Shown here: positions 1 through 64,000 of the stretch, piece after piece
Position numbering within the stretch: the first letter of the stretch is position 1
How the letters are laid out: every line of letters begins with the position of its first letter
DNA from: Brytella acorum
GTDB lineage: Bacteria; Pseudomonadota; Alphaproteobacteria; Acetobacterales; Acetobacteraceae
Direction: 5' to 3'
Length of the DNA stretch: 64,000 bases
Assembly: GCF_029309905.1 (NCBI RefSeq)
Contig: NZ_JARBJP010000001.1
Location: forward strand, 558,001-622,000
Notes under the pieces: generated by a model
Told to the model about the DNA's origin: nothing
What the model saw: only the letters and a program-made list of their open reading frames with translations
Database searches by the model: none
Position numbers and translations under genes: made by a program

Positions 1-144
1 CTTGAGATCGTGCGTGCGCCGCTCCTGGGACATGTGCCCGACAGGACGGTCGTCGCTGTCGCCGTAGGAGTCAGCGTGGTTTTCTGCATGGCCGCGCTCG
101 CCACCTTCCGGCACACGCGGAGCCGACTGGCATTCTGGGTATGA
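1..144 (+). CDS. Polysaccharide-export ABC transporter permease, C-terminal end (partial)
   Basis: Frame 1 is open from the window edge to a TGA and gives 47 residues that begin with an LEIVRAPLLG motif and contain a last hydrophobic segment (roughly residues 17-37, rich in V, A and F). That motif followed by a final membrane helix is typical of the C-terminus of ABC-2/Wzm permeases, which move O-antigen or capsule chains across the inner membrane. The stop overlaps the ATG of the following ATPase by 4 bases, as expected for a coupled Wzm-Wzt pair. The substrate cannot be told from this fragment. Confidence 0.75.
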   Translation, partial: LEIVRAPLLGHVPDRTVVAVAVGVSVVFCMAALATFRHTRSRLAFWV

Positions 145-1025
145 GCACCAATGGCAGCGAGCGGGATGCCCCGTTCATTCGACTGGAAAATTTCTCCCTG
201 TCATTTCCCGTTCTTCATGGCAGCGCGCGTTCCCTCAAAAAATCCCTCCTCAAAAGCGTCAAGCGCAGCGTCGGTCGAGGCATGGGCCATCAAGTGGGCG
301 GCGCAGTGCATGGCGATGACGTACTGCTGGTGCAGGCTCTCGATCACGTCAGCTTCGAGGCCGGGCCGGGCGAGCGCATTGGTCTGATCGGGCATAACGG
401 CGCGGGAAAGTCGACGCTTCTGCGTGCACTCGCCGGGATTTACGAGTCTTCAGTCGGCAGTCTTACGCTTCACGGGGAGACTCATGCTCTTCTCGATCCG
501 ATGGCAGGCATGAACAGGGACCTGACAGGGCGCGAAAACATCCGCCTTTTCGCGCGCTACAACGATCTGGAACGCGTCCACGCTGTCGCGCTTGAGCGGG
601 ATGTCGAGAGCTTCGCGGGCCTTGGAGCCTTCATCGACCTTCCGGTGCGTCTCTACTCGTCCGGCATGGCGGTCCGTCTGGGCTTCGCGCTCGCCACCGC
701 GCCACGGCCGCAGATTTTATTGATGGACGAGTGGTTTCTCGCTGGCGACCAGCATTTTCAGGACAAGGCCGAGGCGCGGCTGACCGATCTGGTGGCGCAC
801 GCCGACATCATGATCGTCACGTCGCATTCCATGCCGATCCTGCGGCGCTGGTGCACCCGGATCCTCTGGATGGAGCACGGGCGAGTGCGGATGGATGGAC
901 CGGCGTCCATCGTGATCGATACCTATCTGGACGCCGTAGCTGGGGAAACCCCCGCACCCGCACCCGCGGAAGAACGGACGAAAGGCAATGGGTCGGACGG
1001 GCAGGACCGGCTCACGTCGTCATAG
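141..1025 (+). CDS. Polysaccharide/polyol-phosphate export ABC transporter, ATP-binding protein (Wzt-like)
   Basis: This 294-aa ATPase energises export of a polysaccharide through the permease encoded just upstream. Seen: Walker A GHNGAGKST near residues 84-92, signature-like YSSGMAVRLGFALA near 180, and Walker B ILLMDEW near 200 followed by an H-loop region (TSHSMP). The motif LDPMAGMNRDLTGRENIRL is characteristic of the KpsT/Wzt/TagH branch. The N-terminal 60 residues include the family's usual basic stretch before the nucleotide-binding core. It lacks the long C-terminal carbohydrate-binding domain of some Wzt proteins, so chain-length or cap recognition by this subunit is unlikely. The start ATG overlaps the permease stop. 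Confidence 0.9.
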   Translation: MSTNGSERDAPFIRLENFSLSFPVLHGSARSLKKSLLKSVKRSVGRGMGHQVGGAVHGDDVLLVQALDHVSFEAGPGERIGLIGHNGAGKSTLLRALAGIYESSVGSLTLHGETHALLDPMAGMNRDLTGRENIRLFARYNDLERVHAVALERDVESFAGLGAFIDLPVRLYSSGMAVRLGFALATAPRPQILLMDEWFLAGDQHFQDKAEARLTDLVAHADIMIVTSHSMPILRRWCTRILWMEHGRVRMDGPASIVIDTYLDAVAGETPAPAPAEERTKGNGSDGQDRLTSS

Positions 1026-1032
1026 AAGGGAC

Positions 1033-1080
1033 GCGACAGGGAAGGAGCGCGACAGGGAACGGGCGCCGACAGGAAGAACG
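1033..1080. repeat. Three tandem degenerate 16-bp units
   Basis: Three consecutive 16-bp blocks start at 1033, 1049 and 1065. The first two share GCGACAGGGAA exactly; the third is a shifted, degenerate version (GCCGACAGGAA). They lie between the stop of the Wzt-like gene and the converging end of carB, in non-coding DNA. This looks like a small slippage-type repeat; no function is evident. Confidence 0.6.
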
Positions 1081-1084
1081 AGGT

Positions 1085-1110
1085 GCGGGGCCGCGCTGAT
1101 GCGACCCCGC
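1085..1110. terminator. Hairpin between convergent wzt-like gene and carB
   Basis: GCGGGG (1085-1090) and CCCCGC (1105-1110) can form a 6-bp GC stem over a 14-base loop, 8 bases past the carB stop. There is no T-tract on either strand, so it is at best a weak or Rho-assisted terminator. Confidence 0.35.
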
Positions 1111-1117
1111 CTTGCTG

Positions 1118-4372
<3,255 letters not shown>

Positions 4373-4375
4373 GGC

Positions 4376-5773
4376 TCAGGCGGCCCTCTTGTCCATGAGC
4401 GCCACGAAACGCTCGAAAAGGTAGAAGCTGTCCGAAGGACCGGGACTGGCTTCGGGATGATACTGCACGGAGAAGGCGTCCAGCTTCGTCGAGCGGATGC
4501 CTTCGTTCGAGCCGTCGAACAGGCTGGTATGGGTCACGATCACGTCGTCGGGCAGGGAGGTCTCGTCCACCGCGAAGCCGTGGTTCTGGCTGGTGATTTC
4601 CACGCGCCCCGTTTCAAGGTCCTTGACCGGCTGGTTCGCGCCGCGATGGCCGCGCCCCAGCTTGTAGGTCTTCGCCCCCAGCGCCTGGGCCAGCAGCTGA
4701 TGGCCGAGACAGATGCCGAAAACCGGCACTCCGGCATCCAGAACGGCGCGGATGGCCGGGACCGCGTAGGTGGCGGTGGCGGCCGGATCGCCGGGACCGT
4801 TGGAGAGAAAGACGCCTTCGGGCTTATGCCGCAGGATGTCTTCAGCCGTGGCCGTGGCCGGCACCACCGTGACGTCGCAGCCCGCCGTCACGAGGCAGCG
4901 CAGGATGTTGCGTTTCGCGCCGTAATCGACGGCGACCACGCGGCGCTTCCGGCCTTCCGGCACGGGCTTTTCCCAGACGCCCAGTTCCCAGGTGAAGCTC
5001 TGCGCGCAGGTGACTTCCTTCGCGAGATCCATGCCTTCGAGACCCGGCCACGCTTCCGCCTGCTGCTTCAGCGCGGCGATGTCGAACGCACCGTCTTCCG
5101 GATAGGCGAGCACGGCGGTCTGTGGTCCGCCATCGCGCAGACGACGGGTGATGAGACGGGTATCGATCGCCGAGATGCCGGGCAGGGCCTGTCGCTTCAT
5201 CCAGATTTCGAGCGGCGCGGTCGAACGGTAATTGGCCGGTGCGGTGACGTCCTCTTTCACGATCATGCCGCGCGCTGCGACGTGCTGCGCTTCCTCGTCT
5301 TCGGCATTCGTACCGACATTGCCGATATGGGGAAACGTGAAGGTCACGATCTGTCCGGCGAAGGACGGATCGGTCATCGTTTCCTCATAGCCCGTCATGC
5401 CGGTGGAGAAGCACAATTCGCCGATGGCCGCGCCAGACGTGTGGGCGCCGAAGCCGCGTCCCCACAGGACAGTTCCGTCGGCAAGGACAAGGGCGGCGGT
5501 CGCGCCGTCGGGAGGTGTGTCGTTCACAGCCGTTTCGCTTCTGTCCTGAGAGGATTCGGGCGTAGGATCGCCCGAAGTGAGATCATTGGGGATGAGATCA
5601 TCCGGGGTGAGATCGCTCAGCGTGATGTCGGGCTGGCGCAGAAGGGCGGTCCAGTGCTTCGACGGGATGGCTCGCGCCTGCCGCCATTTGCGGATGGCTT
5701 CGAGGCCGACGCCCGTCAGGCTGGCCATAGCTTCCGGGCCGCCCACCTTTGCGATGATACTGTCGATGTCCAT
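4376..5773 (-). CDS. carA: Carbamoyl-phosphate synthase small subunit with N-terminal HTH-like extension
   Basis: This is the glutaminase subunit that supplies ammonia to CarB. The class I amidotransferase triad is present: Cys in GICLGHQ (about 355), and His and Glu in YHPEA (about 439 and 441). The canonical CarA fold starts only near residue 92 (ALVLADGTVLWGRGFG), so about 90 residues are extra. Residues 5-46 (IIAKVGGPEAMASLTG, then EAIRKWRQARAIPSKHWTAL) read like a YdaS/Cro-type helix-turn-helix. A linker of imperfect pentapeptides follows (LTPDD, LIPND, LTSGD, PTPES), encoded by about 15-bp repeats at 5575-5620. I chose the ATG after GAGGA; an adjacent in-frame GTG at 5776 is the alternative. 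It may be related to a small domain that NCBI calls 'carph-isopro' (from memory, unverified). Confidence 0.95.
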   Translation of the reverse strand: MDIDSIIAKVGGPEAMASLTGVGLEAIRKWRQARAIPSKHWTALLRQPDITLSDLTPDDLIPNDLTSGDPTPESSQDRSETAVNDTPPDGATAALVLADGTVLWGRGFGAHTSGAAIGELCFSTGMTGYEETMTDPSFAGQIVTFTFPHIGNVGTNAEDEEAQHVAARGMIVKEDVTAPANYRSTAPLEIWMKRQALPGISAIDTRLITRRLRDGGPQTAVLAYPEDGAFDIAALKQQAEAWPGLEGMDLAKEVTCAQSFTWELGVWEKPVPEGRKRRVVAVDYGAKRNILRCLVTAGCDVTVVPATATAEDILRHKPEGVFLSNGPGDPAATATYAVPAIRAVLDAGVPVFGICLGHQLLAQALGAKTYKLGRGHRGANQPVKDLETGRVEITSQNHGFAVDETSLPDDVIVTHTSLFDGSNEGIRSTKLDAFSVQYHPEASPGPSDSFYLFERFVALMDKRAA

Positions 5774-5827
5774 CACGCTGTCCTCACCAGGTTTGATCCA
5801 TGCTACCTAACCGCTCGAAAAGGCGTT

Positions 5828-5885
5828 GGGAAGTTTTTTCCCGCTGCTATGTGGGTCGGGAAGCGGTGTCGGGAAGATTTTTCCC
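5828..5885. promoter_or_regulatory. Paired palindromes in the carA/yqeY divergent promoter region
   Basis: Two near-identical 15-bp palindromes, GGGAAGTTTTTTCCC (5828-5842) and GGGAAGATTTTTCCC (5871-5885), have 5-bp arms and a 5-base spacer. A lone half-site GGGAAG lies at 5858-5863. The palindromes are 43 bp apart, close to four helical turns, as expected for two operators bound on one DNA face. They sit in the 156-bp gap between the divergent carA and yqeY starts. Short hairpins or weak terminators are an alternative reading. Confidence 0.45.
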
Positions 5886-5929
5886 TCACTCCCTTCGAGG
5901 CCGGTTTTTATGAGAGAGGATTTTCAGGG

Positions 5930-6382
5930 ATGTCGTTGCGCGAAAAGATTTCGACCGATCTCAAGACGGCGATGAAGGCCAAGGAGGCCGAGAGGGTCGC
6001 CCAGCTTCGTGGCATCACGGCCAGGATCAAGGATCTGGACGTCGCCGCACGCGTGAAGGGCACGGAGATCGGCGATGCTGAAATCGTTCCGATGCTGCGC
6101 GGCATGATCAAGTCCCGTACCGAATCGGCGACGATGTATCGCGAAGGCGGCCGTCCCGAACTGGCCGAGAAGGAAGAAGGAGAGATCGAAGCCATCAAGG
6201 CCTATCTGCCGCCGGAAATGGACGACGCCGCGCTGGCCGCCGCCGTGGACGAGGCGATCGCCGAATCGGGGGCTTCTTCGATGAAGGAGATGGGCAAGGT
6301 CATGGCCGTGCTCAAGGGGCGCTTCGGCGCGGATCTGGACATGGGCCGCGCCAATGGTGTCGTGAAGGCGAAGCTTTCGTAA
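5930..6382 (+). CDS. GatB/YqeY domain protein
   Basis: A 150-aa stand-alone YqeY-type protein resembling the C-terminal tail domain of the GatB amidotransferase subunit. Seen: N-terminal helical MSLREKISTDLKTAMKAKE, a central ELAEKEEGEIEAIKAYLP motif that is highly conserved in the family, and a C-terminal MGKVMAVLKGRFG. The start follows GAGAGAGGA. The reading frame is open far upstream, but the protein family begins at this methionine. It lies 3 bases before dnaG, an arrangement common in alphaproteobacteria. The biochemical role is unproven; tRNA-dependent amidation or a tRNA-linked function is the usual guess. Confidence 0.92.
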   Translation: MSLREKISTDLKTAMKAKEAERVAQLRGITARIKDLDVAARVKGTEIGDAEIVPMLRGMIKSRTESATMYREGGRPELAEKEEGEIEAIKAYLPPEMDDAALAAAVDEAIAESGASSMKEMGKVMAVLKGRFGADLDMGRANGVVKAKLS

Positions 6383-6385
6383 AGC

Positions 6386-8215
6386 ATGGCGTTCGATCCG
6401 GCCCTTCTCGATGAGATCCGCACGCGCGTTCCGCTGACGACCGTCATCGGGCGGCGGACGAAGCTCGTCAGGTCCGGGCGGAACTGGAAGGCGTGCTGCC
6501 CTTTTCATGGGGAGAAGACGCCTTCCTTCTATGTTTATGACGACCACTTCCACTGTTTCGGCTGCGGCGTGCATGGCGATGTCATTTCCTTCGTCATGCA
6601 GTCCGAAGGGCGCAGTTTCCCCGAGGCGGTCGAGCAACTGGCGAACGAAGCCGGGCTGGAAGTGCCGCGTCAGGATCCGCGTTCGGAAGCGCGCGCGCGC
6701 GAGGCGCAGTCGCTGGGTGACGTGCTCCAGCTCGTCCAGGGGATCTGGCGGCGCAAACTCCTCGAGCACGAGGGGCGTGACGGGCTGTCCTATCTGAAGC
6801 GGCGCGGCCTGACGGACGCGACCATCGAGGCTTTCGGTCTCGGCTGGTCGGGCGACGGGCGCGGCGGGCTGGTCGAGGAGCTGCGCGGGCATGGCGTGCC
6901 GCCCGAGGCGCTGCTGCATGCGGGCCTCATGCGTGTGGACGAACACGGCGCCGCGAAAGGCGAACTGTTCTTCTCGCGTGTGACCTTTCCGATCCGTGAC
7001 CGCCGCGGTCGCATCGTCTCATTCGGCGGACGCACGTTGGGTGACGGCCAGCCGAAATACCTCAACGGGCCGGAAACCGCCCTGTTCTCGAAAAGACGAA
7101 CCCTGTTCAACCTCGATCGCGCGCGGCAGAGCGCGCGGGAGCCCGGTCAGAACCTGATCGTCGTCGAGGGCTATATGGACGTCATCGCACTCCATCAGGC
7201 GGGTTTCCACGCGGCAGTCGCCCCGCTCGGAACGGCGATGGGGGCGGAGCAGATCGAGATGCTCTGGCAGGTTTCACCCGAGCCGGTTCTCTGCCTGGAC
7301 GGGGACGCCGCCGGCAGCCGGGCGGCGCTACGCGCGGCGGAAACGGCGCTGCCGTTGTTGAAGCCGGATCGCACGCTGCGCTTCTGCCGTCTGCCGGAAA
7401 GTGACGATCCGGACAGTTTCGTGCGACGCGAGGGGCCGGACGCCATGCGCCGGGTCATCGAAGGAGCGACCTCTCTGGCGGATGAGCTTTTCTCGGTCGT
7501 GGCGGCCGGAATCGCCCAGCGTGGGCCGGAGCAACGCGCCGGAATCCGGGCGCGGCTGGAAGCGCTGGCCGCGCAGATCACGGATCGGGCGCTGGCTTCG
7601 GAATTTCGCCGCACATTGCTGGAGCGTTTTTTCAGCGCGGTCCGGCCTGCGGGACGCAAATCAGGTGACGGGCGCGGGCGGGTGGCCGCGCGGGGACCGG
7701 TGGCGCGGACATTGCCTCCCGACGGCGCTCTGGAACGGCTGCGCGCCATGACGGCGCTCCTTTTACGTTATCCGGAGCATCTTCCTGAACTGGAGCTGCC
7801 TTTTTCCAGTCTCGAATTACCCGCCGATCTCGACGGGATCCGGGAAGCGATGCTCAACTGGCTGGCCGAGCAACCTCATGGAGTCGTCCTGACATCTGAG
7901 GGGCTTGATCTGTGGCTGGGCGCGCATCATCTCGCAGAGCAGAAGCACGCTCTGCTGAGCGTCGGGCTCCCGCGTCTGCCTTGCGGACCTGATGATACGG
8001 CTTTCCCGGAAACGGGTCCCCTTCAGCGGTGGTGGGAATGTTACGGGCTTGAGAACCTTCCTGCATTTCGTCAGGGGGTTATGGAAGAGGTTCGCTCCGC
8101 GCTGTCGGACCCGACTCTGACGGCCTGGCCGGAAGGTCTCAACGCCCGCATGCGGGCGATGGAGCGCCTCTCTCGCGGCGAGAGTGCCGACGAAGGTCTG
8201 GCAGAAGAAGGATAG
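6386..8215 (+). CDS. dnaG: DNA primase
   Basis: Synthesises RNA primers for the lagging strand. The 609-aa length is normal. Seen: N-terminal CHC2 zinc finger (Cys38, His41, Cys57, Cys60) within CCPFHGEKTPSF and HCFGCG; a catalytic core with LGDGQPKYLNGPET; Toprim motifs VVEGYMDVIALHQ near 258 and CLDGDAAGS near 304; and a variable C-terminal helicase-binding region rich in Arg and Gly around 430-450. The ATG is 3 bases downstream of the yqeY-like stop, and rpoD follows, which reproduces the macromolecular-synthesis gene order (dnaG-rpoD) of proteobacteria. Confidence 0.97.
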   Translation: MAFDPALLDEIRTRVPLTTVIGRRTKLVRSGRNWKACCPFHGEKTPSFYVYDDHFHCFGCGVHGDVISFVMQSEGRSFPEAVEQLANEAGLEVPRQDPRSEARAREAQSLGDVLQLVQGIWRRKLLEHEGRDGLSYLKRRGLTDATIEAFGLGWSGDGRGGLVEELRGHGVPPEALLHAGLMRVDEHGAAKGELFFSRVTFPIRDRRGRIVSFGGRTLGDGQPKYLNGPETALFSKRRTLFNLDRARQSAREPGQNLIVVEGYMDVIALHQAGFHAAVAPLGTAMGAEQIEMLWQVSPEPVLCLDGDAAGSRAALRAAETALPLLKPDRTLRFCRLPESDDPDSFVRREGPDAMRRVIEGATSLADELFSVVAAGIAQRGPEQRAGIRARLEALAAQITDRALASEFRRTLLERFFSAVRPAGRKSGDGRGRVAARGPVARTLPPDGALERLRAMTALLLRYPEHLPELELPFSSLELPADLDGIREAMLNWLAEQPHGVVLTSEGLDLWLGAHHLAEQKHALLSVGLPRLPCGPDDTAFPETGPLQRWWECYGLENLPAFRQGVMEEVRSALSDPTLTAWPEGLNARMRAMERLSRGESADEGLAEEG

Positions 8216-8511
8216 GCCATATTCTGGCCACACTGCGTGTTTGCGATGCATCATAGTCAGGCGTCGGCTCTTGACTTCGTGCGGGTCTTCGCCCACCTGC
8301 ACGCTGCCGGTTTTGCTGGCTGGTCTCGCTTCTGCCTGTAAGGGGCGGGGCGGACGTGGGGACGAGGGCATGCAGCGCAGGTCTGCCGGAGACGGAGGCC
8401 TGAAGGTTCCTGCCCATTCGTGCATGAGGCCACGGGCGCCGCGTATGACGCGTGCGCGAGACCGGAACGATTGACAGGGTGCCGCAGGGCACGGCGAGCA
8501 GGGAGCAGGGC
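8216..8511 (+). other. Non-coding gap upstream of rpoD
   Basis: This 296-bp stretch holds no convincing gene. A possible -35 TTGACT at 8271-8276 has no good -10 at 16-18 bp. A second TTGACA at 8471-8476 is very close to the rpoD start. It probably contains the rpoD promoter(s) and leader, but I cannot place them firmly. Confidence 0.4.
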
Positions 8512-10449
<1,938 letters not shown>

Positions 10450-10456
10450 TCGCGGC

Positions 10457-11059
10457 GTGCCGGAAACGCCTGTGATCGGTTGGGGGAAAAAGGGTGTCAG
10501 GGCGGTCACACGGATCGGCGTTGACGTCACGTTTCTTGAGATGGACTCGCCGCCGCGGGATGAGCCACGACCTTTTCCCGAGGGGTTCTGGCTGTCCCGT
10601 CTGCCGTTCATGGATGTCGACTGGTATCTGGCGCTCTACCGGGCCGTGGGCGCGCCGTATTGCTGGTGGATGCGGTTCGAACTTCCCAGAGACGAATTGC
10701 AGCGTTTCCTGAACGATCCTCTGGTCGAACTGCACGTTCTCCGCGCGCCGGACGGGAAGCTGGCCGGTTTTTTCGAACTGGATCGTACGCGTCCTCGCAC
10801 TCCGTATCTGTCACATATGGGGCTGGTTGACGGATTCATCGGCAAGGGACTGGGCAGGGCGCTCCTGGACGCCGCCATCCGCCGGGCCTGGTCGGAGCCT
10901 TGCGACAGGCTGCGCGTTAATACCTGCACCGCCGATCATCCTCGGGCGCTGGATGTCTATGTTCGCGCCGGTTTCAAGCCTGTGCGCGTCGTCCGCGAGA
11001 CATGGGATATTCCCGATGATCTCGGAATTGCGGTCCCGGAACGGCTGAAAATATCCTGA
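10457..11059 (+). CDS. GNAT-family N-acetyltransferase
   Basis: About 200 aa with a C-terminal GNAT fold: the acetyl-CoA loop appears as GFIGKGLGRALLDAAIRRA (residues about 125-143), followed by NTCTADHPRALDVYVRAGFKPVR, the usual beta5-alpha4 motif. The N-terminal part (FLEMDSPPRDEPRPFPEG and a WYLALYRAVG stretch) is typical of a GNAT subgroup found next to housekeeping genes in acetic acid bacteria. The start is uncertain: a GTG at 10457 just after rpoD, or an ATG at 10541 that would drop 28 residues. The substrate is unknown. Confidence 0.8.
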   Translation: MPETPVIGWGKKGVRAVTRIGVDVTFLEMDSPPRDEPRPFPEGFWLSRLPFMDVDWYLALYRAVGAPYCWWMRFELPRDELQRFLNDPLVELHVLRAPDGKLAGFFELDRTRPRTPYLSHMGLVDGFIGKGLGRALLDAAIRRAWSEPCDRLRVNTCTADHPRALDVYVRAGFKPVRVVRETWDIPDDLGIAVPERLKIS

Positions 11060-11179
11060 AGACCGCCGTAACGGCTGAAAAACCTTGTGTTGCCGTGCGG
11101 AACGTGCTTTACGGCCCGCTTCCCTGCCGGGACGATGTGGCGTCGCTCCGGCTATACCCAAGCTTCATGGAAGGAGCGT

Positions 11180-11220
11180 CGGACGGTCACCGGACCTGAC
11201 GATTGGGTTGAACCTATCCG
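11180..11220 (+). promoter_or_regulatory. Possible S6:S18-type leader element upstream of rpsF
   Basis: The rpsF leader contains CGGA (11180-11183) that can pair with TCCG (11217-11220), enclosing a small hairpin GGTC-ACCG-GACC (11185-11196) that exposes CCG, and a second short stem GGT-TGA-ACC (11206-11214). Known rpsF leaders are autoregulated by the S6:S18 complex binding a structure that presents a CCG motif. The match is by eye and weak; the stem lengths are short. Confidence 0.3.
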
Positions 11221-11232
11221 AAGGGAGAGAAA

Positions 11233-11706
11233 ATGCCACTGTACGAGAGCGTGCTGATTGCACGTAACGACGTGTCGCAGGCGCAGGTTGAAGCGCTCGT
11301 GACCGAGATCGAAACCCTGCTCACCCAGGACGGCGGCTCGATCGAGAAGCGCGAATTCTGGGGCCTGCGCTCGCTGGCTTACCGCATCAAGAAGAACCGC
11401 AAGGGTCATTACGTCCTGCTGGGCCTGAACGCCCGCCCGGACCAGATTCGCGAGCTTGAGCGCCAGCTGAGCCTGAACGAAGACGTCCTGCGCGTCCTGA
11501 CGCTGCGTGTTGACGCGATCGACGAGAATCCCTCGCCCGTGATGTCGCGCAAGAGCGATGACCGTGGCGATCGTGGCCCCCGCGGTGGCGCTGGCGGCAA
11601 GCCGGCTGGCCGTTTCGACAGCGGCCGTGGCGGCAGCCGTCGTGACAACGACCGTGAGGAATATCGTGCGCGTGAGCACGATGGCGTCGAAGCGGAAGCG
11701 GAGTAA
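11233..11706 (+). CDS. rpsF: 30S ribosomal protein S6 with RGG-rich tail
   Basis: Small-subunit protein S6, which pairs with S18 on the platform. Residues 1-97 are the S6 core ([34 protein letters not shown]). The protein is 157 aa, about 50 longer than the E. coli core, because of a C-terminal tail rich in Arg, Gly and Asp (residues about 104-157, with [13 protein letters not shown] and [11 protein letters not shown]). Long charged tails are common in alphaproteobacterial S6. The start follows GGGAGAG. First gene of rpsF-rpsR-rplI; no ssb gene intervenes. Confidence 0.97.
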
Positions 11707-11711
11707 GAGAC

Positions 11712-11993
11712 ATGTCCGAAACCACGACCATCGAAGTCAATCCGGCTGCTCGTCGTCTTGCGGTTGGCGCGCGTCGTCCGTTCTATCGTCGTCGCAAGTC
11801 CTGCCCGTTCTCCGGCCCGAACGCGCCGCAGATCGACTATAAGGATGTGCGCCTTCTGAGCCGCTTCCTCTCCGAGCGCGGCAAGATCGTGCCGAGCCGC
11901 ATCACGGCCGTTTCGGCCAAGAAGCAGCGTGAACTGGCTCAGGCCATCAAGCGCGCCCGCTTCCTGGCCCTGCTGCCTTACGTCGTGAACTGA
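11712..11993 (+). CDS. rpsR: 30S ribosomal protein S18
   Basis: A 93-aa S18 with the family core [31 protein letters not shown] and [20 protein letters not shown]. The N-terminal 20 residues ([17 protein letters not shown]) extend a little beyond the shortest homologues. The gene lies 5 bases after rpsF and 10 bases before rplI, so the three proteins should be co-translated. S18 binds S6 in the 30S platform. Confidence 0.97.
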
Positions 11994-12003
11994 GGAGGAC
12001 GGC

Positions 12004-12579
12004 ATGTCTCAGACAGAAATCATCCTGCTCCAGCGTGTCCAGCACCTGGGCCAGATGGGCGACATCGTCCGCGTCAAGCCGGGCTATGCACGCAATTTCC
12101 TGCTGCCGCAGGGCAAGGCGCTGCGTGCGAATGCGCAGAATCGCGCACGGTTCGAGAACGACCGCGTCCAGCTCGAAGCGCAGAACATCAAGCGCCGCGA
12201 GGAGGCCGAGCGTCTGGCCGAGCGTATGCACGGCCTGACCGTCGTCATCATCCGCCAGGCGGGTGATAGCGGCAGCCTGTATGGCTCCGTCACGACCCGT
12301 GACATCGCTGAAGCGGCGACCGCCGCAGGCCTGACGATCGGTCGCAATCAGGTCGTGCTCGAAGAGCCGATCAAGATTCTGGGTCTGGTTGAGGCTCGCA
12401 TCGACCTGCATCCGGAAGTTTCGATCCCGGTGACGGTGAACGTGGCCCGCTCGCTGGAAGAATCCGAGCGTCAGGCACGCGGCGAAGCCGTTGCCCAGGA
12501 ACAGGACGAATACGTTCTCGAAACGGGCGAGGACGAGGCTGATGAGGCCCCGGCTCTCGAGACGACGCCGGACGTCTGA
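12004..12579 (+). CDS. rplI: 50S ribosomal protein L9
   Basis: A 191-aa L9. The N-terminal domain shows [20 protein letters not shown] and [14 protein letters not shown]. The central helix carries the connecting charged segment (about 45-80), and the C-terminal domain has [14 protein letters not shown] 25-residue acidic tail ([17 protein letters not shown]) goes beyond the E. coli protein. Last gene of the operon, followed 27 bases later by a strong terminator. L9 binds 23S rRNA at the base of the L1 stalk and affects frame maintenance. Confidence 0.97.
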
Positions 12580-12606
12580 TCCGCTTCCTTCCTGAAGCCG
12601 GTAGAC

Positions 12607-12645
12607 AAAAGCCCTGTAGAGCATCGCTCCGCAGGGCTTTTTTTT
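12607..12645 (+). terminator. Rho-independent terminator after rplI
   Basis: AAAAGCCCTG (12607-12616) and CAGGGCTTTT (12632-12641) form a perfect 10-bp stem over a 15-base loop, and the T-run continues to 12645. This is a textbook intrinsic terminator for the rpsF-rpsR-rplI message and is well placed to block read-through into the convergent methyltransferase gene. Confidence 0.92.
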
Positions 12646-12678
12646 GCGAAAGACCGCAGGAATCAGGCCAACTGAGGA

Positions 12679-13794
12679 TCAGGCCAGGGGCGGGGTCCGA
12701 TAGAGTGTCACTTTCAGGCCGCCGTGAGGCACGGGCGCGCTCGTCGGCAGAAAGGTCAGCCCGGTAGCATGGGCAAGCGCGGGCTCCGTCGTAAGCAGTC
12801 CGAGGCGCCATGCCGGGAAGCGTTCACGCAATGTCCGGCCCAGCGCATTATAAAGAGGCGCCAGTTTTGCGGGATCGCCGATGCGGGTTCCGTAAGGGGG
12901 ATTGGCGATGACGAGACCGGGCTTTCCTTCCGGGGGCTCGATATCGCTGATGCTGCATTGGCGAAACGTCGTGAAACGGCTGACCCCAGCGCGTTCCGCA
13001 TTGGCCTTGCTCATGGCGATGGCGCCCGCGTCGCGATCGCTGCCATAAAAATGAACCGATGGTGGCCGCTCGCTTTTGACGGCGCGCATCTGCGCCCAGG
13101 CTTCCGCATCGAACGTCGCCAGATGTTCGAACGCGAAATGGCGCGAGCGGCCGGGATTGAGGCGCGCGGCGATTTCAGCGGCTTCGATCACAAATGTTCC
13201 CGAACCACACAGGGGGTCGAATACGGGTTCGCTGCCGTTATAGCCGCACTGGTGCAGGAAGAGCGCGGCCAGGGTGTCGCGAAGCGGTGCCCGATTGACG
13301 GCCTGCTTATGACCGCGCCTGTGGAGAAGGGCGCCGGATGTATCGACACTCAGCGTACACGTGTCGTGATCGACCCGGGCGCGGACGATGACATCGGCGG
13401 TTTCCGCCTCTGGAGCGCCTGCCACGTCGCGGATTGCCGTGGCGACGCGCTGGGCGACCGCGCCGTCATGATAGAGGCGCGACGCCGAACAGGTCGCTTC
13501 GACCCGAAAAGGAATATCGGGTCGCAGAAAGGTCTTCCAGGGGGTTTTATGAGCCAGTTGATCGAGCTGGGCGAAATGCGTCGCGCGAAAGGAATCGATA
13601 CGCGCGAGGACGCGGGTGGCGCCACGGATCCAGAGATTGGCCCGCCAGACTTCAGGCCAACCGCCACGTATCGTGACACCCCCGGGTACGGCTCGTGGCC
13701 GTTTGAAGCCTTTGAGGCGGACCTCGTCGCAAAGCGTGGCCTCCAGCCCTGGCGCTGTGGCCAGGAAGATCTCGAACTCGGACATGTCGCTCAT
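12679..13794 (-). CDS. THUMP-domain class I SAM-dependent RNA methyltransferase
   Basis: A 371-aa protein of the RlmL N-terminal half/YpsC type, expected to methylate guanine N2 in rRNA. Seen: N-terminal EIFLATAPGLEATLCDE, a THUMP-like segment (about 60-155), then FDPLCGSGTFVIEAA (SAM-binding motif I, about 197) and the catalytic NPPYG of N2-methylguanine enzymes (about 298). It is shorter than the bifunctional RlmKL and lacks its second methyltransferase domain. A methionine three residues in (13785) is an alternative start. It converges on the rplI terminator. Confidence 0.88.
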   Translation of the reverse strand: MSDMSEFEIFLATAPGLEATLCDEVRLKGFKRPRAVPGGVTIRGGWPEVWRANLWIRGATRVLARIDSFRATHFAQLDQLAHKTPWKTFLRPDIPFRVEATCSASRLYHDGAVAQRVATAIRDVAGAPEAETADVIVRARVDHDTCTLSVDTSGALLHRRGHKQAVNRAPLRDTLAALFLHQCGYNGSEPVFDPLCGSGTFVIEAAEIAARLNPGRSRHFAFEHLATFDAEAWAQMRAVKSERPPSVHFYGSDRDAGAIAMSKANAERAGVSRFTTFRQCSISDIEPPEGKPGLVIANPPYGTRIGDPAKLAPLYNALGRTLRERFPAWRLGLLTTEPALAHATGLTFLPTSAPVPHGGLKVTLYRTPPLA

Positions 13795-14011
13795 CGCGTC
13801 TGAATGACAGTTACCGGAACGCTCGGCAACGGGAGAACGGAATTGACGCGTCGTCGTGTCTGTCGCACGAGGCTTTTACAGGAAAGCTGTGTCACGCACA
13901 GGATCGTGGATGGCCTGCGGGTTTTTCCAGGAAAAATCATGGGTTAGGATCCTGCCAGAGCGCATGACGGCTCTGGTGGAGCGGGAATGAACGTCGTGCA
14001 GGGAGCGAGAA

Positions 14012-15247
14012 ATGCCATTTGTTCTTGATCAGGTCATGAAGCGCTTTATCCGGCAGGGCGCGCTGACGGTCATTTTGCCGGATGGCGTCGAACGACATTA
14101 CAAGGGCACGCGGCCGGGTGAGAAAGCCGCCATGCATGTCCGGTCGGCGAAGGCGCTCCAGGCGCTGATCGTCAATTCCGGCCTGGCCTTCGGTGAGGGC
14201 TATATGAATGGTGAGATCGAGCCGGTCGGTTGTACGCTCGAACAGCTTCTTCGTGTTCTGATGGTTAATCTTCAGGATACAGGTCACAGCTTCAACCGGT
14301 TTGAAGGCGCGATTCGGTTTGTCACGCGTCGTCTGCGGCAGTGGAACGGAGCGCGACGCTCGATACGCAATGTCGCGCATCATTATGATCTGAGCGGCGC
14401 TCTCTACGATCTCTTTCTCGACCAGGATCGCCAGTATTCCTGCGCTTATTTTACGCATGCCGACATGACCCTCGATGAGGCGCAGATCGCGAAGAAGCGC
14501 CATATCGCGGCCAAGCTGAAGCTCGACCGTCCCGGCCTTGAAGTGCTCGATATCGGGTCGGGCTGGGGAGGGATGGCTCTTACCCTCGCAAAAGACTACG
14601 GCGCCCGCGTGCTGGGCATCACCCTGTCGAAAGAGCAGCTCGAGGTGTCGCGTCGGCGGGCGCGCGAAGCAGGTCTGGAAAAGCAGGTTCAATTTGAACT
14701 GTGTGACTATCGCAAGGTTCGCAGCGCGTTCGACCGTATCGTATCCGTCGGCATGTTCGAGCATGTGGGCGTCGGGAACTACGATACCTTCTTTCGCGTG
14801 GTCCGGGATCGCCTGAAACCGGATGGTGTCGCTCTGCTCCATTCCATCGGGCGTATGGACGGGCCTGGATCGACCAATCCGTGGCTCAGCAAATATATTT
14901 TCCCGGGAGGTTATTCGCCGGCGCTCAGCGAAACGCTGGCTTCCATCGAGCGCTCGGGACTGTGGCTGACGGATTGTGAAATCCTGCGCCTGCATTACGC
15001 GAAAACGATCGCGATCTGGCGTGAACGCTATGCTGCGGCGCATGACAGAGTTGTCGCCATGTATGACGAGCGCTTTTACAGGATGTTTGATTTTTACCTG
15101 ACGGGGGCGGAGTTATCGTTCCGCGTCCAGGATCATATGAATTTTCAGCTTCAACTGACGCGGTCGATGACGGCTCTTCCGATCACGCGTGATTACATGT
15201 TCATGGACGACATGGCCGGAAGCGGCGGGCCCGCGACCGTGAGGTGA
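14012..15247 (+). CDS. cfa: Cyclopropane-fatty-acyl-phospholipid synthase
   Basis: Transfers a methylene group from SAM to unsaturated acyl chains of membrane phospholipids, hardening the membrane against acid and ethanol. At 411 aa it is full length. Seen: an N-terminal lipid-binding region, HHYDLSGALYDLFLD near 123, the SAM motif VLDIGSGWGG (178-187), the Cfa signature SVGMFEHVGVGNY near 248, and a C-terminal LTRSMTALPITRDYMF. The gene stands alone; a 9-bp hairpin separates it from the convergent dps. Acid and alcohol stress protection would fit an acetic acid bacterium (inference). Confidence 0.95.
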   Translation: MPFVLDQVMKRFIRQGALTVILPDGVERHYKGTRPGEKAAMHVRSAKALQALIVNSGLAFGEGYMNGEIEPVGCTLEQLLRVLMVNLQDTGHSFNRFEGAIRFVTRRLRQWNGARRSIRNVAHHYDLSGALYDLFLDQDRQYSCAYFTHADMTLDEAQIAKKRHIAAKLKLDRPGLEVLDIGSGWGGMALTLAKDYGARVLGITLSKEQLEVSRRRAREAGLEKQVQFELCDYRKVRSAFDRIVSVGMFEHVGVGNYDTFFRVVRDRLKPDGVALLHSIGRMDGPGSTNPWLSKYIFPGGYSPALSETLASIERSGLWLTDCEILRLHYAKTIAIWRERYAAAHDRVVAMYDERFYRMFDFYLTGAELSFRVQDHMNFQLQLTRSMTALPITRDYMFMDDMAGSGGPATVR

Positions 15248-15265
15248 CAGAGACCCGCGCACGCA

Positions 15266-15291
15266 CCCTGCCGGAGGTTCTCCCGGCAGGG
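15266..15291. terminator. Bidirectional hairpin between convergent cfa and dps
   Basis: CCCTGCCGG (15266-15274) and CCGGCAGGG (15283-15291) form a perfect 9-bp stem with an 8-base loop, in the 57-bp space between the two stop codons. No T-tract follows on either strand, so it is a plausible but not classical terminator; it could also protect 3' ends. Confidence 0.5.
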
Positions 15292-15304
15292 AAACGGCAG
15301 GCGC

Positions 15305-15835
15305 TTAGCGGGCGCCAGCCTTGTCGCCGTCGCGCAGTGTGCCCGTCGGCTCCTGAACATGGGCTTCAAGGAACCAGAGGTTCTTGTCGAGAGCGCGGGA
15401 AACTTCGGTGAAGAGATCGGCCGTGTCCGCGTCACCGGCCTCATCCGTGATGTCGATGGCTTCGCGTACGTTGTTCGCGACTACTGCGTAGCGGTCGATC
15501 AGGGCGGCGATGTGATCGGCGATCCGATAGATATCGGTCGGATAGGGCTTGCAGGAACTGGACTGGCTCACGGACTGCGCCGTGCCGAACGCCGTGCCAC
15601 CCAGTTGCACGGCGCGCTCGGCAACCATGTCGGAGTAGTCGTCGATCCCTGAACGAAAACCGTCGAGCATCTCGTGCACGCCGATGAACTGCGGTCCCTT
15701 CAGGTTCCAGTGCGCCTGCTTGGTGATCAGGGCGAGGTCGATCAGATCGGCAAGCCGCGCATTGAGCACTTCGATCGATACGGCCTTGGCGTTCGTCTTC
15801 GTAGCGTTCTGGGTTTTATGGGTGTGGGCTGCCAT
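15305..15835 (-). CDS. dps: Dps-family DNA-binding ferritin-like protein
   Basis: A 176-aa mini-ferritin that oxidises and stores Fe(II) with H2O2 and shields DNA in stress. Seen: LADLIDLALITKQAHWNLKGPQF, which holds the family's His-Trp ferroxidase region, MLDGFRSGIDDYSDMVAERA with the acidic iron ligands, and a C-terminal LDKNLWFLEAHVQEP. The Lys/Thr/Ala-rich N-terminus (AAHTHKTQNATKTNAKA) is the sort of flexible basic tail used to bind DNA. I chose this ATG because GGAG precedes it; an in-frame start 54 bases upstream has no ribosome-binding site. Confidence 0.95.
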   Translation of the reverse strand: MAAHTHKTQNATKTNAKAVSIEVLNARLADLIDLALITKQAHWNLKGPQFIGVHEMLDGFRSGIDDYSDMVAERAVQLGGTAFGTAQSVSQSSSCKPYPTDIYRIADHIAALIDRYAVVANNVREAIDITDEAGDADTADLFTEVSRALDKNLWFLEAHVQEPTGTLRDGDKAGAR

Positions 15836-15985
15836 GGGGCATCTCCGAAAAAGAGGACGGGGTCGCTCGAAAGCGGGTCGCTCGGTCAACGCACAGGGCG
15901 ACGTCGCGGTTTTTTCCCCATCTGCTAAAAAGCCTGTCAGATTCCGATAAAGACGATGTCATCTTTGCGTGGCGCGACGGTTTCG

Positions 15986-16009
15986 TTGCCCCAGGGTCTT
16001 CCGGGGCAA
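15986..16009. other. Perfect 7-bp inverted repeat upstream of the MFS gene
   Basis: TTGCCCC (15986-15992) and GGGGCAA (16003-16009) form a perfect 7-bp stem with a 10-base loop, in the 267-bp divergent gap between dps and the MFS gene. It could be an operator or an RNA hairpin; nothing in the sequence decides. The same gap holds two copies of GGTCGCTCG near 15860. Confidence 0.35.
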
Positions 16010-16102
16010 TTCATTGAGATAACGCAAATGTCTCTTGCATTCCGTCCGGCCGCGAACGAAGCCGATGGAATCAATGACAACCCGCAGTGACATGAGAATC
16101 CT

Positions 16103-17302
16103 ATGACGTTGCAGAGGCCGAACGGCGCATCTTCGAATCGAGCCGTATTTTTTGCCCTGGGTCTCGGGAGCTTCGCGATTGGAACGGCGGAATTTGCCGC
16201 CATGACGCTGGTGCCCATGATTGCGCATGCGCTTTCCATCACCGTTCCTGAAGCGGGGCATGCGATCGTCGCTTACGCGGTCGGGGTCTGTGTTGGCGCG
16301 CCCGCCATCGCGCTGGTGAGCTCCCGTGTTTCCCGCAAGACCATGTTGATTGGGATGATGCTGCTTTACGCGGTGGGTAATGGCCTGACGGCGATCGTGC
16401 CGGGTTATTACGCTCTGCTGATCTGTCGTTTCGTAAGCGGCCTGCCCCATGGCGCGTATTTCGGGATCGCAGGTCTTGTGGCCTCGTTCCGTGTTCCTCC
16501 GAACCAGCGCTCTCAGGCTGTCGCCAAAGTGGTCCTGGGACTGACGATTGCGACGATCGCCGGTGTGCCGCTTGCGAGTGTCATCGGGCAATATCTAAGC
16601 TGGCGTTGGGCCTTTGTGCTGATCGCCACCGTGGCTCTGTGCACCGTGCTGCTGGTGATGGTGTTCCTTCCGAAGGACGCCGTGCGGTCCGAGGCCAATA
16701 TTCTCGACGAAATCAATGCGCTGCGTCATCGCCAGGTCTGGTTGACACTCGGAATCGGTGCGGTCGGTTTCGGGAGCGTGTTCTGTGTCTACACCTATCT
16801 CGCCTCCATCATGCGGGAGGTGACGCACGCTCCTGTTCCGGCAACACCTGTCATGTTCGCAATTTTCGGCGCCGGGCTGACTGTCGGCACGCTCGTTTGC
16901 GGATGGCTCGCCGATCGTAAGATGATGCCGACGATCGGCGGTGTCCTCCTTGTCGAGGCGACGGCGATGGCAGGGTTTTCCGGTGCTTCCCACCATCTCT
17001 ATGAACTTGGGTTCATCGTGTTCATGATGGGCTGCGGAGGGGGGCTGGCAACTGTTGTTCAGGCCCGTCTGCTGGAAGTGGCCGTCGGTGCCGAGGGACT
17101 TGCGGCCGCCCTCAACCAGAGCGCTTTCAATATCGCGAATGCATTGGGGCCGTATCTTGGGGGGCTGGCGATCGCGGCGGGACTCGGATGGACCTCCGTT
17201 GGCTGGGTGGGTTTCGCCCTGGCCATCGGAGGCTTTCTCATCTGGTTGGTGAGCGTCGCGGAAGAAGCGAAATCCCGGCGTGTTACACCGGGTGGTCGGT
17301 GA
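16103..17302 (+). CDS. MFS transporter, AraJ/YdhP-type drug or sugar exporter
   Basis: A 399-aa major facilitator with 12 predicted hydrophobic segments. Seen: GLGSFAIGTAEFAAMTLVP (TM1, typical of the DHA1 AraJ/YdhP/PbuE branch), SSRVSRKTMLIGMM (the loop 2-3 motif A equivalent, about 73), LPHGAYFGIAGLVA (motif of TM4), and an LNQSAFNIANALGPYLGG segment typical of the same branch in TM11. Substrates in this family range from arabinose and purines to drugs, so none is proposed here. The last 20 bases overlap the end of the glycosyltransferase gene on the opposite strand. Confidence 0.88.
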   Translation: MTLQRPNGASSNRAVFFALGLGSFAIGTAEFAAMTLVPMIAHALSITVPEAGHAIVAYAVGVCVGAPAIALVSSRVSRKTMLIGMMLLYAVGNGLTAIVPGYYALLICRFVSGLPHGAYFGIAGLVASFRVPPNQRSQAVAKVVLGLTIATIAGVPLASVIGQYLSWRWAFVLIATVALCTVLLVMVFLPKDAVRSEANILDEINALRHRQVWLTLGIGAVGFGSVFCVYTYLASIMREVTHAPVPATPVMFAIFGAGLTVGTLVCGWLADRKMMPTIGGVLLVEATAMAGFSGASHHLYELGFIVFMMGCGGGLATVVQARLLEVAVGAEGLAAALNQSAFNIANALGPYLGGLAIAAGLGWTSVGWVGFALAIGGFLIWLVSVAEEAKSRRVTPGGR

Positions 17303-19799
17303 GTTTTTCCGGCGCGATCAGGTCAAAAAAGGGCTGGAGATCAACCGTGAAGAAACGGGGATAGGCCGGGTCGCGGACGTAAAGTGCATGTTCGCCCCAC
17401 CGATCCTGCATGATCTGCGTCTCCGCGAAGAAGCGCCCTTCCTGCTCAGGCGTCTGATCGGAGCCGCGTGACAGGGATTCGTGGTGATAGGCCACAACGT
17501 CGGCTGCGAAAATGATCTTGTATCCGGCGGCGCGGATCTTCAGGCAGAGATCCACATCGTTGTAGGCGACCTGGAGATCCTTTTCGTCGAATCCGCCGAT
17601 TTCCTGGAATACATTGGCCCGAACCAGCATGGCGGCGGCTGTGACGGCGGTGATTTCATGGGAGAGGCGCGTGCGCCCGATATAGCCGTAATCCGTCACG
17701 GACTCTCCCCGATGGACATGAGCCCCCACGCCCGCGGCTCCTACGACGACACCGGCATGCTGGATCGTATCGTTGGGGTAGAGCAGCTTGGCGCCCACGG
17801 CTCCGATATCCGGCGAGGCCAGCGCCTCGCCGAGCAGCGCTGGCAACCAGTTCCCGTCTTCGACGAACACATCGTTGTTCATGAACATGTAGAACTCGGA
17901 TTTGCAGGTCTCGACCGCCAGATTGTTCAGACGTGAGTAGTTGAATGGCTCCTCGACGCGGACGAAGCGGACGTTGCGATGTTTGGAGAACGCCTTGGTA
18001 AAGGACGTCGCTTCCAAAGTCACCGACCAGTTGTCTACCAGAACAATTTCGTAATTGCTGTAATCAGTATGCTCCATGAGGGCTTCGACGCATCGCCGCG
18101 TGGTCTCGATCTGGTCCTTGAACGGGATGATGATGGAGACTTTGGGCTTGCGGGTGAATTTCCACTGCACGCGATAGATCGACATATTGCCGATCGAAGA
18201 GACCTCCGCCTTCAGTTTGAGGCGCGTGATGTGGTCCTTTACCGCCTGAATGCCTGCGGCCACGGCATATTGCTTGTTGTCGATACGCACGGCGGTCGAG
18301 TTCGGGGTCAGGCGCCAATGATACAGGATTTCCGGGACATGGTAGATTTCATCGGCCTTCAGAAGCTCCGAAGCGCGCAGGACGAAGTCATGATCCTGCG
18401 CGCCGTCGTATTCCTTACGAAGAAGGCCGATCTCACGCATGGCCCTGGTTTCGATCATGGTCAGATGGCAGATGTAGTTGCAGCCGAGAAGATAGCGGTG
18501 ATTGAAATCCGGCTTGAAATTTGGGGCCGAAAAATATCCGACCTGGTCGATCTTGTCCTCGTCGGAATAGAGCATGCGGGCGCCGGTCCGTTCGGCGGCG
18601 CGGACCATCACTTCGAGGGCGACGTCGACCATGAGGTCGTCATGATCAAAGAAGACAGTATATTCGCCCGTCGCGGCTTCCATGCCCGCATTCGTGGCGC
18701 CGGCGATCCCCTGGTTTTTTTTGAGGGTGATGGCGCGGATACGACTATCCTGCTCGCCATACTGCTTGATTCGTTCAGCCACTTCAGCCGATTTGGCACC
18801 GTCATCGACGATGATCAGTTCCCAGTGCGGATAGGTCTGGCCGATAACGGATTGGATGGCCGCCTCGAAATCCGACATGAGGGGTTTGTAAGTCGGAACG
18901 AGGACCGAAACGAGAGGCTTGCTTTTGAGAGGCGCGGCTTCGCGGGCGATGGATACGCGGGAACGAAGGTCGGCATAGTAGCGCCGGGCCCAGGTGTCAT
19001 AATCACCGAGATTGAAGCCGGGCTGGGGAATGACATTGCGAATTTCAGTCCGCAAACGTGTCAGTTCCTTCTGCAGGGCGTCAATCGTGTCCGCGATGTC
19101 GACAAGACGCGTCTCGAGCTGGTCGTTGGCGATGGACGTTACGAACGGGCTCCCGTCGAGTTCCGTCTTTTCGGGCATGACGACGACGCGATACTCACGC
19201 GGCGTCGAGCCGCGCAGGCGTTGCGGGATGATGTATTCGAAGCCGCAGTTCGGATCGCATCCGAGAACGGCCGCCACGTCCCCACGGTAACGATCAGCTT
19301 TGAGCTGTCCCAGATTGGTCCCGTTCGCGCTGAGCGCGACGGTGACGCCGCCCATCTTGGGACCACCCCGCTGGCTTTGCACGACCCATCCGCGCAACAC
19401 GCCCTGCTTGATACCGTCGACGAAACCTTGATAGGTCGGTCGGATATATCCGACGAATGTGTGAACATCCTTGGGGGCGTCCCCTTCTGGCGCGGCCGAG
19501 TAGGGAACGGCCAGCCGGTCAGAGAAACGAAACGCGATAGTGTGTTTGTCGCCGTCGATGAACGCATCCGGGATATGAAATTCAAATCCGACCTTTGAGC
19601 TGCCGAGGCCGAGCGCGTTTGCGACGTCCGGGCGTTCCGCGTCGCAAAGGATCTGCGCGACTTCCTGATTGTCGATCAGAACATGAAGTTTGGCGACGGC
19701 GTGAGGCGGCAGTCTGTCGAAGGCCCAGCCGCGGGCAACGCCATCCTCGCAGTCGTCGAAAAAGCCTATGAAACGATGTGTCGCGTTGGTAGATGTCAT
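17283..19799 (-). CDS. Large two-domain family 2 glycosyltransferase
   Basis: An 838-aa protein for surface polysaccharide or O-antigen assembly. Two N-terminal accessory repeats (about 1-95 and 100-195) share FIGFFDDCEDGVARGW / YQGFVDGIKQGVLRGW followed by beta-rich sequence. A short coiled segment follows (about 205-230), then two GT-A domains: PLVSVLVPTYKP with IIVDDG and FFDHDDLM (about 290-480), and KVSIIIPFKD with FMNNDVFVEDGNW and DVDLCLKI (about 550-800). The second domain is of the rhamnosyltransferase type (QHAGVVVG). I prefer MTSTNATH as start; an ATG 18 bases upstream is the alternative. The substrates are unknown. Confidence 0.88.
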   Translation of the reverse strand: MTSTNATHRFIGFFDDCEDGVARGWAFDRLPPHAVAKLHVLIDNQEVAQILCDAERPDVANALGLGSSKVGFEFHIPDAFIDGDKHTIAFRFSDRLAVPYSAAPEGDAPKDVHTFVGYIRPTYQGFVDGIKQGVLRGWVVQSQRGGPKMGGVTVALSANGTNLGQLKADRYRGDVAAVLGCDPNCGFEYIIPQRLRGSTPREYRVVVMPEKTELDGSPFVTSIANDQLETRLVDIADTIDALQKELTRLRTEIRNVIPQPGFNLGDYDTWARRYYADLRSRVSIAREAAPLKSKPLVSVLVPTYKPLMSDFEAAIQSVIGQTYPHWELIIVDDGAKSAEVAERIKQYGEQDSRIRAITLKKNQGIAGATNAGMEAATGEYTVFFDHDDLMVDVALEVMVRAAERTGARMLYSDEDKIDQVGYFSAPNFKPDFNHRYLLGCNYICHLTMIETRAMREIGLLRKEYDGAQDHDFVLRASELLKADEIYHVPEILYHWRLTPNSTAVRIDNKQYAVAAGIQAVKDHITRLKLKAEVSSIGNMSIYRVQWKFTRKPKVSIIIPFKDQIETTRRCVEALMEHTDYSNYEIVLVDNWSVTLEATSFTKAFSKHRNVRFVRVEEPFNYSRLNNLAVETCKSEFYMFMNNDVFVEDGNWLPALLGEALASPDIGAVGAKLLYPNDTIQHAGVVVGAAGVGAHVHRGESVTDYGYIGRTRLSHEITAVTAAAMLVRANVFQEIGGFDEKDLQVAYNDVDLCLKIRAAGYKIIFAADVVAYHHESLSRGSDQTPEQEGRFFAETQIMQDRWGEHALYVRDPAYPRFFTVDLQPFFDLIAPEKLTDHPV

Positions 19800-19958
19800 G
19801 GCCTTTTCGGGTCCCATACGATTGCGATGGCGCTTCGCGGGCGAACGGCGTCAAGAAGCACTTCTTAACTTTTATCGAGGCAAAACCGCGTGAGGGCAAC
19901 CCGCGAAAGAGCCGCGCATTGCGAAAGGCACGGTTTCGTTGTGACCATATCGTTCGGT

Positions 19959-19976
19959 CCGTCATAAAAGCTTCAT
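19959..19976 (+). promoter_or_regulatory. Putative PHO box (PhoB site) upstream of pstC
   Basis: CCGTCAT (19959-19965), AAAA, GCTTCAT (19970-19976) matches the 7-4-7 arrangement of CTGTCAT direct repeats bound by PhoB: 6 of 7 in the first half and 4 of 7 in the second. It lies 87 bp before the pstC start, in the 264-bp divergent gap with the glycosyltransferase gene, so it could also act on that gene. The cluster's own phoB supports the reading. Confidence 0.6.
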
Positions 19977-20063
19977 GCCGGGATGGTGTTCGAGTGTTGT
20001 TTGTTCTTCTTCGCGCCGCTAGAGCACGTTCGTTTCCTGTGTGATGCGGATCGAGTAAAACGT

Positions 20064-21044
20064 ATGGTAAGCATTCCTGCAGAGCAGCCTTCTCTGGACG
20101 TCAGCCCCATTCCTGGCGCGGCGGATGAGGCTTTCTGGCATGGTGACCGGCTTTTTCGGTTGATTGTAACCGGCTGTGCGCTGCTCGTTCTCCTGGTGCT
20201 TGGCGGTCTCGTGATCGCCATGGGCGTAGGGGGATTGAAAGCTTTCGCGGCGTTTGGTCCGCAGTTCGTTGTCAGCAATGTCTGGAATCCAGTCAGCAAC
20301 GAGTACGGCGCATTGGCGCCGCTCTTCGGCACGGTCGTGTCCACGCTGATCGCGGTCGCGATTGCCTTGCCCCTGGCTTTCGGGGCTGCTTTCTGGCTGA
20401 CGGCGATCGCACCGCCAGCCGTCGCGGAATTCGTCGGCTCGGCCGTGCAACTGCTCGCCGCTGTGCCGTCTATTATCTTCGGGATGTGGGGTCTGGCGGT
20501 GGTGGTGCCTTTTGTCGCCCATCATGTGCAGCCTTTCGCAAGGCACGTCTTCGGACATACGCCAGGGTTGCGCTGGGTCGTGCACGGCGCGGCTTTCGGC
20601 AGTGGCTTGCTCACAGGCGGCGTGGTGCTCGCGATCATGGTCATGCCGTTCATGACGGCCGTGATGCGGGACGTCTTCATGGCCATCCCGCCGATGCTCA
20701 AGGAGAGTGCCTACGGTCTGGGCGCGACACGGTGGGAGGTCATGCGGCGTATCGTGGCGCCCTGGTCGCGGACCGGGATGATTGGCGGCGTGGTCCTTGG
20801 CATGGGACGTGCTCTCGGCGAAACCATGGCCGTGACGTTCGTGATCGGCAACTCGAACTCGGTCGGCTGGTCGATCTTTGCACCGCGTAATACTGTCGCC
20901 TCTCTGATCGCGCTTGAATTTCCCGAGAGTCCGGCAGGCAGTCTGAAGCTTTCCGCCCTGATGGCGCTCGGCTTTATCCTGATTGTGATTTCATTCGCGT
21001 CTCTCATTGCCGCGCGCTGGCTGCTGAGGGAGAAAAGCGCATGA
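20064..21044 (+). CDS. pstC: Phosphate ABC transporter permease PstC
   Basis: Inner-membrane subunit of the high-affinity phosphate importer. At 326 aa it has six hydrophobic segments, a FGTVVSTLIAVAIALPLAFGAA stretch around TM2 and the EAA-type loop GATRWEVMRRIVAPWS (about 228) that contacts the ATPase. The N-terminal tail of about 30 residues is hydrophilic. I chose the ATG encoding MVSIPAEQP; the frame is open 81 bases further upstream, but that part is cysteine- and phenylalanine-rich and overlaps the presumed promoter. It overlaps pstA by 4 bases. No pstS gene precedes it. Confidence 0.93.
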   Translation: MVSIPAEQPSLDVSPIPGAADEAFWHGDRLFRLIVTGCALLVLLVLGGLVIAMGVGGLKAFAAFGPQFVVSNVWNPVSNEYGALAPLFGTVVSTLIAVAIALPLAFGAAFWLTAIAPPAVAEFVGSAVQLLAAVPSIIFGMWGLAVVVPFVAHHVQPFARHVFGHTPGLRWVVHGAAFGSGLLTGGVVLAIMVMPFMTAVMRDVFMAIPPMLKESAYGLGATRWEVMRRIVAPWSRTGMIGGVVLGMGRALGETMAVTFVIGNSNSVGWSIFAPRNTVASLIALEFPESPAGSLKLSALMALGFILIVISFASLIAARWLLREKSA

Positions 21045-21916
21045 GTGGCACCGTGACGAAGTCGAATGGCTGGGCCAAAAGTCCGGTCGCCGCACGTCGG
21101 CGGGCCATCGATCTCGTGGCGACCGGACTGAGTTTCGTGGCGACCGCCATCGCGATCCTGATGCTTGCGTCCATTCTCTGGACGCTCGTGTCGAACGGGA
21201 TCGCCGGACTCTCCGTGGTGGCTCTGATCCGGCCTATGGGACCGCCCGGCAGTCATGGCGGCCTGGCGAATGCAATCGTGGGGAGTGTCATTCAAACCGT
21301 GGTGGCCCTTCTCATGGGCGCGCCTATTGGGTTGTGTTGCGGGATTTACCTATCTGAATATGGTGGCAAGGGCCGCTTTGCTTCGACTGTCCGGTTCGTG
21401 TCCGATGTGCTGCTTTCCGCGCCGTCGATCCTGATCGGTCTGTTCGTCTATCTCGTGCTGGTGGCGCCGTTCGGACATTTCTCCGGCTTCGCGGGTTCCG
21501 TGGCCCTGGCTATTCTCGCCGTGCCGATCATAGTGCGCACGACCGAAGACATGCTGCGGCTGGTGCCGACCGCGATGCGGGAAGCCGGAATGGCTCTCGG
21601 AGCGAAAAAGTGGCGCGTTGTCGTTTTCCTCTGCCTGCGTTCAGCGCGTGTCGGGGTTCTGACGGGTATTTTGCTGGCCGTGGCACGTGTGAGCGGTGAG
21701 ACGGCACCGCTGCTGTTTACATCGCTTGGCAATGAGAACTGGTCGTTCAGCCTGGCGCAGCCCATGGCAAGTCTTCCGCTGGCCATCTATCAATACGCTG
21801 GCAAGCCCTATGATGACTGGTTGGCCTTGAGTTGGACAGGCGCGCTCCTTGTGACCGTTGGTGTGCTGACAATCAATATTGTTGTCCGTTTCGGCATTCG
21901 TAGCCGAAAGGGCTGA
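21041..21916 (+). CDS. pstA: Phosphate ABC transporter permease PstA
   Basis: Second membrane subunit of the Pst importer, 291 aa. Seen: GGLANAIVGSVIQTVVALLM and GAPIGLCCGIYLSEYGG in the N-terminal half (the latter diagnostic for PstA), SAPSILIGLFVYLVLV, and the EAA loop MALGAKKWRVVVF near 187 followed by LLAVARVSGETAPLLFT. The start overlaps pstC (ATGA), and the next gene begins 6 bases after its stop. Confidence 0.95.
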   Translation: MSGTVTKSNGWAKSPVAARRRAIDLVATGLSFVATAIAILMLASILWTLVSNGIAGLSVVALIRPMGPPGSHGGLANAIVGSVIQTVVALLMGAPIGLCCGIYLSEYGGKGRFASTVRFVSDVLLSAPSILIGLFVYLVLVAPFGHFSGFAGSVALAILAVPIIVRTTEDMLRLVPTAMREAGMALGAKKWRVVVFLCLRSARVGVLTGILLAVARVSGETAPLLFTSLGNENWSFSLAQPMASLPLAIYQYAGKPYDDWLALSWTGALLVTVGVLTINIVVRFGIRSRKG

Positions 21917-21922
21917 GGATTC

Positions 21923-22750
21923 ATGACCCGTATGAGCATGATGCCCAAGACTTCCGATCCGACGGCTGATGCGCAGGCGTCGGCTGCAGAGACCCCGCCG
22001 ACGGCGCTTGAGGTCCGCGATCTCAATTTCTACTACGGCACCAATCAGGCGCTGAAAAATATCAGCATCGACTATCAGCGTCGGCGTGTGACGGCGATGA
22101 TTGGCCCCTCAGGCTGTGGCAAATCCACGTTGCTGCGTGTCTTCAACCGCATGTACGATCTTTATCCAGGGCAGCGTGCGGAAGGGGAGGCCATTTTCGA
22201 TGGCGTCAACATACTTGACCGCTCTCTGGATCTGAACGTTCTGCGCTCTCGCATCGGCATGGTCTTCCAAAAGCCGACACCCTTTCCGATGTCGATCTAC
22301 GATAATATCGCGTTCGGCGTGCGCCTGCACGAAAAGCTGTCGCGTTCCGAGATGGACACGCGCGTCGAGGATGTTCTGACGCGCGTGGCGCTGTGGAAGG
22401 AAGTGCGAGACCGTCTTCGTTCGCCCGCCGCCGGCCTCTCGGGCGGGCAGCAGCAGCGCCTGTGCATCGCGCGCAGCATCGCGACGCGTCCGGAAATGCT
22501 CCTGCTGGACGAACCCACCTCGGCGCTCGACCCGATTTCGACGGCCCGAATCGAGGAGCTTCTCGACGAACTCAAGCAGGAGTTCACGATCGTGATCGTG
22601 ACGCATAATATGCAGCAGGCCGCGCGCTGCGCAGATCAGGTGGCGTTCTTCTATCTCGGCACGCTCGTTGAGGTGGACGCGGCAGACAGGATGTTCACCA
22701 ATCCGCGCGAAAAGCAGACGCAGGACTATATTACGGGCCGGTTCGGCTGA
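21923..22750 (+). CDS. pstB: Phosphate ABC transporter ATP-binding protein PstB
   Basis: Cytoplasmic ATPase that drives phosphate import. At 275 aa it has Walker [10 protein letters not shown] (about 57-65), the PstB-typical [16 protein letters not shown], the Q-loop [21 protein letters not shown], signature [15 protein letters not shown] (about 173) and Walker [13 protein letters not shown]. The C-terminal DYITGRFG is the usual PstB ending. The N-terminal 30 residues are a low-complexity lead-in that most homologues also have in variable length. The next gene, phoU, starts 39 bases on. Confidence 0.97.
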
Positions 22751-22789
22751 TTTTTAATACCTTGAATCCCGTAGTGGAGGATTGAGTCC

Positions 22790-23512
22790 ATGGCTCCGGA
22801 AGGCGTCCATACCGTCAAGAGCTACGAGCAGGAACTGAGTCGGCTGCGGGCTATGATGACCCGCATGGGCGGCATTGTCGAAAGCCAGGTCGCGCAGGCG
22901 ATTGCCGCTGTGACCGCGCAGGACGAAGATGCGGCCCGGGCTGCGCCTGGGCAGGACCCACAGGTCGACGCGCTCGAGCGGGATGTCGAAGGGCTGGCCA
23001 TCCGTCTTCTGGCATTGCGCAGCCCTATGGCGAGTGATCTGCGTGAGATCGTGGCGGCGCTCAAGATTACGGGCGACCTTGAGCGAATTGGCGATTATGC
23101 CAGTTCGATTGCCCGTCGCAGTACGCGTTTCGACCTCGCGGATAGCCGGATTTCGCTTTCCGGCCTGACGGCCATGGGGCGGCTGGTTCAGGAAAATCTG
23201 CGGCGCGCCATCGATGCGATCAGCCAGCAGGATCCGGAGCGTGCGCTGGAAGTCTGGCAGTCCGATCAGGGTGTCGATGAATATTACACCGCCATGTTCC
23301 GTGCGCTGGTGACCTACATGATGGAAGATCCGCGTAATATCGGACCGTGCACGCATCTTCTGTTCATCGCCAAAAACCTCGAGCGCATCGGGGACCACGC
23401 GACGAATATCGCTGAACGCGTCTATTACGCCGTGACGGGAGAAAACCTCCCGGCCTACCGTCCACGCGGAGGACTTGCTTCCGACGCCGCTGAAACGTCG
23501 GTCACGCGATGA
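22790..23512 (+). CDS. phoU: Phosphate transport system accessory regulator PhoU
   Basis: A 240-aa all-helical protein with two PhoU repeats; it relays the state of the Pst transporter to PhoR so that PhoB is silent when phosphate is plentiful. Seen: the metal-binding acidic signatures LKITGDLERIGDYASSIA (about 85-102, E/D-x-x-R-I-G-D) in repeat 1 and IAKNLERIGDHATNIAE (about 192-208) in repeat 2. The start follows GGAGG. It overlaps phoB by 4 bases, so sensor-relay and regulator are translationally coupled. Confidence 0.96.
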   Translation: MAPEGVHTVKSYEQELSRLRAMMTRMGGIVESQVAQAIAAVTAQDEDAARAAPGQDPQVDALERDVEGLAIRLLALRSPMASDLREIVAALKITGDLERIGDYASSIARRSTRFDLADSRISLSGLTAMGRLVQENLRRAIDAISQQDPERALEVWQSDQGVDEYYTAMFRALVTYMMEDPRNIGPCTHLLFIAKNLERIGDHATNIAERVYYAVTGENLPAYRPRGGLASDAAETSVTR

Positions 23513-24201
23513 ACCAGACTGCCGCACGTGTTCTGATCGTCGAGGACGATCCGGCCATTCAACTCATGTTGCGCTATAACCTTGAAAAACGCGGCTATGA
23601 AGTCACGGCGGTTTCTGACGGCGAAACGGCTTTGCAGGCTCTCGAACAGGCGCGTCCCGACGCGGCCGTGCTGGACTGGATGCTACCCGGTCTTTCCGGG
23701 CTCGAATTATGCCGTCGCATTCGTGCGACGCCCAGGTTGCGGGATCTGCCGGTGATCATGTTGACGGCCCGTTCCGACGAGCAGGACAGCATCCGCGGCC
23801 TGGACGGTGGCGCCGACGACTATATCGTCAAGCCTTGCAGCGTGGAAACGCTGGACGCGCGTCTCCGGGCCCTCCTGCGCCGGACTCAGGTCAGTTATGA
23901 CCTGCTGACTTTCGCCGATCTGCGACTGGATCCCGAGACGCATCGCGTGGAAAGGGCGGGGCGTCTGGTCACGCTCGGCCCGACGGAATTCCGTCTGCTT
24001 GAATTCTTTATGCGCAATCCCAAACGGGTGTTTTCCCGTGAGGATCTGCTTCAGCGGATCTGGGGGGAGAACATGCATGTGGAGCTGCGCACGATTGACG
24101 TGCATATCCGTCGTCTGAGACGCGCTGTGAACGCCGACGATGAGGCGGACTACATACGCACGGTTCGCTCCGCGGGCTATTCGCTCGACGATACTTACTG
24201 A
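23509..24201 (+). CDS. phoB: Phosphate regulon response regulator PhoB
   Basis: A 230-aa OmpR-type regulator. The receiver domain shows acidic residues 13-14, the phospho-acceptor Asp56 in VLDWMLPG, and Lys108 in YIVKPC; a C-terminal winged helix follows, with LTLGPTEFRLLEFFM-like sequence (here VTLGPTEFRLLEFFM) and RTIDVHIRRLRRAV. When phosphorylated by PhoR under phosphate starvation it binds PHO boxes such as the candidate upstream of pstC. The gene overlaps phoU and precedes phoR by 3 bases. Confidence 0.94.
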   Translation: MNQTAARVLIVEDDPAIQLMLRYNLEKRGYEVTAVSDGETALQALEQARPDAAVLDWMLPGLSGLELCRRIRATPRLRDLPVIMLTARSDEQDSIRGLDGGADDYIVKPCSVETLDARLRALLRRTQVSYDLLTFADLRLDPETHRVERAGRLVTLGPTEFRLLEFFMRNPKRVFSREDLLQRIWGENMHVELRTIDVHIRRLRRAVNADDEADYIRTVRSAGYSLDDTY

Positions 24202-24204
24202 TCC

Positions 24205-25365
24205 TTGCACACGCTCCTGGACATCGCGCTCGTTGCCGGGAGCTTCGTTATCGGCTGGGCGGTCCGTGCGTGGCGAGGGCAGAAGGGCCATGAAAAGAAA
24301 TTTCTGACGACGTCGCTCGTTGAGGATGGGCGCACGGTGGCTGCGTCTCCCATGCTGCCATCTGCCCTTGTGGAACTGATCCCGGTTCCCATCGTGCTGC
24401 TCGACATGGAAGGTCATCTTCGGCATGTCAACCGGACAGCGAAAGGGCTGTTTGGCGATTCGATCAACGCCGTGGTCCGGCATCCGGCCGCGCAGGCCGT
24501 GCTTGCGGGACTTCCACGCGAAATGATCGAGACGACCCTCCTGGAACTCGATGTTCCGGTGCGCCGCGTTGTGCGGGCTTCGTTCCGGCGGTGGGAAAAG
24601 TCAATGCGTGCTGTCGGGTGGGATTTTGACGGCGTGGTGATGGTCCTCGCCGATCATACGGAGGCCGCCGTCGTAGACCGTATCCGTACGGATTTCGTCG
24701 CGCATGCGAGTCATGAGCTGCGGACGCCTCTGGCGTCTCTGACGGGTTTCATCGAAACGCTCCAGGGACCGGCGGCGAACGACCCGGCGGCCCAACAGCA
24801 GTTTCTTGCCATCATGGCGGGTCAGGCGGCCCGTATGCAGCGTCTGATCGACAGGCTTCTCTATCTCTCGCGCGTCCAGAGGCTGGAACACACCCGCCCG
24901 CAGCAGATGGTGTCAGCCGGTGACATAACCGATCGGGTTCTCGAAGAAACCTGCGTCATGATGCGGAACGCCGATGCGAGCCTCACCGTCGAAGCACCGG
25001 AAGACGATATTTTTTTCCCGGCCGATGAGGACCAGATCGTGCAGGTTCTCCTGAATCTCACGGAAAATGCCGTGAAATATGGTGGCTCTGGCGTCGCGAT
25101 CACGCTCTCGGCGCAGCCTTCGAAGCGGGGAGGTGTCGTGTTTGCGGTCGTGGATGATGGAGAAGGGATTGAGCCCGACCATATTCCAAGGCTCACCGAG
25201 CGGTTCTACCGTGTCGAGAAGCGAGGGAAAGTGAGCCCCGAGGGCACCGGCCTTGGCCTGTCCATCGTCAAGCACGTGGTCGATCGTCATGGAGGGCGTC
25301 TGACGATCGACAGCGCGCCCGGTCGGGGGACGCGCTGTTCGGTCTGGTTTCCGCCCGCCGCCTGA
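24205..25365 (+). CDS. phoR: Phosphate regulon sensor histidine kinase PhoR
   Basis: A 386-aa membrane-bound kinase/phosphatase for PhoB. Seen: one N-terminal hydrophobic segment (about 4-22), a PAS-like region (LVELIPVPIVLLDMEGHLRHVN, about 55-76), the HisKA box HASHELRTPLASLTGF with His170, the N box LLNLTENAVKYG, and G boxes DDGEGI and GTGLGLSIVKHVV. It has no periplasmic sensing domain, normal for PhoR. The start is a TTG 3 bases after phoB. No ATG in the first 40 codons would keep the membrane segment, so I accept TTG with some doubt. Confidence 0.9.
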   Translation: MHTLLDIALVAGSFVIGWAVRAWRGQKGHEKKFLTTSLVEDGRTVAASPMLPSALVELIPVPIVLLDMEGHLRHVNRTAKGLFGDSINAVVRHPAAQAVLAGLPREMIETTLLELDVPVRRVVRASFRRWEKSMRAVGWDFDGVVMVLADHTEAAVVDRIRTDFVAHASHELRTPLASLTGFIETLQGPAANDPAAQQQFLAIMAGQAARMQRLIDRLLYLSRVQRLEHTRPQQMVSAGDITDRVLEETCVMMRNADASLTVEAPEDDIFFPADEDQIVQVLLNLTENAVKYGGSGVAITLSAQPSKRGGVVFAVVDDGEGIEPDHIPRLTERFYRVEKRGKVSPEGTGLGLSIVKHVVDRHGGRLTIDSAPGRGTRCSVWFPPAA

Positions 25366-25388
25366 GGCGATATCTTCAGGAAGCGTCT

Positions 25389-26771
25389 TCAGGCGTGCCA
25401 GACCGTCTTGACGTTCATGAACTCATACAGACCCCACTCCGTCAGTTCCCGTCCAAATCCGCTTTCCTTGATGCCACCGATCGGCAGGTGAGGATCGGAG
25501 GCGGAAATACGGTTGATGAAAACGCCGCCCGCTTCGATCCGCCTCGCCAGCCGGGTGGCCTGGTCTTCATCCCGTGTCCAGAGGCTGGCGCATAGACCGT
25601 AACGACTGTCATTGGCCAGCTCGATGGCATGATCGGCATTGCGAGCGCTGATGATCGAAGCGACCGGACCGAAAAGCTCGTCCGTGAAGGGAGTCATCCC
25701 CTGCGTAATATTCCCAAGTACTGTCGGCTGGTACCAGGCGCCAGGCCGATTGAGGGGAAAGCCTCCCGCAAGCAGGGTGGCGCCCTCGCTCAGGGCGTGC
25801 TCGACCTGTCTGTGCAGGGTGTCCCGAAGGTCGATACGGGCCATCGGTCCGATGAAACAGCCTTCGTCCATCGGATCCCGCGGTTCAAGGTCTTTCACGG
25901 CCGCCACGAAATCTCTGGTGAACCGGTCTCGCACGCTGTCTTCGACAATGATTCGCTTGGCGGCGATACAGACCTGACCACAGTTGCTGAAACGAGATGA
26001 AACCGCCGCTTTGACCGTGACATCGAGATCAGCGTCCGCCAGCACGATGAAAGGATCGGCGCCCCCGAGTTCGAGGACCGATTTCTTGATGTTGCGTCCT
26101 GCCAGTTGTGCAAGGGCCTGACCGGCGCGCACGCTCCCGGTCACGCTGACGCCTACGATCCGCGTATCAGCAAGGGCTGTGGCGCATTGTTCTTTCGTGA
26201 GGTTGGCGACAGCGAAAGCGCGGGAAAAACCAGTCTTTTCCGCGAGTTTCTGAAGAAGGGCACCGCAGCCCATCGTATTTTCAGCGGGTTTGACGAGAAA
26301 GAAATTTCCGCCTGTGGTGATCGGCACGGCTGCGCGGAGGATCTGCCAGTAGGGGAAGTTCCAGGGCATCACGCCGAGAACGACACCGAGAGGCTCGTAA
26401 GCGAGATGAGCCTTGCCCGATGGGACCGGCACGGGTCTGTCGGCCAGAAGCTGCGGCGCGCGCTCGACATACCAGTCGATCACGGCGGCGCATTTGTCGA
26501 TTTCTCCTCCGGCCGAGGCGATGGTCTTGCCCATCTCAAGCGTGGCTTCGCGCGCAAGGGCGTCGCGTTCCGTGCGCAGACCATCCGCAAAGCGACGCAG
26601 GATCTCCAGTCGCTCGGCCAACGGGGTCGCGCGCCATGCAATAAACCGAGTATGCGAGTCGGCGAGCAATTCCTTGAGATCGCCGTCGGGCACAAACGGG
26701 TGGAACGCGAAGGTCTCGCCAGTGGCCGGATTGACGCTTGAGGTGCCGTTCCGTTCGATCTGCGGGTTCAT
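25389..26771 (-). CDS. NAD(P)-dependent succinate-semialdehyde dehydrogenase (Sad/YneI-like)
   Basis: A 460-aa aldehyde dehydrogenase that oxidises an aldehyde, most likely succinate semialdehyde, to the acid. Seen: the NPATGE start typical of the Sad/GabD group, Asn138 in MPWNFP, the catalytic base Glu234 in LELGGADPF and the nucleophile Cys268 in NCGQVCIAAKR. The overall pattern (VTGSVRAG, GPMARIDLRDTLH) is closer to E. coli Sad/YneI than to GabD. It is downstream of a small secreted-protein gene on the same strand (48-bp gap) and converges on phoR with only 23 bases between stops. Confidence 0.88.
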   Translation of the reverse strand: MNPQIERNGTSSVNPATGETFAFHPFVPDGDLKELLADSHTRFIAWRATPLAERLEILRRFADGLRTERDALAREATLEMGKTIASAGGEIDKCAAVIDWYVERAPQLLADRPVPVPSGKAHLAYEPLGVVLGVMPWNFPYWQILRAAVPITTGGNFFLVKPAENTMGCGALLQKLAEKTGFSRAFAVANLTKEQCATALADTRIVGVSVTGSVRAGQALAQLAGRNIKKSVLELGGADPFIVLADADLDVTVKAAVSSRFSNCGQVCIAAKRIIVEDSVRDRFTRDFVAAVKDLEPRDPMDEGCFIGPMARIDLRDTLHRQVEHALSEGATLLAGGFPLNRPGAWYQPTVLGNITQGMTPFTDELFGPVASIISARNADHAIELANDSRYGLCASLWTRDEDQATRLARRIEAGGVFINRISASDPHLPIGGIKESGFGRELTEWGLYEFMNVKTVWHA

Positions 26772-26819
26772 GATATCGTGCCTCTTTGATTTCCGGGCTG
26801 CGGCGGCGAAAGAAAGCCC

Positions 26820-27305
26820 TCAGGGATGGCCTGGATCAGCCTGCTCATTCAGATCCGTCACGCCATTTCCCGGCGCGCCCATATAAGTATGGTAAACACC
26901 GTTCGTATATGAAGGTCTCACAGGCGCGTTAAATTTGACCGGAATCCCAAAGATGGAAAAATGCGAGGGGGCGTCATTGGGGATATTCGTGGACTGGTGT
27001 GCCTCATTGCCCGGCAGATCGGGATTCTCGCGACGACGCACGACGTTGCTGTAGGAGTAAAGGCTCGTTGTCGTATCGTCGATCGTCGTGTAGCCGTCCG
27101 GGGGCGGCGGGGCGCCGCCGTCAGGCAGCGCGACCATCTGGGCCGGTGTAAGCGGTTTTCTGGCGTCACCCGACGCCGCTGACGGTGCGTTGCTCGGTGC
27201 TGCGAGAGCCGAAGGCGCACTGATGGCCAGAACCATTGCAACGGCCAGCATGCCAGGACGTTTCTGTCCTGAACACATGCGCGGAACTGTGGGAATGAGG
27301 CTCAT
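26820..27305 (-). CDS. Small secreted protein of unknown function
   Basis: 161 aa. A basic start is followed by a hydrophobic signal peptide (MLAVAMVLAISAPSALA, about 24-40) that ends at an Ala-x-Ala type site. The mature part is polar with a proline run (PDGGAPPPPDGYTTIDD) and a tyrosine/asparagine-rich middle (SLYSYSNVVRRRENPDLPG), and contains no cysteine. I recognise no family. I chose the ATG preceded by GAGGAG; the frame is open 177 bases further up but with poor protein-like sequence. It lies upstream of, and on the same strand as, the semialdehyde dehydrogenase gene. Confidence 0.7.
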   Translation of the reverse strand: MSLIPTVPRMCSGQKRPGMLAVAMVLAISAPSALAAPSNAPSAASGDARKPLTPAQMVALPDGGAPPPPDGYTTIDDTTTSLYSYSNVVRRRENPDLPGNEAHQSTNIPNDAPSHFSIFGIPVKFNAPVRPSYTNGVYHTYMGAPGNGVTDLNEQADPGHP

Positions 27306-27546
27306 GGGGCGTCTCCTCTTCGATTGCCGGACACGCACTCCATATTGGCGAAGGAGGCGGCAGCCCGTCCTGAATTGTGAGCTTAGGGCTCCAAATATGA
27401 TGGCACGAACTGTCTTTAAAACCACCCTGCGCGATAACAGGTGCGCTTCTGACATGAAGCTGTCGATGCACTTGCCATGCAAATGCCCGTGAGTCAGACA
27501 CTTGACGCAAGACTGGCCGTCTCATGAACAGAAGGACGAGAATACC

Positions 27547-28392
27547 ATGTCATCCAAGAACGAGTCGTCTGCTTCGACGACGGGCACGCTGACCAGCGCG
27601 ATTTCTCCGCTCATGCTGGATAGCGAATCGCTTTCCCAGCTTCAGGCCGTGCTCGCGCAGGTTGAGCAGGGGCGCGGCGTACTCGTGCGTCTGGCCGATC
27701 TGATGGGCGGAGCGGTGGGGCAGGCAGCAAAAGTCGGCCTCAAGAGCATCGGGCTTGCACCGGGTATCCAGATGAAACTTCAGGGGCTCGCCGAAGCGGC
27801 GATCTCGCGCGCATTCGACGTTGCGATTCTGGGCGTGAGGTCCTCCGCGCCGACGGAGAAATCGCCCTGGCGCGACCATGCGAGCCAGGCCGCCGTGGTC
27901 GTTTCGGGGGCTCTGGGAGGATTTGGCGGTCTGATTGGTCTCGGTCCGGATGTGAGTTTCACGACCCTGACGATCATGCGGGAGATCGCCCGAATTGCTC
28001 AGGAAGAGGGTGAGGATCTGTCAGACGAGGACACGCGTCGGGCCTGTCTTGAGGTTTTCGCGCTACGGAGTTTTCCTCTCGGGCGAGTCGGAGAAGAGAG
28101 TGAGCTTGGCTTCTTTTCCGCGCGTGCCCTGCTGAGGGGACGTCCCGTGGTCATGCTGATCGCCGAGGTCGCCTCGCATTACGGCATCGGCCTGTCACGT
28201 AAATTTGCGCTCCAGATGATGCCGGTGGCGGGAGCGTTATGTGGGGCATCGCTCAACGCGGCGTTTCTGGCGCATTACAGGGCGCTCGCCCGAGCCCATT
28301 TCACGATCCGTCGACTGGAGCGCCAGCATGGTCCGATGGTGCGCGAAACGGCCTCGCATATGCGTGAACACCCGGCATCCGCCGAGGTTTGA
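27547..28392 (+). CDS. EcsC-family protein
   Basis: A 281-aa protein with the Pfam EcsC layout: LVRLADLMGGAVGQAAKVG and an alpha-helical core, then a glycine-rich stretch GALGGFGGLIGLGPDVSFT (about 120-138), TLTIMREIARIAQEEGEDL, and a C-terminal hydrophobic helix MMPVAGALCGASLNAAFLAHYR (about 225-246). EcsC is named from the Bacillus ecs operon, but its biochemical role is unknown. The glycine-rich segments suggest membrane association. The start follows AAGGACGAG. It converges on a 54-aa membrane-protein gene, with which it shares a hairpin. Confidence 0.85.
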   Translation: MSSKNESSASTTGTLTSAISPLMLDSESLSQLQAVLAQVEQGRGVLVRLADLMGGAVGQAAKVGLKSIGLAPGIQMKLQGLAEAAISRAFDVAILGVRSSAPTEKSPWRDHASQAAVVVSGALGGFGGLIGLGPDVSFTTLTIMREIARIAQEEGEDLSDEDTRRACLEVFALRSFPLGRVGEESELGFFSARALLRGRPVVMLIAEVASHYGIGLSRKFALQMMPVAGALCGASLNAAFLAHYRALARAHFTIRRLERQHGPMVRETASHMREHPASAEV

Positions 28393-28397
28393 GAATG

Positions 28398-28424
28398 GGT
28401 CAGTCGGAAAAACGCCGACTGACC
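28398..28424. terminator. Perfect bidirectional hairpin between EcsC gene and 54-aa gene
   Basis: GGTCAGTCGG (28398-28407) and CCGACTGACC (28415-28424) form a perfect 10-bp stem with a 7-base loop AAAAACG (CGTTTTT on the other strand). It starts 5 bases past the ecsC-family stop. On the minus strand the last seven codons and the stop of the 54-aa gene lie inside it. It is probably a shared terminator or 3'-end protector. Confidence 0.65.
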
Positions 28425-28564
28425 AGATCATAGAGACCGCCGATCACGAGGCAGATCGAGAAGATGGCGACCAGCGTGAACGACAGTCCCCGCATGTGTG
28501 GAGCGACGACTGCCAGCAGGGCTGAGAGCAGGATTGTGATCGCATAAAGAAAACTAACGGGCAT
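28400..28564 (-). CDS. 54-aa two-helix membrane protein
   Basis: A short frame encodes MPVSFLYAITILLSALLAVV followed by a polar turn (APHMRG), a second hydrophobic stretch (LSFTLVAIFSICLVIGGLY) and a basic tail (DLVSRRFSD). The two transmembrane helices, positive C-terminus and an AAGGCAGGA ribosome-binding region 9 to 16 bases before the ATG make it a credible small inner-membrane protein. It is divergent from aat (66-bp gap) and convergent with the EcsC-family gene. I recognise no family. The stop codon is inside a perfect hairpin. Confidence 0.7.
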   Translation of the reverse strand: MPVSFLYAITILLSALLAVVAPHMRGLSFTLVAIFSICLVIGGLYDLVSRRFSD

Positions 28565-28630
28565 ATTGGTGATGTCCTGCCTTGACGAGATGAATTGCTA
28601 CCATGTGAGTCATCGCGGGGGAATGCGCGA

Positions 28631-29290
28631 ATGGAACTGACGCCCGATCTCCTGATTCGTGCCTATCGTGCCGGGATTTTTCCGATGGCGCCCGATCGTG
28701 ATAGTGCGGAGATCGACTGGTACCGTCCTGAAATGCGTGGCGTTATCCCGCTTGAGGCATTCCATCTTCCACGAAGGCTGGAGCGGGTCGTTCTGGCCGG
28801 TCGGCTGAGGGTCTCCTCTGACGAGGCGTTCGAAGATGTGATGGATGGCTGCGCGGAGGCTGGTCCGGGGCGGGAGACGACCTGGATCAGTGGATCGATT
28901 CGGGGGGCTTACAAGGCGCTGCAAACCCAGGGACATGCGCATTCCGTCGAGGTGTGGGACGGCGACAGCCTTGTCGGCGGCTTGTATGGCGTCTCGCTCG
29001 GAGGAGCGTTTTTCGGCGAAAGCATGTTCAGTCGACAGGCGAACACGTCCAAAATCGCGCTTGTTCATCTCGTCGCGGGATTGCGACAGGCGGGTTTCAT
29101 GCTGCTGGATACGCAATGGGCAACGGCTCATCTGGCGCAGTTCGGCGCGGTGGAGATTGATGCTTTGTCATATGATCGCTTGCTCCGACGGGCGGTCGCG
29201 TTGAATGTAGGGTGGCGCGGTGACGTCGCGCTGCAGGCGCTTGCTCAGGAGATCCGCTCCATGCGCGAGACGCCGGTCGAGGGATCGTAA
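28631..29290 (+). CDS. aat: Leucyl/phenylalanyl-tRNA--protein transferase
   Basis: Adds Leu or Phe to N-terminal Arg/Lys of proteins, marking them for ClpAP degradation (N-end rule). At 219 aa, seen: LTPDLLIRAYRAGIFPMA at the N-terminus, WYRPEMRGVIPLEAFHLPR, the family block WISGSIRGAYKALQTQGHAHSVE (about 91-113) and GGLYGVSLGGAFFGESMFS (about 117-135), then LLDTQWATAHLAQFGA. I chose the ATG giving MELTPDLL; an upstream in-frame ATG would add 12 atypical residues. Confidence 0.96.
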   Translation: MELTPDLLIRAYRAGIFPMAPDRDSAEIDWYRPEMRGVIPLEAFHLPRRLERVVLAGRLRVSSDEAFEDVMDGCAEAGPGRETTWISGSIRGAYKALQTQGHAHSVEVWDGDSLVGGLYGVSLGGAFFGESMFSRQANTSKIALVHLVAGLRQAGFMLLDTQWATAHLAQFGAVEIDALSYDRLLRRAVALNVGWRGDVALQALAQEIRSMRETPVEGS

Positions 29291-29301
29291 GGAGACACGA
29301 A

Positions 29302-29934
29302 ATGCGCAACGCGTACGCGATTTTCGCCGTTCTGGGCCTGTCTTCGGGCCTGTTTGCGGCAGCGCGGGCCGATACGGCTCTCCATCCGCCGCTGGCACCC
29401 ACCCGCGATGCGACGGTCAACTACATCACGCAGATGAAAGGGAAAGCGGACAGTCAGAAAGTGACGGTATCCTTTTCCAGGAACGGTGACCGGATGAGAA
29501 GCGAGCCGAATGACGGGTCGGCGGCGATCATTCTGGACCGGCCGGCGCAGCTTGTGACGATGGTCGTCACCAAGCCGAAGATATACATGCAGTTCAAGCC
29601 CGCCGGGGGGCTGAGCAGCCCGTTTCTTCTGTCTCTGGCGATGCACTTCACGCCGGAGGGGGACGACGTCGTCGCGGGGACGCCCTGTCACAAATGGGCG
29701 ATTGCATCCGACAAGGGGCATGGCAACGCCTGTGTGACGGATGACGGCATTATCCTGAGCGAAGATGGCGTCGATGCGGATGGTCAGGAGGGAAAACTCG
29801 TCGCCCAGAAGATCGATTACGCGCCCATCGACCCCGCGATTTTCCAGCCTCCCGCCGGTTATGAGCAGATCAGGGGCAAGATGCCCCTGCCGCATGGCAA
29901 TCATGCCGTCGGAGCCGCCGTCACTCATCCATGA
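29302..29934 (+). CDS. Secreted DUF4412-like protein, first of a paralogous pair
   Basis: 210 aa with a clear signal peptide (about 1-23, ending AAARADT). The mature part is a beta-rich domain: VNYITQMKGKADSQKVTVSF, a glycine/aspartate turn, then GDDVVAGTPCHKWAIASD and NACVTDDGIILSEDGV. The two cysteines in the C-terminal half (AGTPCHKW, NACVTD) probably form a disulfide. The layout resembles DUF4412 periplasmic proteins of unknown function. It overlaps the next gene (ATGA), whose product shares the same C-terminal pattern, so the two look like a local duplication. Confidence 0.75.
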   Translation: MRNAYAIFAVLGLSSGLFAAARADTALHPPLAPTRDATVNYITQMKGKADSQKVTVSFSRNGDRMRSEPNDGSAAIILDRPAQLVTMVVTKPKIYMQFKPAGGLSSPFLLSLAMHFTPEGDDVVAGTPCHKWAIASDKGHGNACVTDDGIILSEDGVDADGQEGKLVAQKIDYAPIDPAIFQPPAGYEQIRGKMPLPHGNHAVGAAVTHP

Positions 29935-30563
29935 GCCGTTCTTCAGCCAGGCCGCTTGCGAAGCTCGCGATCACAGTTCTTGTGATGACCACCGCCATGA
30001 TCGCGGGACATCCTGATCGCGCCCATGCGGAGGCCTCGGCGCCCTTCGTGACACCGGCCCAGGACACGGACATTCGCTACGAGGTCACCAACCCGGCAGG
30101 GGCGGCGATGCATCAGCGGATGCGCTGGCAGGTGGCGAATCTGCGTCAGCGTCTTGAGCCGGGAGACGGCGAGGGTGCGGACCAGACGCCCACGGCTTAC
30201 GTGGTGACAAATTATAAAACCGGACAGGCCGCCATGGTCGATCCCGCCCACCACATGGTTTTGGACGGGGCTGTCCCTCTGGAGGATTTCGCGCCGCCAG
30301 GGACCCCTGCGAAGGGGAACTGGAAGAAAGGCGGCCCTGAAGTCATCGCGGGACTGGCATGCACGGATTGGAGTGGCCGGGATCTCAACGGCCAGGAAAC
30401 CGCCTTCTGCTACACGCCCGACGGCGTACTGCTCGGTTCGAGTCGGGACGGGAAGCCCCTTGTCCGGGCGCTGAGCGTTCGTCATGAAGCCGTGCCGGAC
30501 GCGGTTTTCATAATTCCGGCAGGTTTCAGGCATGTATCGCAGCCCCGGGGGGCGGCGCCGTAA
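29931..30563 (+). CDS. Secreted DUF4412-like protein, second of a paralogous pair
   Basis: 210 aa, signal peptide about residues 1-33 (hydrophobic AITVLVMTTAMIAG, ending DRAHAEA). The mature region starts DTDIRYEVTNPAGAAMHQRM and carries GPEVIAGLACTDWSGRD and ETAFCYTPDGVLLGSS, which align with the AGTPCHKW and NACVTDDGIILSE segments of the preceding protein, including both cysteines. The start codon overlaps the previous stop, so the pair is translationally coupled and both products probably act together in the periplasm. The function is unknown. Confidence 0.75.
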   Translation: MSRSSARPLAKLAITVLVMTTAMIAGHPDRAHAEASAPFVTPAQDTDIRYEVTNPAGAAMHQRMRWQVANLRQRLEPGDGEGADQTPTAYVVTNYKTGQAAMVDPAHHMVLDGAVPLEDFAPPGTPAKGNWKKGGPEVIAGLACTDWSGRDLNGQETAFCYTPDGVLLGSSRDGKPLVRALSVRHEAVPDAVFIIPAGFRHVSQPRGAAP

Positions 30564-30700
30564 CGCCCAACAGGACAGGCCCCGTCTCAATTCGGGCGGG
30601 TTTGCGGCGAGGCTCTCCTGATTCTGGACATGATGCGCGAGGAAAATCATCATGTTGCGGCTCTTCCTGAGTCGCAGAGCCCTATCGAATGGAGGCTTTC

Positions 30701-31063
30701 ATGCGTCGCTTCATCGGCAAGAGCCTGTTGATTCTTCCCCTTGCGGGTCTTCTGACCGTGACGTCTGTCGCGCATGCCTATGGTTATCACGGCTATCCGC
30801 CGCGCGAGTGGCATGATCGCTGGCATGGCGGATATCACCGGGGGCCGGGGGGCGCGATCATTGGCGGCCTGATTGGCATGGCGATCGGTGCGGGGATGGT
30901 CGGCATGGCCCGGCCCGCCTATGCCTATGCGCCACCGCCGGTGGTTTACGGTCCGCCACCGCCACCGCCCGTGGTCTACGCGCCGCCGCCGGTCGCCTAT
31001 GCCCCGCCGGTCGTGGTTTACCAGCGTCCAACCGTAGTCTATCCGTCATACCCGGTTTATTAA
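30701..31063 (+). CDS. Small secreted Gly/Tyr/Pro-rich protein
   Basis: 120 aa. Signal peptide about 1-24 (LLILPLAGLLTVTSVAHA), a His/Tyr/Trp-rich segment (YPPREWHDRWHGGYHRG), a glycine-zipper-like hydrophobic stretch (GAIIGGLIGMAIGAGMVGMA, about 49-68), then a repetitive Pro/Tyr/Val tail with units such as APPPVVYGPP and YAPPPVAYAPP. This architecture is typical of small outer-membrane-associated or surface proteins with a glycine zipper. The ATG follows GGAGG; an in-frame ATG 12 bases upstream lacks one. The function is unknown. Confidence 0.75.
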   Translation: MRRFIGKSLLILPLAGLLTVTSVAHAYGYHGYPPREWHDRWHGGYHRGPGGAIIGGLIGMAIGAGMVGMARPAYAYAPPPVVYGPPPPPPVVYAPPPVAYAPPVVVYQRPTVVYPSYPVY

Positions 31064-31099
31064 CCTTCACAGGTGGCTGCTGCGGTGTCGCATGGCCGT

Positions 31100-31163
31100 C
31101 CCGCAATAGACCGGGTCCACATCAAACAGGGCCCGCAATAGATAGGGCCCACAATAGATAGGG
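31100..31163. repeat. Four tandem 16-bp units just upstream of bcp
   Basis: Consecutive 16-bp blocks start at 31100, 31116, 31132 and 31148. The last two differ at one base (CCCGCAATAGATAGGG, CCCACAATAGATAGGG), the first shares 14 of 16 with the third, and the second is degenerate (11 of 16 with the fourth). The array ends 12 bases before the bcp ATG, directly before the ribosome-binding site AGGAG, so copy number could change the leader length. Confidence 0.75.
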
Positions 31164-31175
31164 CAGGAGCGCAGG

Positions 31176-31637
31176 ATGATCGCAGTCGGTGACAAGGCTC
31201 CCTCTTTCCATCTTGCGGCTTCCCGGGATAGGGTCGTCGATAGTGGTGATCTCGCGGGCAGGCCTTACCTGCTCTATTTTTATCCCAAAGCGGATACGCC
31301 AGGATGCACGACGCAGGCCTGCGGCATCCAGGAAGCGCTGCCGCAGCTTGGCAAGCTTGGGCTCGTCGTTATCGGGGTCAGCCCGGACCCTGTCGCCCAA
31401 ATCGACGCGTTCGCGGATAAATTCAATCTTGAATTTCCCCTCGCGAGCGACCCAGATCACGGGCTGGCCGACGCCTATGGAACATGGGTTGAGAAGAAGA
31501 ACTACGGGCGGACGTATTTCGGTATGGAGCGCAGTTCTTTTCTCGTGGGTGCCGACGGAATCGTGAAGAACGTCTGGCGCAAGGTGAAACCCGAGGCTCA
31601 CGCCGTTCTCGTCGCTGAAGCCGCGTCGAAACTCTGA
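31176..31637 (+). CDS. bcp: Thioredoxin-dependent thiol peroxidase (BCP/PrxQ peroxiredoxin)
   Basis: Reduces H2O2 and organic hydroperoxides in the cytoplasm using thioredoxin. At 153 aa, seen: YFYPKADTPGCTTQACGIQ, with the peroxidatic Cys44 in the TPGCT motif and a resolving Cys49 five residues later as in PrxQ/BCP, then GVSPDPVAQIDAFADKF and the ERSSFLVG segment. The Thr and Arg of the active-site pocket are in place. It is preceded by a 16-bp tandem repeat and followed 21 bases later by the large AsmA-like gene, perhaps co-transcribed. Confidence 0.95.
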   Translation: MIAVGDKAPSFHLAASRDRVVDSGDLAGRPYLLYFYPKADTPGCTTQACGIQEALPQLGKLGLVVIGVSPDPVAQIDAFADKFNLEFPLASDPDHGLADAYGTWVEKKNYGRTYFGMERSSFLVGADGIVKNVWRKVKPEAHAVLVAEAASKL

Positions 31638-31658
31638 CCGGTCGGAGGTTCTGACCGG

Positions 31659-34600
31659 TTGTATCGCGACCCGTTCCAGCACATCTCCTGGCGAAGGTTC
31701 CGTCTCGGGGCGCTTCTCATATTGCTGCCCACCGCCGTGGTGCTGGTTCCGTCGACGGCGCTGCTGGTGCGCATCACGGTCGCACCGCTTGACGTCACGC
31801 GCATCGCTGCGCGCTGGACGCCGATCGCGATCGAGATGGGGATACGGCCCGGACATCCCGCGGGGCGCCTGACCTGGTCGAAAGTCTCGGTTCAATGGTT
31901 GCCCGGTCACAGGGGACGCAGCCTGCTCATCGCCGCCGAAGACCTGCGTATACTGCGCCAGGACGGAAGCGCCGCGCTTCAGGTCACGCATGCCCGGATG
32001 GCGCTGCCGATGGTGTCCTTGATGCGCGGGCGTCTCGCGCCGCGGGCGCTTGAAGCCCGAGGCGGTCATGTGGCCTTGCGGCGCTTTTCCGAAAACGACG
32101 TGGACCTGGATCTTCCGGGACATAGGCCGCCGCATGGGGACAAAAGCGCGTTCGTCGTCGATGAACTCCACAGGGCATTGGCGAGCGATATTGATGTGAC
32201 CTACGCCTCTGGCGCCTCGGCCGGAGAGGCGCGGCTTCTCGTCCATGTGGACAAACTCGATGGCACGCGCGGAGAAGCCGCCCATAACAACCTGCTCTGG
32301 ACCGGAGCGCTGAACGCCGTGGCGCGTGCGCCCGCGGGCGGGAGGATACGGCTGACAGGGGCAGCGCGGGCCGTCATGCTGAACGGTGTTTCCGGCGTCT
32401 CCTGGAATCTGGACACGACGCCCTGCGAGCCGACCGCTTTCGCAGCCTTTCTCCCGGTTCTGGACCGCTGGCATGCGCCGGTCACCTTCGCCGTGGAGGG
32501 TGTCGAGACGCAGGGTGCGAGGGGGGGCGTTCTGCGTCCGATCGACGGGCTGGCCATCAATCGCCTCTCCGCCGCTGTGACTCTGGGGGCCGGAACCATA
32601 TCTCAGAGAGACGCGCCTCCCCTGATGGTCATGGGCGGAAAAGCGGCGCTGAACGTGACACCTACCGCTCCCGGAGCGCGGGCTGCGCGTGTGGTCCTCC
32701 GGCAGGCGGATCTGACCCTGACGTCTATGGCTGGCGTTCCGACGCGCTTTTCCGCTTCCGCCGAATTTCTGCTGTCGGATCTCGTGAAGCCGCGCAAAAT
32801 CCATGCGATTGCGCATGCCGAAGGCACGGATTTCGAAGTTCAGGCTCTGAGCGCCATCTGGCCGGTCAATATCATGAAGGGCGCGCGGCGCTGGGCGACC
32901 CGGAACATCATTTCCGGTCATGGCCGAGGCCTGGCCGTCACATCCGTGCTCGAAAGTTCCAGCGGGTGGGACGGGCTCCAGCCGACCGCGATGTACGGCT
33001 CGCTGCATATCGATGATGGAACGCTGTACTGGCTTCGTCCCGTCAGACCGGCGGAGCATGTCTCGGCCGATCTCGGATTCGCCAGGCCGGATGTCCTGCG
33101 GGTCGAGGTGCATAAGGGCGAGCAGCGGGCCGACGATGCGCCCGACGCCCCGGCGCTGCGTCTCTCCAATGGGGAGATCCTGATCGATAACCTGTTCGGA
33201 CGGGATCAGAACGGCACGTTTTCTCTCGATTTTGACGGAGATGTCGATGCCTATTTCCGTCTGCTGTCCGTGCCGCGTCTCCACCTCCTCTCGCGCACCG
33301 CCATGCCATTCGATCAAGCGTCCGGACCATTGCATGCGCGGGCGACGCTGAAGCTGCCTCTGGCCACGCATATCCGGGACGAGGATATCCGCGTTCAGGT
33401 CGCGGGCGCCTATCACGATATCTATCTGGGACATCTGGTCATCGGCCGCTCGGTGGATGGATTGAAAGGGACATTGCAGGCGACCGAGAGGGCGCTGGAT
33501 GTTTCGGCTTCTGGATTGTTGAGCGGCGTGCCGACCACGGCGACCATGCATCAGGAATTCCACCACAACGCGCCGAACGACGTGATCGAGGACGTTCATG
33601 CCGTTGCGGACCTGGACCCGCAATCGGCCTTGAAGGCCCGTCTTGGACCCGAGGGGCTGTTCGACGGCCATGCGTCCCTGACGGCCCATCTGACCCGTCG
33701 CGCGAGCCGTCAGGCGGATCTCGACCTTTCTCTCGATATGCAGGATGCAAGTGTCGAATTGCCGGTCTGGCGGAAGGTCCGGGGTACGCCTGCGACGGCT
33801 GGCGCGCATATTCGCATGCAGGACAATCATATCGTGACCATCAGCGACATGAATGCGCGTGGTGTCGATCTTGATATGACCGGTCATGCTGTCGTCGCGC
33901 GAGGGAATGTCAGCGGCGTCGAACTCGACGGCTTCCATATCGGACGATCGTCAGGGGATGCCCGCATCATGCTGCCGGTTAAGGACGGCGCGCCTTTCCG
34001 TGTGAACGTGAATGCCTTCGCGCTCGATCTGACGCCCCTGTTCCAGCCGGGTCAGAAAGCTGGAGATGCGCCGCCGACCGCGCCGCCGCCCCCGAAGACG
34101 ACGTCCGGTGCGGCATCGTCCTCATCGGGACCTCATTCCCAGTGGATTCTCGATCTTCGCACGCGTCAGCTCTTTTTTGGCCAGAACCGCGCGCTCGGCG
34201 ATGTCACGGCGCATCTCGAAAACATCGACGGCAGTCTGCGGTTTGCGACCATCGATTGCGTCTATCCGTCGCGCACGAGGGTGCAGCTTCGACCACAGGG
34301 CAGGACCCGTCATCTCGTGATGACAGTACAGAATCTCGGCACGATGCTGGCGGGGACTTCCCTCTTCAACCGGATACGGGGCGGCAATGCGAGGCTCGAG
34401 GGCACGTTGGAAAATGCGACCGGGTCCGGGATGCCACCATTCGCGGGAAAGCTGACGATCGGCGCATTCGATTTCACGCGGCCACCGGACGCGGTGACGG
34501 CGGCCAGTCATCTGTCTCCGTTCGACTGGTCCAAGGCGGATTCCAAGCATTTCCAGGTCGAACACCTCGATTTCCCGCTTTCGATGCGGGATGGGAAAGT

Positions 34601-34889
34601 CTCGATACGGGACGGGCAACTCGGCAACGCTTCCCTGGGCGCAACGATCCACGGTTCGGTGGACCTCGATACGACGGGACTGGATCTTCAAGGTACGGTC
34701 GTGCCGATTTTCGCCGTAAACGCGCTGCCCGGACGGCTTCCTGGCGTAGGCAAGCTGTTCTCACCCGAAAAGGGCGGCGGATTTCTGGCGGCGACGTTCG
34801 CGATCGGAGGGGTTGCCGATAACCCGCTCGTTCATATCAACCCGTTCTCGGTTTTCCTGCCGGGCGTGATGCGCACGCTCGTGGAGTAG
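31659..34889 (+). CDS. Very large AsmA/YhdP-like (DUF3971) envelope protein
   Basis: 1076 aa with one N-terminal membrane helix (GALLILLPTAVVLVPSTALL, about 17-36) and a long beta-strand-rich periplasmic body. It ends in an AsmA_2-type C-terminus: LGNASLGATIHGSVDLDTTG, GTVVPIFAVNALPGRLPGVG and GGFLAATFAIGGVADNPLV (about 985-1060), which is diagnostic for YhdP/TamB-like proteins that bridge inner and outer membrane and help phospholipids reach the outer membrane. A proline/serine-rich linker lies near 800-825. The start is a TTG preceded by GGAGG. It is followed 79 bases later by rarA. Confidence 0.85.
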   Translation: MYRDPFQHISWRRFRLGALLILLPTAVVLVPSTALLVRITVAPLDVTRIAARWTPIAIEMGIRPGHPAGRLTWSKVSVQWLPGHRGRSLLIAAEDLRILRQDGSAALQVTHARMALPMVSLMRGRLAPRALEARGGHVALRRFSENDVDLDLPGHRPPHGDKSAFVVDELHRALASDIDVTYASGASAGEARLLVHVDKLDGTRGEAAHNNLLWTGALNAVARAPAGGRIRLTGAARAVMLNGVSGVSWNLDTTPCEPTAFAAFLPVLDRWHAPVTFAVEGVETQGARGGVLRPIDGLAINRLSAAVTLGAGTISQRDAPPLMVMGGKAALNVTPTAPGARAARVVLRQADLTLTSMAGVPTRFSASAEFLLSDLVKPRKIHAIAHAEGTDFEVQALSAIWPVNIMKGARRWATRNIISGHGRGLAVTSVLESSSGWDGLQPTAMYGSLHIDDGTLYWLRPVRPAEHVSADLGFARPDVLRVEVHKGEQRADDAPDAPALRLSNGEILIDNLFGRDQNGTFSLDFDGDVDAYFRLLSVPRLHLLSRTAMPFDQASGPLHARATLKLPLATHIRDEDIRVQVAGAYHDIYLGHLVIGRSVDGLKGTLQATERALDVSASGLLSGVPTTATMHQEFHHNAPNDVIEDVHAVADLDPQSALKARLGPEGLFDGHASLTAHLTRRASRQADLDLSLDMQDASVELPVWRKVRGTPATAGAHIRMQDNHIVTISDMNARGVDLDMTGHAVVARGNVSGVELDGFHIGRSSGDARIMLPVKDGAPFRVNVNAFALDLTPLFQPGQKAGDAPPTAPPPPKTTSGAASSSSGPHSQWILDLRTRQLFFGQNRALGDVTAHLENIDGSLRFATIDCVYPSRTRVQLRPQGRTRHLVMTVQNLGTMLAGTSLFNRIRGGNARLEGTLENATGSGMPPFAGKLTIGAFDFTRPPDAVTAASHLSPFDWSKADSKHFQVEHLDFPLSMRDGKVSIRDGQLGNASLGATIHGSVDLDTTGLDLQGTVVPIFAVNALPGRLPGVGKLFSPEKGGGFLAATFAIGGVADNPLVHINPFSVFLPGVMRTLVE

Positions 34890-34968
34890 GACGCGTCTCG
34901 TTTTTGCTCGTTCGGGTGCCTATATAGTCGGCTCGACGCATTTTCAGGATACCGAACAGGAACACGGC

Positions 34969-36369
34969 ATGCAGGACGACGCTTCCAGCGACCTTTTCGG
35001 TGCGGTATCGCCATCAACGTCCTCCGCGCGAAGACGTGAGGCGGGGGGGCAGCCTCATGTATCATTCGCTCTTGTCGAGGCACCGCTGACCCCGGCTTCG
35101 CGAACGCAGCCGCTGGCGGACCGCCTCCGGCCGCGCGTTCTGGAAGACGTCGTGGGGCAGGAGCACCTTCTCGGTCCGGATGGCACGCTTGCCCAGATGC
35201 TGGCCCGTCACACGCTGCCGAGCCTGATCCTCTGGGGCGGTCCGGGTTGCGGCAAAACCACGATCGCCCGACTCCTCGCCGCCAGAGCGGATCTGCGGTT
35301 CGAACAGATTTCGGCCGTTTTTTCCGGTGTAGCCGACCTCAAGCGGGTCTTCGAGAATGCCGCGCGGTTTCAGGCGGAAACCGGACGGGGCACGCTGCTT
35401 TTCGTGGATGAAATTCATCGTTTCAACCGCGCCCAGCAGGATGGCTTCCTGTCTTATGTGGAAAAGGGCACGGTGGTTCTGGTTGGAGCAACAACGGAAA
35501 ATCCGTCTTTCGCCCTGAACGGCGCGCTGCTGTCGCGCTGTCAGGTGCTTGTCCTGCACAGGCTGGACGATGCCAGCCTCGAGGCTTTGGTCTGCCGGGC
35601 CGAAGGCGAGATTGGCCACAGGCTTCCTCTCGATGATGCGGCGCGCATGTCCCTGCGGGCCATGGCGGATGGGGACGGGCGCTATCTGCTGAACATGGTC
35701 GAGCAGCTTGCCGCGCTCGATCCGGATCGTGTTCTGACGCCGCAGGATCTGGCGAAGCTGCTGGCGCGCCGCGCGGTGCTTTACGACAAGGATAGGGAGG
35801 AGCATTACAATCTCATTTCCGCCCTGCATAAATCGCTCCGGGGCTCGGACCCCGATGCGGCGCTCTACTGGTTCGCCCGCATGCTGGAAGGGGGCGAAGA
35901 TCCTCGCTACATCGCCCGTCGTCTGACCCGCTTCGCGGCGGAAGATGTCGGGATGGCCGACCCGACGGCGCTCCCTCTCGCGATCGCGGCCTGGGAAACC
36001 TACGAGCGGCTCGGCACGCCGGAAGGCGAACTGGCGATCGCGCAGCTGGTCGTTCATCTTGCGACCGCGCCGAAATCCAACGCCGTCTACAAGGCTTACG
36101 GCGCGGCGCGGCGTCTGGCGCGGGAGACCGGCAGCCTCGGACCGCCGCATCATATCCGCAATGCGCCCACCCGCCTCATGAAAGACCTCGGTTACGGTAA
36201 GGGTTATGAATACGACCATGACACGGAAGAGGCCTTTTCCGGTCAGAATTACTTTCCCGACGAAATGGCGCGCGTGAAGCTTTACAACCCGACGCCGCGC
36301 GGGAAAGAGGCCGAAATCCGGAAAATTCTGGACAGGCAGGCCGCGATGCGGGCAAGCCGTCGGCCATGA
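34969..36369 (+). CDS. rarA: Replication-associated recombination protein A (RarA/MgsA AAA+ ATPase)
   Basis: 466-aa clamp-loader-like AAA+ protein that acts at stalled replication forks. Seen: PLADRLRPRVLEDVVGQEHLL, Walker A GGPGCGKTTIA (about 89-99), Walker B LLFVDEIHRFN (about 143-153), sensor 1 VGATTENPSF, and the C-terminal MgsA region with DPDAALYWFARMLEGGEDP and an ARRLTRFAAEDVG motif. The N-terminal 45 residues are a polar lead-in. Its stop overlaps the next start by 4 bases (ATGA), which opens a run of four overlapping genes. Confidence 0.96.
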   Translation: MQDDASSDLFGAVSPSTSSARRREAGGQPHVSFALVEAPLTPASRTQPLADRLRPRVLEDVVGQEHLLGPDGTLAQMLARHTLPSLILWGGPGCGKTTIARLLAARADLRFEQISAVFSGVADLKRVFENAARFQAETGRGTLLFVDEIHRFNRAQQDGFLSYVEKGTVVLVGATTENPSFALNGALLSRCQVLVLHRLDDASLEALVCRAEGEIGHRLPLDDAARMSLRAMADGDGRYLLNMVEQLAALDPDRVLTPQDLAKLLARRAVLYDKDREEHYNLISALHKSLRGSDPDAALYWFARMLEGGEDPRYIARRLTRFAAEDVGMADPTALPLAIAAWETYERLGTPEGELAIAQLVVHLATAPKSNAVYKAYGAARRLARETGSLGPPHHIRNAPTRLMKDLGYGKGYEYDHDTEEAFSGQNYFPDEMARVKLYNPTPRGKEAEIRKILDRQAAMRASRRP

Positions 36370-37601
36370 GTGTCCAGACCCGTATCATCACCGAGGATGA
36401 GGCCGATCTACGCCTCGACCGCTGGTTCCGTCGCCATTATCCCGCCCTCAACCAGAGCGCGCTTCAGAAGCTGTGTCGCACCGGCCAGGTCCGCGTCGAC
36501 GGAAAGCGCGTCACCGGCGCCAGTCGTGTCGCGCCGGGGCAGTCCGTGCGCGTGCCGCCGCTGCCTGAAGCGCCCGTCAGCGCGACGCCCGCCGAACCGC
36601 CGCCGCTCGATCCGCAACTTGCCCGTGAGATCGAGCGCATGGTGCTCTATCGTGACGACAAGGTGATCGTCCTCGACAAACCCTCGGGCATCGCCACGCA
36701 GGGCGGTCCCGGCATCACCAAGCATATCGACATGATGCTCGACGGGTTGAAAGGGGACAGCGAATTCCGGCCGCGCCTCGTGCACCGTATCGATCGCGAC
36801 ACGTCGGGTATTCTGCTGGTCGCTCGGACCCCCGGCGTGGCGGCGAAACTCGCCGCTGCTTTCCGTGGACGCGACGTCAAAAAAACCTACTGGGCGGTTG
36901 TCGTGGGACGTCCCGTTCCTGGAGACGGCGTCATCGATCAGCCGCTGGCGCGTCTCGGCGCTGGAAACGGCGCGCTGGTGATCGCCGCGGATCGCGACGA
37001 CGAGGACGCCGCGAGCGCGAAAACGGAATATGAGACGCTGGACGCGGCGGGGCGCAAGCTGACATGGCTCGGCCTTTCACCCCTGACGGGTCGCACGCAT
37101 CAGCTTCGCGTGCATTGCGAAACGCTCGGCACGCCCATTCTGGGCGATCCGCGTTATGGCGGGAAGGCCGCCCATCCGGAAGGTTTCGTGGACCGGCTGC
37201 ATCTCCATGCCCGCGCGCTCGACGTCCCCCATCCGGACGGTGGGCGGCTGTTCGTCGCGGCGCCACTGCCTTCGCATATGCGCCAGACATTCAAGGAGCT
37301 GGGGTTCACGGCCGGGGAGACGCCCAAGGCGAAGTATACGCCCGGGCCGCATCTGCCAGCGGAACAGGGGATGGATAAGTCCTCCGGTCGCGCGCCGTCG
37401 CAGCATGCAGTCCGGAAGCGGACGTCCCAGAAGCCGACATCCCCGGCGACGCCCAAAAGTCTTCCCGCTACCGGCAAGGGCGGCGCGGGAAGGGAGCGTC
37501 CGACCAGGGCGGATTCATCACCCGCCAAGGAGCGGTCTGGCAAGACCGGCGCCCCCAGGGCAGCGAGTCGTCGTGGACCGGCAAGAGGAGCGCGTCGGTG
37601 A
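36366..37601 (+). CDS. RluC/RluD-family pseudouridine synthase with long basic tail
   Basis: 411 aa. It isomerises uridine to pseudouridine in 23S rRNA. Seen: an N-terminal S4 RNA-binding domain (LDRWFRRHYPALNQSALQKL, about 16-35), the catalytic motif LVHRIDRDTSGILLVART with the nucleophilic Asp near 141, LTGRTHQLRVHCETLG near 240, and GDPRYGG. Residues about 320-411 are an extra tail rich in Lys, Arg, Ser and Pro (SPATPKSLPATGKGGAGRER), predicted disordered and probably RNA-binding. Whether it is RluC or RluD cannot be settled by eye. It overlaps both neighbours by 4 bases. Confidence 0.9.
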   Translation: MSVQTRIITEDEADLRLDRWFRRHYPALNQSALQKLCRTGQVRVDGKRVTGASRVAPGQSVRVPPLPEAPVSATPAEPPPLDPQLAREIERMVLYRDDKVIVLDKPSGIATQGGPGITKHIDMMLDGLKGDSEFRPRLVHRIDRDTSGILLVARTPGVAAKLAAAFRGRDVKKTYWAVVVGRPVPGDGVIDQPLARLGAGNGALVIAADRDDEDAASAKTEYETLDAAGRKLTWLGLSPLTGRTHQLRVHCETLGTPILGDPRYGGKAAHPEGFVDRLHLHARALDVPHPDGGRLFVAAPLPSHMRQTFKELGFTAGETPKAKYTPGPHLPAEQGMDKSSGRAPSQHAVRKRTSQKPTSPATPKSLPATGKGGAGRERPTRADSSPAKERSGKTGAPRAASRRGPARGARR

Positions 37602-40033
37602 AAAAGATTCTCGCAGCCGTCATCGGGCTGATCGTCCTCTTCATGGGCGCAAGCCTGGTCGCGAACGTGGTCGTGGACCGTATGGCGCTTGGCGAGAAGA
37701 TTGCCGCCGCCGTGAAACGACAGACCGGGCATGAACTGGGCATCGGAAGCTTTTCGGTTCAGATCTTCCCGTGGCCGGGCTTTGATGCACGCGATGTACG
37801 TCTGGCGGGCCTGCCCGATGGTTCGGGGCATCCGACGTCGCTGTTTTCCGCCCGACAGGTACGCGGAAACATTGCTTTGTTTCCGTTGCTCTGGCGCGAA
37901 GTCCGTCTGGAGCATGTGGTTTTTTCGGATGGCGGTCTGACTCTGCGTCGTGATGCGAGCGGTTTGGCGAACTGGACCCTCCGTCCTGAATCGCAGTCTC
38001 ATGACGCCTCCGATGCGGGCGCGAGGATCAGGGCCGTTCCGACACGCTGGTCCGTGAAGGTTGGAAGTGGGTCTCTATCGGCGCTGGAAGTGAACTGGCG
38101 CGATGCTTTCGCCCATTCGGGAGGGCGCTTCTCGATTGATCGCTTTGAGCTCGATGGTCTGATGTCGCGTTCACCATTCGTGGATCTGAAAGCGCATCGG
38201 GATGCGACGCCATTTACGATCTCGGGTCACATCGGTCCGATCGCAGCCCTCGCAGGCGGCGCGCAGCCCTGGGCTGTAAGCCTTGCGGCCACCCTGGGGC
38301 GCGTCGATTCGACGCCGGACCGTATGTCCTTTGACGGGCAGATCATGAATCCGGAGAGCCTTGGCGGCGTATCGGGCACGACACATGTGTCGCTCATGCA
38401 CCTGACGCGTCTCAACCAGATCTTTCCGAGCGCCAACCTTCCGTCGGTCGACGGGATCGTGGGGGAGATCGGCTTTTTCAATCTGTCGGGTAAACCGCCT
38501 TTCTGGCCCCTGCCTCACGACAGGGGCATCAATCACGTTCACCTACAGATCGGCGCACTTCCTTCCTTTCGTGGGGTGGCGCTCAGTCAGGTTTTGGTGG
38601 ATGCCGCGACCCTGTCCTCACCGCTGTCGATGGTCGCCGAGGTCAAGACAAGTGGTCATGCGATCCATGTTCAGGCTGTGACCGGTACTTTGAATCAGGC
38701 GTTAGACGCGTGGCGCTCCGGATTTGAGACAGCTCTGCCCATAGTGATCGATGCGCATCAAACCGATGGGGACGTCGTATTCTCTCTTCGGGGAGAGTAT
38801 CGGGCGCAGGGATCGACATTTACAATTTCCGGGAAGGCGAACGCGCTTCCGTTGAGAGCCGCGACGCTTCATGAGGCTTCCCTTCAGGCCAGGATCGACC
38901 TGCCGACGCGGGATTCCGTGAATGTGACGGGCCTTTCCTTTGAAAGTCATGAAGCGACGTTCAGCGGTCACGCCGCCTTCGGGCTGAGCGGCGAAGTCGG
39001 TCTGGACGCTGCGATGGATGCGACTTCGCTGGATCTCGATGCCCTGAAAGGTCTATGGGACCGGGTTTCCGCGGCACCGATGCCTGCTTCGCCTGCTGCC
39101 ACCGCGCCGACTTCCGCCGTTCAGCCTGCTTCCCAGACAGAGACGGCGTCCGGCGAATCCCGGGCAACACACACGCTGGCATCCGTGCTCAAGGGGCGAA
39201 ACGGCAAGGTCCACCTGCATATTGGCGCGCTTCGTTTCGACGGACAGGACTATGCCGACCTTCTGGCTGAAGCCGTGCTCGTCAACGGGCATCTGACCAT
39301 AGATCCTCTATCGGGTCACGGTGCGTCCGGGTCTCTGATCGGGAAAGTGGATTATGATGTCAGCCATGATCCGGCCGATCTGAAGATTCGCCTGGCACCG
39401 TTCCTGTTGCCCGCAACCTTCGCCGAGCAGAATCTTGGATATCCGTTGCTGCTGCGCGGACCGCTGGAGGTCGTGGGGGAGTTGAACGCGCAGGGCAATG
39501 ACAGACAGGCGCTTCGTCAGAGCCTCACGGGACATCTTGGACTGTCCATGGTGGGCGGCAGTATCGACGGGCGCCTGCTCGGCGGTTTCCTGGGCCATGA
39601 CGCGGGCGCGTTGCTGAAGCACGGAGAGATCAGCGTCCGCTGTCTCGGAATGCATATGAATATCGTGTCCGGGGTCGCCACTCTGGACACGATGGGGCTG
39701 CAGGCTGGACCTCTCAGCACGACCGGGCATGGAACTTACGGCGTAGGGGATGGTCGTCTGGATCTTCACCTCGTCCCGCGTGTGGGTCTGGGAGGGGCAG
39801 GGGCCTCGACGCCCGTTCTCGTGACAGGTTCTCTTCAGGACCCCATCGTTCAGCAGGAGCGCGGAGAAGACGGGCGGTTTTCCGTCGTGATCGGCGATAG
39901 CGCGCCGGATGTCTGTGGTCCGGCTCTGTCTGCGGCCCGCGAGGGCATGGCCGGTGAAGCGCCCAAGGCGGAAAAAGCCAAGGGCCATGGCAAGGTGAAC
40001 GATATTCTTCATGCTCTGGGACTCTTTCGATGA
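37598..40033 (+). CDS. AsmA-family envelope protein
   Basis: 811 aa with an N-terminal membrane anchor (ILAAVIGLIVLFMGASLVAN, about 4-23) and the AsmA signature GHELGIGSFSVQIFPWPGFDARDVRLA (residues 45-71, in parts). The C-terminal AsmA domain shows GHLGLSMVGGSIDGRLLGG, GVATLDTMGLQAGPLSTTG and GRLDLHLVPR. An Ala/Pro-rich low-complexity linker sits near 495-525. AsmA proteins act in outer-membrane lipid homeostasis. GTG start overlapping the pseudouridine synthase stop. It is the second AsmA-superfamily protein within 10 kb and differs from the first in length and N-terminal domain. Confidence 0.87.
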   Translation: MKKILAAVIGLIVLFMGASLVANVVVDRMALGEKIAAAVKRQTGHELGIGSFSVQIFPWPGFDARDVRLAGLPDGSGHPTSLFSARQVRGNIALFPLLWREVRLEHVVFSDGGLTLRRDASGLANWTLRPESQSHDASDAGARIRAVPTRWSVKVGSGSLSALEVNWRDAFAHSGGRFSIDRFELDGLMSRSPFVDLKAHRDATPFTISGHIGPIAALAGGAQPWAVSLAATLGRVDSTPDRMSFDGQIMNPESLGGVSGTTHVSLMHLTRLNQIFPSANLPSVDGIVGEIGFFNLSGKPPFWPLPHDRGINHVHLQIGALPSFRGVALSQVLVDAATLSSPLSMVAEVKTSGHAIHVQAVTGTLNQALDAWRSGFETALPIVIDAHQTDGDVVFSLRGEYRAQGSTFTISGKANALPLRAATLHEASLQARIDLPTRDSVNVTGLSFESHEATFSGHAAFGLSGEVGLDAAMDATSLDLDALKGLWDRVSAAPMPASPAATAPTSAVQPASQTETASGESRATHTLASVLKGRNGKVHLHIGALRFDGQDYADLLAEAVLVNGHLTIDPLSGHGASGSLIGKVDYDVSHDPADLKIRLAPFLLPATFAEQNLGYPLLLRGPLEVVGELNAQGNDRQALRQSLTGHLGLSMVGGSIDGRLLGGFLGHDAGALLKHGEISVRCLGMHMNIVSGVATLDTMGLQAGPLSTTGHGTYGVGDGRLDLHLVPRVGLGGAGASTPVLVTGSLQDPIVQQERGEDGRFSVVIGDSAPDVCGPALSAAREGMAGEAPKAEKAKGHGKVNDILHALGLFR

Positions 40034-40743
40034 GTTCCGCGAAACGGCGTTTCTGGATGGAGGCGTCTGTTGTTCCGCAGGAGAAGGGGGATTACGGCGT
40101 CGCCCTCGATGGTAGGCTTATCAAACTGCCGGGCGGGCACCTCCTGGTCGTGGCCGCGCGCGCTCTGGCTGATGCGATTGCCGAGGAATGGCGCGCCATT
40201 CCTCCTGACAGTCTCTTCGATGCTTCGGCGCTGCCGTTGACCCGGATGACGGGCACCATGATCGAGCGTGTGGCGCCCGATCTGGATGCGGCGCGCGGCA
40301 CTCTCCTGAATTTCGGCCTTTCGGATCTCCTGCTTTTTCGCGAGGAGACTTTGCGGGACATCCAGTCCGTGCTCTTCGATCCGCCAGTCGATGCGTTCAG
40401 TGAGCGCTATGGTGTCCGGCCGCGCGTAACATTTTCGATCGTGCCCGACACGGTCGAAACGCCTGTCAAAGCGACGATGAGCCGCATTCTTGCCGGGATG
40501 GACGCGGCGGCTCTCGCCTCGTTGGGCGTGCTTGTCCCGGCGTTAGGCAGTCTGATTCTTGGCATCGGCCTTCTTGAAGGCTGGGTCACGGAGACCGCTG
40601 CGTGCGACGCGGCATTTCTTGACGAGCGTACGCAGATGAGACGTTGGGGCGAGGATACCGAGTTACTCGACGACCTTGCCTCCCGTGCGGCCGACGTCGA
40701 AACTGGACTTAAGTTCTGGCAGCTTTCGTTGCGAAAGGACTGA
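40030..40743 (+). CDS. ATP12-family F1-ATPase assembly chaperone
   Basis: A 237-aa homologue of mitochondrial Atp12, which chaperones the F1 alpha subunit before F1 assembly; bacterial forms occur in alphaproteobacteria. Seen: KRRFWMEASVVPQEKGDYGVALDGR, an RLIKLPGGHLLVVAA stretch, LADAIAEEWRAIP, ALPLTRMTGTMIERV, and a C-terminal GWVTETAACDAAFLDERTQ with a DDLASRAADVETGLKFW end. It overlaps the AsmA gene by 4 bases and closes the rarA-rlu-asmA-atp12 run. Confidence 0.92.
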   Translation: MSSAKRRFWMEASVVPQEKGDYGVALDGRLIKLPGGHLLVVAARALADAIAEEWRAIPPDSLFDASALPLTRMTGTMIERVAPDLDAARGTLLNFGLSDLLLFREETLRDIQSVLFDPPVDAFSERYGVRPRVTFSIVPDTVETPVKATMSRILAGMDAAALASLGVLVPALGSLILGIGLLEGWVTETAACDAAFLDERTQMRRWGEDTELLDDLASRAADVETGLKFWQLSLRKD

Positions 40744-40786
40744 TTTAAGCACGATTTCGCCATTTTCACCCGTCACAAGAGCGCTC

Positions 40787-40805
40787 GTTACCTTCGTAAG
40801 GTGAC
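40787..40805 (+). other. 8-bp hairpin downstream of the ATP12 gene
   Basis: GTTACCTT (40787-40794) and AAGGTGAC (40798-40805) form an 8-bp stem (one G-T pair) with a 3-base loop, 43 bases after the ATP12 stop. No T-run follows on the plus strand, so it is only a weak terminator candidate. Confidence 0.35.
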
Positions 40806-40886
40806 GACACGATTGCTTACGCCGTCGCGGGTCGAAATCCCGCACGATGGCAGCATGGTTGACGCCTGAGGGGTTGGGAGAAGCAA

Positions 40887-41081
40887 ATGTCTGGTCGTGC
40901 TGAGATGGGACTCAATCGTTTTTCCGCTACAGGAACGCCAATAAAGGATATCTCTGCGCCCTCGCGTCGTGTGGGTATGAGGGAACATACGGGGCGTGTG
41001 TTTGCGGTGGCCGCTCAAGGGGCCTGGTTTCTGCTGGCGGTTACGCCTGTGATTGTGGTGGTCTGCGCGTTGAGAGGATGA
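40887..41081 (+). CDS. 64-aa protein with C-terminal membrane segment
   Basis: A short frame starting 7 bases after GGGAGAAG encodes a polar, basic N-terminal half (SGRAEMGLNRFSATGTPIKD, RRVGMREHTGR) and one hydrophobic C-terminal helix (VAAQGAWFLLAVTPVIVVVC, about 41-60). It lies between the ATP12 gene and the AT-rich glycosyltransferase patch but itself has normal GC-rich codon use. I recognise no family, and it could be a chance frame; the good ribosome-binding site favours a real gene. Confidence 0.5.
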   Translation: MSGRAEMGLNRFSATGTPIKDISAPSRRVGMREHTGRVFAVAAQGAWFLLAVTPVIVVVCALRG

Positions 41082-41099
41082 GATTGTTCATGAGAAGGC

Positions 41100-41161
41100 G
41101 CTTTTTATAACGGTCATCAAAAATGACGCGATAGTTTTCTTTCGCTATCGCTATAAAAAGC
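41100..41161. repeat. Compact three-way-junction inverted-repeat element
   Basis: An outer perfect 10-bp inverted repeat (GCTTTTTATA at 41100-41109, TATAAAAAGC at 41152-41161) encloses two abutting perfect hairpins: GTCAT-CAAAA-ATGAC (41113-41127) and GCGATAG-10-CTATCGC (41128-41151). Only three bases are left unpaired at the junction. It lies 58 bp past the stop of the minus-strand glycosyltransferase gene, at the edge of the AT-rich patch. A composite terminator for that operon is the simplest reading (on the minus strand the 7-bp hairpin is followed by GTCATTTTT); a palindromic mobile relic is another. Confidence 0.7.
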
Positions 41162-41219
41162 CGACCTTTCATCTCATATGTTCGAGTGCCAGACATTGAC
41201 TCGCCCATAGAATCTCACA

Positions 41220-42383
41220 TTATTGCCTTCGTACTAGCTCCATTTCCGAGCGTAAACGACGGATTTGCTCGTCATCACGCCATGCGGGGCGATAAGAGCA
41301 TTCATGATGGATCGACTGAAAAATTGCGGCGTTTTCATCGACATGCTGCTGCGAGAAATTGGAAATTGAATCCTTAATTTCGAGGCCGCCACTTAGTAAA
41401 AAGAACGTTTTGGATGCTCCATCGGCTTTAGTCAGGCCTCCATATCCCATTCTGATCATGCGGGACGTGTGTTCGACGTGCTCGTGCCCATAGCGACCGA
41501 AACGACTGTCGATATAGCCGACATAGGAAAGTGCCTGACGCGCGAAACCTGAACATTGAGCTGTCAGAATGTCGCTGTGAAGCGGATCATGCCAAGAACC
41601 ATTGCCTGTCCCCCCCTGCGGAAACCAGGAAGGAGCGAAGTTAACATGACCAAACTGGATACAGGCCAGAATCCAATCCACGTTCCAGCCGTATACCGTT
41701 GGTTGAGCGTCGTCCTCCAGCAATAAAACCACGTCACATTTTTCAATTTCATGAAGATTGAATAATAGACGGTTTTTATTCCAGGCAATGCCGGCATTAG
41801 GTGCGTCGAGAACGTTAATTCCTTTGATATGACTAAGTACTTCCGCCGTATTATCACTGGATCCATCGTTAGAAACAAGGATGAGAGGGTTGAACGGCGT
41901 TAAGTCCTTGACTCGCTGGATCGTCTCCAAGACCATCGATGACCGGTTATATGTCGGAATGCCGATCCCGAGCCGAATGTTTTGAAGGGGGGTCCGAGTC
42001 AAAGCCGTGGCGCTGACCTCTTCTTTCGGGGGCAAAGAAAGTCGTGATATTTTGCCTTTCTTCTCAAAGGATAGTTCCATACTCTGGAGCATCGCGAGGG
42101 AAATATCATCAGGGAACGGAAATTCGACAGTGAAGCGCACTGTGCTGTAGCGCGGCTCTGTTGACGCTGCCACGTCCAGACTTTTCTGCCGCCACTCTCC
42201 AGATTGGGCTGTATGCAAAAGCCTATTGTTGTACAGGACGTGCAATGTTTCGAAATCGTTGCTGTCCAAAAACCAGCCGGAAATCGATACTTTTCCTTCG
42301 CCTGTTCTGACGTGATCTATTGAATAGCGACTTTTCGGTGCGGGAAAATGGTGTGATGCGATAAGCGATTCGGAGAGGGTCAT
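41220..42383 (-). CDS. Family 2 glycosyltransferase (AT-rich patch)
   Basis: 387 aa. An N-terminal beta-rich domain of about 120 residues (SGWFLDSNDFETLHVLYNN) resembles the accessory repeats of the large glycosyltransferase at 17283-19799. A GT-A domain follows: IRLGIGIPTYNRSSMVLETI (about 140-159), LVSNDGSSDNTAEVL, then LLLEDDAQPT holding the metal-binding acidic triad (about 225), and a late CSGFARQALSYVGYID segment. It is last in a minus-strand series behind the 593-aa glycosyltransferase. GC content is visibly lower than in the flanking genes, suggesting transfer. The substrates are unknown. Confidence 0.8.
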   Translation of the reverse strand: MTLSESLIASHHFPAPKSRYSIDHVRTGEGKVSISGWFLDSNDFETLHVLYNNRLLHTAQSGEWRQKSLDVAASTEPRYSTVRFTVEFPFPDDISLAMLQSMELSFEKKGKISRLSLPPKEEVSATALTRTPLQNIRLGIGIPTYNRSSMVLETIQRVKDLTPFNPLILVSNDGSSDNTAEVLSHIKGINVLDAPNAGIAWNKNRLLFNLHEIEKCDVVLLLEDDAQPTVYGWNVDWILACIQFGHVNFAPSWFPQGGTGNGSWHDPLHSDILTAQCSGFARQALSYVGYIDSRFGRYGHEHVEHTSRMIRMGYGGLTKADGASKTFFLLSGGLEIKDSISNFSQQHVDENAAIFQSIHHECSYRPAWRDDEQIRRLRSEMELVRRQ

Positions 42384-42598
42384 GTCGATTGAGACCTTAT
42401 TCGGGCAAAGGAACGCGACTTCATAGAACCTGACCCTTTATACGATACTTATTCAAATAACAAAAATATGTTTGTCTCGCACCCATGCGACAGAATAATC
42501 CAGGTCATATGTGAAATTATTTTCATATATTATGAAATCTATTCAAAATTAAGATAATATCTCTCATTTGCGCGGTTCTTTATGAATATCTTGTAGAT
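42384..42598 (-). other. AT-rich intergenic DNA with a 7-3-7 palindrome
   Basis: This 215-bp gap between the two glycosyltransferase genes is very AT-rich and has no gene. It contains TTTCATA-TAT-TATGAAA (42521-42537), a perfect 7-bp inverted repeat with a 3-base centre, about 138 bases upstream of the 387-aa gene. It probably holds that gene's promoter; the palindrome could be an operator. Confidence 0.45.
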
Positions 42599-44380
42599 CT
42601 ATAAATTGTTTTGCAAAGACGCATTAATTATATTAACAAAATAATCTTTTTCTTCGTCGTTGAATATTTCTTCTTTTGATATTAAGGGAATTGCCGTTTC
42701 TATGATTGATTTATAGGCTTCAAAAAAAGAAGAAATGGCCGCTGTTTCGGCTTCTCGCACTCCCGGCAAGTCTCTAATTCTTTTTGCTTCGTCAGATGCT
42801 TTATTCAGGCATAGAAGAGCTCTGGTTTCGGAGAGTGTCTCTTCATCATTTTTATATCTGAGCCAGTCAGTGAAAAAAGATGGTCGAAACTTAAAGCTTT
42901 TGTCGGCGCGGAATGTTGAATTTCGCCCGCGTGCGTTTTTCATGCAGAATTCCTGGAAGCTGCGATAAAAATAATGCCCTATCCAGGCGTTGTTTTCATT
43001 AAAGGTCAAAGCGCAAGTGGCACCGTTTCGCTCCATGGCAATGGGTTGTCCGTCCGCATTTGCGTAAGTTATGTCATGAGCTTTGGGCCAAAGTGCTGTA
43101 TGAGCATGTGCGAATGAAAAGTAGCGTGTCTGAAAAATTGACTTGATGCAGCGATTTCCTGCCGGTTCCCGCCTTAAATTTTTTTCCCATACATGTTTAC
43201 GCTCGTAGTTCACCCCGGAGGGAGCCATCATAACCCAATTTAACGCGACCGCTTTCTGTCCGGAATATTCATGCAGTTGAAGAAAATCTCTTAAATTGGA
43301 GAATTTGTTATGATTTAAGATAACGAGTTCGTCGAGATCAATTACTATACTCCACTTATAATCTAGAGTATCCGGAAGAATTGATAGTGCATGTGCATAG
43401 GATTTTCTTTGGGGTATGCATCCTGTTGGATTGCTATCAATCCAAGTTATGAAATCATGTCGGGACAGGGCTTCTAATAAAGCATCTGATCCGTCGTTAT
43501 TGTCATTTGTATAAAGAAAAAAGTGATCGACACCCATGCTTAAGTGCCAACCAATCCAATCTATGGTTAAAAGCGCTTCATTGCGAGCTGTTGCAACGAT
43601 ACAAATGTTTTTTCGTGGAGCTATATCTCTTCGGAACTCTGCTGCGATATCGAAGCCAAGGGGCCCCGGTTGACTTTCTCCGAGATCAGTCGTGGCAAGC
43701 TTGTCGTCTGCGGCGGTAAGGCGCTTAAGTCGCGTGGGTGTACGATCGCTTTTCCAATTGAGAAGAGCAGGAATCCCGTCTGTGAACCATGGGTCTTCCG
43801 GAAAACACACGCGAAGATCATGTAAAAAGTCAATATCTTTTTTAAGAACCGAGCAAAAATTTATATACTCTTCGTTGCTCAATATGCGAATTGAGGCTTC
43901 TATATAGTCTTTTACCATAGAAGGACTAAATAATTTTATCCAAGAATAAATAGTTTTATGATCTAATTCTTTTATATTTAAGAGAGCTTCCAGATAAGCG
44001 GGAATATTGTTAGCTGTCGGGAATGTCGAAAACCACTCCCATTCATTCATATCTTGTGCCTCAAAGTCGACATGTTCATTTGGATGAGCACGTAAAAAGA
44101 GACTCCAGCCGCTCCTTTGAATGGCGACGCCATGCGGATTTTGAATTAACTGAACGGCGATGGCCTTTGTATTATTATCGCTGGACACAAAATCGAAGCG
44201 ACAATTATCTTGTGGGTACAATAAAAATGCCTGATGTGGAAAAAATTTGAACGGTGCCAAAACTGCATAATATTCTGCTTTTAGAGTTTGGGAATTTATT
44301 GTTGTGTGCGTTTGCTCATCGAAGCCAACAATACCTCCGAAGGCCGATGTAAGGCCGAATAACTGAATGGTATTATTCAC
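42599..44380 (-). CDS. Glycosyltransferase, family 2-like (Glyco_tranf_2_4 type; AT-rich patch)
   Basis: 593 aa. The first 240 residues are a poorly conserved N-terminal region. The catalytic part begins at NICIVATARNEALLTIDWIG (about 262), with WHLSMGVDHFFLYTNDNNDG, SYAHALSILPDTLDYKWSI, and the acidic VIDLDELVIL (about 342), the layout of PF13704-type glycosyltransferases often found in capsule or lipopolysaccharide loci. A C-terminal helical stretch (about 520-593) is acidic and Asn/Ile-rich. Codon use is AT-rich throughout, unlike ispDF immediately upstream. It probably acts with the 387-aa glycosyltransferase downstream. The product is unknown. Confidence 0.75.
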   Translation of the reverse strand: MNNTIQLFGLTSAFGGIVGFDEQTHTTINSQTLKAEYYAVLAPFKFFPHQAFLLYPQDNCRFDFVSSDNNTKAIAVQLIQNPHGVAIQRSGWSLFLRAHPNEHVDFEAQDMNEWEWFSTFPTANNIPAYLEALLNIKELDHKTIYSWIKLFSPSMVKDYIEASIRILSNEEYINFCSVLKKDIDFLHDLRVCFPEDPWFTDGIPALLNWKSDRTPTRLKRLTAADDKLATTDLGESQPGPLGFDIAAEFRRDIAPRKNICIVATARNEALLTIDWIGWHLSMGVDHFFLYTNDNNDGSDALLEALSRHDFITWIDSNPTGCIPQRKSYAHALSILPDTLDYKWSIVIDLDELVILNHNKFSNLRDFLQLHEYSGQKAVALNWVMMAPSGVNYERKHVWEKNLRREPAGNRCIKSIFQTRYFSFAHAHTALWPKAHDITYANADGQPIAMERNGATCALTFNENNAWIGHYFYRSFQEFCMKNARGRNSTFRADKSFKFRPSFFTDWLRYKNDEETLSETRALLCLNKASDEAKRIRDLPGVREAETAAISSFFEAYKSIIETAIPLISKEEIFNDEEKDYFVNIINASLQNNL

Positions 44381-44488
44381 ATCTCTATCCTATTAAGATG
44401 GGCTTTTTTAGATTCTAAACGCTTTTCCCAAAAGTTATTCTTGCAATTTTCCACTTCTATTTTTCAAGAAAATTATCATATAATTAAG

Positions 44489-45637
44489 TTACGGCATCAG
44501 CACGGTAGCGACCGCAGTCGCGGCAATGCCCTCTTCGCGACCTGTAAAGCCGAGGCGTTCCGACGTTGTCGCTTTGACGGAGATCCGGCTCACGTCGACT
44601 TGCAGAAGTTCCGCGAGGCGAGCGCGCATGGCTTCCACATGCGGGCGGATCTTGGGGCGTTCGCAGATGAGCGTCACGTCGGCATTGATCAGCATGCCGC
44701 CACGCTGGCGGATGCGTTCGCCTGCATGAACGAGGAAGCGTGCCGAATCCATGTCTTTCCACTCGTTGTCGGAGGGGGGGAAGTGCGCGCCGATATCTCC
44801 CTCTGCCAGAGCGCCATAGATGGCGTCGCATAGCGTATGAATGCCGACATCCGCATCGGAATGTCCCGCCAGTCCCCGGTCGTGAGGCACTGTGATGCCG
44901 CACAGAATGAGGGGGCGACCAGCTTCGAAAGCATGAACATCGTATCCAAGGCCCGTGCGCGGCAGGGGCATATTGCCGAGTAGGCGTTCCAGACGCACGA
45001 GATCCTCCGGTGTGGTAAGCTTGATATTGTCTTCCGAGCCCTGAACGATCGCAACAGCGTATCCGGCGGCTTCCAGAAGGGCCGCGTCATCTGTCACCGG
45101 GTCGACATGGGAGCGATGAAGATCGCGAAGGAGCGCAAAGTGGAAGCCCTGAGGCGTCTGGGCGCGCCAGAGTGAATCGCGCGGAACCGTCGTGTCGATG
45201 ACACCGTTTTTCGCTCGTTTCAGCGTATCGGCGACCTGCACGCCGGGTATGGCGCCGGGATAATGGGCGAGGGCGTCGATAACGGCTTTTGTTACGCATT
45301 CCGGCACGCAGGGGCGGGCGCCATCGTGGACGAGCACGAAGTCCGGGGGCTCCGGCAATCGGCTCAGCGCTTCGAGGCCGGCGCGCACACTGTCCTGACG
45401 TTCATTGCCGCCAGCGACAACGCGAAGCACGTCAAGGCCGTGCAGGGCGGTCGCCAGCTCCTCGCCGTCGCCGACAGGCTGGATCATGTCTACATGCGGT
45501 CGAAGCGCTTCGGCCGCATGACGGATAACCGCTTTGCCGCCAAGCTGGATGAACTGCTTGGCGATGGGCGTTTCAGGGGCGGAGGCGGCGAAACGACGAC
45601 CGGAACCGGCGGCAAGGAGAATGGCGGCTATACGCAT
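44489..45637 (-). CDS. ispDF: Bifunctional MEP-cytidylyltransferase / MECDP synthase
   Basis: 382-aa fusion of two non-consecutive steps of the non-mevalonate isoprenoid pathway. IspD half (1-about 222): [12 protein letters not shown] nucleotide-binding loop, [11 protein letters not shown], and [17 protein letters not shown]. IspF half (about 226-382): [19 protein letters not shown] with the zinc ligands Asp and His, [16 protein letters not shown], and the closing [16 protein letters not shown]. IspDF fusions are typical of alphaproteobacteria. It lies downstream of apaG on the same strand, with the AT-rich glycosyltransferase genes after it. Confidence 0.97.
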
Positions 45638-45718
45638 GATGCTTATGGAATGCGGGCATAAACCGCTGGCGTCAAGGCTCGGTTTTGGAGGCCAAGATCT
45701 CGCTTCAAAAAGTTTCCA

Positions 45719-46192
45719 TCAGTGCAGCAGCGTGTGCTCATGCGGGCTGTCGAGACTGAATGTGGGAATGCGAATATCGAAGCGGCGATCCGTTCCGGGA
45801 GTCATCATGTGATACGTGCCCCGCATGAAACCAGAAGGCGTTTCCAGAGCGGCGCCGGACGTATATTCGAAGCTTTCCCCCGCCGCGATCACCGGCTGCT
45901 CGCCAACGACGCCTTCACCATGGACGTGTTCCACCTGCCCCCGACCATCGACGATCTCCCATGATCGGCTGATGAGCTGCACGGTTTCATCGCGTTCGTT
46001 GGTGATCTGGATATGGTACGCCCAGGCGTAGCGACGATCTTCCGGATGGGACTGATCGTCGAGCCAGAAGGTCCGCACGCATACGGTCATGTCTTCCGTC
46101 CGTTCCTCGAAGCGGGGAGCGGCCTCCATGGCCTCCGCGAGGGCGGCTTCGGGATCCGTCATCAGACGTGGGGGATAAGGTTTGCGAGCCAT
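45719..46192 (-). CDS. apaG: ApaG-domain protein
   Basis: 157 aa. The ApaG beta-sandwich occupies about residues 33-157: TVCVRTFWLDDQSHPEDRRY, WAYHIQITNERDETVQLISR, GEGVVGEQPVIAAGESFEYTS and a final FDIRIPTFSLDSP. ApaG was linked to cobalt/magnesium efflux in enterics, but its molecular role is unsettled. The N-terminal 30 residues are an extension. I chose the ATG at 46192 (MARKPYP); an upstream methionine at 46231 would overlap metZ, and one at 46162 is also possible. It follows metZ by 35 bases. Confidence 0.9.
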   Translation of the reverse strand: MARKPYPPRLMTDPEAALAEAMEAAPRFEERTEDMTVCVRTFWLDDQSHPEDRRYAWAYHIQITNERDETVQLISRSWEIVDGRGQVEHVHGEGVVGEQPVIAAGESFEYTSGAALETPSGFMRGTYHMMTPGTDRRFDIRIPTFSLDSPHEHTLLH

Positions 46193-46227
46193 GCCGTTTC
46201 TTAACCAGTCATCCCCCGTTGACGCAA

Positions 46228-47418
46228 TCATGCTTTGAGAGCGTCAAGCCCGCGCTGGAGATCGGCGATCAGGTCCACAGCGTCTTCCAGGCCGACGGAC
46301 AGGCGGATCGCCCCGTCCGTAATGCCCAGACGTGTCCGTTCTTCCGCGCCTACCCGCATATGGGTCGTCGTGGCCGGATGGGTGGCGAGGGAACGGGAAT
46401 CGCCGAGATTGTTGGAGATGGCGACCAGCTTGAGCGCGTTGAGAAAGCGGAACGCGCCTTCCTGACCGCCCGCGACTTCGAAGGCGACCATTGATCCGCC
46501 ATTGGTCATCTGTCGTCTGGCCAGTTCGGCCTGCGGATGGTCGGCGCGTCCCGGATAGCGGAGTTGCACGATGCCCGGCGCGTCAGCGAGGAAGTCCGCG
46601 ACGGCGGCGGCATTGCGCGCCATGGCGTCCACGCGCAGCGGTAGCGTCTCCAGACCTTTCAGCAGAACCCAGGCATTGAAGGGCGAGAGTGCGTTGCCGG
46701 TATTGCGCGTGTAAGGCTGAAGGGTCTCCTCGATCCATTGTTTCGGACCGAGCACGGCCCCGCCGAGAACGCGACCCTGTCCGTCGATATGTTTCGTACA
46801 GGAATAGAGGATAACATCCGCGCCAAGTTCCAGGGGCTTCTGCCCAACCGGAGAGGCGAACACATTGTCGACCATCAGGAGCGCGCCCGCGCTGTGGGCG
46901 AGGTCCGCGATGCGGGCGATATCCAGCACATCCAGCATCGGGTTGGACGGGCTCTCGAGCAGCACCGCCGCGGTCGGCTTCGACAGGGCTTCCGCCCAGG
47001 CCTCGAAATCGTCGCCATCCACGAAAATGGCTTCGACACCGTAACGCGGCAGAAGATTCGCGACGATCCAGTAGCAGGAACCAAACAGCGCACGCGACGC
47101 GACGACGCGGTCTCCCGTCTTCACATGCGAAAGGATCGCCGAAGAGACTGCGCCCATGCCCGTCGCGGTCACAATGCAGGCTTCGGCGCCTTCGAGCATG
47201 GCGAGGCGACGTTGCAGCGCGTCCGTCGTCGGGTTGCCGAAGCGCGTGTACTGATAATGCGTGACGTCACCCGTAAACGTCGCCGCGGCCTGCTCGGCGC
47301 TGTCATAGACGAAGCCCGAGGTCAGGAAGATCGCTTCGCTGGTTTCGCCATAGGAGGTGCGTTCCACCGTTTCATGCAGAAGACGCGTATTCAGCCCCTT
47401 GAAATGGGAATCGGACAT
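46228..47418 (-). CDS. metZ: O-succinylhomoserine sulfhydrylase
   Basis: PLP enzyme that makes homocysteine directly from O-succinylhomoserine and sulfide in methionine synthesis. At 396 aa it belongs to the Cys/Met metabolism family: YGETSEAIFLTSGFVYDSAEQA, YTRFGNPTTDALQRRLAMLEG, ATGMGAVSSAILSHVKTGD, the PLP-lysine motif YSCTKHIDGQG (about 207) and RLSVGLEDAVDLIADLQRGL. The assignment as MetZ rather than MetB or MetY rests on overall pattern and on the SAM-II riboswitch upstream, a classic metZ regulator in alphaproteobacteria. The start follows GGAG. Confidence 0.92.
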   Translation of the reverse strand: MSDSHFKGLNTRLLHETVERTSYGETSEAIFLTSGFVYDSAEQAAATFTGDVTHYQYTRFGNPTTDALQRRLAMLEGAEACIVTATGMGAVSSAILSHVKTGDRVVASRALFGSCYWIVANLLPRYGVEAIFVDGDDFEAWAEALSKPTAAVLLESPSNPMLDVLDIARIADLAHSAGALLMVDNVFASPVGQKPLELGADVILYSCTKHIDGQGRVLGGAVLGPKQWIEETLQPYTRNTGNALSPFNAWVLLKGLETLPLRVDAMARNAAAVADFLADAPGIVQLRYPGRADHPQAELARRQMTNGGSMVAFEVAGGQEGAFRFLNALKLVAISNNLGDSRSLATHPATTTHMRVGAEERTRLGITDGAIRLSVGLEDAVDLIADLQRGLDALKA

Positions 47419-47505
47419 GGAAAAAACGCTCCAAAATACGGGCGGCCCTCGTAGGAGGCCGCACGATTCTGGCCGTGGAAGTCCTGATGCGGAAATGCCG
47501 ACATC

Positions 47506-47564
47506 CGGGCCTCTTTAGCGCGGTTGTTTAGCCTCGCCGCAAGCCGGCCGTTCAAATCGCGAGG
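47506..47564 (-). promoter_or_regulatory. SAM-II riboswitch (SAM_alpha/metA element) upstream of metZ
   Basis: Read on the minus strand: a P1 stem CCTCGC (47564-47559) with GCGAGG (47537-47532), the conserved GATTTGA just inside the 5' arm, CTTGCG just before the 3' arm, then CTAAAC and GCGCTAAAGAGG downstream. These elements and their order match the SAM-II consensus (GATTTAA, GCAAGCGCG, AGCTAAAAAGG). A loop GGCC can pair with the 3' GGCC to form the pseudoknot. The aptamer ends 87 bases before the metZ ATG. SAM binding would shut off metZ when methionine is sufficient. Confidence 0.85.
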
Positions 47565-47579
47565 ACCACGAAACGTGGT
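47565..47579. promoter_or_regulatory. Perfect 6-3-6 inverted repeat abutting the riboswitch
   Basis: ACCACG-AAA-CGTGGT lies directly next to the 5' edge of the SAM-II aptamer. On the RNA it would make a short hairpin stacked before P1; on the DNA it could be a regulator site over the metZ promoter. Nothing in the sequence decides between the two. Confidence 0.5.
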
Positions 47580-47637
47580 GCGTCGTTATGGGACGTGCCC
47601 CGGCGGTTCGTCAATCCTCCGATCGGTTTCAGCGCGG

Positions 47638-50061
47638 TCAGACTTCGCCGAGCGTCGCAACGGGTGACTGGCGCGCGGCGCGTAGCGTCTGGGTCATGAC
47701 CGTGGCGCATCCGATGGCAAGCGCCGCCAGCGTCACTTCGATGAATGGCCACGGCGCCAGCGCGATGCGACGGTCGAAGCCGCTCAGCCAGACGCGCATG
47801 GCGAACCACGCAACCGGCCATGCGATCAGGTTCGCGAGCAGAACAGGGCGCAGGAACTGCACGACCAGCAATGAAAGGACGTCTTGCGTGCGCGCGCCCA
47901 GCACCTTGCGGATGCCGATTTCGTGACGGCGCCGCGAAACGGTGAACAGCGAGAGACCATACAGGCCGAGAGCCGCGATTCCGACCGAAATGGCGGCCCC
48001 GATGCCGAACAATGCCCCATGCCGGGCATCCGTCCGGCTGTCCTCGGCGAAAATATCCGACACGGCATGGGCCTCGAACGGCACGTCCGGCGCGACCCCG
48101 ATCCAGGCCGCGCGCAGACGCTCCATTATCTCCGCCGCTGAAGCGCCCGAAAAGCGGACGTGCATGGCGACGGCCGTCTGCGCCTCCCCGTCATCCCCAA
48201 GACCGTAGAAAAGCAGGGGGCGCAGGCGTTCGTGCGGGCCGAGGAAACGCGCGTCGTCGATGACGCCGACGATGCGCTGCGACGGTGCGTCGTGCTCGTC
48301 GCGGATGAGACGTCCGATGGCGGCCTGCGGGCTGGTGATTCCCAGCCGGACGACCGCCTCGCGACTGACGACGACGTTGCGGACGGTCGTCGTATGGCGG
48401 TGCGAGCTGAAATCCTCGCCATGATGAGGATCGAACCACCGCCCCGCAAGCAGATGGAGCCCGTAGAGCGCGACGAATCCGGGCGTGGCGTGCCCCCAGT
48501 TGAGCGACACGCCGGTCTCCGGCGTCGTATCGAGACTGAAGCTGTCCCCGTTCGATACGAAATGCGGATAGATGTCCGAACGCGCCAGGCCGGTCACGCC
48601 CGGTACGGCGCTCAGGGCGTGGCCGAGCATGCCCTGTCGTTTTACGAGTTGGTCGTCCGTAGCGGAAGTCACGACGATCAGCCCGTCAGTGGTCATGCCG
48701 CGTGGCATCGTGCGAACGAAGCGCGCCTGATCGGACATAACGAGCGTGCAGATGGCGAGCGTGATCGCAAAGCCGAACTGGAGCACGACGAGCACGGTCC
48801 TCAGCCGCGCGCCCATGCGTCCTCCCGAAGGCATGCGGCTCGCCGCGAGAACCGGAGCGGGCGCGTAGGCGGAGAGGACGAGCGCCGGATAGAGCCCCGC
48901 GCCGATCCCGACGGCGAGCACGACGCAGGCGAGTACGCCACCGCAGAACAGGGGCGGCAGATCGAGCGGCCATCCCCCAAGCGCACCGATGGTGCGAACC
49001 GAGATCTCGCAGAGCGCGAATCCGATGAAGGCCGCGATAGCGGCCTGGGCCATCGTTTCCATGATGAAACCCTGGATGAGCGTCCGGCGTGTCGCGCCGA
49101 GCACCTTGCGCATGGCGACTTCGCGCGCGCGAAGCGACGAACGCGCCGTCGCGAGGTTGACGGAATTGATCATGGCGGTGAGCAGCGCCGCGCATCCGAC
49201 CAGGCCGAGCGTCGCGACGAGCGCGCGGCTGATCCCGCCCGCGCCGATATCGGCATCGCGGAAATGGATGTCCCGGAACGCGACGGGCGTCAGCCCGCCA
49301 TCGCCCATGTCTGCGCGGATATCCGCGAGCGTCGTGCCGATCGGATGGCGTGCCATGTCGTGGCGCAGGCCGTCGCGGATGGCTGGTAGCGCGCGCGGAT
49401 CGGGCACGTGTATGAAGACCTGCCCCCATGTCGCGCCCCAATGGGTGAAGGTTTCCCATTGCGCGGCTTCGGCGGGAAAGCGCTCGACAATACCGAAGTG
49501 ATATGTCGTGTTGGCGGGGAGGTCGTCATAGACCATTTCGATCGTGTGAGGCTGTGCGTCCTGTGCGATCCGCAGCGTGCGGCCGACAGCATGCGTCGTG
49601 CCGAAATATTTGCGCGCGATGCTGGCGGGGATGGCGATGTCCGCCGGGCCCGAGAGCGCGACCCGCGGATCGCCTTCGAGTGCCTTCAGCCGGAAGAACG
49701 AGAAGAACGAGGGGTCGGCGAACGTCGTGTCTTCATTGTCGATCCGCGCATCGACATGGACGGCCTGCGGTTGGGTAACAATGCGCAGCACGCCGGAGAT
49801 CGCAGGGAAATCCTGCTGCAAAAACGGTACGCCCACGAAGCTGGCGACCGGATCTTCCTCTGATGCGCGGCCGGGCAGCGTCCAGACCTGGTCGAGACGA
49901 TAGAGATCGGCGGTGTCTGACAGGCTGGCATCGTAGCGGGTCTCATAACGGACGACGAGGGCCATCGTCAGGAAAACGGCGATTCCCAGCGACAATCCCG
50001 CCAGGTTGATGGCGGTATAGAGCCGGTGTCGGGTCAGGTTGCGCAGGATGGAGCGAAGCAT
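47638..50061 (-). CDS. MacB/FtsX-type ABC transporter permease without adjacent ATPase
   Basis: 807 aa. The layout is the duplicated FtsX/MacB permease: TM1 near the N-terminus (LYTAINLAGLSLGIAVFLTM), a periplasmic MacB-PCD domain (about 40-275), three helices around 280-400 with SSLRAREVAMRKVLGATRRT, a second periplasmic domain (about 430-660) and three final helices with SRRRHEIGIRKVLGARTQDV. Proteins of this kind need a LolD/MacB-like ATPase, but none is encoded on either side; upstream is only a tRNA on the other strand. It may export antimicrobial peptides or lipoprotein-like substrates (inference). Confidence 0.85.
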   Translation of the reverse strand: MLRSILRNLTRHRLYTAINLAGLSLGIAVFLTMALVVRYETRYDASLSDTADLYRLDQVWTLPGRASEEDPVASFVGVPFLQQDFPAISGVLRIVTQPQAVHVDARIDNEDTTFADPSFFSFFRLKALEGDPRVALSGPADIAIPASIARKYFGTTHAVGRTLRIAQDAQPHTIEMVYDDLPANTTYHFGIVERFPAEAAQWETFTHWGATWGQVFIHVPDPRALPAIRDGLRHDMARHPIGTTLADIRADMGDGGLTPVAFRDIHFRDADIGAGGISRALVATLGLVGCAALLTAMINSVNLATARSSLRAREVAMRKVLGATRRTLIQGFIMETMAQAAIAAFIGFALCEISVRTIGALGGWPLDLPPLFCGGVLACVVLAVGIGAGLYPALVLSAYAPAPVLAASRMPSGGRMGARLRTVLVVLQFGFAITLAICTLVMSDQARFVRTMPRGMTTDGLIVVTSATDDQLVKRQGMLGHALSAVPGVTGLARSDIYPHFVSNGDSFSLDTTPETGVSLNWGHATPGFVALYGLHLLAGRWFDPHHGEDFSSHRHTTTVRNVVVSREAVVRLGITSPQAAIGRLIRDEHDAPSQRIVGVIDDARFLGPHERLRPLLFYGLGDDGEAQTAVAMHVRFSGASAAEIMERLRAAWIGVAPDVPFEAHAVSDIFAEDSRTDARHGALFGIGAAISVGIAALGLYGLSLFTVSRRRHEIGIRKVLGARTQDVLSLLVVQFLRPVLLANLIAWPVAWFAMRVWLSGFDRRIALAPWPFIEVTLAALAIGCATVMTQTLRAARQSPVATLGEV

Positions 50062-50282
50062 GATCGTGTTTCCGTGACGGGCGGGTCTCGAGAACAGTGT
50101 CTCACGGAAACGATTTTTATGCAGTCAACTGATAAATAAGGTTTTTATCTTCATGCACCCGATCCGGGTGTCCGTTTTCGGACAGTGCCGTGCGAATCCT
50201 GTGCATGAACGATGCCGCCCGGCGATTGCATCATGCCCGCGATCACGATAGGAAGCGGGCACCGACCTCCAGACGGGCCGAG

Positions 50283-50356
50283 GCGGGTGTAGTTCAATGG
50301 TAGAACGGCAGCTTCCCAAGCTGCATACGAGGGTTCGATTCCCTTCACCCGCTCCA
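50283..50356 (+). tRNA. tRNA-Gly (anticodon CCC)
   Basis: Cloverleaf of 74 nt with encoded CCA: acceptor GCGGGTG/CACCCGC, D arm GTTC-AATGGTA-GAAC, anticodon stem GCAGC/GCTGC with loop TTCCCAA (anticodon CCC, reading GGG codons), and a T arm with TTCGATT loop. The discriminator base is T. The CCA tail starts a 17-bp tandem duplication. Confidence 0.95.
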
Positions 50357-50387
50357 GTATCTTTCTCTGACCAGTATCTTTCTCTGA
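50354..50387. repeat. Perfect 17-bp tandem duplication at the tRNA-Gly 3' end
   Basis: CCAGTATCTTTCTCTGA occurs twice in tandem (50354-50370 and 50371-50387) without mismatch. The first copy begins with the CCA of tRNA-Gly(CCC). It could be replication slippage or the footprint of a past insertion at the tRNA end. Confidence 0.85.
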
Positions 50388-50397
50388 AACGATTCCG

Positions 50398-50964
50398 TCA
50401 GTCCCGTTTGCCCATTTTTTCCTGATGTCGCTCGATGGACTGTTTCAGGTTTCCGAGAGGGGCGGTAGGAGCCGTGTCCTGGTAGCCGTTGCCCTGCCAG
50501 ATCCAGCGGTCATCGCCGCTGATGAGCAGGTCGCGCATGCCTTGATGGCGCGTTGGCAGCACGGCAATGTTTCCGCTCACGGAATCAAGCACCTCGTGCC
50601 ACTGGTTTTTATGCCGCAGATACACGGATGTCGTGCAGCCGGCTGAACCGCATAACCAGCCCGACTGCAACTGAACGAACAGAGCCATGTCATCCTTGGC
50701 ATTGGAGAGCGGCGCTGACGCCGTAAGGACAGCGGGCGCATCGTGATGGGCCTTGGCGTCCGCGATATCGTCGCTCAGCAGGGCGCGGGCCTGCGTATCG
50801 AGATCCGTGCCGGGATGGGGCGTCATTACGACAGGGTCGGCAACCTGAGCCAGGGATTTCGTGCCTGAAGCCGCATGGCGGCCTTTGACCGCAGGCGCTG
50901 CGAAAAGAGGCTGCATCGATGCGAGCACGGTAAAAGCGAGGGCCACGGAAGAGCGACGCCACAT
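50398..50964 (-). CDS. Secreted protein of unknown function
   Basis: 188 aa with a signal peptide (about 1-22, SSVALAFTVLASMQPLFAAP). The mature protein has a segment FVQLQSGWLCGSAGCTTSVYL with two cysteines five residues apart, likely disulfide-bonded, then a beta-rich end (GMRDLLISGDDRWIWQGNGY). Such a C-x4-C motif followed by D-L-x-I-S-G-D-D and a WxGxxY motif appears in small periplasmic proteins of unknown function. It lies 60 bases after the 2-oxoglutarate dioxygenase gene on the same strand and converges on tRNA-Gly. Confidence 0.75.
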   Translation of the reverse strand: MWRRSSVALAFTVLASMQPLFAAPAVKGRHAASGTKSLAQVADPVVMTPHPGTDLDTQARALLSDDIADAKAHHDAPAVLTASAPLSNAKDDMALFVQLQSGWLCGSAGCTTSVYLRHKNQWHEVLDSVSGNIAVLPTRHQGMRDLLISGDDRWIWQGNGYQDTAPTAPLGNLKQSIERHQEKMGKRD

Positions 50965-51024
50965 AGTCGAAAACTCCTTAAGACGCGCCGGTCTGTATAA
51001 CCCGGGCCTTTCCCCGGTGATATT

Positions 51025-51798
51025 TCATTCGTGACGCAGCGTCACCACCAGAACGTCACGATGGGCCGGTCTGGCCGGATCGACGGGTTCGACGCCGGTA
51101 ACGCCGTGATATACGCGGTGGTCGTCGACGAAAGCCGTATCCATGGGCTCTTCAAGGGTGAAAGACCCCACGGGCGCTCGATGGATGTCATGAATGGAGG
51201 TGACGCCGGAGCGGACGTTTTCACGCGCCACCATCATCACCATCACCCAGTCCACGCCATCGCGATGCATGCCTTCCGGTGTGGGGCTGCCAAGCATGTC
51301 GGCACGGGCTTCGATCCGGAACTGATGGACTTCGGCATGCCAGGAGTCCGGTCGCTCTGCGGGGAGCGTCAGAGCGTAGGCGAGGCTGCCAAAGAGGCGG
51401 AGGGACGCGATCATCGCCGGATGCTCGCCCACATTGTCCTCAATGGCGCGAAACCAGCGTTCAATGCCGCCATTGAGCACGTTGTAGTCGCGGCTTTGAT
51501 AATGGGGCTGATGGCGCTTGCGGCTGATGCCTGCAGGGGAGAGGGAGAACGTTCCGTAGCGCCGCCGACGGTATCGACCGCCATCCGCCATGTAACGATC
51601 CAATCCGAGCCGATCCCAGCTTGCGGCGAAACTCTCCCAGTCGCGAGCACCAAAATGCCGCAGGAGCGGGTCCATCAGAGGCGCGCGACGATAACAGAAC
51701 CCTTCTTCGCCCAATGCGCTTCGAATCGGCGCGAGGGTCTGCGCCAGCGAAGGGTCGCGCGCCGGGTCCGTCAGGGCCGTGTTGGGGATCGCTTTCAT
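51025..51798 (-). CDS. Fe(II)/2-oxoglutarate dioxygenase (PF10014 type, amino-acid hydroxylase-like)
   Basis: 257 aa. Motifs fit the 2OG-Fe dioxygenase family that includes Bacillus L-isoleucine dioxygenase: the iron triad His178-x-Asp180 in PEGMHRDGVDWV and His231 in HRVYHGVTGV, with Arg247 in AHRDVLVVTL as the likely 2-oxoglutarate ligand. The N-terminal half carries GEEGFCYRRAPLMDPL and RRRYGTFSL, which are also family-like. The substrate is probably a free amino acid or related molecule (inference). I chose the ATG with GGAGAG upstream (MKAIPNT); the frame extends 87 bases further into argJ. It lies 29 bases after argJ. Confidence 0.85.
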   Translation of the reverse strand: MKAIPNTALTDPARDPSLAQTLAPIRSALGEEGFCYRRAPLMDPLLRHFGARDWESFAASWDRLGLDRYMADGGRYRRRRYGTFSLSPAGISRKRHQPHYQSRDYNVLNGGIERWFRAIEDNVGEHPAMIASLRLFGSLAYALTLPAERPDSWHAEVHQFRIEARADMLGSPTPEGMHRDGVDWVMVMMVARENVRSGVTSIHDIHRAPVGSFTLEEPMDTAFVDDHRVYHGVTGVEPVDPARPAHRDVLVVTLRHE

Positions 51799-51827
51799 GG
51801 AGCGGGTCTCTCCGTCGATAGCCTGTT

Positions 51828-53063
51828 TCAGCTCCGGTAGGAGCCGTTGATGTCGATATATCCGTGCGTCAGGTCGCAGGTCCAAATGGTGGCTTCACCC
51901 TGGCCAAGACCGAGATCGGCGTGGATTTCGATGTCCTGGCCTTTCATATGGGCCACGACCGGCGTTTCGTCATACCCTTCGACGACGCTGCCGTCGCGCG
52001 CGATCCACGTTCCGCCGATCGCGACGGACAGGCGGTCCCGATCGGCGGGTTCGCCAGCCTTGCCCACGGCCATCACGACGCGACCCCAGTTCGCGTCCTG
52101 TCCCGCGATCGCCGTTTTGACCAGCGGGGAGTTCCCGATGGCAAGAGCGACGCGCTTGGCGGACTCGTTCGAGACCGCGCCGGTCACGCGGACGGAGAAC
52201 ATTTTCGTCGCGCCCTCGCCATCACGCACCACCATGAGCGCCAACTCGTGCATCAGTGAGCGTAAGGCGCTCACGAATTCGGCGAGAGCCGGGTCCGCAG
52301 GGCCGGACACGGAGGCATTGTTCGCCTGTCCTGTCGCAAAGAGCAGCACCATGTCGGAGGTTGACGTATCGGAATCGACCGTAATGCAGTTGAAGCTGCT
52401 GTCCGTCGCGTCCCGCAGAAGGGATTGTAGCGTTTCATGGGGGATCGCGGCATCGGTCGCGACGAAGGCCAGCATCGTCGCCATGTCAGGGGCGATCATG
52501 CCGCTGCCCTTGGCGATGCCCTGGATGCGCACCGGGGTGTTCCCGATCCGCGTGTCGCGCCGGGCCGCTTTTGGAAAGGTGTCCGTCGTCATGATGGCGC
52601 GGGCCGTGTCGGCCCAGGCATCGTCCCGCAACCCGGCATCGAGAGCGGGGAGGGCGTCGACAATCCTGTGATAGGCGATCTTTTCGCCGATGACGCCGGT
52701 CGAGGCCAGGAACACTTCGTTCGCGGCACAGCCGACGGCCTCCGCCGCAGCGCTCGCCGTGGCTTCGACGGCCGTCACACCGGCTTGCCCGGTAAAGACG
52801 TTGGCATTGCCGGAATTGACCACGAGCGCACGGGCACGCCCGTGCTTGAGCGCCTCCCGACTCCAGTCGATCGGAGCAGCCGAGCATTTGTTGCGGGTGA
52901 AGACACCAGCGACTGTCGTGCCTTCGACAAAGCTCATCAGCATGAGATCCGTCCGCCCCGTGTAGCGGACGCCAGCCGCGACCGCGCCGAGGCGCACGCC
53001 CGGAACCGTCGTGAGGTTCGGCAGGGGAAGTGCGAGGGGCGAGACGGGAAGGGCTTTGGCCAT
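51828..53063 (-). CDS. argJ: Bifunctional glutamate N-acetyltransferase / amino-acid acetyltransferase
   Basis: 411 aa. It recycles the acetyl group in arginine synthesis, moving it from N-acetylornithine to glutamate, and can also acetylate glutamate from acetyl-CoA. Seen: KGSGMIAPDMATMLAFVATD with the self-cleavage Ala-Thr site (the Thr is the nucleophile, near 190), FNCITVDSDTSTSDMVLLFA, and the closing HGYIDINGSYRS. The precursor splits into alpha and beta chains at that Thr. It is downstream of a parvulin gene and is followed by a dioxygenase gene, both on the same strand. It links with the carAB genes at the other end of the window through arginine. Confidence 0.96.
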   Translation of the reverse strand: MAKALPVSPLALPLPNLTTVPGVRLGAVAAGVRYTGRTDLMLMSFVEGTTVAGVFTRNKCSAAPIDWSREALKHGRARALVVNSGNANVFTGQAGVTAVEATASAAAEAVGCAANEVFLASTGVIGEKIAYHRIVDALPALDAGLRDDAWADTARAIMTTDTFPKAARRDTRIGNTPVRIQGIAKGSGMIAPDMATMLAFVATDAAIPHETLQSLLRDATDSSFNCITVDSDTSTSDMVLLFATGQANNASVSGPADPALAEFVSALRSLMHELALMVVRDGEGATKMFSVRVTGAVSNESAKRVALAIGNSPLVKTAIAGQDANWGRVVMAVGKAGEPADRDRLSVAIGGTWIARDGSVVEGYDETPVVAHMKGQDIEIHADLGLGQGEATIWTCDLTHGYIDINGSYRS

Positions 53064-53262
53064 GCTTGTTCTCCGATCGGTCCTATCTGCGGGAGCGCGG
53101 CTCCTGAGCAGAAATCATGCGACGGAAGATGCACGGCCCGGCGGAAACGTCCAGAGCCATCATGTCATGAAAGCGCCGGTCATTTCCGAAAAAACCGTTG
53201 AACCGGGAGGCAGCCCGGCCCGCCGCATGGAGCGGCGCGACCAGGGCCACGGTCCGGGTGAC

Positions 53263-54189
53263 TTATTTCTGCGGAGCGGCGGGAGTCGCCGTCGCGCTCA
53301 GGGGCTTACCCTGGGCGTCGTAGCGGACGATCTTCACCTGGGACTGGAGCTGCGCTTCAATGCGCTGTGCGTCTTCACGGGTCAGCTCCTGACGGATCTG
53401 GTCCTTGACGTCCTTCAGTTCCGGCGTGGGGGCGACCCGTGATCCGAGAACCTGGATCACGTGCCAGCCATACTGGGTCTGGACTGGCGTCTGGCTGATC
53501 GTGTTCGGCTTCATCTTGAAGGCGGCGTCGGAGAAGGCCGGCAGCATATCGGCTTTTTTGAACCAGCCGAGATCACCACCGCTCGCGCCCGATCCCTTGT
53601 CCTGAGAAAGCTTCGCCGCGAGCTTCGCGAAGTCCGCGCCATGGTTGAGCTGGTTGATGACATCCTTGGCTTCGGCTTCCGTCTTCACCAGAATGTGGCG
53701 GGCATGGATCTCGGTTTCGCCCTTCTTGGCGACATACTCTTCCTGATAGCGCTTTTCGATGGCGGCGTCGGTCACCATCGGCATCACCTTGTCACGCATA
53801 TAGGCGTTGAACATGGCGCTGTTCGCGGCGTCCTGCATGGCCTGCGCCACGTCAGGATGCTTGTCGAAGCCTTCTTTCTTGGCGACGACCTGCAGGGCCT
53901 TCTGGTTGACGAGCTGCTCGACGATCAGCCCGACGATCTGGTTCGTCGGATACTGACGCATCACCTGCGGCGGCAGTGTCGCCGCCACGCGCTTGACGTC
54001 ATCAAGGCGGATTTCCTGCCCGTTGACGGAAGCAATCAGCGGGTTCTGCTGGACAGGCGCCGCGCTTGTCGCCGGCGCGGCAGCGGGTGTGCTGGCGGGA
54101 GCCGTCGCGGGAGCCGCGAAAGAAGCGGATGTGAGCATGCTGCCGGAAAACAGGGCGGCGCAAGCAAGAGCCGGGCGGATAAGCCGCAT
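53263..54189 (-). CDS. Periplasmic parvulin-type peptidyl-prolyl isomerase
   Basis: 308-aa SurA/PpiD-like chaperone for outer-membrane proteins. Signal peptide about 1-25 (ALACAALFSGSMLTSASFAA), an Ala/Pro linker, a helical chaperone region (about 50-165, RVAATLPPQVMRQYPTNQI) and a single rotamase domain (about 165-265) with EIHARHILVKTEAEAKDVI, FAKLAAKLSQDKGSGASGGD, LGWFKKADMLPAF and GWHVIQVLGSR. It has one PPIase domain, unlike E. coli SurA with two. I chose the ATG encoding MRLIRP because GAGG lies 9 bases upstream and the signal peptide starts there; longer frames are artefacts. Confidence 0.92.
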   Translation of the reverse strand: MRLIRPALACAALFSGSMLTSASFAAPATAPASTPAAAPATSAAPVQQNPLIASVNGQEIRLDDVKRVAATLPPQVMRQYPTNQIVGLIVEQLVNQKALQVVAKKEGFDKHPDVAQAMQDAANSAMFNAYMRDKVMPMVTDAAIEKRYQEEYVAKKGETEIHARHILVKTEAEAKDVINQLNHGADFAKLAAKLSQDKGSGASGGDLGWFKKADMLPAFSDAAFKMKPNTISQTPVQTQYGWHVIQVLGSRVAPTPELKDVKDQIRQELTREDAQRIEAQLQSQVKIVRYDAQGKPLSATATPAAPQK

Positions 54190-54545
54190 GAATGCAAACC
54201 TCGAACTTTGAGCGGGAAACCGCCGCACCATGACGCACCCGGCGTGAAGGGGCAAGGGAGGCGCTGCGACGAACCGCCCGAAAGATGGTTTTTTCGTGTG
54301 GGTAACGTTTGGCGCGCCACCGAAAAGGCCACCGAAAAGCATGACGTTCTGTTGACCAGACGGGGCAGCGGTCTTATCTCATCCTCGCGCGGGACCCTCC
54401 CGGGCGCCGCGGCTTCAGACGCGGATCGGGCGCTTCGACGCCTTGCGGTTCATCCGCGGCATGCCGTTCAGGATCGACGCCATCCGCGCTGCGTTGGGGA
54501 GGGAAATATCGCCGCACGGTCCGCGCCGTCGTCAGAAGGTTTCAT
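54190..54545. other. Divergent intergenic region between parvulin gene and secA
   Basis: This 356-bp region has no supportable gene. It holds the likely secA promoter (54352-54380), a short direct repeat ACCGAAAAGGCC/ACCGAAAAGC near 54319-54340, and GC-rich stem-forming DNA around 54388-54412. The parvulin promoter must be here as well but is not clear. Confidence 0.5.
54352..54380 (+). promoter_or_regulatory. Candidate sigma-70 promoter for secA
   Basis: TTGACC (54352-54357), 17 bases, then TATCTC (54375-54380). The -35 matches well and the spacing is ideal; the -10 is imperfect, as is usual in this lineage. It lies 165 bases before the secA start. Confidence 0.5.
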
Positions 54546-57278
54546 ATGTTCGCACGTATTGCCCGCGCACTCTTCGGTACAGCCAACGAACGCTCTCTCA
54601 AGGCGTATCAGCGGCGTGTGCCCGAAATCAACGCGCTTGAGCCAGCCGTGCAGGCGCTCGACGATGAGGGGCTGCGCGCCAAGACCCAGGAGTTCCGTCA
54701 GCGCCTCGCCAGCGGTGAGACGCCCGACGCGCTGCTGCCGGAAGCGTTCGCCGTTTGCCGGGAGGCTTCGCGCCGCGTGCTCGGCATGCGTCATTTCGAC
54801 GTGCAGCTGATCGGCGGCATGGTGCTGCATTCCGGCCGGATCGCCGAAATGCGCACAGGTGAGGGCAAGACCCTGGTCGCTACTCTGGCGGTCTATCTCA
54901 GCGCCTTGTCGGGGCAGGGCGTGCACGTCGTCACGGTCAATGATTATCTGGCGCGTCGTGACGCCGATGAGATGAGCCAGCTATACACGTTTCTGGGTCT
55001 GACCACCGGCGTCATCATTCCGAACATGCTCGATGACGATCGCCGCAAAGCCTACGCGGCCGACATCACCTACGGCACCAATAACGAATTCGGTTTCGAT
55101 TATCTCCGCGACAATATGAAATATTCTCTCGCCGAGATGGTGCAGAGGCCATTTCATCACGCGATTGTCGACGAAGTGGACTCGATCCTCATCGACGAGG
55201 CGCGCACCCCGCTGATTATTTCCGGCCCTGCGGAAGATAGCTCGAACCTCTATCGCGCGGTAGACGGGGTGGTCGTTCAGCTCGTCAGGGAGCCTGAGGT
55301 CTTCGACAAGGACGAGAAACTCCGGACCGTCATTCTGACCGAGAAGGGGTCCGACCGGATCGAGGAGATGCTGCGCGACGCGGATGTGCTCAACGATGGC
55401 GGTCTCTACGATATTCACAACATCGCGGTCATGCACCATGTGCAGCAATCCCTGCGGGCGCATGTGCTGTTCCAGCGCGACGTGGACTATATCGTGCGAG
55501 ACGGCAAGATCGTGATCATCGACGAATTTACCGGTCGTATGATGGACGGGCGTCGTTATTCGGATGGGCTCCATCAGGCGCTCGAAGCCAAGGAGCATGT
55601 CGAGGTCCAGCCCGAGAACCAGACGCTCGCTTCCATCACGTTCCAGAACTATTTCCGTCTCTATCCGAAGCTCTCCGGCATGACGGGGACGGCCATGACG
55701 GAAGCGGACGAATTTGCCGAGATCTACAATCTCGAAGTCGTGGAAATTCCGACCAATCTTCCTGTTCAGCGCAAGGATGCGGACGATGCCGTCTACATCA
55801 CGGCGAAAGAGAAATACGAAGCTGTCGCTGGTCTGATCGAGGAGGTGAGCCGGACCGGCCAGCCGATCCTGGTGGGCACGACTTCGATCGAGAAGAGCGA
55901 ACTGCTCTCCAATCATCTGCGCTCGCGCGGGATCAGGCATAGCGTTCTGAACGCGCGGCTGCACGAGATGGAGTCTCAGATCGTGGCTCAGGCCGGTTCC
56001 CCGGGCGCGATCACCATCGCGACCAACATGGCCGGACGCGGCACCGACATCAAACTCGGCGGCAACGCGGATATGCTCATCCGCCAGCGCCTCGACACGA
56101 TCGAGGACGAGACGGCGCATGAATCCGAGGCCCTGAGCCTGCGGGAGGAAATCGCGCGTCATCACGACATGGTTGTCGAAAAAGGCGGTCTGTTCGTGAT
56201 CGGCACCGAGCGGCATGAAAGCCGCCGTATCGACAACCAGCTTCGCGGTCGTTCGGGGCGTCAGGGCGATCCGGGAGAATCGCGTTTTTTCCTGTCGCTG
56301 GAAGATGACCTGATGCGTATTTTCGGTTCGGATCGCATGAGCGCGATGTGGACCAAGATGGGTGTCAAGGAAGGTGAGGCCATCGTTCATCCGTGGCTGA
56401 ACAAGGCGCTTGCGAACGCGCAGAAAAAGGTCGAGGCGCGCAATTTCGACATGCGCAAGAACGTCCTCAAATATGACGACGTGATGAATGACCAGCGCAA
56501 GGAAGTCTACGCCCAGCGCCGCGAATACATGGCGATGGATGACGTGTCGTCCGTTATCCAGGATCTGCGGGAGCAGGGCATCGAGGACATCGTGCATGCC
56601 CGCATTCCCGAAAAGGCGTTCGCCGAACAGTGGGAAAGCGAAGCGCTCGAACAGGACGTCCTCAAGCTGACCAACCTGACTCTTCCCATTCGGGAATGGG
56701 CGCGGGAAGACGGCATGGACGCGACCACGGTCATCGATCGCATCATCGAGGCGGCCGCACAGGCTCAGGCGGCCCGGGCGGCCAATATCGGCCCCGACAT
56801 CATGCGTCATATCGAAAAGCAGGTCCTGCTGACGACTTTCGACGGCGTCTGGAAGGAGCATCTGCACGCCCTCGATCAGCTCCGCCAGGGGATTGGTTTG
56901 CGGGCCTACGGGCAGCGCGATCCGCTGAACGAGTACAAGCAGGAAGCGTTCATGCTGTTCACGGAGATGCTGGACGACATGCGCAATCGCGTCACGATGA
57001 CCATGTCGCGCATCGAGGTGATGCACGAACCCGCGCCGTTCCCGGAAATCGATGCCCAGGCGATCGCCCCGAATGGGGAGGTCACGCCCGTGCATCTCGA
57101 TGCCGGTCCGCACGAGACGGCACAGCCGATTCCTGCCGCGACGCCGGTGATGGCGGCGCCCCATGGAGCGGTCACGGATGCTCAGGTGAAAATCTGGGCG
57201 GCCGAGACGCCACGCAATGCTCCATGCCCATGCGGTTCCGGTGAGAAGTTCAAGCATTGTCACGGCCGTCTGGTCTAG
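54546..57278 (+). CDS. secA: Preprotein translocase ATPase subunit SecA
   Basis: 910 aa. It drives secretory proteins through SecYEG. Seen: [20 protein letters not shown] with Walker A GEGKT (about 104), [11 protein letters not shown], a [13 protein letters not shown] box near 210, the second nucleotide fold with [28 protein letters not shown], the helical scaffold, and a C-terminal zinc motif [12 protein letters not shown] (about 895-906) that binds SecB or ribosomes. The linker before the zinc motif is Pro/Ala-rich. The start follows AGAAGG. Confidence 0.98.
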
Positions 57279-57292
57279 AAAACAGAATACCC

Positions 57293-57315
57293 GGCCCGAG
57301 GCTGCGCTTCGGGCC
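57293..57315. terminator. Hairpin between secA and yebC
   Basis: GGCCCGA (57293-57299) and TCGGGCC (57309-57315) make a perfect 7-bp GC-rich stem with a 9-base loop, 15 bases after the secA stop. There is no T-run, so it may only partly terminate or protect the secA 3' end. Confidence 0.4.
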
Positions 57316-57351
57316 TGAAGCATAACGAGACGTCAGGAGGAGTAGGGCGGC

Positions 57352-58101
57352 ATGGCCGGTCATTCCCAGTTCAAGAACATCATGCACCGCAAGGGTGCGC
57401 AGGATGCGCGGCGCGCGCGGCAGTTTGCCAAGGTCATCCGCGAGATCACGGTCGCGGCCCGCTCGGGGCTGCCCGAGCCCGCGTCGAACCCGCGTCTGCG
57501 GGCGGCGATTTCGGCGGCGCGCGAAGTGAACATGCCGAAAGACACGGTGGATCGCGCCATCAAAAAGGCCACTGGAGCCGGGGGCGGCGATGATTATGTG
57601 GAAGTGCGCTACGAGGGGTATGGCCCGGCTGGTGTCGCTGTCATCGTCGAGGCTCTGACCGATAATCGCAACCGCACGGCGTCAGACGTACGCGCGGCGT
57701 TCTCCAAATACGGTGGATCTCTCGGCGAGACGAATTCCGTCTCGTTCATGTTCCAGCGTCTGGGCGTCGTGACCTATCCGCGTTCTGTCTCCAGCGAGGA
57801 CGAGATGCTGGAAGCGGCGATCGAAGCCGGAGCCGATAACGTCGTCAGCGATGTCGAACATCATGAAGTGACGTGCCCGATGGAAGAGTTCTTCGCCGTC
57901 CGGGACGCCTTGGAGACGCGCTTCGGCGAGCCCCAGTCCGCCCGGATCGAATGGCGGCCGGAAACGACTGTGGCGCTCGATGAAGACAAGGCTCGCAGCG
58001 TTCTCAAGCTCATCGATGTGCTTGAAGAGAATGATGACGTGCAGTCTGTCTATGCGAATTTCGATCTTTCCGACGAAGTGGCCCAGGCTCTGGCCGCTTG
58101 A
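57352..58101 (+). CDS. YebC/PmpR-family protein
   Basis: 249 aa. The family acts as a transcriptional regulator or, as shown more recently for some members, as a translation factor that relieves stalling at polyproline. Seen: [20 protein letters not shown] at the N-terminus, [40 protein letters not shown], and a C-terminal [14 protein letters not shown]. It sits directly upstream of ruvC, as in most proteobacteria. The start follows GGAGGAG. Confidence 0.96.
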
Positions 58102-58127
58102 GCATCGGCTCGGCATCCTCGGCTCGC

Positions 58128-58634
58128 ATGGTGAGGCTGATCGGCATCGATCCGGGCCTGCGCTTCATGGGCTGGGGGGTGATCGAGGTGGATGGAAACC
58201 GTTTGCGGCACATAGCGGACGGGGTTCTGGCGACGGATGGCGAGATGTCGGTGCCGCTGCGCCTCAAAACGCTGCATGACGGGCTGATGGCGCTTCTGGA
58301 CGAGCATCGCCCGGCCGAAGCGGCGGTCGAGGAGACCTACGTCAATCGCAACGGCGCCTCGACGCTCAAGCTCGGCTACGCGCGCGGCGTCGCCTTGCTG
58401 ACACCCGCGCGGGCAGGACTTCCCGTTGCGGAATACGGCGCGATGGCCGTCAAGCGCGCGGTGGTCGGCACAGGCGCGGCGACCAAGGATCAAGTGGGGA
58501 TGATGGTGCGTCGTCTTCTTCCCGGAGCGACCATCCGGCGCGCAGATGCCTCCGACGCGCTCGCGGTGGCGATCTGTCACGCGCATCATCGGGCGAGTGC
58601 CCTCCAGGTCGCACAGGGGCGTCGCATGGCATGA
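58128..58634 (+). CDS. ruvC: Holliday junction resolvase RuvC
   Basis: 168-aa endonuclease that cuts Holliday junctions made by recombination and moved by RuvAB. Seen: the first catalytic Asp in VRLIGIDPGLRFMGWG, the Glu in AVEETYVNRN, and the C-terminal acidic pair in DASDALAVAICHAHH. I chose the ATG encoding MVRLIGID, where the family starts. A TTG 30 bases upstream (58098), which overlaps the yebC stop, would add ten residues and cannot be excluded. It overlaps ruvA by 4 bases. Confidence 0.95.
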   Translation: MVRLIGIDPGLRFMGWGVIEVDGNRLRHIADGVLATDGEMSVPLRLKTLHDGLMALLDEHRPAEAAVEETYVNRNGASTLKLGYARGVALLTPARAGLPVAEYGAMAVKRAVVGTGAATKDQVGMMVRRLLPGATIRRADASDALAVAICHAHHRASALQVAQGRRMA

Positions 58635-59245
58635 TCGGGCAACTGACCGGATGGATCAGCCAGGTCGAGGCCGACCGTTGCCTCGTCGATGTCAACGGTG
58701 TCGGATATGTCGTGTCCGCCTCCACGCGCACGCTTTCCGTCCTGCCGATGCCGCCGGAGAAAGCGAGGGTGCTGGTCGAGACGGTCGTGCGCGAGGACGC
58801 CATTCAGCTTTTCGGCTTCGCGACGTCGGAAGAGCGTGACTGGTTTCGCCTGCTGACGACCGTGCAGGGTGTCGGCGCGAAAGTGGGGCTGGCCATCCTC
58901 TCCGTGGCGAGCCCCGGAGAGCTTCTCACGATCATCGGCAGCGGCGACAAGGCCAGCCTGACGCGGGCCGCGGGCGTTGGCGCGCGGCTGGCGGAGCGTA
59001 TCCTGACGGAACTCAAGGGCAAGGTCGCGAAAATGCCTGGCGGCGGGAGCGCCGCATTTGCCCAGGCCGCGTCGGGGGGAGGCACGATCGGAGCCACGAT
59101 CGAGGGCGACGCCCTTCTGGCGCTGGCGGGGCTCGGTTTCCGGCGCGCCGAAGCGTGGCCTGTCGTCAGTCGGGTCCTGTCCGAGAACGCGGAAGCCACG
59201 CTTGATACGATCATTCGCCTGTCGCTGAAGGATCTGGCCCGATGA
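58631..59245 (+). CDS. ruvA: Holliday junction branch-migration protein RuvA
   Basis: 204 aa; tetramers hold the four-way junction in the square-planar form and load RuvB. Seen: [20 protein letters not shown] (domain I, OB fold), two helix-hairpin-helix regions with [17 protein letters not shown] (about 74-90) and [20 protein letters not shown] (about 116-135), and a C-terminal RuvB-binding domain ([18 protein letters not shown]). Start and stop each overlap a neighbour by 4 bases. Confidence 0.96.
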
Positions 59246-60315
59246 GCGCGTTTTCGGAGAACGAGTTCTCGCGGGGCCCGCTGGATGGGGCACGGACGCC
59301 GGAAGACGCGGCCGAGGCCACGCTGCGGCCGCAGACGCTGGATGATTTCACGGGTCAGCGCGCCAGTTGCGAAAATCTGTCCGTCTTCATTCAGGCGGCG
59401 AAAGCGCGAGGCGAATCCCTCGATCATGTCCTGCTCCACGGGCCGCCGGGCCTGGGCAAGACGACGCTGGCGCAGATCGTGGCGCGTGAACTCGGGGTGG
59501 GCTTTCGCGCGACATCGGGGCCCGTCATCCAGCGTGCGGGCGATCTCGCGGCCATTCTGACCAACCTCCAGCCGCGCGATGTGTTGTTCATCGATGAGAT
59601 CCATCGTCTTCAACCGGCGATCGAGGAGGTGCTCTATCCCGCGATGGAGGATTTCCAGCTCGATCTGATCATCGGCGAGGGACCGGCGGCGCGCTCCGTG
59701 CGGATCGATCTTGCGCCCTTTACGCTGGTCGCGGCGACGACGCGGGCCGGGCTGCTGGCGACGCCGCTTCGCGATCGTTTCGGCATTCCCCTGAGGCTGG
59801 TGTTCTACACGCCCGATGAACTGCGGGCGATCGTCTCGCGCGGGGCCATCAAGCTCGGCACGAAGCTCAGTGACGAGGGCGCCGAAGAGATTGCCAGGCG
59901 TTCGAGGGGAACGCCCCGCATCGCGGGACGTCTGCTGCGACGTGTGCGGGATTTCGCATCTGTCGGAGCGGCCGGCGGCGGCACGATTTCCCGTGAAATG
60001 GCGGATGCGGCGCTCAACCGCCTTGAAGTCGATTCGCGGGGCCTGGATGCGATGGATCGCCGCTACCTTCTGCGAATCGCGGAGTATCATCATGGTGGCC
60101 CGGTGGGTGTGGAGACGCTGGCCGCCGCGCTGGCCGAAGCCCGCGACACGCTCGAAGACGTGATCGAGCCTTACCTGATTCAGGAAGGTTTCGTCCTGCG
60201 GACCTCGCGGGGGCGCGTGCTGGGCGAGCGCGGCTGGCAGCATCTCGGGCTCGTGCCGCCGAAAGGGCAGGAGAGCTTCCTGTCGTCGCTCGATGAAGAG
60301 AACCGTCCGGCATAA
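59242..60315 (+). CDS. ruvB: Holliday junction branch-migration ATPase RuvB
   Basis: 357-aa AAA+ motor that pumps DNA through RuvA. Seen: [19 protein letters not shown], Walker [12 protein letters not shown] (about 71-81), Walker [11 protein letters not shown] (about 115), sensor 1 [11 protein letters not shown], the arginine-finger region TPLRDRFGI, and the winged-helix C-terminus ([19 protein letters not shown]). It follows ruvA with a 4-base overlap and ends 17 bases before the ybgC-like gene. Confidence 0.97.
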
Positions 60316-60332
60316 GGAGGGGAGGAAACCTC

Positions 60333-60758
60333 ATGGCGTCCCACCGGATTAAATTCCGCGTTTATTATGAAGATACCGATGCGGGCGGCATCGTCTATCA
60401 CGCCCGCTACCTTGCGTTCGCGGAGCGTGCGAGGACGGAAGCCATCCGCTCGGTCGGCATTTCCGTCGTGGAACTGGCTCACGAGGAGGGCCTGCATTTC
60501 GTCGTTCGCAAGGCTGACCTGCGCTTTCGCGGTTCGCTGCGCCTGGACGATGAAATGGACATCGAGACGTCGCTGACCGGTATGACGCCGACTCGGCTTC
60601 TGTTGTTACAGACATTTCGAAATGCCACGCGCGATTGCGAAATCTCGACGATTGTTAATGTGGAACTGGCCTGTCTGACCGTGGATACGATGCGTCCAAG
60701 CAAAATTCCGCCGCATTGGTGCGTCCCTATCCAAAAATTGGCGGATGGTTTGACCTGA
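60333..60758 (+). CDS. ybgC: Tol-Pal-associated acyl-CoA thioesterase
   Basis: 141-aa hotdog-fold thioesterase. Seen: FRVYYEDTDAGGIVYHARYL, with the catalytic Asp of the 4-hydroxybenzoyl-CoA thioesterase class near residue 15, then FAERARTEAIRSVG and VRKADLRFRGSLRLDDEMDI. YbgC-type genes lead the tol-pal operon in many proteobacteria, and tolQ follows here. It acts on acyl-CoA or acyl-ACP near the membrane and its link with Tol-Pal is mostly positional. Confidence 0.94.
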   Translation: MASHRIKFRVYYEDTDAGGIVYHARYLAFAERARTEAIRSVGISVVELAHEEGLHFVVRKADLRFRGSLRLDDEMDIETSLTGMTPTRLLLLQTFRNATRDCEISTIVNVELACLTVDTMRPSKIPPHWCVPIQKLADGLT

Positions 60759-60838
60759 ACACCTTTTCGCGTGCGCGATGAAATGCCATGGAGTGTCCGG
60801 CCCTTCGTCGGGTGTTCGGATCAGGACAGGAGAAAAGA

Positions 60839-61558
60839 GTGGATCAAGCGGTGAATTCGAGTGCGCTGGGCGCCGTGGCTGCGTCCGGCCTGTCGCCTCT
60901 GGACCTGTTTCTCCACGCATCCATCGTCGTCAAGCTCGTCATGCTCGGCCTGCTGGGGAGCAGTGCGTTCGTATGGGCGGTGATCATCGAGAAGATCATC
61001 CTGATGCGACGGGTCAATCGCGAGGCGACGGCGTTCGAGGATAAATTCTGGTCGGGCGGGAGCCTGGACGATCTCTACGATTCCGATGGCGCGAAGCCGC
61101 TCCACCCGATGGCCGCCGTGTTCGGCGCCGCCATGGGCGAGTGGCGCCGCTCGGCGCGCATTCCGGGTGTCGATCTGGCCCGCGGCGGTGTGCGCGACCG
61201 TGTGGATCGTGCCATCAACATCACCATCGTGCGCGAGACGGAGCGTCTGAGCCGTCGTGTCACGGCCCTGGCGACGATCGGCCCGGTCGCGCCGTTCGTC
61301 GGTCTTTTCGGCACGGTCTGGGGCATCATGCACGCCTTCGGCTCGATTGCGGCCATGCACAACACCAATCTTTCCGTGGTGGCGCCGGGTATTTCGGAAG
61401 CCCTTTTCGCGACCGCCATCGGCCTGGTCACCGCAATTCCCGCTTATGTCGCGTATAACCTCATTTCCGGCGCCATCGATCATTTCGCGGAGCGCATGGA
61501 AGCGTTCGGCACCGAGTTCGCCGCCATTCTCTCCCGCCAGTCCGAAGAGCGGAGCTAA
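60839..61558 (+). CDS. tolQ: Tol-Pal system proton-channel protein TolQ
   Basis: 239-aa inner-membrane protein; with TolR it forms the proton-driven motor that energises TolA for outer-membrane constriction during division. Seen: TM1 (SIVVKLVMLGLLGSSAFVWA, about 28-47), a cytoplasmic loop, and the MotA/ExbB core with ALATIGPVAPFVGLFGTVWG (about 142-161) and ISEALFATAIGLVTAIPAYV. I chose the GTG start preceded by AGGAG; an ATG 51 bases upstream has no ribosome-binding site. Confidence 0.94.
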   Translation: MDQAVNSSALGAVAASGLSPLDLFLHASIVVKLVMLGLLGSSAFVWAVIIEKIILMRRVNREATAFEDKFWSGGSLDDLYDSDGAKPLHPMAAVFGAAMGEWRRSARIPGVDLARGGVRDRVDRAINITIVRETERLSRRVTALATIGPVAPFVGLFGTVWGIMHAFGSIAAMHNTNLSVVAPGISEALFATAIGLVTAIPAYVAYNLISGAIDHFAERMEAFGTEFAAILSRQSEERS

Positions 61559-61563
61559 GCGTC

Positions 61564-62001
<438 letters not shown>

Positions 62002-62019
62002 GATCAGGAGACGAGCACC

Positions 62020-63012
62020 GTGCTGCGTCCCCGCCGATCTGACGAGCGGCGCTTTCGCCAGGCTTTGGGCGCGTCCGTCGGCGCCCATATCATGGCGCTG
62101 GTGCTGGTCTGTCTTGGACTGCCAACAAGCAAACCTCCCGAGCCGCCTGAGCCTCCACCGGTCGAAGTCGCGTTCGAGACGGGCACGCCCGCGCAGTCGC
62201 ACAAAGCCGAGAAGCCTGCGGAAAAACCCGCCCCGGCTCCGGCTCCTACACCTACAGACGCTCCCCCCGCGCCGACGCCACCGACGCCGGAGCCGGTAGA
62301 GGAAACACCCCCGCCGCCTCCGCCGCCGCAGCCTATTCCGCCGCCGCCCGAGAGCAAGACGCCGCCTCTGCCGGACGTCAAGGTGCCGCCCAAGGTGGTG
62401 GATGATACGCCCGCGCCGATCAAGGCTGCGCCCGCGCCGCCATCTCCGCCTTCGGAGTCGCGCGAGGTTTCGCCGCCCTCACCGCAGACGGATCCCATGG
62501 ACAAGCTGCCGGACACGCCGGAGTTCTCGCACGTGACACAGCCCAACAAAGCGAAGGTCACAGCGCCTGAATCCCACTCGCTGCTGGCGACGCTCGACAA
62601 GTTCCGGGCTGACCAGAAGCAGACGCATCCGCCGAAAGCGCGCGCCAATCCCCAGCAGGGCGGCGCTCCGAACGGCGGGGGTTCGCCTGATGGCGATATC
62701 ACCAATGCGATGAGTGCGGCCGAACAGAAGCAGATCGGCGGTTCCGTTCGACGTTGCTACAGCGAGGACACGGCGGCGCGCGATTATGCAAGCTTCAGTG
62801 CCCATCTGATCGTAACCGTCGATGCAACAGGCGAGGCCCGGATCGCGAAATTCGCTCCCGATACGCAGGCGCGCGCCAACAGCGATCCGGCGTATCGCGC
62901 CCTTGCGGAAAGGGCTCGCGCCGCGGTGCTGAGCCCGACCTGTTCGAAACTGCCAATTCCGAAGCAGCTTCTTGGTCAGACGCGTGAATTGCGTTTCGTA
63001 TTCCGGCCATAA
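62020..63012 (+). CDS. tolA: Tol-Pal system protein TolA (proline-rich)
   Basis: 330 aa. An N-terminal helix (ALGASVGAHIMALVLVCLGL, about 12-31) anchors it in the inner membrane. Domain II (about 36-175) is unusual in being very rich in Pro, Glu and Ala (runs such as PAPAPAPTPTDAPPAPTPPT) instead of the Ala/Lys-rich helix of E. coli TolA. The C-terminal domain (about 235-330) has SVRRCYSEDTAARDYASFSA, a VTVDATGEARIAKF strand and a TCSKLPIPKQLLGQTREL end. GTG start after AGGAG. Confidence 0.88.
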   Translation: MLRPRRSDERRFRQALGASVGAHIMALVLVCLGLPTSKPPEPPEPPPVEVAFETGTPAQSHKAEKPAEKPAPAPAPTPTDAPPAPTPPTPEPVEETPPPPPPPQPIPPPPESKTPPLPDVKVPPKVVDDTPAPIKAAPAPPSPPSESREVSPPSPQTDPMDKLPDTPEFSHVTQPNKAKVTAPESHSLLATLDKFRADQKQTHPPKARANPQQGGAPNGGGSPDGDITNAMSAAEQKQIGGSVRRCYSEDTAARDYASFSAHLIVTVDATGEARIAKFAPDTQARANSDPAYRALAERARAAVLSPTCSKLPIPKQLLGQTRELRFVFRP

Positions 63013-63056
63013 TCTCTGGCTACATGACCCGAGATTGAAAATAGAGAGTCCTCTGC

Positions 63057-64000
63057 ATGCGTTTCGACGTTCAGCCTCTTATCGACGACAACCAGGCGCA
63101 GGAACTGCGCAACCTGTTCTCGCGTCGTGCGCTCATCGGCGGCGCCGTGGCGACGGGCGTTCTGGCGCTTCCCCTGAGCGCCAGGGCCCAGACGACACCG
63201 GCCACGGGTGGTGGCGAAGCGGAAATCACCGTGGATCAGGCCCGCACCGCGCCGATTCCCATCGTGATTCCAAGCTTCGGGGCAGGTCTCGGTGACCAGA
63301 TCTCGGGTGTGGTGATATCGGATCTCGAGGGCACCGGGCTTTTCAAAGTCATGTCCGGACAGGTGGGAGTTGGCGGAACGCCTGATTTCGCTTCTCTGAA
63401 AGCGCAGGGAGCCCGGGCCGCTGTCGGCGGGCTGGCGAGTGGCTCGGGCAGTGTGCGGGTCGAGATGCGGCTGTGGGATGTGCTTGCCGGAGAGCAGTTA
63501 CAGGGCACCGCTTACACCGCTTCGAGCGCCAACTGGCGCCGTATCGCCCATATCATCGCTGATGTCATTTACGAGCGGATGCTGGGCGAAAAGGGCTATT
63601 TCGACACGCGTCTGGCCTATATCGCCCGCACGGGCGCACGTCATCGGCAGACGACTCGCCTGGCCATCATGGATTATGATGGCGCGAACTCTCGTATGCT
63701 GACCTCGGGAGAGTGGCTGACCCTGATGCCGCGTTTCAATCCGACGCGTGATCAGATTGCTTTCCTGTCTTACGCCAATGACCGGCCCCGCGTGTATGTG
63801 TTCGACCTTGCGTCGGGACGGCAACGTATCCTTGGTGAATTCCAGGGCATTTCTTTCGCGCCGCGTTTCTCGCCCAACGGTTCGCAGATCGTGCTGTCGG
63901 CGACACGCGGAGGCGGGTCGGATCTCTTTCTTGTCGATCTCGGTTCGGGTTCCAAGCGTCAGATCACGTCGTCGGGCGCCATTGATACCAGCCCGTGTTT
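63057..64000 (+). CDS. tolB: Tol-Pal system periplasmic beta-propeller protein TolB (5' part)
   Basis: The first 314 codons are in the window and run off the end. Residues 1-18 are polar; then comes FSRRALIGGAVATGVLALPL and an SARAQ end, a signal peptide with a twin-arginine (SRRALIG) motif and a probable cleavage near residue 45. The mature N-terminal domain shows PIPIVIPSFGAGLGDQISGV, which matches TolB, and propeller repeats begin with MLTSGEWLTLMPRFNPTRDQ and ISFAPRFSPNGSQIVLSATR. It links TolA to Pal; pal is expected just outside the window. Confidence 0.93.
   Translation, partial: MRFDVQPLIDDNQAQELRNLFSRRALIGGAVATGVLALPLSARAQTTPATGGGEAEITVDQARTAPIPIVIPSFGAGLGDQISGVVISDLEGTGLFKVMSGQVGVGGTPDFASLKAQGARAAVGGLASGSGSVRVEMRLWDVLAGEQLQGTAYTASSANWRRIAHIIADVIYERMLGEKGYFDTRLAYIARTGARHRQTTRLAIMDYDGANSRMLTSGEWLTLMPRFNPTRDQIAFLSYANDRPRVYVFDLASGRQRILGEFQGISFAPRFSPNGSQIVLSATRGGGSDLFLVDLGSGSKRQITSSGAIDTSPC

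What the first reader, a model, noticed from the sequence alone, without database searches (positions are those of the whole stretch)
41100..41161. Compact three-way-junction DNA/RNA element at the edge of an AT-rich patch
A 62-bp stretch is almost fully paired: a perfect 10-bp outer stem encloses two abutting perfect hairpins (5 and 7 bp). Such complete nesting is unlikely by chance. It could be an unusual composite terminator for the minus-strand glycosyltransferase genes, a small structured RNA, or the relic of a palindromic mobile sequence.
Basis: seen in the sequence. Interest (0 to 1): 0.6.

Follow-up and report, generated by a model that had tools for sequence, protein, structure and literature searches.

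The report
Folded palindrome between two convergent genes
A 62-base stretch between the facing ends of two genes in a bacterium of the acetic-acid family can fold into a neat three-way junction; only one copy and no relatives were found, and it most likely marks or protects the ends of the two messages without being a standard terminator.

Summary
At 41100-41161 a perfect 10-bp outer stem encloses a 5-bp hairpin and an abutting one of 7 Watson-Crick pairs plus G-U; 46 of 62 bases pair on the plus strand, and the minus strand folds into a similar, slightly shifted junction. It is unusual but not overwhelming: 0 of 200 shuffles fold as well, and the nested architecture turns up 9 times in 700 composition-matched shuffled windows.

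It lies in a 138-bp gap between a conserved 64-aa ORF (+) and an inserted glycosyltransferase gene (-). At the same junction one related genus has canonical terminators in four of five genomes; five genomes of four other genera do not. The window element has no U-tract after its stems and scores below zero as an intrinsic terminator on both strands.

No second copy was found in the held genome, and no convincing homologue in 397 family genomes, 385 class genomes, plasmids, phages or E. coli, so covariation is untestable.

Best reading: a lineage-specific, U-tract-less gene-end structure (0.42); main rival: a functionless palindrome (0.32). Low interest.

The parts
41100..41109 (.). Outer stem, left arm (10 bp)
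   Evidence: Perfect complement of 41152-41161.
41113..41127 (.). Inner hairpin A: 5-bp stem, 5-nt loop (plus-strand fold)
   Evidence: Minimum-free-energy fold.
41128..41151 (.). Inner hairpin B: 7 Watson-Crick pairs plus one G-U, 8-nt loop (plus-strand fold)
   Evidence: Minimum-free-energy fold.
41152..41161 (.). Outer stem, right arm (10 bp)
   Evidence: Perfect complement of 41100-41109.
41078..41177 (.). Imperfect outward extension of the palindrome; the left end overlaps the stop codon of the small ORF
   Evidence: Folds of longer stretches, partners listed.
41082..41219 (.). 138-bp gap between convergent genes that holds the element
   Evidence: ORF list and rough gene call; fold z -3.7.
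40887..41081 (+). Conserved small ORF, 64 aa, hydrophobic C-terminal part; downstream of the ATP12 chaperone gene
   Evidence: tblastn matches in 8 relatives' loci that also match ATP12, ispDF or both; no Pfam or NCBIfam family.
41220..42383 (-). Glycosyltransferase family 2 gene whose 3' end faces the element
   Evidence: PF00535, E 2.1e-10.
42599..44380 (-). Second glycosyltransferase gene (PF13704 / PF01697) of the AT-rich insert between the small ORF and ispDF
   Evidence: Pfam; composition.

Best explanation
The element is a gene-end structure shared by two convergent transcription units. The ATP12/small-ORF message (plus strand) and the glycosyltransferase message (minus strand) would each carry, after the stop codon, a similar three-way-junction RNA, because the palindrome is nearly symmetrical. 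I infer that it works by folding as RNA polymerase leaves it, giving both messages a defined, exonuclease-resistant 3' end and helping to stop or slow read-through into the opposing gene, together with Rho or polymerase collision and not by classical hairpin-plus-U-tract release. Shown: the fold, the convergent position, canonical terminators at the orthologous junction in one related genus, and the missing U-tract. Inferred: transcription through it, the 3' ends, any effect on read-through, and any replacement of an older terminator.
For: Stable fold on both strands. Position in a 138-bp convergent gap. Of the three best z-score structures in the window two lie in convergent gaps: this one and the region of a canonical bidirectional terminator at 12611-12637; the third lies inside a gene. 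At the orthologous junction the intrinsic-terminator score of the best strand is 43.5 or more in 4 of 10 relatives (L006, L007, L013, L015), and a further one (L014) has a hairpin with z -4.3. Published support for the kind: in Zymomonas mobilis, another alphaproteobacterium, 34% of 3' ends that map to intrinsic terminators are convergent, against 7.5% of the others (PMC7566282, passages); hairpin clusters without U-trails are reported at many gene ends by a computational study (PMC8355165, abstract and one section).
Against: No U-tract; terminator score -14.2 (+) and -8.6 (-). No homologue, so no covariation or conservation. The five relatives with a clear hairpin or terminator are all of one genus (g79), so they count as nearly one observation; the other five scored (L003, L017, L033, Acidomonas L043, Tanticharoenia L044; four genera) have none or at most a score of 11.6, so the junction does not require one. 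Of five convergent gaps of 50 nt or more in the window, two fold no better than shuffles (z 0.6 and 0.1). No RNA data.
Confidence: 0.42

Rival explanations
1. It is a functionless palindrome: a chance or mutational product (for instance template-switch events, which write reverse-complement copies) kept in a non-coding gap at the edge of an inserted AT-rich glycosyltransferase block.
For: One copy found, no conservation. The architecture arises 9 times in 700 local-composition shuffles of the 64 kb, about 1% per window. Five of ten relatives do without a clear structure at the junction. Template switching is documented as a source of perfect stems (PMC8794818, abstract and opening).
Against: Only 2 of 1000 shuffles of the gap itself match its stability. 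It sits in a convergent gap, where structures are expected.
Confidence: 0.32
2. It is the relic of a mobile palindromic element or of an insertion sequence. The left arm resembles a stretch of IS5-type transposase genes (the IS5 label is my recall of the encoded motif, not a database result).
For: 20 of 20 bases (24 aligned columns with one gap) match a transposase-like gene in one relative and 19 of 20 match in three further places. The element borders an insertion of foreign-looking genes.
Against: The E-value of the best such match is 0.007 for one genome, with 397 genomes searched, so a few are expected by chance. The similar gene in the own genome does not match the arm well. No second copy was found, and I saw no flanking duplication.
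Confidence: 0.1
3. It is a weak intrinsic terminator for the minus strand: a 7-bp hairpin folds first, and the run GUCAUUUUU that follows it on that strand acts as a displaced U-tract before the three-way junction closes.
For: On the minus strand GCGATAG/CTATCGC (10-nt loop) is followed by GTCATTTTT (read).
Against: A four-base spacer before the U run; best minus-strand score -8.6. The simple scan did not report it, but its loop limit of 8 nt could not have.
Confidence: 0.08
4. It is a small regulatory RNA or a 3'-UTR-derived RNA that acts in trans.
For: A compact stable fold on both strands.
Against: No Rfam match at the element, no conservation found. Promoter-like sites in 38000-44000 are no more than chance (4 found, 5.1 expected).
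Confidence: 0.05

Closest known systems
Bidirectional intrinsic terminators between convergent genes
   Same: Position between two facing 3' ends; inverted repeat readable on both strands.
   Different: No U-tract after the stem on either strand (the U run lies in the 5' arm of the outer stem); three-way junction instead of one hairpin; terminator score below zero.
Hairpin clusters without U-trail at gene ends (Gupta and Pal 2021, PMC8355165)
   Same: More than one hairpin close downstream of a stop codon and no U-trail.
   Different: Here the two hairpins are enclosed by an outer stem; whether termination occurs is unknown.
REP/BIME palindromic repeats and MITEs (recalled)
   Same: Intergenic, palindromic, about 60-100 bp.
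   Different: These are multi-copy families; one copy of this element was found in the held genome.
Integron attC sites (recalled)
   Same: Imperfect inverted repeat that can fold as a single strand.
   Different: The attC core heptamers are not seen by eye, and only one such site was found.

Membership tests
Intrinsic (Rho-independent) terminator | Stable stem directly followed by a U-rich tract | tested here: not met
   No U-tract after the outer stem on either strand; best scores -14.2 (+) and -8.6 (-), while canonical ones in relatives score 43.5-60.5 on their best strand. The score formula is recalled, not taken from a call.
Intrinsic (Rho-independent) terminator | Transcript 3' ends at the element | not testable with these tools
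   Needs Term-seq or in vitro transcription.
U-tract-less hairpin cluster at a gene end | Two or more stable hairpins within about 80 nt downstream of a stop codon | tested here: met
   Plus strand: hairpins at 41113-41127 and 41128-41151, 32-70 nt after the small-ORF stop at 41081. Minus strand: only partly, since the same stretch lies 69-107 nt after the glycosyltransferase stop at 41220. The 80-nt figure is from the abstract of PMC8355165. Termination itself was not tested.
Palindromic mobile repeat (REP, MITE) | Several copies in the genome or in relatives | tested here: not met
   Only the locus itself by DNA, exact outer-arm pattern and covariance model (which also lists the locus's reverse strand) in the held, 42-contig own genome; no convincing match among the listed matches in 397 family genomes.
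Conserved structured RNA | Compensatory base changes among homologues | tested here: inconclusive
   No homologue to align: the genus holds one genome; the one model match outside the own genome (G216, E 0.03 per genome, 397 genomes) is at chance level and its sequence does not resemble the element.
Known Rfam family | Covariance-model match | tested here: not met
   None at the element at E <= 5 or at gathering thresholds.
Integron attC site | Paired core heptamers ending the inverted repeat | tested here: not met
   Not seen on reading the sequence; motif recalled, no program was run.

The most novel reading that the evidence does not exclude
A nearly symmetrical three-way-junction RNA that ends or protects two convergent messages at once without any U-tract: a bidirectional, fold-only gene end formed where foreign glycosyltransferase genes landed at the junction.
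Probability: 0.12. Interest if true: 0.4.

Novelty: new member of a known kind. Interest (0 to 1): 0.17.

Why it matters
If it shapes the ends of both messages, it would be a compact, testable example of how convergent genes in a bacterium are kept apart without a standard terminator, and of how gene ends turn over when foreign genes insert at a junction. As evidence stands it is one element with no known relatives, so it matters little beyond this locus.

Tried and rejected
Copies or homologues: own genome by DNA, by the outer-arm pattern and by a covariance model built from this one sequence: only the locus itself (one search also lists its reverse strand). Sixty relatives by DNA of 40740-41230: two matches outside the own genome, neither over the element. 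Family, 397 genomes drawn from a larger group, by DNA: 197 genomes have some match at E <= 1, but only two candidates per genome were scored and the list is cut; the listed ones over the element are short. By the model (stricter filters): one further genome, chance level. I read eight of the DNA matches; none folded into the same shape. Class, 385 genomes: six short weak matches outside the own genome, not inspected. Plasmids, phages, E. coli: none. Viral contigs by the outer-arm pattern: four AT-rich stretches with different insides.

IS5-type transposase relic: the left arm resembles a stretch of such a gene, but the E-value (0.007 for one genome, 397 searched) and the poor match to the own genome's similar gene made me reject it as evidence. 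The shuffles use targets that had been picked because they match, so their zero counts for the left arm are not a fair test; for the right arm 7 to 15 of 500 shuffles did as well, and its similarity is not independent since it mirrors the left arm.

Terminator travelling with the glycosyltransferase: homologues at 66-68% identity in three genomes of one other genus. Of 29 homologue loci (L065-L093) I compared eleven (L065-L075) and printed flanks of six; the 3' side was in view for four (L065, L066, L068, L070) and none holds the element. For L067 and L069 the printed side was the 5' side; their genomes were within the model search.

Rho signature: C-over-G counts around the element were weak and not diagnostic.

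Full report
What is there. The sequence at 41100-41161 folds as described: on the plus strand a perfect 10-bp outer stem, three unpaired bases, a 5-bp hairpin, and an abutting hairpin of 7 Watson-Crick pairs plus one G-U. The minus strand folds into a similar junction with shifted partners (13-pair outer stem). Free energies are -21.8 and -22.8 kcal/mol; 0 of 200 dinucleotide shuffles fold as well on either strand. In folds of longer stretches the pairing goes on imperfectly outwards, to about 41078 and 41177.

How unusual. The number of pairs alone is not rare: 280 of 21,313 grid positions have as many, mostly in GC-rich sequence. Stability for its composition is: none of 333 positions of similar GC is as stable, and 18 of 21,313 grid positions beat it after GC correction. 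By shuffle z-score (100 shuffles; only the 400 best-residual positions and the element were re-scored) it is third after clustering. Within its own gap, 2 of 1000 shuffles contain any 62-mer as stable. A nested architecture of at least 8/5/6 pairs occurs once in the real window, 0 times in 60 whole-window shuffles, and 9 times in 700 shuffles made in 500-bp blocks. The criteria were set after seeing the element. It is probably, not certainly, more than chance.

Where it is. My rough gene call and the ORF list put it in a 138-bp gap between two convergent genes: a 64-aa ORF on the plus strand (40887-41081) and a family-2 glycosyltransferase on the minus strand (41220-42383; PF00535). The small ORF is supported by conservation: tblastn finds it in 8 relatives' loci, including Acidomonas methanolica and Tanticharoenia sakaeratensis, beside ATP12, ispDF or both. 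The closest named relatives place the window in the acetic acid bacteria (Acetobacteraceae; family name recalled). In four relatives (L003, L007, L013, L043) the small ORF lies within about 150 bp of the end of ispDF; here two AT-rich glycosyltransferase genes (41220-44380; GC 36-50% against 58-65% on both sides) lie in between. In L006, L014 and L015 the distance is about 570 bp, and in Tanticharoenia about 1.5 kb with a long minus-strand ORF, so the junction seems to accept insertions.

What stands at the same junction elsewhere. I scored ten syntenic relatives with a recalled intrinsic-terminator formula: the 8 with a small-ORF match and two more (L017, L033). Best-strand scores are 43.5 to 60.5 in four (L006, L007, L013, L015), 12.3 in L014, 11.6 in Acidomonas, 4.1 in L033, and none or negative in L003, L017 and Tanticharoenia. 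Of the 8 checked for folding, z of the best 62-mer is -4.3 or lower in L006, L013, L014 and L015. All five with a clear hairpin or terminator (L006, L007, L013, L014, L015) belong to one genus (g79), so this is close to one evolutionary observation. In three of those five (L006, L013, L015) the terminator is strong on both strands.

Is this one a terminator? By the textbook definition, no. On both strands the U run lies in the 5' arm of the outer stem, not after the stem, and the best scores are -14.2 and -8.6. The stretches leading into the U runs fold no better than shuffles. A similar scan of the whole window found only one site with scores above 20, at 12611-12637, strong on both strands and also in a convergent gap. 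Of the five convergent gaps of 50 nt or more, two fold with z -3.7 to -3.8 (that one and this one), one with -2.3 and two no better than shuffles. Published work fits both halves: intrinsic terminators concentrate between convergent genes in Zymomonas mobilis (PMC7566282, passages seen), and one computational study finds hairpin clusters without U-trails at many gene ends (PMC8355165, abstract and section 13 read).

Is it a repeat or a mobile relic? In the held own genome (3.32 Mb, 42 contigs) one copy was found by DNA, by pattern and by covariance model. DNA and model searches of 397 family genomes and a DNA search of 385 class genomes listed only short or chance-level matches over the element; plasmid, phage and E. 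coli collections gave none. The left arm resembles part of a transposase-like gene, but at E 0.007 for one genome over 397 genomes this is expected by chance.

What cannot be said. There are no RNA data here. A template-switch origin (mechanism in PMC8794818, abstract and opening seen) is possible but has no alignable outgroup to test it.

Verdict. A real, moderately unusual fold in a place where gene-end structures belong, lacking the hallmark of an intrinsic terminator, found once and without known relatives. The gene-end reading is the best supported (0.42), a neutral palindrome the main rival (0.32).

Noticed in passing
window 47494-47573 (-): Alphaproteobacterial SAM riboswitch (RF00521 SAM_alpha, 64.9 bits), just upstream of a minus-strand Cys/Met metabolism PLP enzyme gene at 46228-47418.
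   Followed up: partly
window 40887-41081 (+): Small conserved ORF between ATP12 and ispDF in acetic acid bacteria, ending in a hydrophobic motif like GAWxLLAxTPxIVVVCAxxG; no Pfam or NCBIfam family.
   Followed up: partly
window 41220-44380 (-): Two AT-rich glycosyltransferase genes inserted between the small ORF and ispDF; the first has 66-68% identical homologues in three genomes of one other genus.
   Followed up: partly
window 12611-12637: Canonical bidirectional terminator in a convergent gap (scores 52 on + and 28 on -).
   Followed up: no
L098 3735-3779 (viral contig IMGVR_UViG_3300012002_000028): The same 10-bp arms belong to a 19-pair hairpin that directly follows a second strong hairpin, the U run lying between the two.
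   Followed up: no
window 51699-51755: A second, weaker nested three-stem architecture (outer stem 7 bp) found by the looser version of the same scan.
   Followed up: no
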